64,000 nucleotides of DNA from Roseateles asaccharophilus (GTDB lineage: Bacteria; Pseudomonadota; Gammaproteobacteria; Burkholderiales; Burkholderiaceae_C): assembly GCF_004362405.1 (NCBI RefSeq), contig NZ_SNXE01000002.1:124001-188000 (forward strand). The letters are read 5' to 3'. Every line of letters begins with the position of its first letter. Position 1 is the stretch's first letter. Under the pieces are notes generated by a model. The model did not search any database, was not told the origin of the DNA, and saw only the letters and a program-made list of their open reading frames with translations. The translations under genes and the position numbers were made by a program. This document shows positions 1 through 64,000 of this stretch, in pieces.

Positions 1-1
1 G

Positions 2-1246
2 CTGCTGCGTCGCCAGCGTGGCGAGACCGAGTTCACCCTCTCGGCCTTGCCGCTGGGGGGCTATGTGCGCATGCTTGATGAGCGCGAGGGGCCGGTGTCC
101 CCGGCCGAGCGTGAGCGCGCCTTCAACAACCGCCCGCTGTGGCAGCGCGCCGCCATCGTGGCCGCCGGCCCGGCGGCCAACTTCGTGCTGGCCATCCTGC
201 TCTTTGCGGCGGTGGGTCTGCTGGGCGTGGAAGAACCCAAGCCCGTACTCGGCTCGCCCCTGGCCGGCAGCCTGGCCGACAAGGCCGGCCTGCGCGCCGG
301 AGACTGGGTGCGCGCCGTCTCGGCCGATGGCGAGGACTGGCAAGAGCTGCAGTCGCTGCCGCAGCTGCGCTGGCAGCTGACTCAGGCGGTGTCCGAAGGG
401 CGCAAGCTGCATCTCTCGGTGAGCGATGCGCAGGGCCATGGCCAGCGCCAGCTGGTGCTGGCCACCGACAGTCTGGAGAAGCGCGAGCTCGACGCCCAGC
501 TGCTGCGTCGTATCGGTCTGGGCGGTGCCTTCATGGCGCCGGTGCTGGGCGAGCTGAGTCCCGGCGGTGCCGGAGCCGAGGCGGGCCTGCAGCGCGGTGA
601 CCGGGTGCTGAGCGTGGACGGTCAGCCGGTGGTGGACGCCGCGGCCCTGCGCGAGCGCATCCGTGCCAGCGGTCAGGGCGGTGTGGAGGGCGAGCGTGTC
701 GCACCCATGCTGTGGCGGGTGGAGCGGGCGGGTCAGGTCTTGAGCCTGGAGCTGCGGCCCAAGGTCGTGCGCGATGGCGGCCAGTTGCTGGGCCGCATCG
801 AGGCCCAGATCGGTGCGCCCCCCGAGCTGCTCACCGTGAGTCATGGACCGTTGGAGTCGCTGTGGCTGGGCGCGCGCCGGACCTGGGAGGTCTCGGTCCT
901 GACCCTGAACACCTTTGGCCGCATGCTGACCGGCGAGGCCTCGCTGAAAAACCTCAGCGGCCCGATCACGATTGCCGATTACGCCGGCCAGTCCGCGCGG
1001 ATGGGGCCCGCCCAGTACCTGAGCTTTCTGGCCCTGGTCAGCGTGAGCCTGGCGGTGCTGAACCTGCTCCCGCTGCCCATGCTCGATGGTGGGCACCTGA
1101 TGTATTATCTTTTCGAGGGTCTGAGCGGCCGCCCCGTCTCGGAATGGTGGCAACAGCAGTTGCAGCGCGCTGGTGTGCTGATCATGCTGCTGATGATGAC
1201 CTTGGCCCTTTCCAACGACATGGCCCGCTTGCTGGGCCTGCACTGA
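2..1246 (+). CDS. rseP: RseP, site-2 intramembrane zinc protease (5' end outside window)
   Basis: The frame is open from base 2, so the N-terminal part with the HExxH zinc motif lies upstream of the window. About 414 codons remain. RseP cleaves anti-sigma factor RseA and remnant signal peptides within the inner membrane. Visible features are a membrane segment (VAAGPAANFVLAILLFAAV), two PDZ-like domains (around residues 75-150 and 175-260), the conserved NLSGPITIADYAG stretch, and the third zinc-ligand motif LNLLPLPMLDGGHL near the C-terminus. A last hydrophobic helix (VLIMLLMMTLAL) follows. bamA starts 10 bases after the stop, the usual proteobacterial order in the envelope-biogenesis cluster. 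The end is certain; only the start is missing. Confidence 0.97.
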   Translation: MLRRQRGETEFTLSALPLGGYVRMLDEREGPVSPAERERAFNNRPLWQRAAIVAAGPAANFVLAILLFAAVGLLGVEEPKPVLGSPLAGSLADKAGLRAGDWVRAVSADGEDWQELQSLPQLRWQLTQAVSEGRKLHLSVSDAQGHGQRQLVLATDSLEKRELDAQLLRRIGLGGAFMAPVLGELSPGGAGAEAGLQRGDRVLSVDGQPVVDAAALRERIRASGQGGVEGERVAPMLWRVERAGQVLSLELRPKVVRDGGQLLGRIEAQIGAPPELLTVSHGPLESLWLGARRTWEVSVLTLNTFGRMLTGEASLKNLSGPITIADYAGQSARMGPAQYLSFLALVSVSLAVLNLLPLPMLDGGHLMYYLFEGLSGRPVSEWWQQQLQRAGVLIMLLMMTLALSNDMARLLGLH

Positions 1247-1256
1247 CCTCACCCGC

Positions 1257-3566
1257 ATGTCCGTATCCCGCCTTACGTCCGCGCGCCTGCGCCCGTCCGT
1301 CCTGAGTCTGGCGCTGGCCGCCGCCCTACAGGCCGGCTCTGCCTGGGCCGTCGATCCCTTCGTACTCAAGGACATCCGTGTCGAGGGCCTGCAGCGCACC
1401 GACCCCGGTACCGTCTTCGCCTCGCTGCCTTTCCGCATCGGGGAGACCTACAACGAGGAGAAGGGGGCGGCCGCGATCCGCGCCCTGTTCGCCACCGGCC
1501 TGTTCAAGGATGTGCGCATCCAGATCGATGGCGACTCGGCCGTCATCGTTATCGAGGAGCGCCCCATCATTGCGGCGGTGAGCTTTGTCGGTCTCAAGGA
1601 GTTCGACACCGAGGCACTGACCAAGTCGCTCAAGGATGTGGGTATCGGCGAGGGCAAGCCCTTCGACAAGGCGCTGGCTGACCGTGCCGAGCAGGAGCTC
1701 AAGCGCCAGTATCTGACCCGCAGCCTTTACGGCGCCGAGGTCACCACCACCATCACCCCGCTGGAACGCAATCGCGTCAACGTCAGCTTCCAGGTGACCG
1801 AGGGTGAGCCGGCCAAGATCGGTGAGATCCGCATTTTGGGTAACAAGGTCTTTTCCGAGAGCACGCTGGCCGGCTTGTTCGAGCAAACCACCAGCGGCTG
1901 GCTGACCTGGTACACCAAGACCGATCGCTACTCGCGCGCCAAGCTCAATGCCGACTTGGAGACCCTGCGCTCCTACTACCTGAACCGCGGCTATCTGGAG
2001 TTTGCCGTCACCTCCACGCAGGTGACCATCTCGCCGGACAAGCAGAGCATCAGCATCGCCATCACGGTCAACGAGGGGCAGCCCTACACCGTCACCGCCG
2101 TCAAGCTCGAGGGGGACTTCCTGGGGCGTGAGGAGGACTTCAAGAGCCTGATCGCCCTCAAGCCCGGCGAAGCGTATCGGGGTGAGGCTGTGGCTGCCAC
2201 CACGCGTGCCTTCTCCGATCTCTACGGCACCTTCGGCTACGCGTTTGCGCGCGTCGACAGCCGTCCCGAGATCGACAGGGCAACCGGGCAGGTGGTGGTG
2301 ACTTTCTCGGCCGAGCCTCAGCGCCGCGTCTATGTGCGCCGCGTCATCGTCTCGGGCAACACCCGCACCCGCGACGAAGTGATCCGTCGCGAGTTCCGCC
2401 AGTTCGAATCCGCCTGGTACGACGGCGCCAAGATCAAGGCCTCGCGCGATCGCGTGGAGCGCCTGGGCTATTTCAAGGACGTCAATATCGATACCGCCGA
2501 GGTGCCTGGTGCGCCCGATCAGGTCGATGTGACCCTGACCGTGACCGAGCGCCCGACCGGCAACATCATGGTCGGTGCCGGCTACTCCAGCCAGCAGCGG
2601 CTTTCGCTGTCGGGCTCGATCAAGCAGGACAACGTCTTCGGCTCGGGCAACTACCTGGGCATCGAGCTCAATACCGCCAAGACCGGTCGTGCCCTGGTGC
2701 TGTCCACGGTGGATCCGTACTTCACGGTGGACGGTGTCTCGCGCGCCGTGGACCTGTTCTACCGCACGACCAAGCCGCTCAACACCCTGGGTGAGGAGTA
2801 CGAACTGGTCAGCCACGGTGCGGCGATCCGCTTCGGTGTGCCCTTCTCCGAAGTGGACACGGTGTTCTTCGGCATCGGTTACGAGAAGACGCGCATCTCC
2901 ACCTCGGTGGGACTGCCCAACAGCTACTTCCTGTTCCGTCAGCAGTTCGGCCCCTCGAGCACGGCCTTCCCGCTGACCATTGGCTGGCAGCGTGATGAGC
3001 GGGACAGCATCATCTCGCCCACGCGCGGCAAGTACCAGCGCGTGAACCTTGAGCTGAGCCCGACCGGCGATTCGCGCTATATGCGCGCCAATGTGCAGTA
3101 CCAGCAGTACTTCCCGCTGTGGAGCAGCAAGTTCACGCTGGGCGTCAATGGTGAGCTGGGTTGGGGCAAGGGCATCTCGGGCCGTCCCTATCCGATCTTC
3201 AAGAACTTCTACGCCGGTGGCCTGGGTTCGGTGCGCGTGTTCGAGGGCAACTCGCTGGGCCCCGTGGACGTGACCGGCTCCTACTCGGGCGGCAACCGTC
3301 GCATGAATGGCAATGTGGAGCTGTATGTGCCAGTGCCGGGCGCCGGCAATGACAAGACCTTCCGACTCTTCGGCTTCTTCGATGCCGGCAATGTCTGGGG
3401 CTCGCATGAGAAAATCGAGGCCGGCGATATCCGCGCCTCGGCCGGTATCGGCCTGTCCTGGCTTTCCCCGATGGGTCCCCTCAAGATGAGCTACGGCACG
3501 CCGGTGCGCAAGAAGCCTACGGATAGAATAGAACGTTTCCAATTCCAGATCGGGACTGCATTCTGA
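1257..3566 (+). CDS. bamA: BamA, outer-membrane protein assembly factor
   Basis: This Omp85-family protein of 769 aa is the central subunit of the BAM complex, which folds beta-barrel proteins into the outer membrane. A signal peptide of about 31 residues ends in AGSAWA before VDPFVLKDIRVEGLQ. Five POTRA repeats run to about residue 430, and the rest is the 16-strand barrel ending in a C-terminal phenylalanine (FQIGTAF). The L6 motif, normally VRGF/VRGY, reads VRVF here (residues 659-662), an unusual Gly-to-Val change. The next gene overlaps the stop codon (TGATG), which suggests translational coupling with ompH. Length and domain order are normal for the family. Confidence 0.98.
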   Translation: MSVSRLTSARLRPSVLSLALAAALQAGSAWAVDPFVLKDIRVEGLQRTDPGTVFASLPFRIGETYNEEKGAAAIRALFATGLFKDVRIQIDGDSAVIVIEERPIIAAVSFVGLKEFDTEALTKSLKDVGIGEGKPFDKALADRAEQELKRQYLTRSLYGAEVTTTITPLERNRVNVSFQVTEGEPAKIGEIRILGNKVFSESTLAGLFEQTTSGWLTWYTKTDRYSRAKLNADLETLRSYYLNRGYLEFAVTSTQVTISPDKQSISIAITVNEGQPYTVTAVKLEGDFLGREEDFKSLIALKPGEAYRGEAVAATTRAFSDLYGTFGYAFARVDSRPEIDRATGQVVVTFSAEPQRRVYVRRVIVSGNTRTRDEVIRREFRQFESAWYDGAKIKASRDRVERLGYFKDVNIDTAEVPGAPDQVDVTLTVTERPTGNIMVGAGYSSQQRLSLSGSIKQDNVFGSGNYLGIELNTAKTGRALVLSTVDPYFTVDGVSRAVDLFYRTTKPLNTLGEEYELVSHGAAIRFGVPFSEVDTVFFGIGYEKTRISTSVGLPNSYFLFRQQFGPSSTAFPLTIGWQRDERDSIISPTRGKYQRVNLELSPTGDSRYMRANVQYQQYFPLWSSKFTLGVNGELGWGKGISGRPYPIFKNFYAGGLGSVRVFEGNSLGPVDVTGSYSGGNRRMNGNVELYVPVPGAGNDKTFRLFGFFDAGNVWGSHEKIEAGDIRASAGIGLSWLSPMGPLKMSYGTPVRKKPTDRIERFQFQIGTAF

Positions 3567-4075
3567 TGATGAGCAAGCTGTTGAAATCGGCGGCCATGGC
3601 CGCCATGCTGTGCGCTTCGGCCACGGGCCTGCAGGCGCAGGACCTGAAGATTGGCTATGTCAACAGTGAGCGCGTGATGCGAGAGGCCAATTTGGCCAAG
3701 GTTGCGCAGGCCAAGCTTGAAACCGAATTCAGCAAGCGCGAGAAGGAATTGAAGGATCTGGAAACCAGGCTTCGCGGTGCCGCCGAGAAGCTTGAAAAGG
3801 ACAGCCCGACCCTCAGCGAGAACGAGCGCGGACGCCGTCAGCGCGATCTGGTCGAGGCCGATCGTGACCTGCAGCGCAAGCGCCGTGAGTTCCAGGAAGA
3901 TCTGGCTCAGCGCAAGAACGAGGAGCTGGGCATGCTGGTTGATCGCGCCAATCGCGTGATCAAGCAGATCTTCGATGCCGAGAAGTACGACCTGATCCTG
4001 CAAGACGCTGTGCACGCCAGCGCCCGTGTCGACATCACCAAGAAGGTGATCGACGCGCTGAACGCGCAGAAGTAA
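3566..4075 (+). CDS. OmpH/Skp-family periplasmic chaperone
   Basis: The 169-aa product has a signal peptide (hydrophobic stretch [11 protein letters not shown], likely cleavage after LQA, before QDLKIGYVN). A long charged helical region follows at residues 45-125 ([13 protein letters not shown] and similar), as in Skp. Skp trimers hold unfolded outer-membrane proteins in the periplasm and deliver them to BamA. The ATG overlaps the bamA stop by one base, and a second in-frame ATG follows directly, so the exact start is uncertain by one residue. Its place between bamA and lpxD is the standard one. E. coli calls this gene skp (also ompH). Confidence 0.94.
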
Positions 4076-4092
4076 ACCGCGTCGGTCCGATC

Positions 4093-5121
4093 TTGCCCAA
4101 GATCACTGTTGCCGAACTGATCGCCGCCTTGGGCGGCGATCTTCTTGGTGCCCCCGATCCGGTGATCGAGCGTATCGGCCCGCTGGACGGCGCCGATGCC
4201 ACCACCATCGCCTTCCTGGCCAATCCGCGCTACCAGCAGCAGCTGGCGGGCAGCGCGGCGGGCTGCGTGATCCTGGCGCCCGCCCTGCGCGAGCTCGCCG
4301 AGGCCCGCGGCGGCAGCTACATCCTCACGCCCGATCCCTACCTCTACTTCGCCCGGCTCACCCAGTGGTGGGCCGCGCAGGTGCGCCCGCTGGGCGCGCC
4401 GCGCGTGCACCCCAGCGCGGTGATCGATCCCACGGCCGAGCTGGGGCTTGATGTGGATGTGGGGCCGCAGGCGGTGATCGAGGCCGGTGCCCGCATCGGC
4501 GCCGGCGCGCGCATCGGCGCGCACTGCGTGATCGGCGAGCGCGCCGTGGTGGGCGAGGGCAGCCGGCTGGCCCCGCGCGTCACCCTGGGCTTTGACTGCC
4601 GCATCGGCGCGCGCTGCCTTCTGCACAGCGGCGTGGTGATAGGCGCCGACGGTTTTGGCTTCGCGCCCACGGCGGGGCGCTGGGAAAAGATCGAGCAGCT
4701 CGGCGCGGTGCGCATCGGTGACGATGTGGAGATCGGCGCCAACAGCTGCATAGACCGCGGCGCCCTGGACGATACGGTGCTGGAGGACGGCGTCAAGCTG
4801 GACAATCTGGTGCAGATCGGCCACAACGTGAAGGTGGGCGCCCATACCGCGATGGCGGGTTGCGCCGGCGTGGCCGGCAGCGCGGTGATCGGCCGCGGCT
4901 GCACCATCGGCGGCGGCGCCATCGTGCTGGGTCACCTGAGCCTGGCCGACGGCGTGCACGTCTCGGCCGCCACGGTGGTGACGCGCAGCATTGCCAAGCC
5001 GGGCCAGTACAGCGGCGTGTTTCCGTTCGACGAGAACGCCAGTTGGGAAAAGAACGCGGCGACGCTGCGACAGCTGCACGCCTTGCGAGAGCGCCTCAGA
5101 GCGCTGGAGAAGAAAGCATGA
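4093..5121 (+). CDS. lpxD: LpxD, UDP-3-O-acylglucosamine N-acyltransferase
   Basis: LpxD adds the N-linked hydroxyacyl chain in the third step of lipid A synthesis, using acyl-ACP. The 342-aa product has an N-terminal uridine-binding domain (residues 1-100). It then has a left-handed beta-helix of hexapeptide repeats (for example [20 protein letters not shown]) and the conserved [15 protein letters not shown] segment carrying the catalytic His. The start is TTG at 4093 ([15 protein letters not shown]); no better ATG or GTG gives a family-like N-terminus, and the Shine-Dalgarno is weak. The stop overlaps the fabZ start (ATGA). Confidence 0.97.
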
Positions 5122-5576
5122 CGACGACCACCCTGGACATCCACCAGATCCTCAAGAAGATCCCGCACCGCTACCCGATCCTGCTGATCGATCGCGTGCT
5201 GGAGCTGGACAAGGGCAAGCGCATCCGCGCGCTGAAGAACGTCAGCATCAACGAGCCGCATTTCCTGGGCCACTTCCCGCACCGCCCGGTGATGCCGGGC
5301 GTGCTGATGCTGGAAGCCATGGCACAGGCCGCCACGGTGCTGACCCTGATCAGCCTGGACACCGAGCTGGACGACAGCACCGTGTGCTACTTCGCCGGCA
5401 TCGACGGCGCGCGCTTCAAGCGCCCGGTGGAGCCGGGCGATCAGCTGGTGCTGGAGGTGACCCTGGACCGTGCCAAGGCCGGCATCTTCAAGTACACCGG
5501 CAAGGCTTATGTGGGCGAGGACATCGCCTGCGAGGCCGAGCTGATGTGCACCATGCGTCGCATCGAAGCCGCCTGA
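5118..5576 (+). CDS. fabZ: FabZ, 3-hydroxyacyl-ACP dehydratase
   Basis: This 152-aa hot-dog-fold dehydratase removes water from 3-hydroxyacyl-ACP in fatty acid elongation. It competes with LpxA/LpxD for the same acyl-ACP pool, which explains its place between lpxD and lpxA. The active-site region [20 protein letters not shown] contains the catalytic His and, further on, the catalytic Glu. The start ATG at 5118 overlaps the lpxD stop by four bases (ATGA). The open frame extends further upstream inside lpxD, but [20 protein letters not shown] is the family N-terminus. Confidence 0.98.
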
Positions 5577-5595
5577 GCGGGGAAGGGCCCTGGTC

Positions 5596-6378
5596 ATGAT
5601 CCATGCCACCGCCATCGTTGATCCCAAGGCCGAGCTGGACAGCTCGGTCACGGTCGGCCCCTACACGGTGATCGGCGCCGGTGTGCGCATCGGCGCCGGC
5701 ACCAGCGTGGGCCCGCACTGCGTGATCGAGGGGCCAACCACCGTCGGCCGCGACAACAAGATCTTCCAGTTCGCCTCCCTGGGCGCCGCACCGCAGGACA
5801 AGAAGTACGCCGGCGAGCCCACCCAGCTGATCGTGGGCGACCGCAACACCATCCGCGAGTTCTGCACCATGAACCGCGGCACTGTGCAGGACGACGGCAT
5901 CACGGCGCTGGGCGATGACAACTGGATCATGGCCTATGTGCACCTGGCGCATGACTGCAAGGTGGGGAACCGGGTCATCATGGCCAATAACGCGCAGCTG
6001 GCCGGCCACGTGCATGTGGGCGACTGGGCCATCCTGGGCGGCTTCACGGCCGTGCACCAGTTCGTGCACATCGGCGCCCACAGCATGACGGGCCTGGGCT
6101 CCATCCTGTTCCAGGATCTGCCGCCCTTCATCATGGCCGCCGGCAACACCGCCGAGGCCCGCAGCTTCAACCTCGAAGGCCTCAAGCGCCGTGGCTTCAC
6201 GCCCGAGCAGCTCAACGCGGTCAAGCAGATGTATCGCCTGCTGTACCGCCGTGGCCTGACCGTGGACCAGGCCCAGATCGAGATGGCCGGCCTGCAGGCC
6301 TCGCACCCCGAGGCGCGCGACACCATCCAGCTGATGCTGGACTTCCTCAAGACCGCCACGCGCGGCATCATCCGCTGA
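5596..6378 (+). CDS. lpxA: LpxA, UDP-GlcNAc O-acyltransferase
   Basis: LpxA catalyses the first committed step of lipid A synthesis, transferring 3-hydroxyacyl from ACP to the 3-OH of UDP-GlcNAc. The 260-aa protein opens with a hexapeptide-repeat beta-helix ([18 protein letters not shown], then repeated [IV]GxG units). It carries the catalytic region [20 protein letters not shown] and the conserved [13 protein letters not shown]-terminal helical domain begins near residue 190 ([16 protein letters not shown]). It lies 19 bases after fabZ and 4 bases before lpxB in the same operon. Confidence 0.98.
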
Positions 6379-6382
6379 GGCC

Positions 6383-7519
6383 ATGAGCGACACCGCGCCC
6401 CGCTTCGGCATGGTGGCCGGCGAGGCCTCCGGTGATCTGCTCGGCGGCCTGCTGCTGGCCGGCCTGCGCCAGCGCTGGCCCGGGTTGCAGGCCCAGGGCA
6501 TTGGCGGGCCGCGCATGGAGCAGGGCGGCTTCGAGTCCTGGTGGCCGCACCACAAGCTCTCGGTCTTCGGCTATGTGGACGCGCTGATGCATCTGCGCGA
6601 GATCCTGGCCATCCGCAAGCAGCTGATGGGCCGTCTGCTGGCGGACAAGCCGCGCGCCTTTATCGGCATCGACGCGCCGGACTTCAACTTCGTGGTCGAG
6701 GCCCGTCTCAAGGCCGAGGGCGTCAAGGCCATCCACTTCGTCTGCCCCTCCATCTGGGCCTGGCGCGGGGAGCGGGTGCAGAAGATCCGCGACTCGGTGG
6801 ATCATGTGCTCTGCCTCTTCCCCTTCGAGCCGGCCCTGCTGCACGAGGCCGGCATTGCCGCCACCTATGTGGGCCATCCGCTGGCCGATGCGATTCCGCT
6901 GGAGCCGCCGCGTGCGGCCAGCCGTGCGGCCCTGGGCCTGGGTGAGGGCGATACCGTGGTGGCCCTGCTGCCGGGCAGCCGCAAGAGCGAGGTTCGCTAT
7001 ATCGCCGCGCCCCTGCTGCAGGCCGCGGCCCTGATGCAGAAGGCGCGGCCCGCGCTGCGCTTCGTGCTGCCGGTGGCGCCGGGCCTGCGCGCACTGATCG
7101 AACCCCTTGTGCCCGCGGGCCTGGAGATCCAGCTGCTGGATGGCCGCTCGCACGAGGCCCTGGCCGCCTGCGACGTGACCCTGGTGGCCAGCGGCACCGC
7201 CACCCTGGAGGCCGCGCTCTTCAAGCGCCCCATGGTGATTGCCTACCGCATGCACTGGCTGAACTGGCGCCGCATCAGCGGCCAGCGCTACCAGCCTTGG
7301 GTGGGCCTGCCCAATGTGCTGGCGCGCGAGTTCCTGGTGCCCGAGCTGCTGCAGGACGAGTGCACGCCCGAAGCCCTTGCCGCCGAAGGTCTGGCCTGGC
7401 TGGACGAGCCTGAGCGCTACGCCCGGGTGCAGGCGCGCTTTGTCGAGCAACACGAACTCCTGCGTCGCAACACGGCCCAGGTGGCCACGGATGCCATTGC
7501 GCAAGTCATCGGCCTCTGA
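6383..7519 (+). CDS. lpxB: LpxB, lipid-A-disaccharide synthase
   Basis: This 378-aa GT19-family glycosyltransferase condenses UDP-diacylglucosamine with lipid X to make the lipid A disaccharide. Family signatures are [15 protein letters not shown] at the N-terminus, [27 protein letters not shown] and the nucleotide-binding [11 protein letters not shown]. It starts 4 bases after lpxA. Its last 29 bases overlap the proposed rnhB start, so the operon is tightly packed. The length is normal. Confidence 0.97.
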
Positions 7520-8129
7520 GCCGCCGCAGCAGCTGGGTCTGGCCTGGGACGCTCCCGGTCTGATCGCCGGCGTGGACGAGGCCGGCCGCGGCCCCCTGGC
7601 CGGTCCGGTGGTGGCGGCCGCGGTGATCCTGGACGAGCTCAATCCGATTGCCGGTCTGGGTGACTCCAAGACGTTGAGCGAGAAGAAGCGCGAGCGCCTG
7701 TTCGACGAGATCCGCGCCAAGGCCCTGTGCTGCTGCATCGCCGAGGCCAGCGTGGAGGAGATTGACCAGCTCAACATCCTGCAGGCCACCCTGCTGGCCA
7801 TGCGCCGCGCGGTGGAGGGCCTGCGCCTCAAGCCTGCCAAGGTGCTGGTGGACGGCAACCGCCTGCCCGTGCTCAAGGTGCCGGCCGAGGCCATCGTCAA
7901 GGGCGACGCTCTGGTGCAGGCCATCTCGGCCGCTTCCATCCTGGCCAAGGTCACGCGCGACCGCCAGTGCCTGGCCATGCACGAGACCCATCCCGAGTAC
8001 GGCTTCGCCACCCACAAGGGCTATCCCACCGCCGATCATCTGGCCGCCCTGCGGGCCCATGGTGTGAGCGCCTGGCACCGGCGCAGCTTCGCCCCGGTGC
8101 GCCAGATCCTGGAGACTTCCGCCCCATGA
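7491..8129 (+). CDS. rnhB: RNase HII
   Basis: RNase HII cuts the RNA strand of RNA-DNA hybrids and removes single ribonucleotides from DNA. The signature [18 protein letters not shown] carries the Asp-Glu metal ligands, and further acidic residues lie in KVLVDGN and VTRDRQ. The final segment [12 protein letters not shown] is also typical. I place the start at ATG 7491 ([14 protein letters not shown], 212 aa), overlapping the end of lpxB. TTG 7497 is a possible alternative, since the first 20 residues are not conserved. The stop overlaps the next start (ATGA). Confidence 0.95.
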
Positions 8130-8908
8130 GCACGCCCAAGGTCCTGCACATCACCGCCCGGGACAACCCCAGCCTGCAGCGCCTGCGCAAGCTGAGCCAG
8201 GACGCCGCGGCCTACCGCAAGCTGGGCTCCGTCTGGCTGGAGGGAGACCATCTGGCCCGCGCCCTGCTGCAGCGCGGCCAGCAGCCCACGCTGGCCGTGG
8301 TCAGCGAGGCCGCCTATGCCGAACCCGCGCTGCGCGAGCTGGCGGATGCCGCGCCGCGCGTGCTGGTCCTGCCCCTGGCCCTGTTCAAGAGCATCAGCGG
8401 CCTGGAGTCACCGGCCCAGATCGGCTTCGAGGTGGCGCATGTCGCGGGTCTGAGCCCGCTCAAGGGCGTGGACAGCGTGGTGCTGGACCGCCTACAGGAC
8501 GCCGGCAATGTGGGCACCATCCTGCGCAGTGCCGCGGCTTTCGGCTTTCGCCAGGTGCTGGCGCTCAAGGGCACGGCGGCGCTGTGGAGTGCCAAGGTGC
8601 TGCGTGCCGGCATGGGCGCGCATTTCGGCCTGCGCCTGGTCGAAGGCCTGGCGCCCGAAGACCTGGACGGCCTGGACCTGCCCCTGATCGCCACCAGCTC
8701 CCACGCCCAGTCCCAGCTGCACCAGACCCGCCTGCCCAGCCCCTGTGCCTGGGTCATGGGCCACGAAGGGCAGGGCGTGCAGCCGGCCCTGATGCAGCGC
8801 TGCGGGCTGACCGTGGGCATTCCGCAGCCGGGCGGCGAGGAATCGTTGAATGTGGGCAGTGCGGCCGCGATCTGCCTCTATGAGAGTGCACGTCAGCGCC
8901 TGGCCTGA
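8126..8908 (+). CDS. SpoU/TrmH-family RNA 2'-O-methyltransferase
   Basis: The 260-aa product is a SPOUT methyltransferase that uses S-adenosylmethionine. An N-terminal substrate-binding domain (residues 1-95, with [17 protein letters not shown]) precedes the catalytic domain. All three family motifs are visible: [29 protein letters not shown] and [20 protein letters not shown]. The start ATG at 8126 overlaps the rnhB stop; upstream open frame is rnhB antiframe. It could modify rRNA or tRNA, and the sequence alone does not say which. The gene ends directly against the convergent ppsR stop, with no base between. Confidence 0.92.
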
Positions 8909-9733
8909 TCAGTAGATCAGGCGGTCCGGCCGGATGTCGCGCAGGATGGTGGTGGCGATTTCCTCGATGGACTTGTGGGTCGAGGAGAGCCAGGAGATGC
9001 CCTCGCGCTTCATCATCTTCTCGGCCTCGTTGACCTCGTAGCGGCAGTTCATCATGTCCGCATACTTGCTGCCGGGGCGGCGCTCGTTGCGCACCTGGGC
9101 CAGGCGGTCGGGGTCTATGGTCAGGCCGAAGCACTTGGCCTTGTGCGGCAACAGGCTGGCGGGCAGCTTGCCGCGCTCGAAGTCCTCGGGGATCAGGGGG
9201 TAGTTGGCGGCCTTGATGCCGTGCTGCATGGCCAGGTAGAGCGAGGTGGGCGTCTTGCCGCAGCGGCTCACGCCCACCAGGATCACATCGGCCGAGACTA
9301 GGTTCTTGGCCGACTGGCCGTCGTCATGGGCCAGGGAAAAGTTGATGGCCTCGATGCGGTCGTGATACTCCTGGCTGCGCGCCACATCCGAGAAGCGGCC
9401 CACCCGGTGGTTGCTCTTGACGCCGAACTCCTCCTCCAGCGGCTCGATGAAGGTGGCGAACATATCGATCACCCGGCCCTGGCAGTGATCGCGCACGATC
9501 TTGAGCACATCGCGGTCCACCAGGGTGGCGAAAACGATGGCACGCTGACCCTCGCGCTCGCCGGTCTCATTGATCTCGCGCACCACGGCATAGGCCTTCT
9601 CGGCGCTGTCCACGAAGGGGCGGCGCACGTGCCGTGGCTTCATGGGGAACTGGGCCAGGATGGAGTTGCCGAAGGTTTCTGCCGTGATGCCGGTGCCGTC
9701 GGAGACAAAGTACACGGTGCGCTGGGTGTTCAT
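8909..9733 (-). CDS. ppsR: PpsR, PEP synthase regulatory kinase/phosphorylase (DUF299)
   Basis: This bifunctional protein inactivates PEP synthase by ADP-dependent threonine phosphorylation and reactivates it by phosphate-dependent dephosphorylation. The 274-aa sequence starts MNTQRTVYFVSDGTGITAET, the family signature. Its P-loop is GVSRCGKTPTSLYLAM (residues 151-166 region). The divergent neighbour is its substrate gene ppsA, separated by 209 bases, which supports the assignment. The C-terminus is HKSIEEIATTIL...DRLIY. The length is normal for the family. Confidence 0.96.
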   Translation of the reverse strand: MNTQRTVYFVSDGTGITAETFGNSILAQFPMKPRHVRRPFVDSAEKAYAVVREINETGEREGQRAIVFATLVDRDVLKIVRDHCQGRVIDMFATFIEPLEEEFGVKSNHRVGRFSDVARSQEYHDRIEAINFSLAHDDGQSAKNLVSADVILVGVSRCGKTPTSLYLAMQHGIKAANYPLIPEDFERGKLPASLLPHKAKCFGLTIDPDRLAQVRNERRPGSKYADMMNCRYEVNEAEKMMKREGISWLSSTHKSIEEIATTILRDIRPDRLIY

Positions 9734-9755
9734 GGTCGGGACGCTCTAGAGTGTC

Positions 9756-9786
9756 TTGTCATCATAAGTGGGCTTGCCCGTAGAAT
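9756..9786 (+). promoter_or_regulatory. Candidate sigma-70 promoter of ppsA
   Basis: A -35-like TTGTCA (9756-9761) and a -10-like TAGAAT (9781-9786) are separated by 19 bases, which is long. A possible opposing -10 for ppsR (TATGAT on the minus strand, 9761-9766) overlaps the same stretch, so the two promoters may interfere. The rest of 9734-9942 shows only a CTCTAGAG palindrome (9743-9750 region) and an untranslated leader of about 150 bases for ppsA. Confidence 0.35.
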
Positions 9787-9942
9787 CGGTGCAAAGCCTC
9801 CCCCGACGCGCATCACCATGCAGCCCGACCGCCTCCTACAAGAATCCAGAAATGCTGGTTCTGCGGCTGCTCGCGTCCCCACCGCGCAAGCCTTGCCGAT
9901 TGCGCCGGGAGCCCCGAGTTTTCAACATCACGGAGCTTTCCC

Positions 9943-12339
9943 ATGTCCTCTCGCTACGAGCCGACCGCCCTGGTCGTTCCCTTTGAGAATCTGAGAATGA
10001 CGGACGTCGAGGTGGTTGGTGGCAAGAATGCCAGCCTCGGCGAAATGATCTCCCAGCTCGCGGCCTCCGGCGTGCGTGTTCCGGGTGGCTTCGCCACCAC
10101 GGCCCATGCCTTCCGCGAGTTTCTGAAGTTCGAGGGTCTTGATCAGCGCATTCAGGCACGCCTGTCCACCCTGGACACCGACGACGTCAAGGCCCTGGCC
10201 GAAGTTGGCGCCGAGATTCGTGGCTGGGTGGAGGCGCAGCCTTTCCCGGCCGATCTGGAAGCCCAGATCCGCAGCGCCTTTGCCGAGCTGACCGCCGGCA
10301 ACCCGGATGCCTCCTTTGCCGTGCGCTCCTCCGCCACCGCGGAAGACCTGCCCGACGCCTCGTTCGCCGGCCAGCAGGAGACCTTCCTGAACGTGGTGGG
10401 CATCGAGGAAGTGCTGCACAAGATGAAGGAGGTCTTTGCCTCCCTCTACAACGACCGCGCCATCAGCTACCGCGTGCACAAGGGCTTTGCCCATGCCGAT
10501 GTGGCCCTGTCGGCCGGCGTGCAGCGCATGGTGCGCTCGGATCTGGGTTCCGCCGGTGTGATGTTCACCATCGACACCGAGAGCGGGTTCAAGGACGTGG
10601 TCTTCATCACCTCCAGCTACGGCCTGGGCGAGACGGTGGTGCAGGGCGCCGTGAACCCGGATGAGTTCTATGTGCACAAGCCGGCGCTCAAGAGCGGCAA
10701 GTTCCCGGTCATCCGCCGCAATCTGGGCTCCAAGCTGATCCGCATGGAGTTCGCCAGCCCCGAGGAAAAGGCGGCCAGCGGCAAGCTGGTCAAGACGGTG
10801 GATACGGCGCCGGAAGCGCGCAACCGCTATTCGCTGTCCGATGCCGAGGTGATCGAGCTGTCCCAGTACGCCCTGGTCATCGAGCAGCACTATGGCCGTC
10901 CCATGGACGTGGAATGGGGCCGCGACGGCATTGACGGCAAGCTCTACATCCTGCAGGCCCGCCCCGAGACGGTGAAGAGCCAGGCCGAAGGCCAGGTGGA
11001 GCATCGCTACAAGCTCAAGGGCCACAGCACCGTGCTGGCCGAGGGCCGCGCCATCGGCCAGAAGATCGGCACCGGCCCGGTGCGCCTGGTCCACAGCGTG
11101 GCCGAGATGGAGCGCGTGCAGCCCGGTGATGTGCTGGTCACCGACATGACCGACCCGAACTGGGAGCCGGTGATGAAGCGCGCCAGCGCCATCGTCACCA
11201 ACCGCGGCGGCCGCACCTGCCACGCGGCCATCATCGCGCGCGAGCTGGGCATCCCGGCCGTGGTGGGCTGCGGTGACGCCACCGAGAAGCTCAAGGACGG
11301 CCAGTTGGTCACCGTGGCCTGCTCCGAGGGCGATACGGGCCATATCTACGACGGCCTGCTGGAGACCGAGGTCAGCGAGGTGCACCGCGGCGAGCTGCCG
11401 TACTGCCCCATCAAGATCATGATGAATGTGGGCAACCCGCAGCTGGCCTTCAATTTCGCCCAGATGCCCAGCGCCGGCGTGGGCCTGGCCCGCCTCGAGT
11501 TCATCATCAACAACAATATCGGTGTCCACCCCAAGGCCATCCTGGACTATCCGAACATCGACGCCGACCTGAAGAAGGCCGTCGAGTCCGTGGCCCGTGG
11601 TCACGCCTCGCCGCGTGCCTTCTATGTGGACAAGCTCACCGAAGGCGTGGCCACCATTGCCGCCGCCTTCTATCCGCGGCCGGTGATCGTGCGGCTCTCT
11701 GACTTCAAGAGCAACGAGTACAAGAAGCTGATCGGCGGCTCGCGCTACGAGCCCGATGAAGAGAACCCCATGCTGGGCTTCCGCGGCGCCTCGCGCTATA
11801 TCAGCGGCGAGTTCTCGGATGCTTTTGCCATGGAGTGCGAGGCGCTCAAGCGCGTGCGCAACGATATGGGCCTGAGCAATGTCGAGATCATGGTGCCCTT
11901 TGTTCGCACCGTGAAGCAGGCCGAGCGTGTGGTGGCCATGCTGGCCGAGCGCGGCCTCAAGCGCGGCCAGGATGGGCTGCGCGTGATCATGATGTGCGAG
12001 GTGCCGTCCAACGCCATCCTGGCCGAGCAGTTCCTGGAGCATTTCGATGGCATGTCCATCGGTTCCAACGATCTGACCCAGCTGACCCTGGGTCTGGATC
12101 GCGATTCGGGCCTGGAACTGCTGGCCGGCGACTTCGACGAGCGCGATCCCGCCGTCAAGGCCCTGATCTCGCGCGCCATCACCGCCTGCCGTGCCACCGG
12201 CAAGTACATCGGCATCTGCGGCCAGGGCCCCAGCGACCATGCTGACTTTGCCGACTGGCTGGCGCAGGAGGGTATCGTGTCCATCTCCCTGAATCCCGAC
12301 ACGGTGATCGAGACCTGGCAGCGTCTGGCCAAGCGCTGA
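9943..12339 (+). CDS. ppsA: PpsA, phosphoenolpyruvate synthase
   Basis: PEP synthase converts pyruvate and ATP to PEP, AMP and phosphate, the entry to gluconeogenesis from C3 acids. The 798-aa protein has an N-terminal ATP-grasp domain ([35 protein letters not shown]). The central phosphohistidine domain follows ([20 protein letters not shown], catalytic His about residue 427). The C-terminal PEP/pyruvate domain ends in [17 protein letters not shown]. The regulatory Thr next to the active His (RTCHA) is present, consistent with control by the adjacent ppsR. The ATG at 9943 has a weak upstream GGAG. A strong terminator follows the stop. Confidence 0.98.
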
Positions 12340-12357
12340 GTCCCGACTAGAAAAAAC

Positions 12358-12384
12358 AAAGCCCGCTTGTCGCGGGCTTTTTTT
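12358..12384 (+). terminator. Rho-independent terminator of ppsA
   Basis: A perfect 9-bp stem (AAAGCCCGC / GCGGGCTTT) with a 5-base loop is followed by a seven-T run. It starts 18 bases after the ppsA stop and ends before the convergent TetR gene. Confidence 0.95.
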
Positions 12385-12396
12385 CTTGGTGGGATC

Positions 12397-13074
12397 TCAG
12401 TGATCGGGTGACCCATGCACCGCCATGGTCTGGGTGCCGGTGATGATCATGCGCACCATCACGATCAGCTGCTCGGTCAGCTCGGGCAGCTTGTCGTGGG
12501 GCAGGTCCATGGCCGTTGCGCCCATGGCAAAGACCAGGCGGGTGATGGCCTTGGCCACGAGTGCCGGCTCATAGAGCCCGGTCTGGTTGATTTCGGCCAG
12601 GCGGATCAGGTCCACGCGCAGCTCTTCCTCGAAGAAGAGCAACTGGCGGTCCACCGCGTGCTTGAACGCGTCCGAGCCCACCGTGCCTTCGCGCAGCAGG
12701 ATGTGCAGCAGGCGGTCGTCCGAGCGCAGCTGTTCGATGAAGGCCTGTACCGCGCTGCGCACCACACTATTGCCGTGGCTGGCGCGCAGCCGAGCTTCGC
12801 CGATGATCTCCCGCAGCGACTTGCCCGCCATATCGATCAGGGTGACGGCCAGCTCGTCCATATCGCGGAACTGGCGATAGAAGCTGTTGGGTGCGATACC
12901 GGCTTCACGAGCCACCTCACGCAGGCTCAGCGTCGAGACACTGCGGTGCGGCCCCACCAGCTTGAGGGCGGCCTGCACGATGTCTTCGCGGGAAATCACC
13001 GCCTTGCGACCCGGTTGGGACGAGGACAGCGTGGGGGCGGTTTGTTCCGCCTCGAGCATGAGAAGGCTTGTCAT
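12397..13074 (-). CDS. TetR-family repressor of the FabR/DesT type
   Basis: The 225-aa product has an N-terminal helix-turn-helix (TLSLREVAREAGIAPNSFYR, residues 48-67) very close to the E. coli FabR recognition region. An all-helical ligand domain follows. FabR and Pseudomonas DesT sense the unsaturated/saturated acyl-CoA or acyl-ACP balance and repress unsaturated fatty acid genes. Here the gene is divergent from an electron-transfer reductase and a membrane desaturase, the same arrangement as desT-desCB. I infer that it represses that pair through the palindrome at 13116-13129. About 25 residues precede the conserved domain; an ATG further in is possible. Confidence 0.88.
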   Translation of the reverse strand: MTSLLMLEAEQTAPTLSSSQPGRKAVISREDIVQAALKLVGPHRSVSTLSLREVAREAGIAPNSFYRQFRDMDELAVTLIDMAGKSLREIIGEARLRASHGNSVVRSAVQAFIEQLRSDDRLLHILLREGTVGSDAFKHAVDRQLLFFEEELRVDLIRLAEINQTGLYEPALVAKAITRLVFAMGATAMDLPHDKLPELTEQLIVMVRMIITGTQTMAVHGSPDH

Positions 13075-13115
13075 GGCTTTGTGCGAGAGTGCGCATCATA
13101 CCGAAGCGGATTTGA

Positions 13116-13155
13116 TATACATCTGTATAGACGGGTGTATGTGTGGCCGTATACT
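13116..13155 (+). promoter_or_regulatory. Operator palindrome and promoter for the reductase-desaturase operon
   Basis: A perfect 6-2-6 inverted repeat, TATACA-TC-TGTATA (13116-13129), overlaps a -35-like TAGACG (13128-13133). Sixteen bases later lies a -10 TATACT (13150-13155, five of six consensus bases). A TetR dimer at the palindrome would block the -35 element. It also lies 42 bases upstream of the divergent regulator's start, so autoregulation is possible. The operator assignment is inference from symmetry and position. Confidence 0.6.
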
Positions 13156-13206
13156 GCGCGCCGACCCGATCCGGATTCCTGCTGATTGGCGTCGAACGGA
13201 GTATTT

Positions 13207-14301
13207 GTGTCCTCTTTTGCACCTGCGCGCGGCGGCTTGCTGCGCCGTCTGCTGGGTCCCGTGGTGGATCCGGCCGTGTTTGACTTCTGGCTGGGTCTGC
13301 TCAATCGCAGCTGGACCTGGGATCGCCCGCTGGCGCGGGTGCTGGAGCGGCGGGTCGAGTCCGCCGACGCCGTGACCCTGGTGCTCAAGCCCAATCGTCA
13401 CTGGCGGGGCTTTCGCGCTGGCCAGCATCTGAATGTCGGTGCCGAGATCGATGGCCGCCGCGTCACCCGCAGCTACAGCCTGAGCGATAGGCCGCGCGCG
13501 GATGGCCGCATTGCCATCACCGTCAAGCGGGTGGAGGGCGGCAAGCTGTCCAACCACCTGTGCGATCGGGTCCGTGAGGGCGAGATGCTCTCCATCGATG
13601 CGGCCTATGGCGATCTGCACTGGCCCGTTGCGGGTGAAGCTGCGGGCCTCTTTCTGGCCGCTGGCAGCGGCATCACGCCGCTGATGAGCCTGACCCGTGC
13701 CTGGGCGGCGGCTGGCGCGCCGGGTGCCCTGACCCTGGTCTACTGGGCCCGCAGCGCCGAGCAGCTCTGCTTTGCGCAGGAACTGCAAGCCCTGGCCCAG
13801 GCTCAGCCGCGCTTCCGTCTGCACCTGATGCTGACCCAGGATGCCCAGGCGCCGGCGGCCCGCATCAACGCAGACCAGCTGGTTTCGCTGCTGGGCCCCA
13901 GCGAAGGCTGGCAGCACCTGCAGGTGCTGGCCTGTGGTCCGGGTGGCTTTGTGGACACGGCCCGTCAGCTGTTGGCGCCGCGCGTACAGCGCTTCCAGGC
14001 CGAGGCCTTTTCGCCCGCGGCGCCCATCGCATTGGATGAAGTGCGCCCCGTCACCGTAGAGCTGCGCCGCAGTGGCCGCAGCCTGACCCTGAGCAGCGGC
14101 GAGAGCCTGCTCAGCGCGCTGGAGGCTCAGGGCCTGCGGCCGCCCTCGGGCTGCCGCATGGGCATCTGCCACAGCTGCGTCTGCACCAAGCACGAAGGCC
14201 AGGTACAGAACCTTCATACCGGCGAGCGCGAGGCCGAGCCCGGCAGCCAGCTGCGTCTGTGCGTGAGCCGTGCCTGCGGCGATCTCAGTCTGGATCTTTG
14301 A
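13207..14301 (+). CDS. Ferredoxin-type NAD(P)H oxidoreductase (DesC-like electron donor)
   Basis: The 364-aa product combines a ferredoxin-NADP reductase module with a C-terminal plant-type 2Fe-2S ferredoxin domain. The FAD site is RSYSLSD (about residues 88-94) and the nucleotide site is LAAGSGITPLMSLTRAW. The cluster ligands are CRMGICHSCVC plus a final Cys in LRLCVSRAC. I prefer GTG 13207 because GGAG lies at 13198-13201, five bases before it; TTG 13186 would add seven residues without a ribosome site. The desaturase starts 8 bases downstream, so it very probably passes electrons from NAD(P)H to that di-iron enzyme. Confidence 0.9.
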   Translation: MSSFAPARGGLLRRLLGPVVDPAVFDFWLGLLNRSWTWDRPLARVLERRVESADAVTLVLKPNRHWRGFRAGQHLNVGAEIDGRRVTRSYSLSDRPRADGRIAITVKRVEGGKLSNHLCDRVREGEMLSIDAAYGDLHWPVAGEAAGLFLAAGSGITPLMSLTRAWAAAGAPGALTLVYWARSAEQLCFAQELQALAQAQPRFRLHLMLTQDAQAPAARINADQLVSLLGPSEGWQHLQVLACGPGGFVDTARQLLAPRVQRFQAEAFSPAAPIALDEVRPVTVELRRSGRSLTLSSGESLLSALEAQGLRPPSGCRMGICHSCVCTKHEGQVQNLHTGEREAEPGSQLRLCVSRACGDLSLDL

Positions 14302-14309
14302 GAACAAGC

Positions 14310-15431
14310 ATGAACAAGTCCCTGACCCGTCAACTCTCCAACGAGGAGCTGGAGAAGTTCGGCGCCGAGATCGAGGCCCTGCGTGCCCGAACCGTGGCCG
14401 ATCTGGGCGAGCGCGATGCGCGCTACATCCGCAATATCTACAAGCTGGTGCGCTGGAGCGAGCTGCTCGGCCGCGCCCTCTTGATGATTGGCGCCTTCCT
14501 GCCCACGCCCTGGCTGATCGGCTTCTGGATCCTGGGCACGTTGAGCCTGGCCCTGTCCAAGATCGTGGACAACATGGAGCTGGGGCACAACGTCATCCAC
14601 GGCCAGTACGACTGGATGGGTGACCCGCACTTCAAGGGCAAGCAGTTCGAGTGGGACATCGTGGCCACCAGCGAGAACTGGCGCAAGACCCATAACTTCC
14701 GCCACCACACCTACACGAATATCCACGGCCTGGATGACGATATCGGCTATGGCGTGCTGCGCCTCTTTCCCGAGCAGCGCTGGACGCCTGCGGCCCTGTT
14801 GCAGCCGCTCTATGCCCTGATCTTCGCCCTGATGTTCCAGTGGGGCGTGGCCATCCAGGACCTGCGTCTGGGCCAGCTCTTCGGCAAGCGCCGCAAGGCC
14901 GCCCGTGCCGAACTGCGCCGTGCCGGTGTGCCGGTGCTGAAGAAGGTGAGCCGCCAGCTGATCAAGGACTATCTGCTCTTCCCCTTGCTGGCCGGTCCGG
15001 GCTTCTTGGTGGTGTTCACCGGCAATCTGGTGGCCAACGGCCTTCGCAATCTCTGGACCTACACCATCATCTTCTGCGGCCACTTCACCACCGAGGTGGA
15101 AACCTTCCCCAAGGGCGTGCTGAAGAACGAGACCCGGGCCCACTGGTACTGGCGCCAGATCCGCGGCTCCTCCAATATCTCGGGCGGCTTTGTGCTCAAT
15201 ACCTTGTCGGGCAATCTGAGCCATCAGATCGAGCACCATCTCTTCCCCGATGTGCCGGCCAACCGCTATGTGGAGATGGCCCCCGTGGTGAGGGACATCT
15301 GCAAGCGCTACGGCGTGAACTACAACACGGGCTCCCTGCCGGTGCAGTTCGCTCAGGTGGTCTGGCGCATCCTGCGCCATGCGCTGCCCAGCCGCCCGCG
15401 CGCCAGCCAGTTGGCCGGTGCCCGCGGCTGA
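14310..15431 (+). CDS. Membrane di-iron fatty acid desaturase (DesB-like)
   Basis: The 373-aa product is an integral membrane desaturase that introduces a double bond into acyl chains. All three histidine boxes are present: GHNVIHGQYDW, THNFRHHTYTN and LSHQIEHHLFPD. Hydrophobic segments lie around residues 50-85 and 175-250. The ATG at 14310 gives MNKSLTRQLSNEELEKFG. Upstream in-frame sequence belongs to the reductase gene in another frame. With the reductase and the divergent TetR gene it forms a three-gene aerobic desaturation module. The position of the double bond cannot be read from sequence. Confidence 0.93.
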   Translation: MNKSLTRQLSNEELEKFGAEIEALRARTVADLGERDARYIRNIYKLVRWSELLGRALLMIGAFLPTPWLIGFWILGTLSLALSKIVDNMELGHNVIHGQYDWMGDPHFKGKQFEWDIVATSENWRKTHNFRHHTYTNIHGLDDDIGYGVLRLFPEQRWTPAALLQPLYALIFALMFQWGVAIQDLRLGQLFGKRRKAARAELRRAGVPVLKKVSRQLIKDYLLFPLLAGPGFLVVFTGNLVANGLRNLWTYTIIFCGHFTTEVETFPKGVLKNETRAHWYWRQIRGSSNISGGFVLNTLSGNLSHQIEHHLFPDVPANRYVEMAPVVRDICKRYGVNYNTGSLPVQFAQVVWRILRHALPSRPRASQLAGARG

Positions 15432-15575
15432 GACTTCGCTGAGGCCGCGCTGATACCGCGCTGAGTCGGGCAGGGCGTGCAGCGCCCAGCGCCGTGGAGT
15501 CTCCGGGTTCCCGCTAGGGTCTTGGCGCCAGCTCTCCCCGCATGATGGCGGTCTGCCCACAAAAGCCAGCCGCGC

Positions 15576-17672
15576 GTGTCATCCCCTCCGGTCCGTGCGG
15601 GGTCTAGCGCGACCCCGGCACTCAAGCGTCGCCTCAACCGCATTTACCTCGGGTACAGCCTCGGGTTTGCGGGCTTTGCGCTGCTGCTTGCCGTGGCCGA
15701 GCGCCTGGGCCTGTCCAAGAGTTGGATAGGCTTTTGCTTCCTCTTTGCCACGGTGGTGGTCTACGCCGGCATCGGTGTGCTGAGCCGCACGACCGACCCC
15801 GACGAGTACTACGTGGCGGGCCGGCGCGTGCCGGCCCTCTACAACGGCATGGCCACCAGCGCCGACTGGATGAGCGCGGCCAGCTTCATCGGCATGGCCG
15901 GCACGCTCTACCTCTCCGGCTATGGCGGTCTGGCCTTTGTGCTGGGTTGGACGGGGGGCTTCTGCTTGGTGGCGCTGTGCCTGGCGCCCTACCTCAGGCG
16001 CTTCGGCAAGTACACGGTGCCCGACTTTCTCGGCGATCGCTACGCCAGCAATGCCGTGCGCCTGATCGCCGCCATGGCCGCCATTGCCGTGTCCTTCATC
16101 TATGTGGTGGCCCAGATCTATGGCGTCGGGCTGATCACGGCGCGTCTCTCGGGGCTGACCTTCGAGATCGGGGTCTTCGTGGGCCTGGGTGGGGTGCTGG
16201 TCTGCTCCTTTCTGGGGGGCATGCGGGCGGTGACCTGGACCCAGGTGGGGCAGTACATCATTCTGATCGTGGCCTATCTGGTGCCGGTGGTCTGGCTATC
16301 GGTCAAGCAGACGGGCTCGCCCCTGCCTCAGGCGGTCTACGGCTACCAGTTGCAGCAGATCAGTGAGCGCGAGCAGCAGCTGCGAGAGGATCCGGCCGAG
16401 CTGCAGGTGATTGCTGTGCTGGAGCAGCGCATTCAGCGCTTGCGGCAGCAGCTGCAGGATGTGCCCGCGGCACTGGCCAGCGAGCGCCAGCAGAGCCTGG
16501 CCCGGGTCGCCCGGCTCAAGGCCGAGGATGCACCGCTGGCGGAGATCCAGGCCGCGGAGAAGCGGTTGAGCGCGCTGCCACGCACCCCGGCCGAGGCGCG
16601 TGAACTGTGGCAGCGTCAGTTGCTCGCCTATGAGGCGCGCGCCAAGCCGCTCGGGGGGATGGCCCCGCACGCCCAGGCCTTCGCGGGTGATCCCCAGGGC
16701 GACGCGGCCGCACAGCAAGCCTTTGAAGAGTCCCGCCGCAACTTCCTGGCCTTGGTCTTCTGCCTTGTGGTGGGCACGGCCGGTCTGCCGCATATCCTGA
16801 ATCGCAGCTTCACCACGCCAACGGTACGCGAGGCGCGGGAGTCGGTGGGTTGGTCCCTGCTCTTCATTGGCTTGCTCTACATCACCGCGCCGGCCCTGGC
16901 TGTCATGGTCAAGTTCGAGGTCTTCGATGGGCTGGTGGGCACGCCGTTTGACCAGTTGCCGACCTGGATCGCCCAGTGGGCCAAGGTCGACCCGGCCCTG
17001 CTCTCCGTGAGCGACCTCAACCGCGACGGCATTCTGCAGCTCGGTGAGATGCAGATCGGAGGCGATATCGTCATGCTGGTCACGCCCGAGCTGGCGGGGC
17101 TGCCCTATGTGGTGTCCGCCATGGTGGCCGCGGGTGGCTTGGCGGCGGCCTTGTCCACCGCCGACGGGCTGCTGCTGACCATCTCCAGCGCCCTGGCGCA
17201 TGATGTCTATCACCGTGTGATCAATCCTCGGGCCAGTGCACCCAAGCGTGTCATGGCCTCCAAGGCCATCCTGCTGCTGACGGCTTTGGCCGCGGCCGCG
17301 GTGGCGGCGCAGAAGCCAGCCGACATCCTGTTGCTGGTGGCGGCCGCCTTCTCCCTGGCGGGGTCTGCCTTTGTGCCGGTGCTGCTGCTGGGTGTGTTCT
17401 GGCGGCGGGCCAATGCCTGGGGGGCCATTGCCGGCATGTTGCTGGGCCTGGGGGTGACGGCCTACTACATGGTCGGGGCCCATCCCGGCCTTCGAGCAAG
17501 CCTGGGGCTGCAAGGTCCGGCGCAACTCTGGTGGGGGATTCAGCCCATCTCGGCCGGCGTGTTTGGCGTGCCGGCCGGGTTGCTGGCCGCCGTCCTGGTC
17601 AGCCTGCTGACGCCCAGGCAGCCCGCCAGCGAAGCTCAGGCGCTGGATCTGCGGCGACCGCCGCGGCTCTAG
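15576..17672 (+). CDS. Sodium/solute symporter (SSS family, VC_2705-like)
   Basis: This 698-aa secondary transporter is related to the acetate permease ActP. The core is typical: DPDEYYVAGRRVPALYNGMA, ATSADWMSAASFIGMAGTLY, a Na+-site region at residues 85-115, and a late AAGGLAAALSTADGLLL helix. Two insertions stand out. Residues 256-365 form a charged, Gln/Arg/Leu-rich, coiled-coil-like segment between membrane helices. Residues 480-491 read DLNRDGILQLGE, which fits a 12-residue EF-hand calcium loop. The start is GTG 15576 with no clear Shine-Dalgarno. The substrate is probably a short-chain carboxylate, by family. The 144 bases upstream hold a 5-bp GC hairpin (15471-15485) and little else. 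Confidence 0.88.
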   Translation: MSSPPVRAGSSATPALKRRLNRIYLGYSLGFAGFALLLAVAERLGLSKSWIGFCFLFATVVVYAGIGVLSRTTDPDEYYVAGRRVPALYNGMATSADWMSAASFIGMAGTLYLSGYGGLAFVLGWTGGFCLVALCLAPYLRRFGKYTVPDFLGDRYASNAVRLIAAMAAIAVSFIYVVAQIYGVGLITARLSGLTFEIGVFVGLGGVLVCSFLGGMRAVTWTQVGQYIILIVAYLVPVVWLSVKQTGSPLPQAVYGYQLQQISEREQQLREDPAELQVIAVLEQRIQRLRQQLQDVPAALASERQQSLARVARLKAEDAPLAEIQAAEKRLSALPRTPAEARELWQRQLLAYEARAKPLGGMAPHAQAFAGDPQGDAAAQQAFEESRRNFLALVFCLVVGTAGLPHILNRSFTTPTVREARESVGWSLLFIGLLYITAPALAVMVKFEVFDGLVGTPFDQLPTWIAQWAKVDPALLSVSDLNRDGILQLGEMQIGGDIVMLVTPELAGLPYVVSAMVAAGGLAAALSTADGLLLTISSALAHDVYHRVINPRASAPKRVMASKAILLLTALAAAAVAAQKPADILLLVAAAFSLAGSAFVPVLLLGVFWRRANAWGAIAGMLLGLGVTAYYMVGAHPGLRASLGLQGPAQLWWGIQPISAGVFGVPAGLLAAVLVSLLTPRQPASEAQALDLRRPPRL

Positions 17673-17690
17673 GCGGCAAACCGGGCTTGC

Positions 17691-17720
17691 TTGCCCCAAG
17701 CCAGGGGTGTGCGCTACAAT
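17691..17720 (+). promoter_or_regulatory. Candidate sigma-70 promoter of the rpsF operon
   Basis: TTGCCC (17691-17696) and TACAAT (17715-17720, five of six consensus bases) are separated by 18 bases. Transcription from about 17727 would give a leader of roughly 120 bases before rpsF. Confidence 0.5.
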
Positions 17721-17814
17721 CGCGGGCTTTCCCTTGCCGTACCCATGTCTTTGACGCCTTGGGGCGGCTTCCTCGGGGCCTGGGCCTGCGGACGATGCTG
17801 TCAAGCGTCGCCCG

Positions 17815-17838
17815 GTGGGTCGAGGAACCGGAATCCAC
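17815..17838 (+). promoter_or_regulatory. Possible S6:S18-binding leader element of rpsF
   Basis: A short stem (GTGGG 17815-17819 with TCCAC 17834-17838) encloses an ACCGGA sequence just before the AGGAG ribosome site. In many bacteria an S6:S18 complex binds a leader hairpin with an unpaired CCG upstream of rpsF. The CCG at 17828-17830 would be the counterpart. I could not fold the region, so this is a tentative inference. Confidence 0.3.
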
Positions 17839-17849
17839 AAGGAGTGTCT

Positions 17850-18206
17850 ATGCGTCACTACGAGATCGTTCTGCTGATCCATCCGGATCAAAGCGAACAA
17901 GTTCCGGCCATGCTGGAGCGTTACAAGGGCCTGATCACCGCCGGCGGTGGTGCTGTGCACCGCGTCGAGGACTGGGGTCGCCGTCAACTGGCCTACCTGA
18001 TCCAGAAGCTGGCCAAGGCCCACTACCTGTGCCTGAACATCGAGTGCAGCAAGGAAGTGCTGGCTGAGCTCGAAACCGGCTTCCGCTTCAACGACGCCGT
18101 CCTGCGCCACCTGACCGTGGTCAAGGACAAGGCCGAAACCACGCCTTCCGTGATGATGAAGGCTGTGGAGCGCGAAGAGGCCCGCAAGGCGCCTCAGGAA
18201 GCCTGA
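17850..18206 (+). CDS. rpsF: Ribosomal protein bS6
   Basis: The 118-aa small-subunit protein begins [20 protein letters not shown] and includes the conserved [20 protein letters not shown] and [11 protein letters not shown] segments. S6 pairs with S18 on the 30S platform, and rpsR lies in the same operon. ATG 17850 has a good AGGAG at 17840-17844. Upstream in-frame sequence back to 17691 is not S6-like. The order rpsF-priB-rpsR-rplI is classic for beta- and gammaproteobacteria. Confidence 0.98.
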
Positions 18207-18239
18207 TAAAGAGCTGGTGTTGTTGTCATTGCCCAAGCG

Positions 18240-18563
18240 GTGAATCAGCTTGTATTGCAAGCACAGCTGCTTGAGCTGGGACTGATCAGATACACGCCGG
18301 CCGGCCAGGCGGCCCTGGACTTCAGCTTGAAGCATGAGTCCCAGGTCACCGAAGCCGGACGTCCTCGCCGGGTCTCCCTGGAGATCAAGAGCGTGGCCAT
18401 AGGCAGTGAACTCTGCAAGCGCGTTCAGGCGCTGGGGGTCGGTGGACATGCCCTGTTCGAGGGCTTCATCGCCGCCATGCGCAACGGTCGTGGAACCATC
18501 TTCCATGTCACCGAACTGACGCCCGGTTCCGCAGCAACATCGTCCGTCGCTAATCCGGATTGA
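18240..18563 (+). CDS. priB: PriB, primosomal replication protein N
   Basis: This 107-aa single-stranded-DNA-binding OB-fold protein acts in PriA-dependent replication restart. The sequence ([20 protein letters not shown], then LDFSLKHES and [10 protein letters not shown]) matches PriB, which arose from SSB. The start is GTG 18240; no ATG lies in frame upstream. Its position between rpsF and rpsR is diagnostic. Some annotations call it a single-stranded DNA-binding protein. Confidence 0.93.
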
Positions 18564-18579
18564 ATTAAAGAGGTCTACT

Positions 18580-18870
18580 ATGCCCCCCGCACGTGGTAAG
18601 GGTCGCTTCTCCAAAGACAAGAAGCCCAAGCGCAACCAACAATCGCTGCTGTTCCGCCGCAAGCGTTTCTGCCGTTTCACCGTCGCTGGTGTTGAATCCA
18701 TCGACTACAAGGACGTGGACACCCTGCGCGACTTCGTCGGCGAAAACGGCAAGATCACGCCCGCTCGTCTGACCGGCACCCGCGCCTTCTACCAGCGCCA
18801 GCTGACCGTGGCCATCAAGCGTGCTCGCTTCCTGGCCATGCTGCCCTACAGCGATCAGCACAAGGTCTGA
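18580..18870 (+). CDS. rpsR: Ribosomal protein bS18
   Basis: The 96-aa small-subunit protein has the core [20 protein letters not shown] and the C-terminal [15 protein letters not shown] basic N-terminal tail ([19 protein letters not shown]) makes it somewhat longer than the E. coli protein, as is usual in Burkholderiales. An AAAGAGG Shine-Dalgarno precedes ATG 18580. It is followed by rplI after 13 bases. Confidence 0.98.
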
Positions 18871-18883
18871 GGAGTAAGCCAAC

Positions 18884-19336
18884 ATGCAAATCATCCTCCT
18901 CGAAAAAGTTGCCAACCTGGGCAACCTGGGTGACGTCGTCAAGGTCAAGGACGGCTACGCACGCAACTTCCTGATCCCGACCAAGCAGGCGCGTCGCGCC
19001 ACCGAAGCCGCGATCAAGGAATTCGAAGCCAAGCGCGCCGAACTGGAAAAGATCGCCGCCGAGAAGCTGGCCGCCGCACAGGCTCTGGGTGAAGGCCTGG
19101 CCGGCAAGACCGTGCGCATCAGCCAGAAGGCTGGCGTGGACGGCCGCCTGTTCGGTTCGGTGACCAACGCCGACATCGCCGAAGCCATCAGCAAGCTGGG
19201 CTTCGCCGTGGCCAAGTCGCAGATCCGTCTGCCCCTGGGCCCGCTGAAGGCCGTGGGCGAGTTCTCCGTGAACGTCGCTCCGCACACCGATGTGGTGGTT
19301 GAAGTGACGGTGCAAGTCGTCGGCGACGCCGAGTAA
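18884..19336 (+). CDS. rplI: Ribosomal protein bL9
   Basis: The 150-aa large-subunit protein has the L9 N-terminal signature [20 protein letters not shown]...[10 protein letters not shown] long connecting helix (residues 40-75) and a C-terminal RNA-binding domain ([13 protein letters not shown]) follow. GGAG lies ten bases upstream of the start. It is the last gene of the operon and is followed by a strong terminator. Confidence 0.98.
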
Positions 19337-19382
19337 GCACATCCCCTATGGCGTTGTGGCCACCGTGCTGCAACGATCAGAG

Positions 19383-19414
19383 AAGCCGATGACTGATCCA
19401 GTCGTCGGCTTTTT
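19383..19414 (+). terminator. Rho-independent terminator of the rpsF-rplI operon
   Basis: A 13-bp stem with one G-T wobble (AAGCCGATGACTG with CAGTCGTCGGCTT) closes on a 3-base loop and runs into five Ts. It lies 46 bases after the rplI stop. Confidence 0.95.
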
Positions 19415-19463
19415 GTCTTCTGGGGCGACAGTTATCCCGCTGTAACCCCAGGTCGTGAACATC

Positions 19464-19497
19464 TTCTCCACAGTCTTGTTCACAGGGCTGTGGATAT
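19464..19497 (+). promoter_or_regulatory. Cluster of three near-consensus DnaA boxes before dnaB
   Basis: Three 9-mers each differ by one base from TTATNCACA: TTCTCCACA (19464-19472), TTGTTCACA (19476-19484), and ATATCCACA on the minus strand (19489-19497). They sit 11 to 44 bases upstream of the dnaB ATG, where its promoter or leader must be. Regulation of dnaB by DnaA is inferred. Confidence 0.4.
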
Positions 19498-19507
19498 CGT
19501 GCCCGCC

Positions 19508-20938
19508 ATGTCCGCGATCTTTTCTGCCCCCGGTTCCTCTCCCAACCCCGGCTCGGACGACGAAGTCGCCCGTCTGCGTGTACCGCCACATTCGGTCGAA
19601 GCCGAGCAAAGCGTGCTGGGCGGCCTGCTGATCGACAACAGCGCCTGGGACCGGGCGGGCGATTTGCTGCAGGAGTCAGACTTCTACCGCTTCGAGCACA
19701 AGCAGATCTTTGCCGCCATCGGCAAGCTGATCAACGGTGGCAAGCCGGCCGATGTGGTGACGGTCTTCGAGGAGCTGAGCTCGCTGGGCAAGGCGGCCGA
19801 TTGCGGCGGCCTGGCCTATCTGAATGCCCTGGCCCAGAGCGTGCCCAGCGCGGCCAATCTGCGCCGCTACGCGGAAATCGTGCGCGAGCGCGCCGTGCTG
19901 CGCAAGCTGGTCACCGCCAGTGACGAGATCGCCAGCGCGGCGATGAACCCGCAGGGTCGGCCGGTGAAGGACATCGTTGATGAGGCCGAGGGCAAGATCT
20001 TCCGCATCAATGAGGAAGGCAGCAAGGGCGGGCAGGGCTTTCACAGCATGGACAAGCTGGTGGTTGATCTGATCGACCGGGTCAACGAACTGGCGGAGAA
20101 CGGTGCCGAGGACGTCACCGGCGTGCGCACCGGCTTCTACGATCTGGACAAGCAGACCGCGGGTCTGCAGCCGGGCGACCTGATCATCCTGGCTGCCCGT
20201 CCCTCCATGGGCAAGACCGCCTTCGTGGTCAATATCGGCGAGAACGTGGCCATCAACGAGGGGCTGCCGGTCGTCATCTACTCGATGGAAATGGGCGCCT
20301 CCCAGCTGGCATTGCGTATGGTCGGTTCGGTCGGCCGCATTGACCAGAGCCGGCTGCGCCTGGGGCGTCTGGAAAACGATGAATGGGGCCGGCTGACCGA
20401 GGCCGTCGACAAGCTGGGCAAGGCGCCGATCTACATCGACGAGAGCCCGGGCCTGAGTCCCTCGGAGGTGCGCTCGCGTGCACGCCGCCAGGCTCGCATC
20501 AGCGGCCAGCTCGGTCTGATCATCATCGACTACCTGCAGCTGATGAGCGGCAACGGCGGCAGCAGCGAGGAGAACCGCGCGACCGTCGTGGGCGAGATCT
20601 CGCGGGGTCTGAAGGCCCTGGCCAAGGAGCTCAAGTGCCCCGTGATCGCGCTCTCCCAGCTCAACCGCTCGGTGGAGACGCGCCCTGACAAGCGCCCCAT
20701 GATGTCCGACCTGCGTGAATCCGGCGCCATTGAGCAGGATGCGGACATCATCATGTTCATCTACCGCGACGAGTACTACACCAAGGACCAGTGCCAGGAG
20801 CCGGGCGTGGCCGAGATCATCATCGCCAAGCAGCGTAACGGCCCGGTGGGTACGGTGAAGCTGGCCTTCCAGCGTATGCACACCAAGTTCGAGAACCTCG
20901 CCCCCGGCTACACCGGCCCGGCCGGCGCCGATTACTGA
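19508..20938 (+). CDS. dnaB: DnaB, replicative DNA helicase
   Basis: This hexameric 5'-3' helicase moves on the lagging strand at the replication fork. The 476-aa protein has the N-terminal primase-binding domain (RVPPHSVEAEQSVLGGLLID) and a RecA-like motor. Motor motifs are the Walker A LAARPSMGKTAF, MEMGASQLALRM, the Walker B IIIDYLQLM and the arginine-finger region near KRPMMSDLRESGAIEQDAD. I choose ATG 19508; GTG 19490 in the same frame would add six residues. It is followed by a UvrD-like helicase gene after 7 bases. A single intein-free reading frame is present. Confidence 0.97.
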   Translation: MSAIFSAPGSSPNPGSDDEVARLRVPPHSVEAEQSVLGGLLIDNSAWDRAGDLLQESDFYRFEHKQIFAAIGKLINGGKPADVVTVFEELSSLGKAADCGGLAYLNALAQSVPSAANLRRYAEIVRERAVLRKLVTASDEIASAAMNPQGRPVKDIVDEAEGKIFRINEEGSKGGQGFHSMDKLVVDLIDRVNELAENGAEDVTGVRTGFYDLDKQTAGLQPGDLIILAARPSMGKTAFVVNIGENVAINEGLPVVIYSMEMGASQLALRMVGSVGRIDQSRLRLGRLENDEWGRLTEAVDKLGKAPIYIDESPGLSPSEVRSRARRQARISGQLGLIIIDYLQLMSGNGGSSEENRATVVGEISRGLKALAKELKCPVIALSQLNRSVETRPDKRPMMSDLRESGAIEQDADIIMFIYRDEYYTKDQCQEPGVAEIIIAKQRNGPVGTVKLAFQRMHTKFENLAPGYTGPAGADY

Positions 20939-20945
20939 GTCGGCG

Positions 20946-22919
20946 GTGTCCGAGCCGATCTTCACGCCGGCCGGCATCACGCCCAGCGCCGAGCAACTGG
21001 CCATCCAGACCGCGCGGGCGCGCCATCTGCTGATCGAGGCCAATGCCGGCGCGGCCAAGACCACCACCCTGGCCCTGCGCATGGCCCAGGCCCTGCAGCG
21101 TGGCGCCGCGCCGCGCATGCTGCTGGCGCTCACCTACACCGAGCCCGCGGTGCAGGCCCTGCAGGCCCAGCTGCGCCTGATCGGCGTGCCGGAGCCGCTG
21201 CTGCGCGAGCTGCGCATCCAGACCTTCGAGCAATTCGCCGGCGACTGCCTGGCCGAGCTCGAAGGCCCCGGCATGCTGCAGCTGCGCCAGGAGGAGGAAC
21301 TGCGGCCCTATGTGCTGGAGGCCATCGCCCAGGCCCAGCTGCGGCCCCAGGAGCGCCACCGCGAGGAGCTGGCCGTGGGCGGCGCCTCCGAGGCCCTGAT
21401 CGAGGGCCTGCTCAAGTCCTTCGCCGTGCTCAAGGGGCGGCTGCTGCTGGAGCGCGAGCCCCTGGAGCAGGCGCTCAGCCCGGCCCTGGCCGAGGAACTG
21501 GGCAGCGACTACTTCACCCTGCGCGTCTTTAGCGCCTACGAGATGCTGCGCCGGGGCGAGGAGACGGAGCGCCCCCTGTTCCGCTTCACGGGTGACGCGG
21601 TCTACGACCTGGCCCGCCTGCTGCTGGATCAGGATCTGGCGGAGGAGGGCGGTGTGCTCGCGCAAGGCCTGGCCCTGATCGTGGTGGACGAGATGCACGA
21701 CACCCACCGCGCCATGTTCACCGTGCTCCAGGGCCTGCTGGCGCGCAACCGCCGTGCCGCCTTTGTGGGCGTGGGCGACCGCGACCAGGTCATCCACGGC
21801 CAGGCCGGCGCCGAGGCTGGCTTCATGGGCGCGATCTTCGAGCAGGAGATCGGCCCGGCCCTGCGCCTGCCGCTGAGCGCCAGCCACCGCTTCGGCGTGG
21901 ACCTGGCCCAGGCCGCCGGCCGCCTGGCGCGCAAGCCCTATGCGGCTGTGCCCGGCCGCAAGACCGAGATCCGCTGCCTGCCGGCCGAGAATGCGCGTGT
22001 GCAGGCCCGGCTGCTGGCCGTGGCGGCGCGCGAGCATCTGCAGCAGCAGGCGCATCAGGAGCTGCGCATCCTGCTGCGCCGGCCGGCCCAGTCCCTGCTG
22101 ATCGAGCGCGAGCTGCTCAAGCTGGGCGTGCCCTACCAGCTGCAGGGGCTGCCGCCTTTTCTGCGCCGCCGCGAGATCCTGCTGATGCGCGGCCTGCACG
22201 CCTCTGCGCGCGGCGTCTACGCCGGCTTCGAGCGGGACGCCGGCCTGCGCCGCGACACCCTGGCGGCCCTGCTGCTCTTTGCTGGCGCCCAGGTGCAGAG
22301 CGATGCGCTGCGGGGTCTGGACGCGCACCGCGCCCAGCGTCAGGCCCTGGAGGCCGCCGCGGCCCATCCCGGCGGCATGCAGGAGTTCATCGAGGGTCAG
22401 GTCTTGCGCAATGCCTCGGGCCTGGCGCGGCCGCGCCTGGAGGCCTGTCTGGCCCTGCTGCGCGGCGGGGATCTGCGGGCCTGGGCCCAGGGCCTGATGG
22501 CCGGCCTGGAGCCCGAGCGCCTGGCCGGTGCCGTGCTCGTGCGCCGCGAAGACATCCGCCAGGTGCGCGATCACCTGGAACAGCTGCTGCAGCTGGCCCT
22601 GGGCGAGGAGCAGGACCTGGACGGCTTCTTTGCCCTGTTGCACAGCCTGGAGCGGGCCCAGACACCGCGGGCCGTGGGGGGGGGCGGCGCTGCGACCCGC
22701 GTGAGCCTGTCCACCATCGAAGCGGCCAAGGGCCTGGAGTTCGACCATGTGCTGCTGCCCCATCTCTCGCGCGGCGAGTTCGTGGGTGAGGGCTCGGCGG
22801 ACGAAAACCGCAATCTGCTCTATGTGGCCCTGACCCGCGCGCGCCAGCGCCTGAGCCTGGCCTTCAACCCCCAGGCGCCTTCGCGCTACCTGATCGATGC
22901 GGGCTTGATCCAAGGCTAG
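20946..22919 (+). CDS. UvrD/Rep-like superfamily I helicase
   Basis: The 657-aa product has the SF1A helicase motifs in order. Motif I is ANAGAAKTTTLALR, where the usual GSGKT reads GAAKT. Motif Ia is LALTYTEPAV and motif II is LIVVDEMHDTHR in place of DEAQD. Motif III is VGDRDQVIHG, motif V is TIEAAKGLEFDHVLLP and motif VI is NLLYVALTRARQRLSLAF. It is shorter than UvrD or Rep (about 720 aa) and lacks a clear 2B domain of normal size. GTG 20946 starts 7 bases after dnaB, so the two are probably co-transcribed. Its precise role is unknown; a replication or repair accessory helicase is likely. Confidence 0.85.
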   Translation: MSEPIFTPAGITPSAEQLAIQTARARHLLIEANAGAAKTTTLALRMAQALQRGAAPRMLLALTYTEPAVQALQAQLRLIGVPEPLLRELRIQTFEQFAGDCLAELEGPGMLQLRQEEELRPYVLEAIAQAQLRPQERHREELAVGGASEALIEGLLKSFAVLKGRLLLEREPLEQALSPALAEELGSDYFTLRVFSAYEMLRRGEETERPLFRFTGDAVYDLARLLLDQDLAEEGGVLAQGLALIVVDEMHDTHRAMFTVLQGLLARNRRAAFVGVGDRDQVIHGQAGAEAGFMGAIFEQEIGPALRLPLSASHRFGVDLAQAAGRLARKPYAAVPGRKTEIRCLPAENARVQARLLAVAAREHLQQQAHQELRILLRRPAQSLLIERELLKLGVPYQLQGLPPFLRRREILLMRGLHASARGVYAGFERDAGLRRDTLAALLLFAGAQVQSDALRGLDAHRAQRQALEAAAAHPGGMQEFIEGQVLRNASGLARPRLEACLALLRGGDLRAWAQGLMAGLEPERLAGAVLVRREDIRQVRDHLEQLLQLALGEEQDLDGFFALLHSLERAQTPRAVGGGGAATRVSLSTIEAAKGLEFDHVLLPHLSRGEFVGEGSADENRNLLYVALTRARQRLSLAFNPQAPSRYLIDAGLIQG

Positions 22920-22954
22920 GGTGGGTGATGGCCCAAGGGGCGACGAGCGTCCCC

Positions 22955-22991
22955 TTGGAATGGTTGGAAAATACTGTATAAACAAACAGTA
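22955..22991 (+). promoter_or_regulatory. LexA (SOS) box and promoter over the start of the radical SAM gene
   Basis: A 20-bp site (22972-22991) fits CTGT-N8-ACAG exactly, with symmetric TA and TA flanks, and its last base is the A of the ATG. It overlaps a likely -10 TATAAA (22977-22982) placed 16 bases after a -35-like TTGGAA (22955-22960). LexA bound here would block transcription. Confidence 0.85.
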
Positions 22992-24211
22992 TGCTCAAGC
23001 CGCCTGTTCGCATCCATCCGCTGATCGTCCGCCCCTCGCCGTCTGCCGAGGCACATGAGGCACATGAGGCGGACGGCTGTGCGCCGGAGCCTCTGGGCCG
23101 CCTGCCGCATCCCGAGGCGCTCAAGGGCCGGGGCAGCGCCTGGCAGCTGGCACATCGCTTCGAGCATCGCGAACGTGAGCATTTCGACGATGGCTGGGGC
23201 TCGCTGGATCAGGCCGCCCAGCAAGAGACCCTGCCGCCCGAGACCCAGATCATCGAGGAAGAGGCGCGCAGCATCCTTTCCAGCAACCAGTCGCCCGACA
23301 TCAGCTTTGACCGCTCCATCAATCCCTACCGGGGCTGCGAGCACGGCTGCATCTACTGCTTTGCCCGCCCCACCCACAGCTATCTGAACCTCTCGCCGGG
23401 CCTGGACTTCGAGACCCGCATCATCGCCAAGATGAACGCCGCCGACCGCCTGCGCGCCGAGCTGGCACGGCCCGGCTACCAGCCCCGTTCCCTGGTGATC
23501 GGCACGGCCACCGATGCCTACCAGCCGGTGGAGCGCCGCTTGGGCCTGACGCGCGCCGTGATCGAGGTGCTGGCCGAGTGCCGGCATCCCTTCTCGGTGG
23601 TCACCAAGTCGGCCGGCATCGAGCGCGATCTGGACCTGATCGCGCCCATGGCGGCGCAAGGCCTGGTTTCGGTCTATCTCTCCATCACCACGCTGGACCC
23701 GCAGCTGGCCCGTCTTCTGGAGCCGCGGGCCGCGGCGCCGCACCGACGCCTGCGTGCCCTGCGCAGTCTGGCCGAGGCGGGCGTGCCCGTGGGCGTGAGC
23801 GTCTCGCCCCTGATTCCCTTTCTGAACGAGCCGGAGCTGGAACGGGTGCTGGAGGCCGCGGCCGAGGCGGGCGCGCGCAGCGCCTTCAGCATCCCCCTGC
23901 GCCTGCCCTGGGAGGTGAACCCGCTGTTCCAGGACTGGCTGCAGCAGCACTACCCCGAGCGGGCGGCGCGGGTGATGGCGCGGCTGCGCGAGATGCGCGG
24001 CGGCCGCGACAACGACGCCCGCTTCGGCAGCCGCATGAGGGGCGAGGGCCTGTGGGCCGAGCTGATGCAACAGCGCTTGCGCAAGGCTTGCGCCCGCCTG
24101 GGTCTGTCGCAGCAGCGGCGTGTGCAGCAGCTGGGCCTGTTCCGGCCGCCGGCGCGACCGTTGGCGGCAGCCAAGCCGGCGCCGCCCGCGGCCCAGGGCG
24201 AGCTGTTCTAG
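22991..24211 (+). CDS. PA0069/SplB-like radical SAM protein under LexA control
   Basis: The 406-aa product is a radical S-adenosylmethionine protein of the SplB (spore photoproduct lyase-like) COG. The 4Fe-4S motif is YRGCEHGCIYCFARPTH (Cys-x3-Cys-x2-Cys), preceded by SPDISFDRSINPYRG. Later conserved parts are GTATDAYQPVERRLGLTR and VVTKSAGIERDLDLI. ATG 22991 is the only start before residue 144, and it abuts the SOS box. The predicted transcription start is within a few bases of the ATG, so the message may be leaderless. The SOS box implies a DNA-damage role, but the reaction is unknown. It ends convergent to the EptA-like gene. Confidence 0.9.
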   Translation: MLKPPVRIHPLIVRPSPSAEAHEAHEADGCAPEPLGRLPHPEALKGRGSAWQLAHRFEHREREHFDDGWGSLDQAAQQETLPPETQIIEEEARSILSSNQSPDISFDRSINPYRGCEHGCIYCFARPTHSYLNLSPGLDFETRIIAKMNAADRLRAELARPGYQPRSLVIGTATDAYQPVERRLGLTRAVIEVLAECRHPFSVVTKSAGIERDLDLIAPMAAQGLVSVYLSITTLDPQLARLLEPRAAAPHRRLRALRSLAEAGVPVGVSVSPLIPFLNEPELERVLEAAAEAGARSAFSIPLRLPWEVNPLFQDWLQQHYPERAARVMARLREMRGGRDNDARFGSRMRGEGLWAELMQQRLRKACARLGLSQQRRVQQLGLFRPPARPLAAAKPAPPAAQGELF

Positions 24212-24227
24212 ACCTGGGCCGCTCAGC

Positions 24228-25895
24228 TCAAGCGCGGCAGGGCTGGAGCAGGTCCCAGTCGGGGCGGTAGAGCTTGCTGCTTACGCGGCTGTAGCCCATC
24301 ACGGTGTGTGAGAGCACATCGTGCGAGACCGGCAGGTCCAACCGGGCCTTCAGGCAATCTGCTCTCAGGCCCTGGGCGCGCTGGGTGCTGTCGGGCATCC
24401 AGAGAATCAGCGGGACATGGGTCTGCTCGCGTGGTGCCACGGCATAGGGCATGCCATGCAGATAGAGATTGTTCTCGCCCAGTGACTCGCCGTGGTCCGA
24501 GACATAGAGCAGGGCGGGTTGGTATTGCTTCTCCTGGGTGCGCAGCCAGCCGATGGCACCGGCCAGCACGCGGTCGGTGTAGGCGATGGAGTTGTCGTAG
24601 CTGTTGCGCAGCGCCTCCCGCTCGCATTGCTGCAGGGCGCTGTTTTCGCACTCGGGCAGGAAGGGCTTGGCGTTCTTGGGCGAGCGCTTGTAGTAGGCCG
24701 GGCCGTGGCTGCCCATCTGGTGCAGCACCAGGACCACGCCGCGTGCGCGCCGTGCGGGGTCCAGGGCGGCCAGGCGCTCGTCCAGACCGGCCAGCAGGGC
24801 CTCGTCCAGGCATTCGCCGTCGCTGCCGCACAGCCCGGCGGGCAGCCTGGGGTTATCACCGGCCTGAGCATGGGGGATGCGCTCGCACAGGCCCTTGCAG
24901 CCGGACTGGTTGTCCAGCCAGAGCACGGCCAGGCCGGCTCGCTGCAGCATGTCCAGCAGGTTTTCCTGAGGCTGCTTGCCGCTTTCCAGATGGGCCTCGC
25001 GCCCCAGCGGGGAGAACATGCAGGGCAGGGAGGCTGCGGTGCTGCTGCCGCAGGCGCTGACCTGCCTGAAACTCAGCACCGCCTCCTGGGCCAGGCGCGG
25101 CGTGGTTTCGCGCTCATAGCCATTGACCGAGAAATTGGCCGCCCTGGCGGTTTCGCCCACCACCAGCAAGAGCAGGCGCGGCCTGTCCGATCCCGGCGCC
25201 GGAGCCTGCGCATCCTCACCCAGGGGACGCAAGACCGCCAGGGACGCCGCCGCGCTGCTGCCATGCAGGCCCTGGACCATGGCGTACACCGCATTCAGCG
25301 GATTGATCATGTAGCGCAAGCTCTTGTGGTTGCGCATGGTGGAGGCGAAGTCGGCAAAGCTGCCCAGCGTGGCGCCCAGCGCCAGCACCAGACCCAGCCC
25401 GAAGCTCAGGAGGTTCCAGCCGCCCCGGCGCCACCAGCGCTCGGCCTGATGGAGGGGCTGGCGCAGCAGATAGAGCAGGGGCAGCAGGCCCAGCCCGAGC
25501 AGGCTGAACAGCAGGCCCGGCGTCAGCAGGTCACGCACCTCACGGGCATCGGTCTGCAGCACATTGCGCAGCATCTCGGCGTCCATCACGATGCCGTAGC
25601 TGCCGCTGAAGTAGGCCAGGGCTGCTGCCGTGGGCATGAGCAGCAGCAAAGCGGGCTTGAGCAGGCGCCGCCAGGCCAGCAGGCTGAGCAAAGCTCCCAA
25701 GGAACTGACCACGATGACCATGAAGGCCAGCAGGAACAGCCGCCCTCGCGCCGTGGCCAGTTCGGGCAGGGCGTAGAGCCGCTGCCACAGGGGCCAGTTG
25801 CACAGCAGACCCATCCATAGGGCCGCCCACCAGGCAAGCAGCAGGGGCGAGCGCGTGATGGGCTGGGTGATGCGAGAGGGGGGCTGGGCAGGCAT
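24228..25895 (-). CDS. EptA-type phosphoethanolamine transferase (lipid A modification)
   Basis: The 555-aa inner-membrane enzyme has about five N-terminal membrane helices (residues 18-180) and a periplasmic sulfatase-fold domain. Signature parts are VVGETARAANFSVNGYER, the nucleophile region ACGSSTAASLPCMFS with its Thr, and YVSDHGESLGENNLYLHG with metal ligands. Several Cys pairs in the soluble domain are typical of the disulfide-bonded EptA/MCR group. The family moves phosphoethanolamine from phosphatidylethanolamine to lipid A and can lower polymyxin sensitivity. Whether this chromosomal copy does so is unknown. It lies after a strong terminator downstream of dnaJ and is probably transcribed on its own. 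Confidence 0.93.
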   Translation of the reverse strand: MPAQPPSRITQPITRSPLLLAWWAALWMGLLCNWPLWQRLYALPELATARGRLFLLAFMVIVVSSLGALLSLLAWRRLLKPALLLLMPTAAALAYFSGSYGIVMDAEMLRNVLQTDAREVRDLLTPGLLFSLLGLGLLPLLYLLRQPLHQAERWWRRGGWNLLSFGLGLVLALGATLGSFADFASTMRNHKSLRYMINPLNAVYAMVQGLHGSSAAASLAVLRPLGEDAQAPAPGSDRPRLLLLVVGETARAANFSVNGYERETTPRLAQEAVLSFRQVSACGSSTAASLPCMFSPLGREAHLESGKQPQENLLDMLQRAGLAVLWLDNQSGCKGLCERIPHAQAGDNPRLPAGLCGSDGECLDEALLAGLDERLAALDPARRARGVVLVLHQMGSHGPAYYKRSPKNAKPFLPECENSALQQCEREALRNSYDNSIAYTDRVLAGAIGWLRTQEKQYQPALLYVSDHGESLGENNLYLHGMPYAVAPREQTHVPLILWMPDSTQRAQGLRADCLKARLDLPVSHDVLSHTVMGYSRVSSKLYRPDWDLLQPCRA

Positions 25896-25910
25896 GAGGG
25901 ATCAGAAGCA

Positions 25911-25945
25911 ACAAAGGCCAGGGATTCTTGATCCCCGGCCTTTGT
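25911..25945 (-). terminator. Terminator of the grpE-dnaK-dnaJ cluster
   Basis: A 9-bp stem (ACAAAGGCC / GGCCTTTGT) continues into an inner GGGAT/ATCCC stem with a 5-base loop. It lies 50 bases after the dnaJ stop and before the EptA-like gene. The minus-strand tail is only moderately T-rich. Confidence 0.8.
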
Positions 25946-25994
25946 GTTTTCTTAAGCCATGGCGAGGCGCGGCTCGCCTGCTTGCCCCGCCGCC

Positions 25995-27146
<1,152 letters not shown>

Positions 27147-27174
27147 GGATATTCCTGGACAGAAGAAGCAATGA

Positions 27175-27207
27175 AGCCGCGCGGCCTGGTGGGGGCTCGG
27201 CGCGGCT
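27175..27207 (-). other. Hairpin between dnaK and dnaJ
   Basis: An 8-bp inverted repeat (AGCCGCGC / GCGCGGCT) has a 17-base loop and no T-run. It may stabilise the dnaK message end or lower read-through into dnaJ. The effect is inferred. Confidence 0.45.
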
Positions 27208-27230
27208 CGGGGCGGTGAGCCCGGGAAGGA

Positions 27231-29189
<1,959 letters not shown>

Positions 29190-29229
29190 GTGTGACTCCT
29201 GAAATTCCGAAGCTTGTTGCTTGTTTTCG

Positions 29230-29257
29230 ATGTGTGGATAAGTCGCCGCGTTTCAAG
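29230..29257 (-). promoter_or_regulatory. Sigma-32-type promoter of dnaK, with a perfect DnaA box
   Basis: On the minus strand CTTGAAA (perfect -35) is followed after 13 bases by CCACACAT, a fair match to CCCCATNT. The spacer/-10 junction contains TTATCCACA (plus-strand positions 29233-29241), an exact DnaA box. Transcription would start about 35 bases before the dnaK ATG. Confidence 0.65.
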
Positions 29258-29274
29258 GGGCGGCGAGCTGTGAA

Positions 29275-29799
29275 TTACTTGGGCGCGGCGACCGTCACCA
29301 GGGCGGGGCGCAGCACGCGCTCGGCGATCAGATAGCCTTTTTGCAGCACCGCGACCACGGTGTTGGCTTCTTGGTCGGCGGGCACCATGGAGATGGCCTG
29401 GTGCTGGTGCGGGTCGAACTTGGTGCCGGCGGCCGGATTGATCTGGACCACCTTGTTGCGCTCCAGGGCGGCGGCCAGCTGGCGGTGGGTGGCGTGCACG
29501 CCTTCCAGCACGGTCTCTACCTTGGCGTCCGGCGTGGCGATGGCGGCTTCCATGCTGTCCATCACCGGCAGCATGGCCTCGGCAAAGCCCTCCACGGCGA
29601 ACTTGCGGGCCTTGGCCACGTCCTCGTCGGCGCGACGGCGGATGTTCTCGGACTCCGCCTTGGCGCGCAGATAGGCATCGGACATCTCGGCCAGACGCGA
29701 CTCCAGTTCGGCGATCTTGGCCTCGGGAGCCAGGGTTTCGGCCGGCGACGCCTCGGCCGCGGCGGCTTCTTGCGGGGTGGGGGTGTGGTCTGTTGTCAT
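29275..29799 (-). CDS. grpE: GrpE, nucleotide exchange factor of DnaK
   Basis: The 174-aa product has an acidic, Ala-rich N-terminal tail (residues 1-25) and a long dimerising helix ([20 protein letters not shown]). The conserved C-terminal region includes [21 protein letters not shown] and [15 protein letters not shown]. GrpE speeds ADP release from DnaK. It is the first heat-shock gene of the cluster and is driven by the sigma-32-type promoter at 29825-29852. Confidence 0.97.
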
Positions 29800-29815
29800 G
29801 ATGCTTAGAAAGGCA

Positions 29816-29837
29816 ATCGCGCCCAGATGGGCGCGAT
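29816..29837 (-). other. Perfect 10-2-10 inverted repeat at the grpE promoter
   Basis: ATCGCGCCCA and TGGGCGCGAT are separated by two bases. The repeat covers the -10 of the heat-shock promoter and the predicted start of transcription. It could be a repressor site or a 5'-end hairpin. It is not a CIRCE element. Confidence 0.75.
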
Positions 29838-29852
29838 ATCCTGGAATTCAAG
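29825..29852 (-). promoter_or_regulatory. Sigma-32 (heat-shock) promoter of grpE
   Basis: On the minus strand CTTGAAT (one change from CTTGAAA) is followed by 13 bases and GCCCATCT (one change from CCCCATNT). The start would be about 18 bases before the grpE ATG. Confidence 0.8.
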
Positions 29853-29917
29853 AGGGGGATTTTCGCCGCTTTCTGCGGAAAAACCCCAAGCCCTTGACGG
29901 GCAGGGCTGGGCACGGC

Positions 29918-30379
29918 TCAGGCTTCATCCGCGCTGACGGTCCAGCGCTGCCACTCGGCCAGCCGCCTGCGGTCCTGCTTGGTCGGGCGGCCCTGGCGGT
30001 TCTCGGCAATGCCCAGGGCCGGCTCGGGCGCCAGGCGGCGGGCCTCGGCCGCACGCTCGCGCGCGGCCAGGCTCTCGGCCGTCTCCTGGTAGAGGGTCTG
30101 GGCGACGGGCGCCGGGCCGCGCACCTGGGACAGGCCCAGCACCAGCACCTCGCGCTCCACCACGCCCTGACGCAGGCGCAGCCGGTCGCCGGCGCGCACA
30201 TCGCGTGAGGGCTTGGCCGCCTGCTCGTTCACCAGCACCCGGCCGCGGCCAATTTCCTCCACCGCCAGGGCCCGGGTCTTGTAGAAGCGCGCGGCCCAGA
30301 GCCATTTGTCCAGGCGCATGCCGCCGGTGCTCTTGTCCTGGGCCGTCGCCGTCTTGGGGGGCTGCTGCTTGCTGCTCAT
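29918..30379 (-). CDS. hslR: Hsp15-like S4-domain RNA-binding protein
   Basis: The 153-aa basic protein has an S4 domain (MRLDKWLWAARFYKTRALAVEEI, residues 21-43 onward; RVLVNEQAAKPSRDVRAGD). It ends in an Arg-rich tail. Hsp15 binds 50S subunits that carry stranded nascent chains after heat shock. It lies 118 bases upstream of grpE in the same direction, which fits a heat-shock role. The tctE stop is 12 bases from its start on the far side of the gene. A few residues before MRLDKW are variable. Confidence 0.88.
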   Translation of the reverse strand: MSSKQQPPKTATAQDKSTGGMRLDKWLWAARFYKTRALAVEEIGRGRVLVNEQAAKPSRDVRAGDRLRLRQGVVEREVLVLGLSQVRGPAPVAQTLYQETAESLAARERAAEARRLAPEPALGIAENRQGRPTKQDRRRLAEWQRWTVSADEA

Positions 30380-30391
30380 CGGGGGCGAATT

Positions 30392-31807
30392 CTAGGCCGC
30401 GTGGCGCGCCAGGGGCAGGCGCACCCGCGCGTCCAGCCCCGGGCCCTCGCCATGGTTGTCCAGCTCGATGCTGCCCCCCAGGGACGCCACGATGCCGTGG
30501 CAGATGGCCAGGCCCAGGCCCGAGCCACCGCCCGGCTGGCCCGCGGCAAAGGGCAGGAAGAGGCGATCGCGCTGTTCGGGCGTGAGCCCGGGGCCGGAGT
30601 CGCGCACGGTGAGCACAGCCATCTGGGTGTCGGCCCGCAGCCAGATGCGCAGGCGCTGGTCGGTGTGCTGGATGGCGTTGTGGATGAGGTTGCGGGTCAG
30701 CTCGCGCAGAGCCCATTCGTGGCTGCGTATGGGCGCACTCTGGGTCTCGATGTCGAAGTCCAGTTGGGCCTCGGCGATCAGGGGGGCCAGATCCAGGGCC
30801 ACGGCGCGGGTGATCTCGGCCCAGTCCTGCACGGGCAGGACCTGCGCCGCACTGACATCGGCCTGCTGGCGCAGCTGTTCCACCTTGGCCAGGGCCAGCA
30901 TCTGGTTGGCCACCTGGGTGGCGCGGGACACCGTCACCTCAATTTCGGCCAGGGCCTGCATAGGGTCCACATCGCCCTGGCGGGCGCCCTGCACCTGGAC
31001 CTTGAGAACCGCCAGCGGCGTCTTGAGCTGGTGCGAGGCATCGCGCACAAAGCGCTTCTGATGCTCGAGCAGCTCGGACAACCGGCCCACCATCTGATTG
31101 GTCGCCTCGACCAGGGGCTGCCATTCCCTGGGGGCGTCCGGCGCCACCACGGGCGACAGATCGCCCTCGGCGCGCTCGCGCAGCTGGGCCGAGAGCCGCC
31201 GCACCGGCCCGGTGGCGCGCTGCACCACCACCACCACCACGATCACGATCACGATCACCAGGCCGACCTGGCGCCACAGCGTTTCGACCAGGATCTGGCG
31301 TGCCAGGGTGTGGCGCAGCTCCAGGGTCTCGGCCACCTGGATGGTGGCCATGCCCTGGCCGGCCTCGTCGGCCACGGGTTGCAGCAGTACGGCCATGCGC
31401 ACGGGCTCGCCCTTGTACACCTCGTCGTAGAAGGTCACCAGGGCCGCATAGGGATTCTTGACCGGCAGCTGGCCCTGCCAGCCGGGCAGGTCGGCGAAAC
31501 CCGACACCATCTCGCCCTCGAAGCCGCTGACCTTGTAGAAGATGCGGCTGCGGTTGTCGGCCTCGAAGGGCTCCAGGGCCGAGTACAGCACCGTGGAGTA
31601 CAGGACCGCACGACCGCCTTCATTGCGAACATCGAGCTGCTCGCCGATGGACTTGGCCGAGGCCAGCAGGGTGCGGTCGTAGGCGGTGTCTGCAGCTTTG
31701 AGGGCCTGCTGGTAAAGACTCCAGGTGTTGAAGGCGATCAGCAAGGTCACGGGCAGCAGGATGCCCAGGGTCAGCTGCCAGCGCAGCGAGCCGGAGCGCC
31801 GCTTCAC
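30392..31807 (-). CDS. tctE: TctE-like sensor histidine kinase
   Basis: The 471-aa product has a first membrane helix (LTLGILLPVTLLIAFNTWSL) and a periplasmic sensor region (residues 30-165). A second helix of almost pure Val/Ile comes next, then HAMP, the H-box FVRDASHQLKTPLAVL, the N-box LTRNLIHNAIQHT, and the ATP-lid motifs VRDSGPGL and GGGSGLGLAI. GTG 31807 overlaps the tctD stop (GTGA). The much longer open frame upstream in this frame is an artefact across tctD. With tctD it should sense carboxylates and control the divergent tctCBA genes. Confidence 0.92.
   Translation of the reverse strand: MKRRSGSLRWQLTLGILLPVTLLIAFNTWSLYQQALKAADTAYDRTLLASAKSIGEQLDVRNEGGRAVLYSTVLYSALEPFEADNRSRIFYKVSGFEGEMVSGFADLPGWQGQLPVKNPYAALVTFYDEVYKGEPVRMAVLLQPVADEAGQGMATIQVAETLELRHTLARQILVETLWRQVGLVIVIVIVVVVVVQRATGPVRRLSAQLRERAEGDLSPVVAPDAPREWQPLVEATNQMVGRLSELLEHQKRFVRDASHQLKTPLAVLKVQVQGARQGDVDPMQALAEIEVTVSRATQVANQMLALAKVEQLRQQADVSAAQVLPVQDWAEITRAVALDLAPLIAEAQLDFDIETQSAPIRSHEWALRELTRNLIHNAIQHTDQRLRIWLRADTQMAVLTVRDSGPGLTPEQRDRLFLPFAAGQPGGGSGLGLAICHGIVASLGGSIELDNHGEGPGLDARVRLPLARHAA
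31223..31258. repeat. Tandem CAC (x6) and GATCAC (x3) repeats inside tctE
   Basis: Six CAC units run directly into three GATCAC units. On the coding strand they give three Val-Ile pairs and then six Val in the second membrane helix. Changes in copy number would stay in frame but alter helix length. Confidence 0.9.
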
Positions 31808-32490
31808 CCCTGGGCCTTCAGCAGATAGCCCAGGCCGCGCAGCGTCACCAGCTGGGCTCCGGTGTGGGCGATGCGCTTGCGCAGGCGGTAGGCCACCACC
31901 TCGATGGCCTCCAACTGCACGTCCAGCTCGCCGGCAAAGACGAGCTCGAACAGGCGCTCCTTGGCGATGGCATGGCCGGGGCGGGCCAGCAGGGCGCGCA
32001 GCAGGGCGGCTTCGCGCGGCGTCAACTCCAGCACCTCGTCTTCGTGGTAGACCGCGCCGCTGTCGGGGTCGTGGCGCATGCCGCAGAAGCTCGGTGCGGG
32101 CGTTGCGGGCGCCGCGGAAGGGGGCTTGGTTCCGGCGCGCCGGCCCAGGGCCTGGATGCGCGCAAACAGCTCGTCCAAATCGAAGGGCTTCGGCAGATAG
32201 TCGTCGGCACCCACATTCAGGCCCAGGATGCGGTCGCCCACGGTACCCCGTGCCGTCAGGATCAGCACCGGCGTGCGCAGGCCGGCGGCGCGGCCGCGCG
32301 CCAGCACATCCAGGCCATCCATGCCGGGCAGGGAGAGGTCCAGCAGCACCACGTCCGCCTGACTCTTGGGCCACAGGTCCAGGGCGGCCGGCCCGTCGGC
32401 CACGGCCTGCACCCGCAGGCCGCGACGCTCCAGGCTGCGCGTGAGGCTCAGCCGCATTGCGGGGTCGTCTTCCACCAGAAGCAGATTCAT
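31804..32490 (-). CDS. tctD: TctD-like OmpR-family response regulator
   Basis: The 228-aa product has a receiver domain with acidic pocket VEDDPAM and phosphorylated Asp in VVLLDLSLPGMDG (about residue 51). Lys is in YLPKPFDLDEL. A winged-helix DNA-binding domain follows (LTPREAALLRALLARPGHAI ... VVAYRLRKRI). A variable Ala/Pro linker joins them. I start at ATG 32490 (MNLLLVEDD); an ATG six codons upstream is in frame but less family-like. The stop overlaps tctE. It faces tctCBA across 104 bases holding paired direct repeats. Confidence 0.93.
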   Translation of the reverse strand: MNLLLVEDDPAMRLSLTRSLERRGLRVQAVADGPAALDLWPKSQADVVLLDLSLPGMDGLDVLARGRAAGLRTPVLILTARGTVGDRILGLNVGADDYLPKPFDLDELFARIQALGRRAGTKPPSAAPATPAPSFCGMRHDPDSGAVYHEDEVLELTPREAALLRALLARPGHAIAKERLFELVFAGELDVQLEAIEVVAYRLRKRIAHTGAQLVTLRGLGYLLKAQG

Positions 32491-32499
32491 GGGGCGGGA

Positions 32500-32567
32500 G
32501 CCTAGCATTTTCCCTAGGCCCGCCGGACAGCCGACTGACAGCCTGCTGCGCGAGGATGCCGGCTGTT
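32500..32567. promoter_or_regulatory. Probable TctD-binding region between tctD and tctC
   Basis: A palindrome GCCTAG-N8-CTAGGC (32500-32519) lies 10 bases upstream of tctD. Two direct repeats GACAGCC (32526-32532 and 32537-32543) are 11 bases apart, one helix turn, as expected for OmpR-type regulators. A similar inverted copy, GGCTGTT, lies at 32561-32567. Binding is inferred from position and spacing. Confidence 0.45.
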
Positions 32568-32594
32568 CCCATTACTACAACGGAGACATCTGCC

Positions 32595-33554
32595 ATGCGT
32601 CGTGACGAATTCCTGAAATCCCTGGCCGCCTTGGCCGCGGTTGGTGCTCTGCCCCTGAGCGCCCAGGCTGCGGCCAATCTGAAGATGATGATTCCGGCCA
32701 ACCCCGGCGGTGGCTGGGACACCACGGGCCGTGCCCTGGGCAAGGCCCTGCAGGACGCCGGTCTGGCCGCCTCCGTCACCTACGAAAACAAGGGCGGTGC
32801 GGCCGGCGCCATCGGCCTGGCCCAATTCGTCAACGCCAGCAAGGGCGACCCGAATGCCCTGATGGTGATGGGCGCCGTGATGCTGGGCGGCATCATCACC
32901 GGCAAGCCGCCGGTGGACCTGAAGACCGCCACCCCGATTGCGCGCCTGACCAGCGAATACAACGTCTTCGTGCTGCCGGCCAGTTCGCCGCTCAAGACCA
33001 TGAAGGACGTGATCGAGCAGATGAAGAAGGACCCGGCCAGCGTCAAGTGGGGCGGCGGCTCGCGCGGCTCCACCGAGCACATTGCCGCGGCCATGCTGGC
33101 GCGCGAAGCGGGCCTGGATGCGTCCAAGATCAACTACGTGCCCTTCCGCGGGGGTGGCGAGGCGACCGCGGCCATTCTGGGCGGCAATGTGACCGTGGGC
33201 GGCAGCGGCTACAGCGAGTTCCAGCAGTACATCGAGAGCGGCAAGATGCGTCCCATCGCCGTGACCTCGCCCACGCGTCTGAAGGGCCTGAACATCCCCA
33301 CGCTCAAGGAGCTGGGCTACAACGTGGAGATCGGCAACTGGCGCGGTGTCTACGCCGCCCCCGGCATTGCCCCGGAGGCCCAGAAGGCCCTGGTGGACAT
33401 GATCACCGCCGTGTTCCGCAACAAGAGCTGGGTGGATGCGCTGGAGAAGAACGGCTGGACCCCGGCCCTGCTGACGGGCAAGGCCTTCCACGACTTCGTG
33501 GATCAGGAATTTGCCATGCTGCGTGCCGTGATGGTCAAGGCCGGCATGATCTGA
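32595..33554 (+). CDS. tctC: TctC, Bug-family tricarboxylate-binding protein
   Basis: The 319-aa periplasmic protein starts with a signal peptide (MRRDEFLKSLAALAAVGALP, likely cleavage after AQA). The Arg-Arg-x2-Phe-Leu-Lys start resembles a Tat signal but has one extra residue. The Bug fold is shown by MMIPANPGGGWDTTGRALGK, VTYENKGGAAGAIGLAQF and the GGSRGSTEHIAAAM ligand-loop region. ATG 32595 has GGAG upstream. It feeds substrate to TctAB. The long upstream extension of the open frame has no start with a ribosome site. Confidence 0.94.
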   Translation: MRRDEFLKSLAALAAVGALPLSAQAAANLKMMIPANPGGGWDTTGRALGKALQDAGLAASVTYENKGGAAGAIGLAQFVNASKGDPNALMVMGAVMLGGIITGKPPVDLKTATPIARLTSEYNVFVLPASSPLKTMKDVIEQMKKDPASVKWGGGSRGSTEHIAAAMLAREAGLDASKINYVPFRGGGEATAAILGGNVTVGGSGYSEFQQYIESGKMRPIAVTSPTRLKGLNIPTLKELGYNVEIGNWRGVYAAPGIAPEAQKALVDMITAVFRNKSWVDALEKNGWTPALLTGKAFHDFVDQEFAMLRAVMVKAGMI

Positions 33555-33605
33555 GCGTCATCGGGTGGGGGCTCGCTCCGCCGCCCGACTTGTGCCTGAG
33601 ACCCC

Positions 33606-33630
33606 GAGGCCCGCCCGCGTGGCGGGCCTC
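33606..33630 (+). other. Strong hairpin between tctC and tctB
   Basis: A perfect 10-bp stem (GAGGCCCGCC / GGCGGGCCTC) with a 5-base loop lies 52 bases after the tctC stop. No T-run follows, so it is probably not a full terminator. It may protect the tctC message or cut read-through, keeping the binding protein in excess over the permease. Confidence 0.6.
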
Positions 33631-33681
33631 TGAGTTTGGGCAGCTTCCTCACACAGATACACATCGAATCCGGAGACGCCC

Positions 33682-34200
33682 ATGAGCGAGTCCTCCCGTC
33701 CTGCCCCGCAGCTCTACCAAGGCCTGGTGGGCGCGGGCACCCTGCTGATCGGCTTTGTGATGGCACTGGGTGCCATGGCCATTCCTGCGGAAGTGGGCTA
33801 TGCGGGCGTGGGTCCCAATGCCTTGCCCTGGCTGGTGGCGGCGGCCCTGATGGCCTGCGGCATCTGGCTGGTGCGCGAGGCCCTGTCCGGCGGTTTCCGG
33901 AACATGGAAACGCCGTCTGGCGCCGAGGGCGCCGACTGGCGCTCTGCCGCCTGGGTGGTGGCCGGTGTGGTGGCCAATGCGGCCCTGATCACGCAGATTG
34001 GCTTCGTGCTGTCCTGCACGCTGTGCTACGTGCTGGCGGTGCGCGGGCTGCGCCTGTCCGAGGGGCGTGCGGGTGGCGGTGCGCGTCAGCTGGCGCTGGA
34101 CGCGGCCACCGGCACCTTGATCGCGGCGCCGGTCTTCTGGCTGTTCAGCAAGCTGCTGGCCATCAATCTGCCCGCTCTGGTACCGGGGGGCTGGATCTGA
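33682..34200 (+). CDS. tctB: TctB, small membrane subunit of the TTT transporter
   Basis: The 172-aa protein has four hydrophobic segments (around residues 16-38, 46-64, 92-125 and 142-165). The pattern PNALPWLVAAALMACGIWL is typical of the TctB/DUF1468 family. TctB pairs with the large TctA subunit. The gene lies between tctC and tctA, which fixes the assignment. ATG 33682 follows GGAG within 12 bases. Confidence 0.92.
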   Translation: MSESSRPAPQLYQGLVGAGTLLIGFVMALGAMAIPAEVGYAGVGPNALPWLVAAALMACGIWLVREALSGGFRNMETPSGAEGADWRSAAWVVAGVVANAALITQIGFVLSCTLCYVLAVRGLRLSEGRAGGGARQLALDAATGTLIAAPVFWLFSKLLAINLPALVPGGWI

Positions 34201-34263
34201 TTCCGGCCCGATTCGACCCAGCCTTGCCCCCAGCCCGCCGCGATCGCGGCACGGAGCCCTCTC

Positions 34264-35751
34264 ATGACTGAACTCTGGACACAGCTGCTCGGCGGATTCG
34301 CCACCGCCGGCACGCCCATCAACCTGCTTTGGGCCTTTGTCGGCTGCGCGCTGGGCACGGCCATCGGCGTGCTGCCGGGCCTGGGCCCGGCCGTGACGGT
34401 GGCCATGTTGCTGCCCATCACCTCCCAGGTGGAGCCCACGGCCTCCATGATCTTTTTCGCCGGCATCTACTACGGCGCGATGTATGGGGGCTCCACCACC
34501 TCCATCCTGCTCAACACCCCCGGTGAGACCGGCACCATGGTGACGGCGCTGGAGGGCTTCAAGATGGCCAAGAGCGGCCGTGCCGGCGCAGCCCTGGCCA
34601 CGGCCGCCATCGGCTCCTTTGTCGCGGGCTCCATCGCCACCGTGCTGGTGACCCTGTTTGCGCCCGTGCTGGCCGACTTTGCCGTGACCCTGGGCCCGCC
34701 GGAGTATTTCTGCCTGATGCTGCTGGCCTTCACCACGGTCAGCGCCGTGCTGGGGCAGAGCACGCTGCGCGGCATGACCTCGCTCTTCGTGGGCCTGGCC
34801 ATGGGCCTAGTGGGCATGGACCAGATCACGGCCACGGTGCGCTATACCGCCGGCATCCCGGAGTTCATGGATGGCATCGAGGTGGTGCTGGTGGCCGTGG
34901 GTCTGTTCGCGGTGGGCGAGGTGCTTTACAACGCGCTGTACGAGGGGCGCAGCCGGCAGGATCTCAACAAGATGTCGCGGGTGCACATGAACCGCGTCGA
35001 GTGGCGCCGCTCGGTGCCAGCCTGGCTGCGTGGCACGGTCATCGGTTTTCCCTTCGGCACCATTCCCGCCGGCGGCTCGGAGATCCCGACCTTTCTGAGC
35101 TATGCCACGGAGCGCAAGCTCTCCAAGCACAAGGAGGAGTTCGGCACCACCGGCGCCATCGAGGGCGTGGCCGGCCCCGAGGCCGCCAACAACTCCGCGG
35201 TCACCGCGACCCTTGTGCCCCTGCTGACCCTGGGCATTCCCACCTCGGTCACGGCCGCCATCCTGCTCTCGGCCCTGCAGAACTACGGCATCCAGGCCGG
35301 TCCCCAGCTGTTCCAGACCTCGTCGACCCTGGTCTGGGCCCTGATTGCCTCGCTCTATATCGGCAATGTGATGCTGCTGGTGCTGAACCTGCCTCTGGTG
35401 GGCCTGTGGGTCAAGCTGCTCAAGATCCCCAAGGCGCCGCTGTATGCGGGCATCCTGATCTTCGCCACCGTCGGCGTGTACGGCATGCGTCAAAGCGCCT
35501 TCGATCTCTACCTGATGCTGGCCATCGGTCTGCTGGGGGTGGTGATGCGGCGCTTCGACTTCCCCACCGCGCCCGTGGTGGTGGGCATGATCCTGGGCCC
35601 CCTGGCCGAGGCCCATATGCGCAATGCGGTGGCCATCGGCGGCGGTCAGTGGAGCGTGTTCTGGGAGCGTCCCATCTCCCTGGGCTTGCTCGTGGTGGTG
35701 GCCCTGATTCTGGTGCTGCCCCGCGTGCTGAAGTGGCGCCGCCGGGCCTGA
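34264..35751 (+). CDS. tctA: TctA, large membrane subunit of the TTT transporter
   Basis: The 495-aa protein has about 12 membrane segments. It carries the family motif [18 protein letters not shown] (around residues 36-53) and its partner region [21 protein letters not shown] second related motif, [18 protein letters not shown], lies at around 270-290. It moves carboxylates with a sodium or proton gradient after hand-over from TctC. A strong terminator closes the tctCBA operon 26 bases downstream. Confidence 0.97.
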
Positions 35752-35776
35752 GCACCGGAGCAGACCGCCCTCTCCC

Positions 35777-35802
35777 ACAAGGCCGCCCTCGGGCGGCCTT
35801 GT
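35777..35802 (+). terminator. Rho-independent terminator of tctCBA
   Basis: A 12-bp stem (ACAAGGCCGCCC / GGGCGGCCTTGT) with a tiny loop is followed by the T-rich TGCTTT. It lies 26 bases after the tctA stop. Confidence 0.85.
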
Positions 35803-35915
35803 TGCTTTGGCGGCGGGCGGCCCGCTTGGGGGTCGGGTCTTGATGCAGATTTGCACCACGAAGGCGCGCGCCTGAGGCATGCTAGGGGCTGGTTCACCGA
35901 GCCCAGGAGCGCGCG

Positions 35916-38900
35916 ATGCCCATCACGAGTGCCAGCCCCGCAGTGTCCGAATCCTTGGAACCCATTCTGGCCTTGCTGCGATCCCGCTTGCCCAGCGAGC
36001 AGCACGAGACCATGAGTGCGTTTGTGGCGCGCTACTTTGCCCAGGTCGATCCCGACGATCTGGCGGCGCGCCAAGCCAGCGATCTCTATGGCGCGGCTCT
36101 GGCGCACTGGCAGTTTGCGCGCCGGCGCGAGCCCGGTCAGATCAAGCTGCGGGTCTTCAATCCCAGCCTGGCCGAACATGGCTGGCAGACCACGCATACC
36201 GTGATCGAGATCGTCAACGACGATATGCCGTTTCTGGTCGACTCGGTCTCCATGGAGGTCAACCGTCACGGCCTGACCCTGCACCTGCTGGTTCATCCCT
36301 TGGTGGGTGTGCGGCGCGGCCCCGATGGCACGCTGGACTCGCTGGACGAGGCCGATGGCCGGCGCGAGTCTTTCATCCATGTGGAGGTCGATCGCGTGCC
36401 CGAGCCCGCTCAGCAGGAAGCCCTGGCGGCCGATCTGCTGCGGGTGCTGGGCGATGTGCGTTCGGCGGTGGGCGACTGGCAGGCCATGCAGCAGCGCATG
36501 CTGGCGCTCACCCAGCAGCTGCCGGCCGTGAAAGCCCCCGTGCCGCCGGCCGAACTGGAAGAGGCGTCAGCCTTTCTGCGCTGGCTCAGCGACAACCACT
36601 TCACCTTCCTGGGCTACCGCGCCCACCGCATCGTGCAGGAATCTGGCGAGGACCGCCTGGAGGTGGAGGCGGGCTCGGGCCTGGGGATTCTGCGCGACCC
36701 GCAGGCCTTGGATGCGGTGGCCAGTTTTGCCGCCATGACGCCGCAGCTGCGCGCCCAGGCGCGCCGTCCCCAACCGCTGGAGGTGACCAAGTCCACGGCC
36801 CGCAGCACGGTCCACCGGCCCGGCTATCTGGACTATGTGGCGATCAAGCAGTACGACGCCGACGGGCAGGTTTGCGGTGAGCACCGGTTTCTGGGCCTGT
36901 TCACCTCCACGGCTTACAACACCAGCCCGTCCGAGATCCCCTTGCTGCGCCATCGGGTGGCCGAGGTGGTACGCCGCGCGGGGCTGGCCTCCGGCAGCCA
37001 CGCGGGCAAGGCCCTGATCAATATCCTCGACACCTATCCGCGCGACGAGCTGTTCCAGATCGAGGCTCCCGAACTGCTGCAAATCGCCATGGGCATCCTG
37101 CAGCTGGGCGAGCGGCAGCGCTTTCGCCTCTTCCTGCGGCAGGACCCCTTCGAGCGCTTTGTCTCCTGCCTGATCTACGCGCCGCGGGAGAACTACACGA
37201 CCGAGCTGCGGCAGCGCTGGCAGGCCATCCTGATGCAGGTGCTGCAGGGCAGCGCGAGCGAGTTCAACGTCAGCCTCTCCGATTCGGTGCTGGCCCGCAT
37301 CCACATCACGGTGCGCACCACGCCGGGCGGCATCCCGCCTTTCGATGTGCGAGAACTGGAGGCCCGGCTGATCGCCGCCGCCAGACGCTGGGTGGATGCG
37401 CTCAAGACGGCGCTGATCGACGCCGTGGGCGAGGCCCGCGGCATCGCCTTGCTGCGGCGCTTCAGCGAGGCCTTCCCGGCCGGTTACCGCGAGGAGTTCG
37501 AGGCCCGTGCCGCTGTACCCGATATCGAAGCCATGGCGGCCCTGGATCAGCAGCGGCCCTATGCGCTCTCGCTCTATCGCCCGCTGGAGGCGGCGCCGGG
37601 GCAGCTGCGCTTCAAGCTGATACGACGCGGCGAGCCGCTGGCGCTGTCGGACAGCCTGCCGATGCTGGAGTGCCTGGGCGTGCGTCTGCTGGACGAGCAC
37701 CCCTATCGCATCACGCCGGCGGGTGAGCCGCCGCTGTGGATCCACGATTTCGGCTTGGTGCTGGCGGCGTCGCCCGACGAGGTGGATGTGGAAGCGCTCA
37801 AGCCCGTCTTCGAGGAGGCCGTGGCCGCCTTGCTGGATGGCGCGGTGGAGGTGGACAACTTCAATCGCCTGACCGTGGCGGCCCTGCTGCCGGCACGCGA
37901 TATCGTGCTGCTGCGGGCTTATGCGCGCTATCTGCGCCAGATCGGCTTTGCCCTGTCCCAGCCTTTTGTGGAGGCGACCCTGGTCCAGCACGCCGGCATT
38001 GCCCGCCAGCTGGTGGCCCTGTTCAAGCTGCGTTTTGCACCCGGGGGGGGCGCCGCCGAGGATGCCCAGGCCCAGCAGCTCATCGAAGGCATCGAGCGTG
38101 CGCTGGATGAGGTGTCCAATCTCTCCGAAGATCGCGTGTTGCGGCAATACCTGGCCCTGATCCAGGCCACGCTGCGAACCAATTTCTTCCGCCGCGGCCC
38201 CGACGGCGCGCCGCGCGAATTCCTGTCCTTCAAGTTCGCCTGCGCCCGGGTGCCGGGTCTGCCGGCTCCCCGGCCCTGGGCCGAGATCTTTGTCTACGCC
38301 CCGCGGTTTGAGGGCGTGCATCTGCGCGGCGGCCCGGTGGCCCGCGGCGGCCTGCGCTGGAGCGACCGGCCCGAGGACTTCCGCACCGAGGTGCTGGGCC
38401 TGGTCAAGGCGCAGATGGTCAAGAACACGGTCATCGTGCCGGTGGGCAGCAAGGGCGGCTTTGTGCTCAAGCGGGCACCGTCGCCCGCGGACCGTGAGGC
38501 CTATCTGGCCGAGGGCGTGGCCTGCTACCAGAATTATCTGCGCGGCCTGCTGGATCTGACCGACAACCGCCAGGGCGATGTGATCGTGCCGCCGCCCCAG
38601 CTGCGCCGCCACGATGGCGACGACCCCTATCTGGTGGTGGCGGCCGACAAGGGCACGGCCAGCTTCAGCGACTATGCGAATGCCATCAGCGCCGAGTACG
38701 GCTTCTGGCTGGGTGACGCCTTTGCCAGCGGGGGCTCGCGCGGCTACGACCACAAGCTCATGGGCATCACCGCGCGCGGCGCCTGGGAGTCGGTCAAGCG
38801 GCACTTCCGCGAGATGGGCCATGACACGCAGACGCAGGACTTCAGCGTGGTCGGCATCGGCGATATGTCCGGTGATGTGTTTGGCAACGGCATGCTGCTG

Positions 38901-40745
38901 TCGCGCCATATCCGCCTGGTGGCGGCCTTTGATCACCGCCATATCTTCATCGACCCCAGTCCCGATGCCGAGCGCAGCTACCAGGAGCGCGAGCGCTTGT
39001 TCAAGCTGCCGCGCAGCAGCTGGGCCGATTACGACGGCAGCCTGATCTCCAGCGGCGGCGGCGTCTGGCCGCGCAGCGCCAAGTCCATCCCCATCTCGGC
39101 CGAGCTGCGCCTGCTGGCGGGTCTGGCGCCCGAGGTGGAGGCCCTGCCGCCCACCGAGCTGATCCACGCCCTGCTCAAGGCGCCGGTCGACCTGATCTAC
39201 AACGGCGGCATCGGCACCTATATCAAGGCCAGCAGCGAGAGCCATGCCCAGGTTGGGGACCGGGCCAACGATGGCCTGCGGGTGGACGGCCGCGATCTGC
39301 GCTGCAAGGTCTTCGCCGAGGGGGGCAATCTGGGCAGCACCCAGCGCGGCCGCATCGAATACGCCATGCAAGGTGGGCGCATCAATACCGATGCCATCGA
39401 CAACTCCGCCGGCGTGGACACCTCGGACCATGAGGTCAATATCAAGATCTTGCTGGGCCTGCCCCTGGGCGAGGGTGAGCTGACCGAGAAACAGCGCAAC
39501 GCCTTGCTGCCGCTGATGACGGACGAGGTGGCGGCCCTGGTGCTGCGCGACAACGTCTTCCAGACCCAGATCCTTTCCCTGTGCCGGCGCATCGCGCCGC
39601 AGCTGCTGGATGCGCAGACCCGCTTCATGCAGTTTCTGGAGAAGGCCGCACGCTTGGACAGGCCCTTGGAGTATCTGCCGTCCGACCAGGAGCTGGCCGA
39701 GCGCCGCGCGGCCGGGCAGGGGCTGTGCAGCCCCGAACTGGCGGTGCTGCTGGCCTACAGCAAGATGTGGCTGTACGACGAGTTGCTGGCCTCGCCCCTG
39801 CCGGATGACCCTTGGGTGGCGACTGCCCTGACACGCTACTTCCCGCAAACGCTGGCAGAGCGCTTCAGCAGCTATATGCCCAGGCATCCGCTGCGCCGCG
39901 AGATCATCGCCACCCATGTGATCAACAGCATGCTCAACCGGGTGGGCCCCAGCTTCGTCTACCGGGTGTGCGAGTCCATTGGCGCGCGGCCTCACGAGGT
40001 GGTGCGGGCCTATCTGCTGGCACGTGAGGTCTTCGGGCTCGTCCAACTCTGGGTGGATATTGAAGCCCTGGAGGGCCAAATCGAGGATGAGGTGCAGGGC
40101 GCCATGCTGATCGAACTCAGTCATCATCTGGAGCGGGGCACCACCTGGTTCCTGCGCTCGGCCCGCCTGTCCGACGAGATGGGGCACACCATCGAACGCT
40201 TCCGTGCCTGTGTCGGTGACCTGGCCGGGCAGCTGCCCCAGCTGCTGGAGCAGCAGGAAGGCGCCGCCCTGGCCCAGGCCGCCGCGCGCTACGTCGAGCA
40301 AGGCGTGCCGCAGGCGCTGGCGGCGCGGGTGGTCAGCCTCAGTGCGCTGACGGCCACGCTGGACATCGCCGAGGTGGCCGACAGCGCGGGGCAGCCCGTG
40401 GCCCAGGTGGCGGCGCTCTACTTCGATCTGGGCGCGCGATTGGGCCTGCCCTTGGTGCGGGAGCATGTGCAGGCCTTGCCCGCCGCGCAGCATTGGCAGA
40501 TGTTGGCCAAGGGGGCCATGCTCGACGAGCTCTCGGCCGTCCAGCGGGCCGTGACCGGACGTGTGCTCGGCAGCACTGCCGGCGCTGCGGCGGCCGGCGT
40601 GGAGGCCAGGCTGTCGGCCTGGCAGCAGTCTCAGGCGCGCGTGCTGGAGCGCTGCGCGCAGCTGCAGGCCGAGCTGCGCACGGCCCGCAGCATCGATCTG
40701 GCCATGCTCTCGGTGTTGCTGCGGGAAATGCGTGCCCTGGCCTGA
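35916..40745 (+). CDS. gdhB: Giant NAD-dependent glutamate dehydrogenase (about 180 kDa class)
   Basis: The 1609-aa enzyme oxidatively deaminates glutamate to 2-oxoglutarate with NAD. It has a long N-terminal regulatory region with ACT-like parts (residues 1-700). The catalytic core starts near residue 770 (RGGPVARGGLRWSDRPEDFRTE) and includes VIVPVGSKGGFVLKR, VVGIGDMSGDVFGNGML and FAEGGNLGSTQRGRIEYA. A helical C-terminal region follows. The length matches the L_180 class found in Pseudomonas and Burkholderiales. It stands alone after the tct terminator. Symbol by analogy with Pseudomonas gdhB. Confidence 0.96.
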   Translation: MPITSASPAVSESLEPILALLRSRLPSEQHETMSAFVARYFAQVDPDDLAARQASDLYGAALAHWQFARRREPGQIKLRVFNPSLAEHGWQTTHTVIEIVNDDMPFLVDSVSMEVNRHGLTLHLLVHPLVGVRRGPDGTLDSLDEADGRRESFIHVEVDRVPEPAQQEALAADLLRVLGDVRSAVGDWQAMQQRMLALTQQLPAVKAPVPPAELEEASAFLRWLSDNHFTFLGYRAHRIVQESGEDRLEVEAGSGLGILRDPQALDAVASFAAMTPQLRAQARRPQPLEVTKSTARSTVHRPGYLDYVAIKQYDADGQVCGEHRFLGLFTSTAYNTSPSEIPLLRHRVAEVVRRAGLASGSHAGKALINILDTYPRDELFQIEAPELLQIAMGILQLGERQRFRLFLRQDPFERFVSCLIYAPRENYTTELRQRWQAILMQVLQGSASEFNVSLSDSVLARIHITVRTTPGGIPPFDVRELEARLIAAARRWVDALKTALIDAVGEARGIALLRRFSEAFPAGYREEFEARAAVPDIEAMAALDQQRPYALSLYRPLEAAPGQLRFKLIRRGEPLALSDSLPMLECLGVRLLDEHPYRITPAGEPPLWIHDFGLVLAASPDEVDVEALKPVFEEAVAALLDGAVEVDNFNRLTVAALLPARDIVLLRAYARYLRQIGFALSQPFVEATLVQHAGIARQLVALFKLRFAPGGGAAEDAQAQQLIEGIERALDEVSNLSEDRVLRQYLALIQATLRTNFFRRGPDGAPREFLSFKFACARVPGLPAPRPWAEIFVYAPRFEGVHLRGGPVARGGLRWSDRPEDFRTEVLGLVKAQMVKNTVIVPVGSKGGFVLKRAPSPADREAYLAEGVACYQNYLRGLLDLTDNRQGDVIVPPPQLRRHDGDDPYLVVAADKGTASFSDYANAISAEYGFWLGDAFASGGSRGYDHKLMGITARGAWESVKRHFREMGHDTQTQDFSVVGIGDMSGDVFGNGMLLSRHIRLVAAFDHRHIFIDPSPDAERSYQERERLFKLPRSSWADYDGSLISSGGGVWPRSAKSIPISAELRLLAGLAPEVEALPPTELIHALLKAPVDLIYNGGIGTYIKASSESHAQVGDRANDGLRVDGRDLRCKVFAEGGNLGSTQRGRIEYAMQGGRINTDAIDNSAGVDTSDHEVNIKILLGLPLGEGELTEKQRNALLPLMTDEVAALVLRDNVFQTQILSLCRRIAPQLLDAQTRFMQFLEKAARLDRPLEYLPSDQELAERRAAGQGLCSPELAVLLAYSKMWLYDELLASPLPDDPWVATALTRYFPQTLAERFSSYMPRHPLRREIIATHVINSMLNRVGPSFVYRVCESIGARPHEVVRAYLLAREVFGLVQLWVDIEALEGQIEDEVQGAMLIELSHHLERGTTWFLRSARLSDEMGHTIERFRACVGDLAGQLPQLLEQQEGAALAQAAARYVEQGVPQALAARVVSLSALTATLDIAEVADSAGQPVAQVAALYFDLGARLGLPLVREHVQALPAAQHWQMLAKGAMLDELSAVQRAVTGRVLGSTAGAAAAGVEARLSAWQQSQARVLERCAQLQAELRTARSIDLAMLSVLLREMRALA

Positions 40746-40766
40746 GGCCAGGGCCGAATCGCTGGC

Positions 40767-41858
40767 TTAGCGCGTGGCGCCCGCCGCCAGGGCGGCTTGG
40801 CGCTGGGCGCTGGCCTGCGCGGCATCGGGCAGCTCGCGCGTGGGCCAGCCCTGCAGATGGCGTTCGGCCAGATCGGCCAGCATGCGCATGCCGGCCGGGC
40901 TGTCGTTCAGGCAGGGGATGTAGCCGAACTCTTTGCCGCCTTCGTGCAGAAAGGCCTCGCGCGCCTCCTGGGCGATTTCCTCAAGCGTCTCCAGGCAATC
41001 GGCCGCAAAACCGGGGCAGATCAGGTCCACCTTCCTCAGGCCCGCCTTGGCGCGCGCGCGCAGGGTGGGTTCGGTATAGGGCTCCAGCCACTTGGCCTTG
41101 CCGAAGCGGCTCTGGAAGGTGACCAGCCACTGCTCGCGGCGCAGGCCCAGGGCCTCGGCCAGCAGGCGCCCGGTCTTCAGGCACTCGCAGTGATAGGGGT
41201 CACCGAGGTGCAGGGTGCGCTCTGGCATGCCGTGGAAGCTCATCACCAGCAGCTCAGGCTGGCCGTTGCGGGCCCAATGAGCGCGCACACTGTCGGCCAG
41301 AGCGGCGATATAGCCCGGGTCGTCGTGGTAACGGTTGATGAAGCGCAGCTCGGGCAGGTGCCGGGTCTTGAGGGCCCAGCGCGCCACCTCGTCCACCACG
41401 CTGGCCGTGGTGGCGCCGGAGTACTGCGGGTAGGCCGGCAGCACCAGCACACGGGTCACGCCCTCGGCGCGCAGGGCCTTGAGCTGCTCGGCAATGGCGG
41501 GCCGGCCGTAGCGCATGGCGTGGCGCACGATCAGATGGTGGCCGCGCTCGCCCAGATAGCCTTGCAGCAGCTTGGCCTGTTTGTCGGTCCAGACTTGCAA
41601 GGGTGATCCCTCGGGCAGCCAGACGCTGGCGTACTTGGCGGCCGACTTGGCGGGGCGCACGCGCAGGATGATGCCGTGCAGGATCAGCTGCCAGACCAGC
41701 TTGGGAATCTCCACCACGCGCGGGTCGCTCAGGAACTGGGCGAGATAGCGCCGCAGGGCGGGCGCCGTGGGGGCTTCGGGGGTACCTAAATTGCACAGCA
41801 GCACGGCGCTGCGGGCAGGGCTGCCGTGGGAGTAGGGCGCTTCGGCTTGGTAGGACAT
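40767..41858 (-). CDS. hemH: Ferrochelatase
   Basis: Ferrochelatase inserts Fe2+ into protoporphyrin IX, the last step of heme synthesis. The 363-aa protein has AVLLCNLGTPEAPT at the N-terminus, FLSDPRVVEIP, and VLPAYPQYSGATTASV. The catalytic His lies in VMSFHGMPERTL and the conserved Glu in CPGFAADCLETLEEI. It lies 25 bases downstream of the cyclase-FHA gene and is convergent with gdhB (21-base gap). An Ala-rich C-terminal tail of about 20 residues is not conserved. Confidence 0.97.
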   Translation of the reverse strand: MSYQAEAPYSHGSPARSAVLLCNLGTPEAPTAPALRRYLAQFLSDPRVVEIPKLVWQLILHGIILRVRPAKSAAKYASVWLPEGSPLQVWTDKQAKLLQGYLGERGHHLIVRHAMRYGRPAIAEQLKALRAEGVTRVLVLPAYPQYSGATTASVVDEVARWALKTRHLPELRFINRYHDDPGYIAALADSVRAHWARNGQPELLVMSFHGMPERTLHLGDPYHCECLKTGRLLAEALGLRREQWLVTFQSRFGKAKWLEPYTEPTLRARAKAGLRKVDLICPGFAADCLETLEEIAQEAREAFLHEGGKEFGYIPCLNDSPAGMRMLADLAERHLQGWPTRELPDAAQASAQRQAALAAGATR

Positions 41859-41883
41859 GGGCAGGAGAGAGGGAAGGGGCCGT

Positions 41884-42858
41884 TCAGCCGCGTCGGGTCA
41901 GACCACTGTCCACGCCGACCAGCGGTTCGGTATCTGCAAAGTGCAGGACTTCGAAGCGCACGGCGGGCGCCAGCGCATCGGTCGGCGGGCCGCCCAGGCC
42001 GATGACGCCGCTGCCGTGCAGGGTGCAGCTGCCGCGGCGCAGGCTCAGGATCTCGCCCGCGGCGCCGAAGCGAACGAAGGTCCCGTTGTAGCTGAGGTCG
42101 GTCAGGGAGAAGGTGCCGCCATGCCAGTCAATGCGCGCATGGGAGCGGGAGACACGGCCGTCGGTGATGCAGTAGGTGGCCTGCACGCTGCGTCCCAGCA
42201 CGATGGGCATATGACCGACGTCGAAGACCCGGTCCAGATCCATCCAGATCAGCCGTATGCCATCGGGCTCGCTGGTCGCGTGGCGCACCTCCCCGAACTG
42301 CGTGGCGGCCACATCACCCTGGCTGGGCTTGTCCAGCACATGAACATGAACGGGCTCGGCCCGACCGCGCACCGCAATCAGGTCCAGGCTGCGAAAGCGC
42401 GCCTTGAGATTGCTGGGCAGACCAGCCAGGACCTCGGCGGTAATCAGGGTTTCGTTGTCGCCGGCATGGTCCAGCAGGCGGGCGGCCACATTGACGGCGT
42501 CGCCAAAGCAGTCGCCACCCATCTCGACCACCTCGCCGCGCGCCAGGGCGACCTGCATGCGCAGCGCACGCAGACCCGGCGAGGCGCCATGCTGCTTGCC
42601 GCGGGCTGCCACGCGCTCCAGCAGTTCGTGCATGCGGGTCGCGGACTTGATGCCGTCCCGTGGGCCCTCGAAGACGGCCATCAGGCCATCGCCCAAGGTC
42701 TTGACCAGCTTGCCTCCACATTCATCGACGGCCTTGCTGATCAAGCCTACCGTGTGGGTGACCACCGAGGTGGCTTCGGCGTTGCCCAGGGTTTCGAACA
42801 GTCCCGTGCTGCCGCGCAGATCGGCAAAGAGCACGGTGCGTTCGCGGATGTCTGTCAT
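41884..42858 (-). CDS. Class III nucleotide cyclase with C-terminal FHA domain
   Basis: The 324-aa soluble protein joins a class III adenylate/guanylate cyclase domain (residues 1-165) to an FHA domain (about 220-300). Cyclase features are the metal-binding VLFADLRGSTGL, LVKTLGDGLMAVFEGP and the transition-state region CFGDAVNVAARLL. FHA features are VLGRSVQATYCI, GRVSRSHARID and LTDLSYNGTFVRF, including the Arg, Ser-x2-His and Asn residues that bind phosphothreonine. No membrane segment is seen. The FHA domain suggests control by a Ser/Thr kinase, and one is encoded in this window at 59604-61991. A link between the two is speculation. Confidence 0.9.
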   Translation of the reverse strand: MTDIRERTVLFADLRGSTGLFETLGNAEATSVVTHTVGLISKAVDECGGKLVKTLGDGLMAVFEGPRDGIKSATRMHELLERVAARGKQHGASPGLRALRMQVALARGEVVEMGGDCFGDAVNVAARLLDHAGDNETLITAEVLAGLPSNLKARFRSLDLIAVRGRAEPVHVHVLDKPSQGDVAATQFGEVRHATSEPDGIRLIWMDLDRVFDVGHMPIVLGRSVQATYCITDGRVSRSHARIDWHGGTFSLTDLSYNGTFVRFGAAGEILSLRRGSCTLHGSGVIGLGGPPTDALAPAVRFEVLHFADTEPLVGVDSGLTRRG

Positions 42859-42960
42859 GAGCGCTTGCGGAGGCTGGAAATCGTGATGGAAGTCTCAGTG
42901 TAGCCCGGCCTTGTGTCAGCTGACGGCATGCCGGCGCAACGGCCCCACGGAACAGGCATG

Positions 42961-42985
42961 AAAAAGGCCGGCGCATGGCCGGCCT
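42961..42985 (-). terminator. Rho-independent terminator of rpoD
   Basis: On the minus strand an 8-bp stem (AGGCCGGC / GCCGGCCT) with a 5-base loop runs into five Ts. It begins 40 bases after the rpoD stop. Confidence 0.92.
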
Positions 42986-43024
42986 GTGTCGTTTGAGCGC
43001 CTGTGCTGCGCTTGCGGGTGCGGT

Positions 43025-45241
<2,217 letters not shown>

Positions 45242-45345
45242 GCAGGTCCTTGCGGTGGAGATTCGATCTGAGCTTGGCAATGCGGCAGCCACCCGGGGCC
45301 CCGTACATCGCATTCAAGCGAAGCGTGGCCCAGGTGGCTCGGTCC

Positions 45346-45377
45346 CGTCCGGCACCGCTTTCGCGGTGGATCGGACG
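45346..45377 (-). other. Stable hairpin with GNRA loop in the rpoD 5' leader
   Basis: On the minus strand CGTCCG, CACCGC, a GAAA tetraloop, GCGGTG and CGGACG form a two-step stem of 12 bp with a small internal loop. A second hairpin (CCCAG/CTGGG, 45458-45472) lies nearer the promoter. The rest of the 330-base gap 45242-45571 shows no gene. Confidence 0.6.
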
Positions 45378-45526
45378 TGGCGCGTGCCAAGCTGGCGTGA
45401 ACGTTTGAGATTGCAGCTCTCGCGGAAAATTTGGCCTCAATACCCGCTATATGGGTGCCCAGTGTCGCTGGGTGGCCGGGACCGGAAGAACACTGCCGTC
45501 ACTCTTGACGCGCGCGAAAACCCTTA

Positions 45527-45555
45527 ATTATCGACATTTTGCAGGAAAAGGTCAA
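45527..45555 (-). promoter_or_regulatory. Sigma-70 promoter of rpoD
   Basis: On the minus strand TTGACC (45550-45555) and GATAAT (45527-45532) are separated by exactly 17 bases. Each matches five of six consensus bases. Transcription would begin near 45519, about 16 bases past the dnaG stop in the direction of rpoD. Confidence 0.85.
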
Positions 45556-45571
45556 AAGTGTCGTGGCGGCG

Positions 45572-47593
45572 CTAGCTGCCCGTGGCTTCCAGCTCGCGGA
45601 TGCGGGCCAGGATCTCCCTGAAGCGCTCCAAGTCCGGGCCTTGAGGGTTGCTGGCCGCCAGGGCCTGGGACTGGCTCTTGAGCTGGGCGATGCGCAGACC
45701 CCGCACCACATGTTGCAGTTCTTCCAGCAGGGCCTCCTCGGGGCCGTGCGCGCTGCTGACGAGGGGGCGGGCGCTGTCCAGCAGGCCTTCTTCGGCCAGG
45801 GCGGCTTCCAGCACCGACCAGGGGCTGGGGCCGTGGTTGACGAGGTGGCGCTCCAGCCACGCGATGAGCTCGCCATGGGGCGGCGGCAGCTCATGCAGCA
45901 GTTGATGGTCCTGGTCGGAGAGCCGCTCCCACCAGGCGCTGTTGAGCAGCAGCATGCGCAGGGCATGGTCGGCCGGGCTCAGGGGCTGGCGGCGCGGCAG
46001 GCCCAGGGTTTCGTCCTCGGGCTCGCCGCGGCGCTTCCAGCCGCCCTTGCCGCCCGCGCCACCCTTCCATTCCCCTTTGGGTTTCCACTCGCCCTTGGGC
46101 TTCCAGGGCTTGCGCGCGGCGGGCTCGGTGGCGGGCGCGCCCTCGCCGACGGCCGCGGCGTAGTCCTCCTCGTAGGCGGGGATGTCGCCGTGCGGGATGT
46201 CGTAGTCCGGCGGGCCATCGAAGCCGCCATCACCGGCGGGGGCGGCGGCGCGGCGGGCGCCACCCGCGCGGGCGGCGGGGGCGGCGGCGCTGCCGGTCTG
46301 CCACAAATCCATCAGCTCCTGGTCCGGCAACTGGGCGCGGCGCGCCAGCTCGCCCAGCAACTGGCGCTTGAGCAGGCCCGCGGGCAGGGCGTTCCACAGC
46401 GGCTTGGCATTGGCCAGAAAACGGGCACGGCCCTCGGCACTGCTCAGATCACAGCCCTCCGACGAGACCTCCACCAACTGCCGCGAGAGCGGCACGGCCT
46501 GCTCCACGCAGCGCTCGAAGGCCTCGGCGCCCAGCTCGCGCACATAGGAGTCGGGATCGTGCTCTGCCGGCAGGAAGAGGAACTTGATGCTGCGCGTGTC
46601 GCTGGCGTGGGGCAGGGCGGCTTCCAGGGCCCGGCCGGCGGCGCGGCGGCCGGCGGCGTCGCCGTCGAAGCTGAAGACCACCGACTCGGTGAAGCGAAAG
46701 AGCTTTTGCACATGCTCGGCCGTGCAGGCCGTGCCCAGGGTGGCCACGGCATTGCCGAAGCCATGCTGGGCCAGGGCCACCACGTCCATATAGCCCTCGA
46801 CCACCAGGGCGTAGCCGCGCTGGCGCAGGCCGGTACGGCCCTCGTAGAGGCCGTAGAGCTCGCGGCCCTTGTGGAAGACCGGGGTCTCGGGCGAGTTCAG
46901 GTATTTGGGCTCGCCCTTGTCCAGCACCCGGCCGCCGAAGCCGATCACCTCGCCCTGCACATTGCGGATGGGGAACATCACCCGGTCGCGGAAGCGGTCG
47001 TAGCGTTTTTGCTCGGCGCCGTCCTCGCCCTGGGTGATGACCAGGCCCGATTCGGCCAGCAGGGGATCGTCATAGCTGGGGAAGGCGCTGGCCAGGCCGC
47101 GCCAACCCTCGGGCGCATAACCCAGGGCGAAGCGCGCGGCGATCTGGCCGGTCAGACCGCGGCGTTTGAGGTAGTCGATGGCCCGCGGGCTCTTCTTGAG
47201 CTGCTGGCGGTAATGCTCGCTGGCACGGGCCAGGGTCTCGGTGAGCGTGGCCTCGCGCGCCTTCTGGGCCTTGGCGCGTTCGCGCTCGGCGGGGGAACGC
47301 TCGTCCTGCGGCACCTGCATGCCCACCTGCTGGGCCAGATCCTCCACGGCCTCGATGAAGCCGGCGCCGGTGTGCTCCATCAGGAAGCCGATGGCATTGC
47401 CATGCACGCCACAGCCGAAGCAGTGGTAGGTCTGGCGCGTGGGGCTGACGATGAAGCTGGGCGTCTTCTCGCCGTGGAAGGGGCACAGGCCCTTGTGGTT
47501 GATGCCGGCTTTCTTGAGCTCGACATGGCGACCGACCACGTCGACGATGTCGACGCGGGCCAGCAGGTCTTGGATAAAGCCAGGAGGGATCAC
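45572..47593 (-). CDS. dnaG: DnaG, DNA primase
   Basis: The primase makes RNA primers for replication and interacts with DnaB. The 673-aa protein starts at GTG 47593 (MIPPGFIQDLLARVDIVDVV); the open frame further upstream is not primase. The CHC2 zinc finger is CPFHGEKTPSFIV...YHCFGCG. The TOPRIM catalytic core includes VVEGYMDVVALAQHGF and FSFDGDAAGRRAA. A Gly/Trp/Lys-rich linker with WKPKGE repeats (around residues 494-524) separates it from the C-terminal helicase-binding domain. It follows the GGDEF-EAL gene by 10 bases and precedes rpoD by 330. Confidence 0.97.
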   Translation of the reverse strand: MIPPGFIQDLLARVDIVDVVGRHVELKKAGINHKGLCPFHGEKTPSFIVSPTRQTYHCFGCGVHGNAIGFLMEHTGAGFIEAVEDLAQQVGMQVPQDERSPAERERAKAQKAREATLTETLARASEHYRQQLKKSPRAIDYLKRRGLTGQIAARFALGYAPEGWRGLASAFPSYDDPLLAESGLVITQGEDGAEQKRYDRFRDRVMFPIRNVQGEVIGFGGRVLDKGEPKYLNSPETPVFHKGRELYGLYEGRTGLRQRGYALVVEGYMDVVALAQHGFGNAVATLGTACTAEHVQKLFRFTESVVFSFDGDAAGRRAAGRALEAALPHASDTRSIKFLFLPAEHDPDSYVRELGAEAFERCVEQAVPLSRQLVEVSSEGCDLSSAEGRARFLANAKPLWNALPAGLLKRQLLGELARRAQLPDQELMDLWQTGSAAAPAARAGGARRAAAPAGDGGFDGPPDYDIPHGDIPAYEEDYAAAVGEGAPATEPAARKPWKPKGEWKPKGEWKGGAGGKGGWKRRGEPEDETLGLPRRQPLSPADHALRMLLLNSAWWERLSDQDHQLLHELPPPHGELIAWLERHLVNHGPSPWSVLEAALAEEGLLDSARPLVSSAHGPEEALLEELQHVVRGLRIAQLKSQSQALAASNPQGPDLERFREILARIRELEATGS
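46071..46106. repeat. Two 18-bp direct repeats in the dnaG linker
   Basis: Two adjoining 18-base units (46071-46088, 46089-46106) differ at four or so positions and encode repeated WKPKGE hexapeptides. They suggest local duplication within the linker. Confidence 0.7.
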
Positions 47594-47603
47594 CGGCCGC
47601 AGT

Positions 47604-49826
47604 CTAGTGGATGGCGAGGCCCGTCTCGGCTTCCTGCCGCCCAGCCAGCACGGGATGGGCCTGGAAGCGGGCGACCCAGTCGGCCAGCTCGGCCGCAGGC
47701 ATGGCGGGTGCGATGCCATTGCCCTGGCCCAACTCACAGCCCAGCGCCATCAGGGCGCGGGCGTGGGCGGCGCTTTCCACGCCTTCGGCCACCACGCTGC
47801 AATCAAAGGTCCTGGCCAGGCTGATCACGCCCTTGACCAAGGCGTGGTCCTGTTCGTCGATCAGCATGTTCTGGATAAAGGATCGGTCGATCTTGAGTGC
47901 GTCCACCGGCAGTCGCTTGAGGTAGGTCAGGGTGGAGTAGCCGGTGCCGAAATCGTCCAGCGCGAAACTCACGCCCAGGGCGCGGCAACGGCGTATCAGC
48001 ACCTGGGTGGCCTCGATATCGGCCAGTGCGGCCGATTCCAGCACTTCCAGCATCAGATGCCGGGCCAGGGGTACGCCAGGATGGCGGGCGAGCAACTCTT
48101 GCAGGCGCTGGGTGAAGTCGTCCGCCTGCAGATGCCGGGCGGCCACATTGACGCTGACCCGCAGTGCCAGGCCTTGACTCAGCCACAAGCTGGATTGCTT
48201 GAGTGCCTGCTCGATCACCCAGTCACCCACCCTCACGCCCAGGCCGGTGCGCTCCAGCACCGGCAGGAAGTGGGCCGGGCCGAGCAGACCCTTTTCCGGG
48301 TGCTGCCAGCGCAGCAAGGCCTCAACGCCCAACACAAGCCCCCTTCGCATGTCTACCTTGGGCTGGTAGTACAGGCAGAGCTCGCCGGCGTCCAGGGCTT
48401 CCTGCATACGGCCCAGTGCCAGGGCCTGGGCGTCGCTGCGAGCATGTTTCTCGGTGTCGAAAAGCTGGTAGGCATTGCGGCCCGAGCGCTTGACGCGGTA
48501 GAGCGCGTGGGCGGCGTGGCGCAGCAGGGTCTCGGCGTCCGACTGGTCGCGCGGATGCAGGGTGGCGCCCAGGCTGGCCGTGATGTCCATAGGCTCCGGC
48601 AACTCGGCGAGCGGGAAGGGGGCGCGCAAGACGTTCAGCAGGCGCTGCAGGGCCAACTCGGCCTCCGCGGCGTCTTTGCAGCGCAGCAGCAGGCCGAACT
48701 CGTCGCCACCCAGATGGGCCAGCTCATCGGCCCATTCTCGGCCGCTGCGCAGCGCACCGTCCAGACGCCGCCCGACCTGCAGCAGCAGGCGGTCTCCCAG
48801 TAGGCGCCCGTACTGCTCATTGATCTGTCGGAATCGATCCAGGTCCAGCCAGACCACGCACAGCGCAAAGCCTTCCCGGCGGCTGGCGTCCAGTGCCAGC
48901 GCAAGGCGGCGCCGGAACTCGGCCAGATTGGGCAGGCCGGTCAGGGCATCGCGGCTCTGCTGCGCGTCCAGCAAGCGCTGCTGCTGAACCTGCAGCGTCT
49001 GGTCTTGCAGGGTCAGCACCTGGTAGCGCGGCGGCCCCTCGGGCTCGGGGATGCCCGCCAGGCTGAGTGCCAGGCTGATCTGCTCGCCGTCCTCGCGCTG
49101 CAGGCTGATATGCCCTTGCCAGCTCTGGCCCTGAGCCAAGCCCTCGCGGATCTGGAGCGGGTCGTGCCCCGCGCGGCGCAGAACCCCCGGTTGCAGCGGC
49201 TGTGCCATGGCGCCCAGCAAGGCTTCGCGATCCGCTCGCATCAGGCTGCAGTAGGCGGGGTTGGCATCGAGCACGTTCTGCTCCATATCGAGCACGGCCA
49301 GACCTTGCCCCACATGTTCGAACAGGGTGATGCTCATGCGCTCCCGTTCTTGGGCCACCCGCCGCCAGCTGATGTCCTTGAGCAGGGCCAGCAGATGGCG
49401 GGGGCGACCGGCGGAGCCCCGTCGCCACAGACGCAGCTTCAGCGAGAACCAGCGCCATTCCTGGGTGCCCGGGGCTTGCAGCCGCAGGGATTCATGCCAG
49501 TCCTCGACACCTGCCCGACCGGGCTGCCCGCTCAGGAGGTGGTCCAGGGCCGGCCGCAAGCGCGCGCGGTCCAGCGGATGGGCCAGCCGCTCAAGCCAGT
49601 CCTGGGGCGACTCGAAGGGCTCTGGCGCTCCGCACAGACTTCGCCACAGCGGCGTGGCCTGAACCTGGCCCCACCGCAGGTCCCAGCGTGCGGCGCCCAG
49701 CTCGGCCAGCTCCAGCTCGTCCGGCCAGCGGACGCCGCGGCCCAGCAGACGGCGCAGCCCCCAGCGCAGGCGCGTCAGCCTGTGTGGGGGGGCGTAGTGG
49801 GCGCGTGCTGAGGAGAAGAAGGACAT
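47604..49826 (-). CDS. PAS-GGDEF-EAL cyclic-di-GMP protein
   Basis: The 740-aa product has an N-terminal PAS-like region (residues 40-165), a second PAS (about 170-275), a GGDEF domain (LTGLPNLAEFRRRL; catalytic HLGGDEFGLLL) and an EAL domain. EAL residues all appear: GVEALLRWQHP, VNVAARHL, LEVLESAAL, ALDDFGTGYSTL, LKIDRSFIQNM, VAEGVES and GQGNG. Both cyclase and phosphodiesterase activity are therefore possible. No membrane helix or signal peptide is clear. It lies 10 bases upstream of dnaG in the same direction and may be co-transcribed with it. The start is ATG 49826; earlier starts are absent. Confidence 0.92.
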   Translation of the reverse strand: MSFFSSARAHYAPPHRLTRLRWGLRRLLGRGVRWPDELELAELGAARWDLRWGQVQATPLWRSLCGAPEPFESPQDWLERLAHPLDRARLRPALDHLLSGQPGRAGVEDWHESLRLQAPGTQEWRWFSLKLRLWRRGSAGRPRHLLALLKDISWRRVAQERERMSITLFEHVGQGLAVLDMEQNVLDANPAYCSLMRADREALLGAMAQPLQPGVLRRAGHDPLQIREGLAQGQSWQGHISLQREDGEQISLALSLAGIPEPEGPPRYQVLTLQDQTLQVQQQRLLDAQQSRDALTGLPNLAEFRRRLALALDASRREGFALCVVWLDLDRFRQINEQYGRLLGDRLLLQVGRRLDGALRSGREWADELAHLGGDEFGLLLRCKDAAEAELALQRLLNVLRAPFPLAELPEPMDITASLGATLHPRDQSDAETLLRHAAHALYRVKRSGRNAYQLFDTEKHARSDAQALALGRMQEALDAGELCLYYQPKVDMRRGLVLGVEALLRWQHPEKGLLGPAHFLPVLERTGLGVRVGDWVIEQALKQSSLWLSQGLALRVSVNVAARHLQADDFTQRLQELLARHPGVPLARHLMLEVLESAALADIEATQVLIRRCRALGVSFALDDFGTGYSTLTYLKRLPVDALKIDRSFIQNMLIDEQDHALVKGVISLARTFDCSVVAEGVESAAHARALMALGCELGQGNGIAPAMPAAELADWVARFQAHPVLAGRQEAETGLAIH

Positions 49827-49852
49827 GGGGCGGGTTCAAGAGCGCGCATTAT

Positions 49853-49880
49853 TGGCGGCGGCCGCCGCCAGCGCGCGCTG
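49853..49880. repeat. Overlapping perfect palindromes upstream of the GGDEF-EAL gene
   Basis: An 18-bp perfect palindrome (49853-49870) and a 12-bp perfect palindrome, CAGCGCGCGCTG (49869-49880), share two bases. They lie 27 to 54 bases before the start codon. GC-rich composition makes such symmetry easier by chance. Confidence 0.6.
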
Positions 49881-49966
49881 TGACCGGCCCGGGTCCCGCA
49901 GATGAGCGGCTCCCAAACCCGCGCAGACATTTGTCGGGGGGCAAATCAGGCAAGGTGTTTGAGCAT

Positions 49967-50002
49967 AAAAAAACCGCCGCGGGCCGGGCCCGGGCGGTTT
50001 TT
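49967..50002 (-). terminator. Rho-independent terminator of the H-NS-like gene
   Basis: AAAAACCGCC and GGCGGTTTTT form a 10-bp stem, extended by an inner CGGGC/GCCCG stem. The minus strand runs into seven Ts, so it works best for the H-NS-like gene. The plus strand also has five Ts. Confidence 0.92.
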
Positions 50003-50042
50003 GCGAACTCACAGGCCACCGGGATTGGGTGGCTTGGCGGGC

Positions 50043-50342
50043 TCAGACGTGGAAATCTTCCAGTTTGGCGCCGTTGGCAATGGCGGCCTTCAGCCACTTG
50101 GGCTGCAGGCCGCGACCGCTCCAGGTTTCACCGGTGGCCTGGTTGCGATACTTGGCTGCCACCTTGGAGGTCTTGCCGGCCTTGGCGGGCCGGCTGCTCA
50201 GATCGGCGGCAGTCAGGCCATATTCCGACATCAGGCTCTTGACCTTGGCAATGGCGTCCGCGTGTTCGCGTTCCTTGGTTTGAGCGATTTGCTCGTCCAG
50301 AGCTGCCCGTTGGGCCAAAAGGTCTTTGAGAGTTGCTGCCAT
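50043..50342 (-). CDS. H-NS-family nucleoid protein
   Basis: The 99-aa product has an N-terminal coiled-coil oligomerisation region (MAATLKDLLAQRAALDEQIA, residues 1-45). The C-terminal DNA-binding domain has the motif ATGETWSGRGLQPKWLKAAI. H-NS proteins silence AT-rich, often foreign DNA. Most family members have GRGRxPKW, and here the second Arg is Leu, which may weaken minor-groove binding. Upstream lies an extended -10 promoter (TG-T-CATAAT, minus strand, 50392-50400). It is monocistronic, between two terminators. Confidence 0.93.
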   Translation of the reverse strand: MAATLKDLLAQRAALDEQIAQTKEREHADAIAKVKSLMSEYGLTAADLSSRPAKAGKTSKVAAKYRNQATGETWSGRGLQPKWLKAAIANGAKLEDFHV

Positions 50343-50391
50343 CTTTGCAATTCCTCACTGGTTCAGGTTCATGCCTGGTCGCTGGCAAGCA

Positions 50392-50400
50392 ATTATGACA
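50392..50400 (-). promoter_or_regulatory. Extended -10 promoter of the H-NS-like gene
   Basis: On the minus strand TGTCATAAT fits the extended -10 form (TGn followed by a five-of-six match to TATAAT). No good -35 is visible. It lies 50 bases before the start codon. Confidence 0.4.
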
Positions 50401-50499
50401 GCGACCTCGAAAACTCCCTGGCGAGGATTATGCGCATGGCCGGGGCGATGACGCAATATATCAAACGATGTGCTGCTCACGCTCCCTTGCCATATTGAT

Positions 50500-50526
50500 G
50501 CGAGTCCGCCACAAAAGCGGGCTCGC
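50500..50526 (-). terminator. Hairpin after the iron-binding protein gene
   Basis: GCGAGTCCGC and GCGGGCTCGC form a 10-bp stem with one G-T pair and a 7-base loop, 15 bases past the stop codon. No T-run follows on the minus strand, so termination efficiency is uncertain. Confidence 0.5.
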
Positions 50527-50540
50527 AGCACGGGGAGGGA

Positions 50541-51587
50541 TTACTTGAATCCGACCCGATCGAGCAACTGCTGCACCTTGGGCAGATTGGCGCCCACGGC
50601 GGAAACCGGGATGGTTTCGCTCTTGAAGCTGCCCATGGATTCCAGGGCTGGATTGGGGGCCCGCACACCCGCCACCACCGGCCATTCGTTATTGCCGTTG
50701 GCAAAATAGATTTGCGCCTCGGGCGAGCTCAGGTACTCCAGAAACTTGATCGCGTTGTCGCGGTTCTTCGCGTGCTTGGCCACAGCGCCGCCAGCGATAT
50801 TCATATGCGTGCCCCAGCTCTGCTGGTTGGGGAACACCACGCCCAGGCGCTCGATCACGGCCCGGTCTTCCGGCTTTTCCGAGCGCATCATGCGCGCCAG
50901 GTAGTAGCTGTTGGTGACGGCGATCTGGCATTCGCCGCTGGCCGCGGCCCTGATCTGGTCGGTGTCGCCACCCTTGGGGGCGCGTGCCATATTGGCCACG
51001 ACACCCTTGAGCCAGGCTTCGGTGCGTTCAGCGCCCAGATGCTCGTACATGGCGCCAAACAGCGAGAGGTTGTAGGGATGGGAGCCGCTGCGCAGGCAGA
51101 CCTTGCCCTTGTTCTTGGGGTCGGCCAGCTCTTCGTAGGTGTCCACGTCCTCCTTCTTCACGCTCAGCTTGTTGTAGACCACGACGCGCGCGCGGGTCGA
51201 GAAGCCGAACCACTCGGAGCCCTTGCCCTCATCGCTGGCGCGCAGATGGGCGGGGATGCGCTGTTCCAGCAGGGCGGATTTCACCGGTGCGAACAGCCCG
51301 TCGCGCTCTGCCTGCCAGAGGCGGGCGGCATCCACCAGCAGCACCACGTCGGCCGGGCTGGAGGCACCCTCGCTCTTGAGGCGGGCGATCAGGCCGGCAT
51401 CATCGGTGTCCACGCGATTGATGCGGATGCCGGTGGCCTTGGTGAAATTGCTGTAGAGCGCTTCATCGGTCTGGTAGTGGCGGGCCGAGTACAGGTTGAG
51501 CACCTGTTCCTGGGCCTGGACGCCGTGGCCCAGGCCGGCCAGCAGGCCCAGTGCGCACAGGGATTTGACGAGACGGGAAATTCGCAT
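50541..51587 (-). CDS. FbpA/FutA-like periplasmic Fe3+-binding protein
   Basis: The 348-aa solute-binding protein has a signal peptide (MRISRLVKSLCALGLLAGLG, likely cleavage after VQA). The mature start is QEQVLNLYSARHYQTDEALY, typical of iron-binding proteins. The double Tyr that holds Fe3+ appears in AVTNSYYLARMM. I choose ATG 51587, which has GGAG five bases upstream; an earlier ATG would add eight residues. No FbpB permease or FbpC ATPase gene is adjacent, so it is an orphan component here. The gene sits between a terminator and a terminator-like hairpin. Confidence 0.92.
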   Translation of the reverse strand: MRISRLVKSLCALGLLAGLGHGVQAQEQVLNLYSARHYQTDEALYSNFTKATGIRINRVDTDDAGLIARLKSEGASSPADVVLLVDAARLWQAERDGLFAPVKSALLEQRIPAHLRASDEGKGSEWFGFSTRARVVVYNKLSVKKEDVDTYEELADPKNKGKVCLRSGSHPYNLSLFGAMYEHLGAERTEAWLKGVVANMARAPKGGDTDQIRAAASGECQIAVTNSYYLARMMRSEKPEDRAVIERLGVVFPNQQSWGTHMNIAGGAVAKHAKNRDNAIKFLEYLSSPEAQIYFANGNNEWPVVAGVRAPNPALESMGSFKSETIPVSAVGANLPKVQQLLDRVGFK

Positions 51588-51702
51588 AGGGTCTCCAAAG
51601 CCATCAATCAATGAGGTGGCTTAAGTGTAGAGCAAACAAGAACGATTCCTGTTCGCGGCTGTGATTCGACCCTGGCAATTGGCTGTGTTTTTGACGGGCA
51701 GC

Positions 51703-51745
51703 AAAAAGGGCGGGGACCTGAGGCCTGATTGGCCGGTCCCCGCCC
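51703..51745 (-). terminator. Rho-independent terminator of yggX
   Basis: On the minus strand GGGCGGGGACC and GGTCCCCGCCC form an 11-bp stem with an inner GGCC/GGCC stem. Five Ts follow. It lies 34 bases after the yggX stop. Confidence 0.93.
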
Positions 51746-51779
51746 CGTGGGCGAGCGGTGTGCGCTGTTGTCTGGGTGT

Positions 51780-52052
51780 TCAGGCGCTGGGCGGCACGTA
51801 GCCCGCCGGTTGCTCCGCACCGTCGCCAAAGAAAAACTGCTCCATCTGGCGAGCCAGATATTGCCGGGCGCGCAGGTCGGCCAGATTCAGACGGTTTTCA
51901 TTGACCAGCATGGTCTGGTGCTTGAGCCACAGGGCCCAGGCTTCCTTGCTGACATTGTCGAAAATGCGTTTGCCCAGATCGCCGGGGTAGACGGGAAAGT
52001 CCAGGCCTTCGCCTTCCTTCTTGAGATAAGCGCATTGCACGGTGCGTGCCAT
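51780..52052 (-). CDS. yggX: YggX, Fe(II)-trafficking / oxidative-damage protection protein
   Basis: The 90-aa product begins [20 protein letters not shown], the family signature with the conserved Cys. It continues with [20 protein letters not shown] and the C-terminal [12 protein letters not shown]. YggX protects iron-sulfur clusters from oxidants. ATG 52052 has AGAGG upstream; the in-frame extension upstream is not conserved. It lies 78 bases after argA in the same direction and just before an orphan iron-binding protein, an iron-themed pair. Confidence 0.95.
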
Positions 52053-52130
52053 ATCAACCTCTGTATGTTGGGGGGTGGGGAGTGTGGCGAGCGCCGCAAT
52101 CGGCCTTGTGTCGTTCGCCGCGATGTTCAA

Positions 52131-53471
52131 TCAGCTCAGTTTCTTCACCAGCACCTGGGAGCGCCGGTCCCAGTTGTATTTGCGCTTGCGCTCCTCCGGC
52201 AGCCATTCCGGCTCGACCGGGCGGAAGCCGCGTTTGATGAACCAGTGCATGGTGCGGGTGGTGAGCACGAAGATGGTGCTCAGCCCCATGGATTTGGCGC
52301 GTTGCTCGATGCGCTTGAGGATACGGTCGCCGTCGCCCTGGCCTTGCACCTCGGCCGAGACGGTGAGGGCGGCCATTTCGGCGGTGCGGGCCTCGGTATA
52401 GGGATAGAGCGCGGCGCAGCCGAAAATCACGCCGTCGTGCTCGATCACGGTATAGGCCTCGATATCGCGTTCGATTTCGTTGCGGTCGCGCTTGACCAGG
52501 GTGCCGTCGCGCTCGAAGGGCTCGATCAGGGCCACGATGCCGCCCACATCGTCGGGCGTGGCCTCGCGCAGGCTCTCCAGCTTCTCGTCCACCACCATGG
52601 TGCCGATGCCGTCGTGGGTGTAGACCTCTTGCAGCAGGGCGCCGTCCACCGCCAGGGGCAGGATGTGGGAGCGCTCCACGCCGGCCAGGCAGGCCTTGAC
52701 GCAGTGCTGCAGGTAAAAGGCCACATCGGTGGGCTGGGTGGGCTTGGGCAGGCCGGCCAGCAGGCGCTGGGCGTCGGCCAGGGCCAGCTCGGTGTCGATG
52801 GGGCTCTCCGGGTCCTCGGGCTTCTCGCGCACGCCAGGCACCTCGGTCATGAAGAGCAGCTTGTCCGCCTGCAGCGCGATGGCCGCGCTGGTGGCCACCT
52901 CTTCCATGGTCAGATTGAAGGCCTCGCCGGTGGGCGAGAAGCCGAAGGGCGAGAGCAGCACGATGGCGCCGGAGTCGATGGCGCGCTGGATGGCGCCCGC
53001 GTCCACCTTGCGTACCAGGCCGCTGTGCTGGTAGTCCACCCCGTCCACGATGCCCACCGGGCGCGCGGTCAGGAAATTGCCCGAGACCACGCGCACCGTG
53101 GCGTTCGCCATGGGGGTGTTGGGCAGACCCTGGGAGAAGGCGGCCTCGATCTCGAAGCGCAGCTGGCCGGCGGCCTCCTGGGCGCAGTCCAGGGCCACGG
53201 CATCGGTGATGCGCACGCCCTGGTGAAAGCGCGGCTGCTGGCCCTTGGCCATCAGCTGCTCGTTCACCTGGGGACGGAAGCCGTGGACCAGCACGATCTT
53301 GATGCCCATGGCGTGCAGGATGGCCAGATCCTGCACAAAGGCATTGAGCTTGCCCGCGGCCACCAGCTCACCCGGCATGCCCACCACAAAGGTCTCGCCG
53401 CGGTAGGCATGGATGTAAGGCGCCACCGAGCGAAACCAGGGCACAAAGGTGTGGGGAAAGACAAGACTCAT
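52131..53471 (-). CDS. argA: ArgA, N-acetylglutamate synthase
   Basis: The 446-aa enzyme makes N-acetylglutamate from glutamate and acetyl-CoA, the first step of arginine synthesis. It has an N-terminal amino-acid-kinase-like domain (FVVGMPGELVAAGKLNAFVQ; IVLVHGFRPQVNEQL), which carries arginine feedback inhibition. The C-terminal GNAT domain begins near residue 300 (REATPDDVGGIVALIEPFER) and has the acetyl-CoA loop VQGQGDGDRIL. It is divergent from hrpA. The family's normal length is about 440 aa. Confidence 0.97.
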   Translation of the reverse strand: MSLVFPHTFVPWFRSVAPYIHAYRGETFVVGMPGELVAAGKLNAFVQDLAILHAMGIKIVLVHGFRPQVNEQLMAKGQQPRFHQGVRITDAVALDCAQEAAGQLRFEIEAAFSQGLPNTPMANATVRVVSGNFLTARPVGIVDGVDYQHSGLVRKVDAGAIQRAIDSGAIVLLSPFGFSPTGEAFNLTMEEVATSAAIALQADKLLFMTEVPGVREKPEDPESPIDTELALADAQRLLAGLPKPTQPTDVAFYLQHCVKACLAGVERSHILPLAVDGALLQEVYTHDGIGTMVVDEKLESLREATPDDVGGIVALIEPFERDGTLVKRDRNEIERDIEAYTVIEHDGVIFGCAALYPYTEARTAEMAALTVSAEVQGQGDGDRILKRIEQRAKSMGLSTIFVLTTRTMHWFIKRGFRPVEPEWLPEERKRKYNWDRRSQVLVKKLS

Positions 53472-53552
53472 CGCGGTGCTGGAGCGGGGCGGGGCAGGGA
53501 TTGAAGGTCAGGGCGGGATTGTGCCGCAGTGCTCGCGGATAATCCCGCCCCA

Positions 53553-56500
53553 GTGAATTCCAAGCCTGCCTCTCCTCCCGCGGCTGCGGCCGGGTCATCG
53601 GCCCGCGCCCCTCGCCCCCCCCGATCCGACGCTGCCACCGGCCCCCGCGCGCCGCGGCCACCGCGGACCGAGCGCGCGCCGGTGCCCGCCAATCCGGTGC
53701 CGCCCATCAGCTTTCCCGAGGGCCTGCCCGTTTCGGGCCGGCGCGAGGAGATTGAGCGCGCACTGGCCGAGCACCAGGTCGTCATCGTCTGTGGCGAAAC
53801 CGGCTCGGGCAAGACCACCCAGCTGCCCAAGATCGCGCTGGCCATGGGGCGTGGCCGCGCGAATTATCCCAATGGGGGTGGCGGTCTGATCGGTCACACC
53901 CAGCCGCGGCGCATCGCGGCCTCCAGCGTGGCCAAGCGCATTGCCGAGGAGCTGAACACCCCGCTGGGCGAGGTGGTGGGCTACAAGGTGCGCTTCCAGG
54001 ACCGGCTGCAGCCCGGGGCCAGCGTCAAGCTGATGACGGACGGCATCCTGCTGGCCGAGACCCAGACCGATCCGCTGCTCAAGGCCTATGACACCCTGAT
54101 CATCGACGAGGCCCACGAGCGCTCGCTGAACATCGACTTCCTGCTGGGCTATCTGCGCGAGCTGCTGCCGCGCCGGCCGGATCTCAAGGTGGTCGTGACC
54201 TCGGCGACCATCGACGCCGACCGCTTCGCCCAGCATTTCGCCTCCGCCAAGGGACCAGCGCCGGTGCTGATGGTCTCGGGCCGCACCTTCCCGGTGGAGC
54301 AGCGCTACCGCCCCTTCGAGGAGTCGCGCGAGTACGACCTCAACGACGCCATCTGCGATGCGGTGGACGAGCTCTGGCGCGAGGGCTCGGGCGATGTGCT
54401 GGTGTTCCTGCCCGGCGAGCGCGAGATCCGCGAGGCGGCCGAGGCGCTGCGCAAGCACCATCCGCCCGGCGTCGAGGTGCTGCCGCTGTTTGCGCGGCTC
54501 TCGGAAGCCGAGCAGAACCGCATCTTCCAGCCGCATGGGGCGCCGCGCATCGTGCTGGCCACCAATGTGGCCGAAACCTCGCTGACCGTGCCCGGCATCC
54601 GCTACGTGATCGACCCGGGCCTGGCGCGGGTCAAGCGCTACAGCTACCGCAACAAGGTGGAGCAGCTGCAGGTTGAGCCCATCAGCCAGGCGGCGGCCAA
54701 CCAGCGCGCCGGTCGCTGCGGCCGGGTGTCCAATGGCATCTGCATCCGGCTCTACGACGAGAAGGATTTCCACGAGCGCCCGCGCTTCACCGACCCGGAG
54801 ATCCTGCGTTCATCGCTCGCCGGCGTGATCCTGCGCATGAAGGCCCTGCACCTGGGTCAGGTCGAGGCCTTCCCCTTCATCGAGCCGCCGCCGCGCAAGG
54901 CGATTGCCGACGGCTACCAGCTGCTGCAGGAGCTCGGCGCGGTGGACGAGATGAACGAGCTGACGCCCCTGGGCAAGGAGCTTTCCAGGCTGCCCCTGGA
55001 CCCGCGCGTCGGCCGCATGATCCTGGAGGCGCGCACGCGTGACGCGCTCTCCGAGGTGCTGATCATCGCCAGCGCGCTCTCCGGCCAGGACGTGCGCGAC
55101 CGGCCCATGGAGCAGCAACAGGCCGCCGACGAGAAGCACAAAAAGTTCGACGACGAGAAGTCGGAGTTCATGGGCTATCTCAAGCTGTGGAAATGGCTGG
55201 GCGAATCGCGTGGCGGGGAAGGGGAGCACAAACTCTCCAGCCGCAAGCACGAGCAGCTGCTGCGCGAGAACTTCATCAGCCCGCGCCGCGTGCGCGAGTG
55301 GCGCGACATCTACTCCCAGCTGCACACCGTGGTGGCCGAACATGGCTGGCGCCTCAACGGCGCGCCGGCCACCTATGAGCAGGTGCATCTGTCCATGCTG
55401 TCGGGCCTTCTGGGCAATATCGGCTTCAAGAGCGAGGACGAGGACTGGTACCTGGGTGCGCGCGGCATCAAGTTCTACCGCCACCCGGGCGCCCATCTGA
55501 GCAAGAAGCCGGGCCGCTGGATCGTGGCGGCGGAGCTGGTGGACACGACCCGCCTCTTCGGCCGCGGCATCGCCAATATCGAGCCGCAATGGCTGCCGGG
55601 CATCGCCGGGCATCTGCTCAAGATCCAGCGGGCCGAGCCGCACTGGGAGAAGAAGGCGGCCGAGGTGATCGCGCTGGAGCGCGCCACGCTCTACGGCATC
55701 GTGGTCTACAGCAACCGCCGTGTGAACTTCGGCAAGGTGGATCCGGTGGCGGCGCGCGAGATCTTCATCCGCGAGGCCCTGGTCAATGGCGAGTGGGACA
55801 CGCGCCTGCCCTTCCTGGCCCACAACCGCAAGCAGATTGCCAAGGTCGAGGAGCTGGAGCACAAGTCGCGCCGCCAGGACGTGCTGGTGGACGATGAGCT
55901 GATCTACGCCTTCTACGACAGCCAGCTGCCGGCCGAGGTCTGCTCCGGCCACACGCTGGAGAAGTGGTACCGCGAGGCCAGCCGGGGCAACCCCAAGCTG
56001 CTGCACATCAGCCGCGAGGAACTGATGCGGCACGAGGCTGCTGGCGTCACCAGCAATGCCTTCCCCAAGACCATCCGCCTGGGCGGCGTGGACTGCAGGG
56101 CCGACTATCTGCACGAGCCCGGCGACGCGCGCGACGGCCTGACGGTCACCGTGCCCATCTATGCGCTGAACCAGGTCAGCGAGGAGCGCTGCGAATGGCT
56201 GGTGCCCGGCATGCTGGCGGCCAAGGTGCTGGCCCTGGTCAAGAGCCTGCACCAGAAGCCACGCGCGCGCCTGGTGCCGCTGCCGGACTATGTGGCCGAG
56301 TTCTGCGAGCTGACGCCCTTTGCCCAGGGCGGCCTGGTCGAGGCGCTGCTGAAGTCGGTCAAGGAGTGCACCCAGCTGGCCATCCAGAAGAATGACTTCA
56401 AGCTGGAGCAGCTGCCCGCCCATCTGTTCATGAACTACCGGGTGGTGGACGAGCATGGCCGCCAGCTGGGGCTCTCCCGCAACCTGGCGGCCCTGAAGGC

Positions 56501-57512
56501 CGAGCTGGGTGGCCAGGCGCGCTCGGCCTTCCAGGCCCTGGCGGCGCTGAAGCTGCCGGCGGCCGCCAGCCCGGCACCAGCAAGCCCGGCGGCGGCCCTG
56601 CCGGCCGGCCGTGGCGGCAAGGCCGCGCCGGCGCCGACACCGGCTCCCGCGGCCCATGACAGCGCCAGCCGCTACACCGCCTGGACCTTTGGCACCCTGC
56701 CGGAGCTGATGGAGGTGAGCAAGGGCGCCAAGACCCTGATCGGCTTCCCCGCCCTGATCGACCGCGGCACGCATGTGGAGATCGAGGTCTTCGACGAGCC
56801 CGAGGTGGCCGCGGCCAAGCACCGCCTGGGCCTGCGCCGCCTGGTGGCGCTGCAGCTCAAGGAGCCGCTGAAGTACCTGGAGAAAAACATCCCGGACCTG
56901 CAGGCCATGTCGGTGGCCTATATGAGCCTGGGCACGGCCGAGGAGCTGCGCGAGCAGATCATCGGCGTGGCGGTGGACCGGGCCTTCCTGGCCGAACCGC
57001 TACCCACCCATGAGTTCGAGTTCAAGACCCGGCTGGAGGAGGGGCGCGCGCGCCTGAACCTGATCGCCCAGGAGGTGGCCCGCCTGACGTATCAGATCCT
57101 GCTGGACTTCCAGACCGCCAGCCGCAAGCTCAAGGACAGCCGGGCGCCCAAGGAGGTGGCCGAGGACATCACGGCCCAGCTGCAGCGCCTTTGCCCCAAG
57201 CAGTTTGTCACCCAGACGCCCTGGAGCCAGGCCCAGCACCTGCCGCGCTACCTCAAGGCCATCACCGCGCGGCTGGACAAGTGGCGCATCGATGCCGCGC
57301 GCGATGCCAAGCTGCTGGCCGAGCTGCGCCCGCTGGAGCAGCGCTATCTGCGCCGACTGGCCGAGCTCAAGGGCACGCGCGACGCGCGCCTGGAAGACTT
57401 CCGCTGGCAGCTGGAGGAGCTGCGGGTCAGCCTCTTCGCCCAGGAGCTGCGCACGCCGCAGCCGGTCAGTGTCAAGCGCCTGGAGAAGGTCTGGGCCCAG
57501 TTCAACCATTGA
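53553..57512 (+). CDS. hrpA: HrpA, DEAH-box ATP-dependent RNA helicase
   Basis: The roughly 1319-aa SF2 helicase has motif I CGETGSGKTTQLPK, motif II DEAHERSLNIDF, motif III TSATIDADRF and motif VI QRAGRCGR. Winged-helix, ratchet and OB-fold domains follow, then the C-terminal DUF3418 region that marks HrpA. A Pro/Ala low-complexity insert lies around residue 1010-1040. HrpA acts on stalled or colliding ribosomes. The start is uncertain. GTG 53553 lies just after a -10-like GATAAT (53537-53542); GTG 53529, in frame, would add eight residues but would lie upstream of that promoter element. The N-terminal 60 residues are Pro/Ala-rich. Confidence 0.95.
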   Translation: MNSKPASPPAAAAGSSARAPRPPRSDAATGPRAPRPPRTERAPVPANPVPPISFPEGLPVSGRREEIERALAEHQVVIVCGETGSGKTTQLPKIALAMGRGRANYPNGGGGLIGHTQPRRIAASSVAKRIAEELNTPLGEVVGYKVRFQDRLQPGASVKLMTDGILLAETQTDPLLKAYDTLIIDEAHERSLNIDFLLGYLRELLPRRPDLKVVVTSATIDADRFAQHFASAKGPAPVLMVSGRTFPVEQRYRPFEESREYDLNDAICDAVDELWREGSGDVLVFLPGEREIREAAEALRKHHPPGVEVLPLFARLSEAEQNRIFQPHGAPRIVLATNVAETSLTVPGIRYVIDPGLARVKRYSYRNKVEQLQVEPISQAAANQRAGRCGRVSNGICIRLYDEKDFHERPRFTDPEILRSSLAGVILRMKALHLGQVEAFPFIEPPPRKAIADGYQLLQELGAVDEMNELTPLGKELSRLPLDPRVGRMILEARTRDALSEVLIIASALSGQDVRDRPMEQQQAADEKHKKFDDEKSEFMGYLKLWKWLGESRGGEGEHKLSSRKHEQLLRENFISPRRVREWRDIYSQLHTVVAEHGWRLNGAPATYEQVHLSMLSGLLGNIGFKSEDEDWYLGARGIKFYRHPGAHLSKKPGRWIVAAELVDTTRLFGRGIANIEPQWLPGIAGHLLKIQRAEPHWEKKAAEVIALERATLYGIVVYSNRRVNFGKVDPVAAREIFIREALVNGEWDTRLPFLAHNRKQIAKVEELEHKSRRQDVLVDDELIYAFYDSQLPAEVCSGHTLEKWYREASRGNPKLLHISREELMRHEAAGVTSNAFPKTIRLGGVDCRADYLHEPGDARDGLTVTVPIYALNQVSEERCEWLVPGMLAAKVLALVKSLHQKPRARLVPLPDYVAEFCELTPFAQGGLVEALLKSVKECTQLAIQKNDFKLEQLPAHLFMNYRVVDEHGRQLGLSRNLAALKAELGGQARSAFQALAALKLPAAASPAPASPAAALPAGRGGKAAPAPTPAPAAHDSASRYTAWTFGTLPELMEVSKGAKTLIGFPALIDRGTHVEIEVFDEPEVAAAKHRLGLRRLVALQLKEPLKYLEKNIPDLQAMSVAYMSLGTAEELREQIIGVAVDRAFLAEPLPTHEFEFKTRLEEGRARLNLIAQEVARLTYQILLDFQTASRKLKDSRAPKEVAEDITAQLQRLCPKQFVTQTPWSQAQHLPRYLKAITARLDKWRIDAARDAKLLAELRPLEQRYLRRLAELKGTRDARLEDFRWQLEELRVSLFAQELRTPQPVSVKRLEKVWAQFNH

Positions 57513-57612
57513 GTGTTCCCCGGTTTGCGCTGGTATTCGGAGTTTGTTCCCGGTATCGACAGGCGCACAATCCGGTTGAAATTGCCAACGTGCCCCAGGT
57601 CCAACTCTTCTA

Positions 57613-59571
57613 GTGCGTCCCGTGTCGAACGCCGATTCCAATGCCGGTTCCAGCGCGCCCGCGCCCTTGCGCCGCTTCGGGCGCTTCGAGTTGCGCGCCC
57701 TCCTGAGCAAGAGCAGCCGCAGCATGCTGTGGCTGGTGCTGGATCCGCGCAGCAGTCAGGAGCTGATGCTGTGCATGCCGCGCCAGGCGCCCAACAGTCC
57801 GGCGGCGCTGGCGCATTGGCTCAAGATGGCCGATACGGCCGCGCGCGTCCAGCACCCCAATCTCGCCCATGTGGTCGAAGTGGGGCAGGTGGAGCACTGG
57901 CCCTTTCTGGCCTATGACCGGGCCCTGGGCGAGACCCTGGATGAACGTCTGTCCCGGCAAGGGCTGCCCCAGCCTGTGGAGGCTGCGCAGTGGTTGTGCC
58001 AAGCGCTGGAGGGCCTGGCCTTTGCCCATGAGGCCGGCCACGCGCATCGCGATGTGCAGTCGGGCAGCTGGGTCGTGGACGCCGCCGGCCATGTGCGTCT
58101 TCTGGGGCTGGAAGTCGCCCAGGATGTGTTTCCCGCCAATACCGACTTCAACACCCTGACGCGCCGAGCCCTGCGCGAGGCGGCCGAGGAGGATGTGCTG
58201 CGGACGGGTCTGGTCTTGCATCGGGTGCTCACGGGCCGTGCCGTGCTGGATGAGGCCGATCTCAATCTGGTGCTCCAGCGCATGCAACCGCAGGGCTCCG
58301 AGTTGGTGCGGCTGTCCTTCGAGACACCGCAGCCCATTGCGGAACCCTTGCGCGCCATCGCCAATCGCGCGGTAGACCGCCAGGCCCGCCAGCGCTACCA
58401 CAGCGCGCGCAGCTTCTTACGGGCGCTCGAGGGCTGGCGTGGCAGCGTCAGCGAGCAAGGCGGCATGGTGGCCCAGCTGATGGACCGGCTGCAGCGCGTG
58501 GGCCATCTGCCCATCGCCTCGCTGCGCCTGCAGCGCATCGCCCAGTCCTCGGCCATGGAGTCCACGCACGCCAGCGAGCTCTCCACCCTGGTGCTGCAGG
58601 ACATGGCCCTGAGCCTGGAGATGCTGCGCCGGGTGAACAACGCGCTCAAGTCGCACGGCCAGTCCGTCAGCGGCGGCGCCATTCTGAATATGCAGCGGGC
58701 CATCGCCATGCTGGGCCTCAACGGCGTGCAGCAGGCGGCCCGCGGGCTCAAGCCCTGGCCGGGCCCGCTCAACGAGGCCCATGCGGCGCGCCTGCAAAGC
58801 CTGATGCGGCGTGTGCAGCGCGCCGGCCAGGTGGCTCAGGTGCTGCGCCCGGCCGGCTACGACGCCGAGGTGGTCTACCTGATCACGGTGATGCAGAACC
58901 TGGGGCGTTTGCTGCTGCAGTACCACTTTCCCGAGGATGCCCTGCAGATCCGGCAGCTGATGCAGGCCCCCGAGCCCACGGCCGAGCAGCCCAATCCCAG
59001 CGGCATGAGCGAGCAGTCCGCGGCCTTTGCTGTGCTGGGCTGCGATCTGGAGACGCTCGGCACGGCCGTGGCCCGCTACTGGAGTCTGGGCGATGAGCTG
59101 CTGCACATGATGCGGCGCTACCCGCCGGACGCACCGGTGCGTGCCGGCGCGCATCCGGGCGATGTCGAGCTGTTGCGACTGACCTGCAGCCTGGCCAATG
59201 AGCTGATCGAGGCGCTGGATCTTCCGGAACACAAGCGCCAGATCGGCGTGGAGCTGGCCACGCGCCGCTACGCGCGGATTCTGGGGCTGGGCCTGCGCGA
59301 TGTGCTGCTGGCCTTGAACCCGGAGACGTCGGCCGAGGACTCGGTCCAGGCTCAGCCCGCCGAAACCACCGCTGCCACCGTGACGCCTGCTGTCACGTCG
59401 GGGGCTCCGCAGCCCTCGGCCTTGCGCAACCGCTTGCGTGGACGTACCGACGGCAGCGAGCCGCCCTTGCCCCCACCGGCCTCGGCGGCGCTTGCCGCGG
59501 CGCCCGTGTCCCCGGGAGAGGGGAGCGGCTCGACCAGCCCCATGCCGCCGGTGGCTTCACCGGGTTTGTGA
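57613..59571 (+). CDS. Pseudokinase-HDOD fusion protein
   Basis: The 652-aa product starts with a Ser/Thr-kinase-like fold (residues 20-275) that has lost its catalytic residues. The Gly-rich loop reads LSKSSRSML, the beta-3 Lys is Cys54, the catalytic loop is HRDVQSGSW without the Asn, and DFG is replaced by LLG. An HDOD domain follows (about residues 285-490; LQRIAQSSAMESTHASELST and IAMLGLNGVQQAARG). A Pro/Ala/Ser-rich tail ends the protein (570-652). Start GTG 57613. A related but intact kinase-HDOD gene begins 32 bases downstream, so the pair is probably a duplication. Likely a scaffold or regulator of its neighbour. Confidence 0.85.
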   Translation: MRPVSNADSNAGSSAPAPLRRFGRFELRALLSKSSRSMLWLVLDPRSSQELMLCMPRQAPNSPAALAHWLKMADTAARVQHPNLAHVVEVGQVEHWPFLAYDRALGETLDERLSRQGLPQPVEAAQWLCQALEGLAFAHEAGHAHRDVQSGSWVVDAAGHVRLLGLEVAQDVFPANTDFNTLTRRALREAAEEDVLRTGLVLHRVLTGRAVLDEADLNLVLQRMQPQGSELVRLSFETPQPIAEPLRAIANRAVDRQARQRYHSARSFLRALEGWRGSVSEQGGMVAQLMDRLQRVGHLPIASLRLQRIAQSSAMESTHASELSTLVLQDMALSLEMLRRVNNALKSHGQSVSGGAILNMQRAIAMLGLNGVQQAARGLKPWPGPLNEAHAARLQSLMRRVQRAGQVAQVLRPAGYDAEVVYLITVMQNLGRLLLQYHFPEDALQIRQLMQAPEPTAEQPNPSGMSEQSAAFAVLGCDLETLGTAVARYWSLGDELLHMMRRYPPDAPVRAGAHPGDVELLRLTCSLANELIEALDLPEHKRQIGVELATRRYARILGLGLRDVLLALNPETSAEDSVQAQPAETTAATVTPAVTSGAPQPSALRNRLRGRTDGSEPPLPPPASAALAAAPVSPGEGSGSTSPMPPVASPGL

Positions 59572-59603
59572 GCGCCTGAAACCGCTCGCATACGGCCGAC
59601 GCC

Positions 59604-61991
59604 ATGTCCTCTACCCCGCCCGTCGCGCCCACGCTACCGCCAGCGCTGGGCCGCTTTCGCTTGCTGCGAGAGTTGGGCAAGGGCGCGCAGGCGACGGTCT
59701 GGCTGGCGCATGACCCGCATCTGGACCGCGAGGTGGCGCTCAAGGTCCTGAACCTGGGGGGGCGCAAGGACGAGCTTGAGGACGGTCTGCACGAGGCGCG
59801 TGCCGTCAGCCGGCTGCAGCATCCCAATATCGTCCAGGTCTTCGAGGCCGATGTGCAGGTGGGTCAGGCCTATCTGGTGTTTGAGTACGTGCCGGGGCCG
59901 ACCTTGGCGCAGCGCTTGCGCTCCGGGTCGCGCTTGGGTGTGCGTGAGTCGGTGGAGCTGATGCTGGGCGTCCTGGACGGCCTGGCGGCCGCCCATGCCG
60001 CGGGCGTGGTGCATCGAGATCTCAAGCCCTCCAATATCCTGTTGGATGCACGCGCTCGCCCGCGGGTGATGGATTTCGGGATCGCGGCCCGCGCAGACCG
60101 GCCCGGCAGCGGCGCCCAGGGGATTGTGGGCACGCCGGGCTACATCTCGCCCGAGGCTGCCCGTGGTGAGGCGCCCAGCGCTTCCATGGACATCTTCGCG
60201 GCCGCCGTGGTGCTGGCAGAGATGCTGGCGGGACAGCGCTTGGTGCAGGAGACCGAGCCCTGGCGAGCGGTCCGTCTGGCGATCGAGCAGGACCTGCACT
60301 TGCCCTCCGGACTCGAGGCCGCCGTGGACGACAAGCTGCGTGCCATCGTCCAACGCGGGCTGGCGCGTGACCCGGCGCAGCGCTGGAGCAGCGCGCGGGA
60401 CATGCACGACGCCTTGCAGGATTGGCTGCACCCGGCCGCCGCCACCACCGTGGAGTCGGGGGCCGCTGCCACCCTGGAGTTCCTGCTTCGGCGCATGCGG
60501 CACAAGAGCGACTTTCCCGCCATGTCCGATGCGGTGCAGCGCATACAACGCCTCACCCATTCCGAGAACGAGAACCTCCACAGCCTGGCCAACGAGATCC
60601 TCAAGGATGTGGCGCTGACGCACAAGCTGCTGCGTCTGGTCAATAGCGCGCAGTTCAGCCACGCGGGGGGCGGCAGCATTTCCACGGTGTCGCGTGCGGC
60701 GGCCCTGATTGGCTTCTCCGGCATACGTAATCTGGCGCTGTCCCTCATCCTGCTGGAGCGCATGGAAAACAAGACCCATGCCCAGCAGCTGCGTGAGGAG
60801 TTTCTGCGGGCCTTGATGGCGGGCGCCCTGGCGCGCGAGCTGTGCGTCCTGCCGCAGGAGAAGGAGGAAGTGTTTCTGATGGCCTTGCTGCAGGGCTTGG
60901 GTCGGCTCTTGTGCGAGTTCTACTTCCCGGAAGAAGCACAGCAGATTCGCCAGCTGCAGGGTGGCACTCCGCCCATCACGGAAGTCCAAGCCGCCATGCA
61001 GGTCCTGGGGCTGAGCTACGAGCAGCTGGGGCAGGGCGTGGCGCGGCAATGGGGCTTGCCGGACAAGCTGCTGCGCGGCATGGATCGGCCTTCAGGGGAG
61101 CCGCCCATGCGTCTGCTGGAGAGCCCGATCGAGCGTCAGCGCTGGCTGGTCCGCGCCGCCAACGATGTGTCGGACCTGATCCTGAGGACGGAACCCGAGC
61201 AGGCGCACGCCAGGCTCAAGGCCCTGGCGCAGCGATACTCGCGGGCCTTGGGCAGCCCGGCCGAGTCCTTTGAGCTGGCGGCCGACGAGGCGCGTCAGCG
61301 TCTGGCTCAGCTGGCCCAGGCCATGAACATCCGACCGGCCCAGCGCTCGGCGGCGCAGCGTTTGCTGGCGCCGATCAGGCCGACCTTGGACGACAGTCTC
61401 TCGCCGCATGAGCTGCATGCCACCATGACCCTGGTGCAGGGTTCCGCCGCAGAGCGCGCGTCCGAGGCGGCCTCCGACATCCTGGCGGCCGGCATTCAGG
61501 ACATCACGAATGCCATGGTGGAGAACTTCCGTCTCAACGAAGTGCTGCGCATGATTCTGGAGACCATCTATCGCAGCCTCGGCTTCAGGCGGGTGGTCTT
61601 TTGTCTGCGTGACCCGCGCAATGACACCCTGACCGGTCGCTTCGGTCTGGGTGAAGGCGTGGAGACGGTGGCGCCGCTGTTTCGCGTGCCCCTGCGCCCG
61701 GGTCCGGATCAGGCCAACGATCTCTTTGCGGCGGTGTGCCAGAAGGGGGTGGACACGCTGATCACGGATGCCTCGGTGCCCAAGATTGCCCAGCGTCTGC
61801 CGGCTTGGTTCCTGGGCGCGCCCAAGGCGGCCAGCTTTCTGATCCTGCCCATGAGCATGAAGGGTGCGCCCTTCGCCATGATCTATGCGGACAAGGCCGA
61901 GACGGGCGGCATCGCGCTGGGCGACAAGGAGTTGTCGCTGCTGCGCACCTTGCGCAACCAGGCGGTGATGGCATTCAAGCAGGCTGCCTGA
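59604..61991 (+). CDS. Active Ser/Thr kinase-HDOD-GAF protein
   Basis: The 795-aa product has an intact Hanks-type kinase domain (residues 16-285): LGKGAQATVW, VALKVLN (Lys47), VVHRDLKPSNILL (Asp139, Asn144), VMDFGIA (Asp157) and GTPGYISPEA. An HDOD domain follows (about 290-500; LTHSENENLHSLANEIL; VSRAAALIGFSGIRNLALS). A C-terminal GAF domain (about 625-795) contains RRVVFCLRDP and SFLILPMSMKGAPFAMIYAD. No membrane helix is seen. Paired paralogue upstream is a pseudokinase; both HDOD parts share a F-P-E-[DE]-A-x-Q-I-R-Q-L sequence. The GAF domain may bind a small ligand. The targets are unknown. Confidence 0.88.
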   Translation: MSSTPPVAPTLPPALGRFRLLRELGKGAQATVWLAHDPHLDREVALKVLNLGGRKDELEDGLHEARAVSRLQHPNIVQVFEADVQVGQAYLVFEYVPGPTLAQRLRSGSRLGVRESVELMLGVLDGLAAAHAAGVVHRDLKPSNILLDARARPRVMDFGIAARADRPGSGAQGIVGTPGYISPEAARGEAPSASMDIFAAAVVLAEMLAGQRLVQETEPWRAVRLAIEQDLHLPSGLEAAVDDKLRAIVQRGLARDPAQRWSSARDMHDALQDWLHPAAATTVESGAAATLEFLLRRMRHKSDFPAMSDAVQRIQRLTHSENENLHSLANEILKDVALTHKLLRLVNSAQFSHAGGGSISTVSRAAALIGFSGIRNLALSLILLERMENKTHAQQLREEFLRALMAGALARELCVLPQEKEEVFLMALLQGLGRLLCEFYFPEEAQQIRQLQGGTPPITEVQAAMQVLGLSYEQLGQGVARQWGLPDKLLRGMDRPSGEPPMRLLESPIERQRWLVRAANDVSDLILRTEPEQAHARLKALAQRYSRALGSPAESFELAADEARQRLAQLAQAMNIRPAQRSAAQRLLAPIRPTLDDSLSPHELHATMTLVQGSAAERASEAASDILAAGIQDITNAMVENFRLNEVLRMILETIYRSLGFRRVVFCLRDPRNDTLTGRFGLGEGVETVAPLFRVPLRPGPDQANDLFAAVCQKGVDTLITDASVPKIAQRLPAWFLGAPKAASFLILPMSMKGAPFAMIYADKAETGGIALGDKELSLLRTLRNQAVMAFKQAA

Positions 61992-62048
61992 GCGGCAGCT
62001 GGCGCTTGGAGGTGGCGGCGGGCGCTGTCGGCCCGGGCTGGCGTGGGC

Positions 62049-62285
62049 TCAGAAAGGGCCGCGACGCTCGAGGTGACGGAAGGTGATGCGACCCTTGGAG
62101 AGGTCGTAGGCCGAAAGTTCCAGGGTCACGGCATCGCCCGCCAGGATGCGGATGTGGTGCTTGCGCATCTTGCCGCCGGTGTAGGCGATGACCTCATGGC
62201 CATTCTCGAGCTTGACGCGAAAGCGGGAATCGGGAAGCACCTCGTTGACGGTGCCGCGCATTTCGATGAGCTCTTCCTTGGCCAT
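62049..62285 (-). CDS. infA: Translation initiation factor IF-1
   Basis: The 78-aa S1-like OB-fold protein has [40 protein letters not shown] and the C-terminal [13 protein letters not shown]-1 blocks the A site during initiation. Betaproteobacteria often carry two infA genes, and this copy next to a cold-shock gene is probably the second, outside the ribosomal cluster. The start ATG at 62285 follows AAGGACATAC. Confidence 0.96.
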
Positions 62286-62356
62286 GTATGTCCTTGTTGT
62301 GCGCTGTCGGCGCAGGCCGAGCAGGGCGGTTTGTCTAGGTTAGCGGAGAGAAACAC

Positions 62357-62383
62357 CGCGGGGTGCGATGCATGCTCCCCGCG
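62357..62383 (-). terminator. Likely terminator of the cold-shock gene
   Basis: CGCGGGG and CCCCGCG form a 7-bp stem with an internal two-pair extension. On the minus strand GTGTTTCTC follows. It lies 23 bases after the cold-shock stop and 71 bases before infA. Confidence 0.6.
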
Positions 62384-62405
62384 ATGAGGTCAGTCCCTGA
62401 GGGAC

Positions 62406-62618
62406 TTAGACGGCGCGGATGTTCGCGGCTTGCAGGCCCTTGGGGCCCTGCTTGACCTCGAACTCCACCTGGGCGCCTTCGGCCAGGGTGCGGAAGCCGC
62501 CGTTGTTGCGGATTTCGCTGTGGTGAGCGAACAGGTCCTTGGAGCCGTCGCTCGGGGTGATGAAGCCGAAGCCCTTGCCGTCGTCAAACCACTTCACGAT
62601 GCCGGTTTGCAGGTTCAT
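62406..62618 (-). CDS. CspA-family cold-shock protein
   Basis: The 70-aa product has RNP1 KGFGFITP and RNP2 DLFAHHSEI, where the common VFVH core reads LFAH. It begins [19 protein letters not shown]. Cold-shock proteins melt RNA structure. ATG 62618 has AAGGAA upstream; the longer open frame lies in the leader. About 260 bases of untranslated sequence separate it from the SRP RNA, typical of the long regulatory leader of cspA-like genes. Confidence 0.94.
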
Positions 62619-62883
62619 GGTGTTTCCTTGATGAGATGAAAATGAAACGAGAACACTCCGGGCGCCACCATGGCGAGCCGGAGACAGAAACACTCAAGAG
62701 CAATCAGCAGGGGTGAAGCTGTAGCGAGCCGCTCGCTTTGAGAGTCTGCATGATGCGGACCGGCGGGGCTGCAGATAAGACCGTTGGAGAAGGGCCTTGC
62801 GCGAATCTATGCGCCGAAGTTTAGCATGCCGCCACGGCGATCGCCGAGCGTGCGTAGGGGCTTGCTCAGGTATTGGGGTTGAC

Positions 62884-62972
62884 GAGCCTTACCCCCGGCA
62901 CTGGTCACAACGGTTAGGGCTGCTTGGTTCCCCACCTGACCCGGTTGGCCGCGCTTCCATGCGAGGAGGCCC
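62884..62972 (-). ncRNA. ffs: Small (4.5S-type) signal recognition particle RNA
   Basis: On the minus strand the conserved helix-8 core is present: GGGTCAGGTGGGGAACCA followed by AGCAGCC (62907-62942 region). It forms a GGAA tetraloop closed by TGG/CCA, with the symmetric GTCAGG...AGCAGCC loop that binds Ffh. The ends pair (GGGCCTCC near 62972 with GGGGTAAGGCTC near 62884). SRP RNA with Ffh targets inner-membrane proteins. A -10-like TACAAT (62983-62988, minus strand) would start transcription near 62976. Exact ends are estimates. Confidence 0.85.
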
Positions 62973-62982
62973 GTCAAGCGCC

Positions 62983-62988
62983 ATTGTA
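62983..62988 (-). promoter_or_regulatory. -10 element of the SRP RNA promoter
   Basis: TACAAT on the minus strand matches five of six consensus bases and lies the right distance upstream of the predicted RNA 5' end. I see no convincing -35. Confidence 0.45.
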
Positions 62989-63041
62989 TGCGATGCCCGA
63001 CGGCCCTCGGGCGAACTGCGCGCCTGTCGCTTCCCGAACTC

Positions 63042-63425
63042 TCAGCCCAGCAGACCCAGCCAGGGGTCTCGGATGAAGGACAGGGACACGATATAGCCCA
63101 GCAGCAGCAGGGTGAGGAAGTACAAGGGCAGGCTGAAGTCTTCATCCTGCATGGCGAAGTGCGCGCAGGCGCCATAGCCCGTGACGGCCAGCAGCTTGGC
63201 CATGAGCCAGCCATCGCGCAAGGGATTGAAGCTGAGCAGGCCCCAGAGACTGAGCCCGCTGACCACCAGCAGCATGTTCACGCCAAAGGCGATGACACCG
63301 CCACGGCTGTCCACTGCCCAGCGACCGCCCAGGTGGTAGATCAGTCCGCGGCCGGCGAACAGCAGGATGCTGCACCAGCCCAGTATGCGGTGCATCTCCA
63401 GCATCTGCGTGTAGAACCAGTCCAC
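63042..63425 (-). CDS. SirB2-like small membrane protein
   Basis: The 127-aa product has four hydrophobic segments (around residues 10-28, 44-65, 76-92 and 98-118). The N-terminus MDWFYTQMLEMHRILGWCSI and the central RGLIYHLGG resemble the SirB2 family (invasion regulator SirB in Salmonella). The conserved His near residue 12 is present. Its function in most bacteria is unknown. It lies between the SRP RNA and a PurM-like gene, both on the same strand. Confidence 0.75.
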   Translation of the reverse strand: MDWFYTQMLEMHRILGWCSILLFAGRGLIYHLGGRWAVDSRGGVIAFGVNMLLVVSGLSLWGLLSFNPLRDGWLMAKLLAVTGYGACAHFAMQDEDFSLPLYFLTLLLLGYIVSLSFIRDPWLGLLG

Positions 63426-63489
63426 GTGGCGCCTATCCTTGAGGGTTCTGGCGCGGCCTTGGTGGCCGCGCTCGCAGTCGGTCGCCGTA

Positions 63490-64000
63490 TCAGCGCAGTT
63501 GCAGATCGTCGTCGCTGAAGCGGATGTTCAGCGGTTCGATCAGCAGCTGCTTGGGGCCCTCTTCAAGGCTGCCCGCGACCCAGGCCTCGATGCCGCAGGC
63601 CTTGGCCACTTCCACCGTGCGTTCGGCATCTGCAGCCGGCACGAAGAGCGCAAAGCCCGCGCCCATGTTCAGCGTCGAATAGGCCTCGCGGTCGTCCTGC
63701 TTGGCCTGTTCCTGGATGAACTTGAGCACCGGGGTGACCGGGGGCACGGTGTGGATGCGGTAGGTGAACTGGCCCGGGTGGCGCAGCAGCTTGCGCCAGC
63801 CGTGACCGGTGATGTTGGCGCAGTAGTGCGGCTGGATACCGGCCTTGAACAGGGCCTCGGTCACCGGCGAGTAGAGCACGGTGGGTGCCAGCAGGGCCTC
63901 GCCATAGCTCAGGCCAGGCGCGATCTCGGTCAGGTAACCCTGGGGCAGGCGCTCGACCAGCTTGCGGGCCAGGGACAGGCCGTTGGCATGGATGCCGCTG
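63490..64000 (-). CDS. PurM-like AIR synthase family protein (N-terminus outside window)
   Basis: About 169 C-terminal residues are visible; the frame runs off the window end. It has SSGIHANGLSLARKL-type sequence, LLAPTVLYSPVTEALF, the glycine-rich ANITGHGWRKLLRHP and LNMGAGFALFVP. These match the C-terminal domain of AIR synthase (phosphoribosylformylglycinamidine cyclo-ligase) and its paralogues. Details differ from canonical PurM (TGHGW rather than TGGG, MGAGF rather than CGVGM), so it may be a paralogue with another role. Upstream context is not available. Confidence 0.75.
   Translation of the reverse strand, partial: SGIHANGLSLARKLVERLPQGYLTEIAPGLSYGEALLAPTVLYSPVTEALFKAGIQPHYCANITGHGWRKLLRHPGQFTYRIHTVPPVTPVLKFIQEQAKQDDREAYSTLNMGAGFALFVPAADAERTVEVAKACGIEAWVAGSLEEGPKQLLIEPLNIRFSDDDLQLR

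Follow-up and report, generated by a model that had tools for sequence, protein, structure and literature searches.

Two adjacent genes in a 64,000-nucleotide stretch of Roseateles asaccharophilus DNA (hereafter the window) encode paralogous proteins that join a Hanks-type kinase fold to an HDOD domain. The first protein, A, has a degenerate catalytic site and is under purifying selection in genomes with and without its neighbor, whereas the second protein, B, has an intact catalytic residue set. In our preferred reading, for which we regard the case as about evenly balanced, A is a self-standing pseudokinase-HDOD adaptor and B is its facultative kinase partner, the two forming a co-expressed module whose members are able to live apart.

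Two kinase-HDOD paralogues in the window

A sequence-only reading of this locus had described two neighboring paralogues that each combine a kinase fold with an HDOD domain. This description was confirmed. Both genes lie on the + strand within positions 57613-61991, and their products are 30% identical over 566 alignment columns (E 2e-46). When the window's genome was searched with B, 8 matches appeared, and B and A alone among them spanned both the kinase and the HDOD domains. The features of the locus are as follows.

57613..59571, + strand: gene A, pseudokinase-HDOD protein; open reading frame with a GTG start, 652 aa; Pfam and alignment to B
57670..58437, + strand: kinase-like domain of A, catalytically degenerate, aa 20-275; partial Pfam Pkinase match, alignment to B and a low-confidence model
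57706..57723, + strand: degenerate Gly loop of A, aa 32-37; sequence and alignment
57772..57774, + strand: Cys54 of A at the beta-3 Lys position; sequence, with Lys in 0/87 A rows
58045..58068, + strand: catalytic loop of A, HRDVQSGS, aa 145-152; sequence and alignment
58105..58113, + strand: GLE of A at the DFG position, aa 165-167; sequence, with the DFG Asp in 0/87 A rows
58519..59115, + strand: HDOD domain of A, aa 303-501; Pfam E 2.5e-15
59293..59568, + strand: C-terminal tail of A, aa 561-652; model confidence low from about residue 576, dN/dS 0.29-0.73
59572..59603, + strand: A-B intergenic gap, 32 nt; sequence and consensus scan
59604..61991, + strand: gene B, Hanks-type kinase-HDOD-GAF protein; open reading frame with an ATG start, 795 aa; Pfam and alignment
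59658..60404, + strand: kinase domain of B, aa 19-267; Pfam E 9e-46, alignment and a PknB-like model
60516..61076, + strand: HDOD domain of B, aa 305-491; Pfam E 9.2e-34 and a match to seven solved chains
61533..61973, + strand: GAF-like domain of B, aa 644-790; Pfam E 3.9e-4, an alpha/beta region with a block pLDDT of 73-90

The upstream protein was said to have lost the Gly loop, the beta-3 Lys (Cys54 in its place), the catalytic-loop Asn and the DFG Asp, and each of these assignments was correct. The Gly loop region reads LLSKSSRSM in A versus LGKGAQATV in B, in which GxGxxA is present. The catalytic loop of A keeps His, Arg and Asp, with Gln and Ser replacing the Lys and Asn of the B sequence HRDLKPSN. 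Absence of the activation-segment PE from the window's A is a loss additional to those listed in the earlier reading, and the C-helix Glu position is occupied by Met. That A nevertheless has a kinase fold is indicated by a partial Pfam Pkinase match (E 1.4e-7; 31.6 bits versus the curated cut-off of 31.7), by profile matches to solved kinases (best E 7.8e-18) and by a whole-protein model of low confidence (mean pLDDT 64.3). The best structural match of this low-confidence model was PknI (Z 15.2, 4.5 Å over 226 residues), and the kinase homology domain of Rv3910 (3uqc_D) was also matched (Z 13.3, 4.0 Å over 226 residues). We take Rv3910 to be MviN.

The downstream protein had been described as intact and as carrying a GAF domain, which our analysis bore out except that the GAF match is slightly below the Pfam threshold (21.4 versus 22.4 bits). 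B contains K47, E64, HRD (residues 137-139), K141, N144, DFG (157-159) and PE (183-184), and with this full residue set it is predicted to be a catalytically competent Ser/Thr kinase. The HDOD domains of both A (56.9 bits) and B (117.1 bits) score above the Pfam gathering score of 22.9, and several of the seven solved chains matched by the B domain are HDOD proteins. The whole-protein model of B is also of low confidence (pLDDT 69.9).

Linkage of A and B and retention of A without B

Among 299 genomes of the window's family, A was found in at least 102, B in about 102 (101 without the doubtful G005) and both genes together in 75. Matches were counted as B at E <=1e-75 when the match range was judged to include the kinase; the matches of G014, G119, G196 and G228 were partial or split but still counted, as was that of G005, which spans residues 239-794 only. 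Not counted were the weaker full-length B-type matches of G165 and G248, which are live by motif, a pseudokinase of genus g153 in G154, and partial matches such as those in G065, G067, G218, G256 and G291; none of the genomes with these uncounted matches is in the A list.

Adjacency in related genomes had been set beforehand as a test of the earlier reading, and it was borne out. A and B are adjacent, on one strand and with A first, in 74 of the 75 genomes that contain both, which rules out chance adjacency. The single exception is G304, where the two genes are on separate contigs, A at one end of the first and B close to the beginning of the second. Of 62 pairs, 24 show a 4-nt overlap between the two genes. 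In the window, a consensus scan of the + strand across the A-B gap, which provides weak evidence, revealed nothing resembling a promoter or terminator. The upstream genes differ, being argA-hrpA in the window's clade and addB-addA or trxA-rho-rpmE elsewhere, and an AIR-synthase-like gene and dnaX are frequent downstream of the pair; all neighbor names were read from sequence and that of the AIR-synthase-like gene alone was checked against Pfam. The near-invariant adjacency and the frequent 4-nt overlap argue for co-expression of A and B and for a shared pathway. On the 3′ side of B, the - strand of the window (61992-63999) encodes InfA (named from sequence), cold-shock, SirB-like and AIR-synthase-like proteins, the last of which recurs near A at many other loci.

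B was missing from 27 of the genomes that contain A, and 20 of these 27 A-only genomes are at least 95% complete. We also found 27 B-only genomes; since these numbers are alike, the counts alone give no polarity. A search with B at E <=1e-20 in 26 A-bearing genomes identified a full B, among the matches listed, only in G219 and G292, both of which were counted as paired. No second kinase-HDOD protein besides A was among the matches listed at this threshold for 24 of the 27 A-only genomes, and in the other three (G071, G140 and G235) the sequence extracted around A contained no neighboring B, nor was one found at E <=1e-75. However, 7 of the 24 A-only genomes searched contain an HDOD-GAF protein that is related to B but has no kinase match (L154 and L155, from G184 and G265; G035:C24, G079:C54, G195:C6, G100:C249 and G272:C42), on contigs or sites other than those of A. 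These seven genomes are thus not entirely devoid of a B-like partner. When the paired and A-only states were placed on an A tree of 87 rows, at least 11 changes were required.

Selection on the dead domain was estimated as simple pairwise Nei-Gojobori dN/dS; because synonymous divergence is considerable (pS 0.21-0.53 in a set of 15 comparisons and 0.28-0.66 for A and B near the window), the values are rough. The kinase-like domain of A gave 0.07-0.42 across the 15 comparisons. Near the window, the dead domain of A gave 0.14-0.20 and the live domain of B 0.18-0.27, in three comparisons each. Between A-only relatives the values for the dead domain were 0.07 (G086/G197), 0.14 (G207/G103), 0.25 (G265/G035), 0.27 (G289/G216), 0.29 (G123/G296), 0.33 (G265/G184) and 0.40 (G106/G209), as compared with 0.16-0.42 for paired-paired and 0.14-0.34 for mixed comparisons (four of each). 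These values are read on the assumption that B was lost before each compared set of A-only relatives split. Purifying selection on the dead domain between A-only relatives suggests that A is useful without B, and an independent role for A is probable.

These results bear on the proposal in the sequence-only reading that the first protein regulates or scaffolds the second. Regulation is plausible in that A is a conserved pseudokinase encoded beside B, and an allosteric partnership is possible in the paired genomes, but this is not sufficient and seems not to be the sole function of A in view of the 27 A-only genomes. From the existence of A-only genomes and the purifying selection between them, A seems not to exist only for B. 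We consider the strict form of the proposal unlikely, namely that A serves only to activate B allosterically or to scaffold it, in the manner of known pseudokinase-kinase pairs, and does nothing else. Conserved order and adjacency, the 4-nt overlaps and the constraint on the dead domain all favor such a dedicated partner, but they are outweighed by the lack of B in 27 of at least 102 A genomes, most of them nearly complete as noted above, by the repeated switching between the paired and A-only states along the A tree, by the low dN/dS of the dead domain in the G207/G103 and G086/G197 comparisons, and by the absence of A from 27 genomes with B, such that each gene is found alone.

An explanation of comparably low probability is that A and B act in one pathway without contact, as two parallel HDOD signaling proteins that are encoded by a shared operon and receive different inputs. 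The presence of HDOD in both proteins, the occurrence of either gene alone and the existence of kinase-less HDOD-GAF relatives are all consistent with this arrangement. However, the same paralogues stay adjacent despite differing upstream genes, which contact or dosage coupling would explain more easily.

We compared A between paired and A-only genomes. Weaker constraint on A after loss of B was rejected, as root-to-tip lengths were alike (Mann-Whitney p 0.62); median terminal branches were 0.24 for A-only versus 0.10 for paired rows, with sampling denser near the window. At a lenient threshold, 7 columns were conserved in paired versus 0 in A-only rows, a difference as high in 3 of 300 shuffles and uncontrolled for relatedness, and at a strict threshold the numbers were 1 and 0. 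This weak difference gives no clear signature of a B interface in A. The fast-evolving tail of the window's A contains a short basic motif, SALRNRL (59416-59436), confined to the window's clade. The corresponding C-terminal pattern [ST]xLRx[RK][LM] matched 22 of the 64 A proteins from paired genomes and none of the 24 from A-only genomes; as all 22 belong to that same clade, it is uninformative on B and was rejected as a docking motif.

Residue conservation and origin of A

Loci were gathered as 80 stretches around matches plus 28 named loci, the nearest named relatives being mainly Roseateles, Paucibacter and Pelomonas. After removal of duplicates, the alignment had 85 A and 91 B rows (176 in total), the two proteins of the window among them. 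The 87 A rows that were scored comprise 84 of the 85 aligned (without L110) and three added rows, whereas six of the 91 B rows were excluded (one fragment, two kinase-less proteins, two g153 pseudokinases and one with a damaged kinase region). Gene A of L110 (5352-7278, genome G082) is apparently in two frames, either a real break or an assembly error, and was omitted from the A tree and the motif counts; gene B of L049 (6851-9415), from a metagenome-assembled genome, is in two pieces. For A-specific conserved residues, L120 and L144 were omitted besides L110, and the matching B set was without L049, L139-L141, L143, the HDOD-GAF rows and the g153 pseudokinases.

The losses seen in the window extend across the family. 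None of the 87 A rows has the beta-3 Lys or the DFG Asp, and the catalytic-loop Asn is retained in 6. The activation-segment PE is present in 0/87 A rows versus 85/85 full-length B-type rows. Loss of the C-helix Glu is not universal, as this residue was found in 9 of 84 A rows and in one of the three added rows. The DFG position is separated from the alpha-F Asp by at most 31 residues in 50 of 82 A rows, compared to 36-64 residues in 82 B rows. Conversely, Lys, Glu, the HxD Asp, the catalytic Lys, Asn and the DFG Asp are all kept in 83 of the 85 full-length B-type rows, the two exceptions (L139 and L140) being distant paralogues from one genome. Judged by the loss of ATP-, Mg- and phosphotransfer residues across its orthologues, A is classified as a pseudokinase.

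Other positions in the dead domain are conserved. His145 (84/87), Asp147 (81/87) and Gln149 (72/87) define the signature HxDxQ, and Lys or Arg occupies the K33 position in 84/87 rows. In the window, K33 (57709-57711) is a basic residue within the degenerate Gly loop that might replace the lost beta-3 Lys. Should the K33-position residue do so, A could in principle be alive, binding nucleotide in an unusual manner and using the HxD Asp for a non-canonical activity. Conservation of these residues is in keeping with this idea, as are other pseudokinases with unusual ATP binding or altered activity that are described or modelled in excerpts of a 2025 review (PMC12599244). We nevertheless consider a live A very unlikely given the complete absence of the DFG Asp and the PE, the scarcity of the Asn and the shortened activation segment in 50 of 82 rows. 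That A is a decaying duplicate of B heading for loss, as its missing catalytic residues and the split gene of L110 might suggest, was rejected on the dN/dS values given above for the 15 comparisons and near the window (rough pairwise estimates), conflicts with a single A clade having conserved A-specific residues, and has almost no probability.

A quick, midpoint-rooted tree was built from 91 rows. A branch with a support of 100 separated the 42 A rows from the rest. The 47 active B rows fell on one side of a branch with a support of 95, and the opposite side held A and the g153 pseudokinases. A sample of 300 genomes from across the order yielded matches as strong as those of A orthologues only in G000 and G116, both from the window's family, and the other matches at E <=1e-45 look B-type (27-32% identity, open frames of 778-918 aa). 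B-type proteins are more widespread, occurring at E <=1e-60 in 21 of 274 genomes across the class, the window's own included. Because matches of A strength are limited to the family whereas B-type proteins spread wider, A appears to have arisen at the level of the family from an ancestor resembling B.

Genus g153 contains a second pseudokinase lineage, in which HDOD is retained, as is a GAF-like region in those members checked. In G244 (L113:5965-10869) and G313 (L117:2967-7773) an active kinase-HDOD-GAF gene is followed by a B-like pseudokinase, and in G154 (L152 from 3955) the pseudokinase was present with no active B found at E <=1e-75. Since these proteins and A lie on the same side of the 95-supported branch, one loss of activity common to both is possible. 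Tandem kinase-HDOD-GAF pairs in which both members are live by motif were seen at L126:5992-10880 (G049) and L147 (G475), in families other than that of the window.

Taken jointly, these data allow a broader reading that we hold only tentatively and rate as somewhat doubtful: A would found a distinct bacterial pseudokinase family and act as a free-standing HDOD-linked hub, once the partner of a live kinase and freed from it in many lineages. The signature of the family would be a Gly loop of [GNSH]-[KR]-S, HxDxQ, Gly-Leu-x in place of DFG, and no PE, and the second HDOD-GAF pseudokinase lineage, of g153, would have taken a similar path. If this were true, the family would offer a natural series of kinase pairs in which the live member was lost while the dead one stayed under selection.

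A working model and comparison with known systems

Our preferred reading, a self-standing adaptor A with a facultative kinase B, can be put as a working model. B would be the catalytically competent Ser/Thr kinase, with its HDOD and GAF domains probably serving dimerization and input. The kinase fold of A, stripped of ATP/Mg and substrate-binding features, would act as a binding or docking platform, and the HDOD domain of A would hand the signal on. Where B is present, contact between the two proteins would most likely occur through the homologous kinase and/or HDOD domains, and A may be an adaptor, an allosteric partner or a substrate of B. Where B is absent, A would work with another partner. 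Paired, dead-only and live-only genomes occur within one bacterial family, and a single genus includes both a paired (G128) and a dead-only (G226) member, so Roseateles-like bacteria and their relatives allow a direct test of what a pseudokinase does when its kinase is missing.

We found no description of an HDOD pseudokinase or of the A-B pair in the open-access literature searched, part of which was covered by top-ranked results. The 2025 review describes bacterial pseudokinases as largely unexplored experimentally (PMC12599244), and the words HDOD, HD domain, Burkholderi, Betaproteobacteria and active kinase are absent from its main text. Like bacterial pseudokinases of the families it covers (ActPs1-3, CP1, DYD and DLHK; EssB/YukC; MviN), A is without the beta-3 Lys and the DFG Asp. 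As in DLHK members, the HRD Asp is kept in A (81/87). However, DLHK proteins retain the catalytic-loop Asn, which only 6 of 87 A rows do, and A therefore falls outside the DLHK definition as excerpted (PMC12599244).

An HDOD domain is shared by A and B with SadB, GsmR and I2285, the last encoded beside cdpA. Unlike for A and B, excerpts of the relevant papers name no kinase domain for these proteins (PMC9040570, PMC6543031). HDOD proteins elsewhere influence motility or biofilm, according to excerpts of three reports (PMC9040570, PMC11813219, PMC6543031), and a section headed 'SadB binds c-di-GMP' deals with an assay of c-di-GMP binding by SadB (PMC6543031). A conserved Trp matters in GsmR, as does W205 together with Y194 in I2285 (PMC9040570). 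The HDOD domains of our two proteins contain an invariant Trp, W490 in 82/82 A rows and W483 in 82/82 B rows, which by analogy may be equivalent to the Trp residues of GsmR and I2285.

B resembles the Hanks kinases of the PknB/PknA type in that the catalytic residues are present, and its model superimposes on PknB (2fum_A) with Z 30.4 and 2.2 Å over 256 residues at 32% identity. The best NCBIfam score of B is 221.8 bits versus the 450-bit cut-off of the PASTA-kinase model, and B departs from the PknB/PknA type in that its kinase domain is followed by an HDOD and a GAF-like domain.
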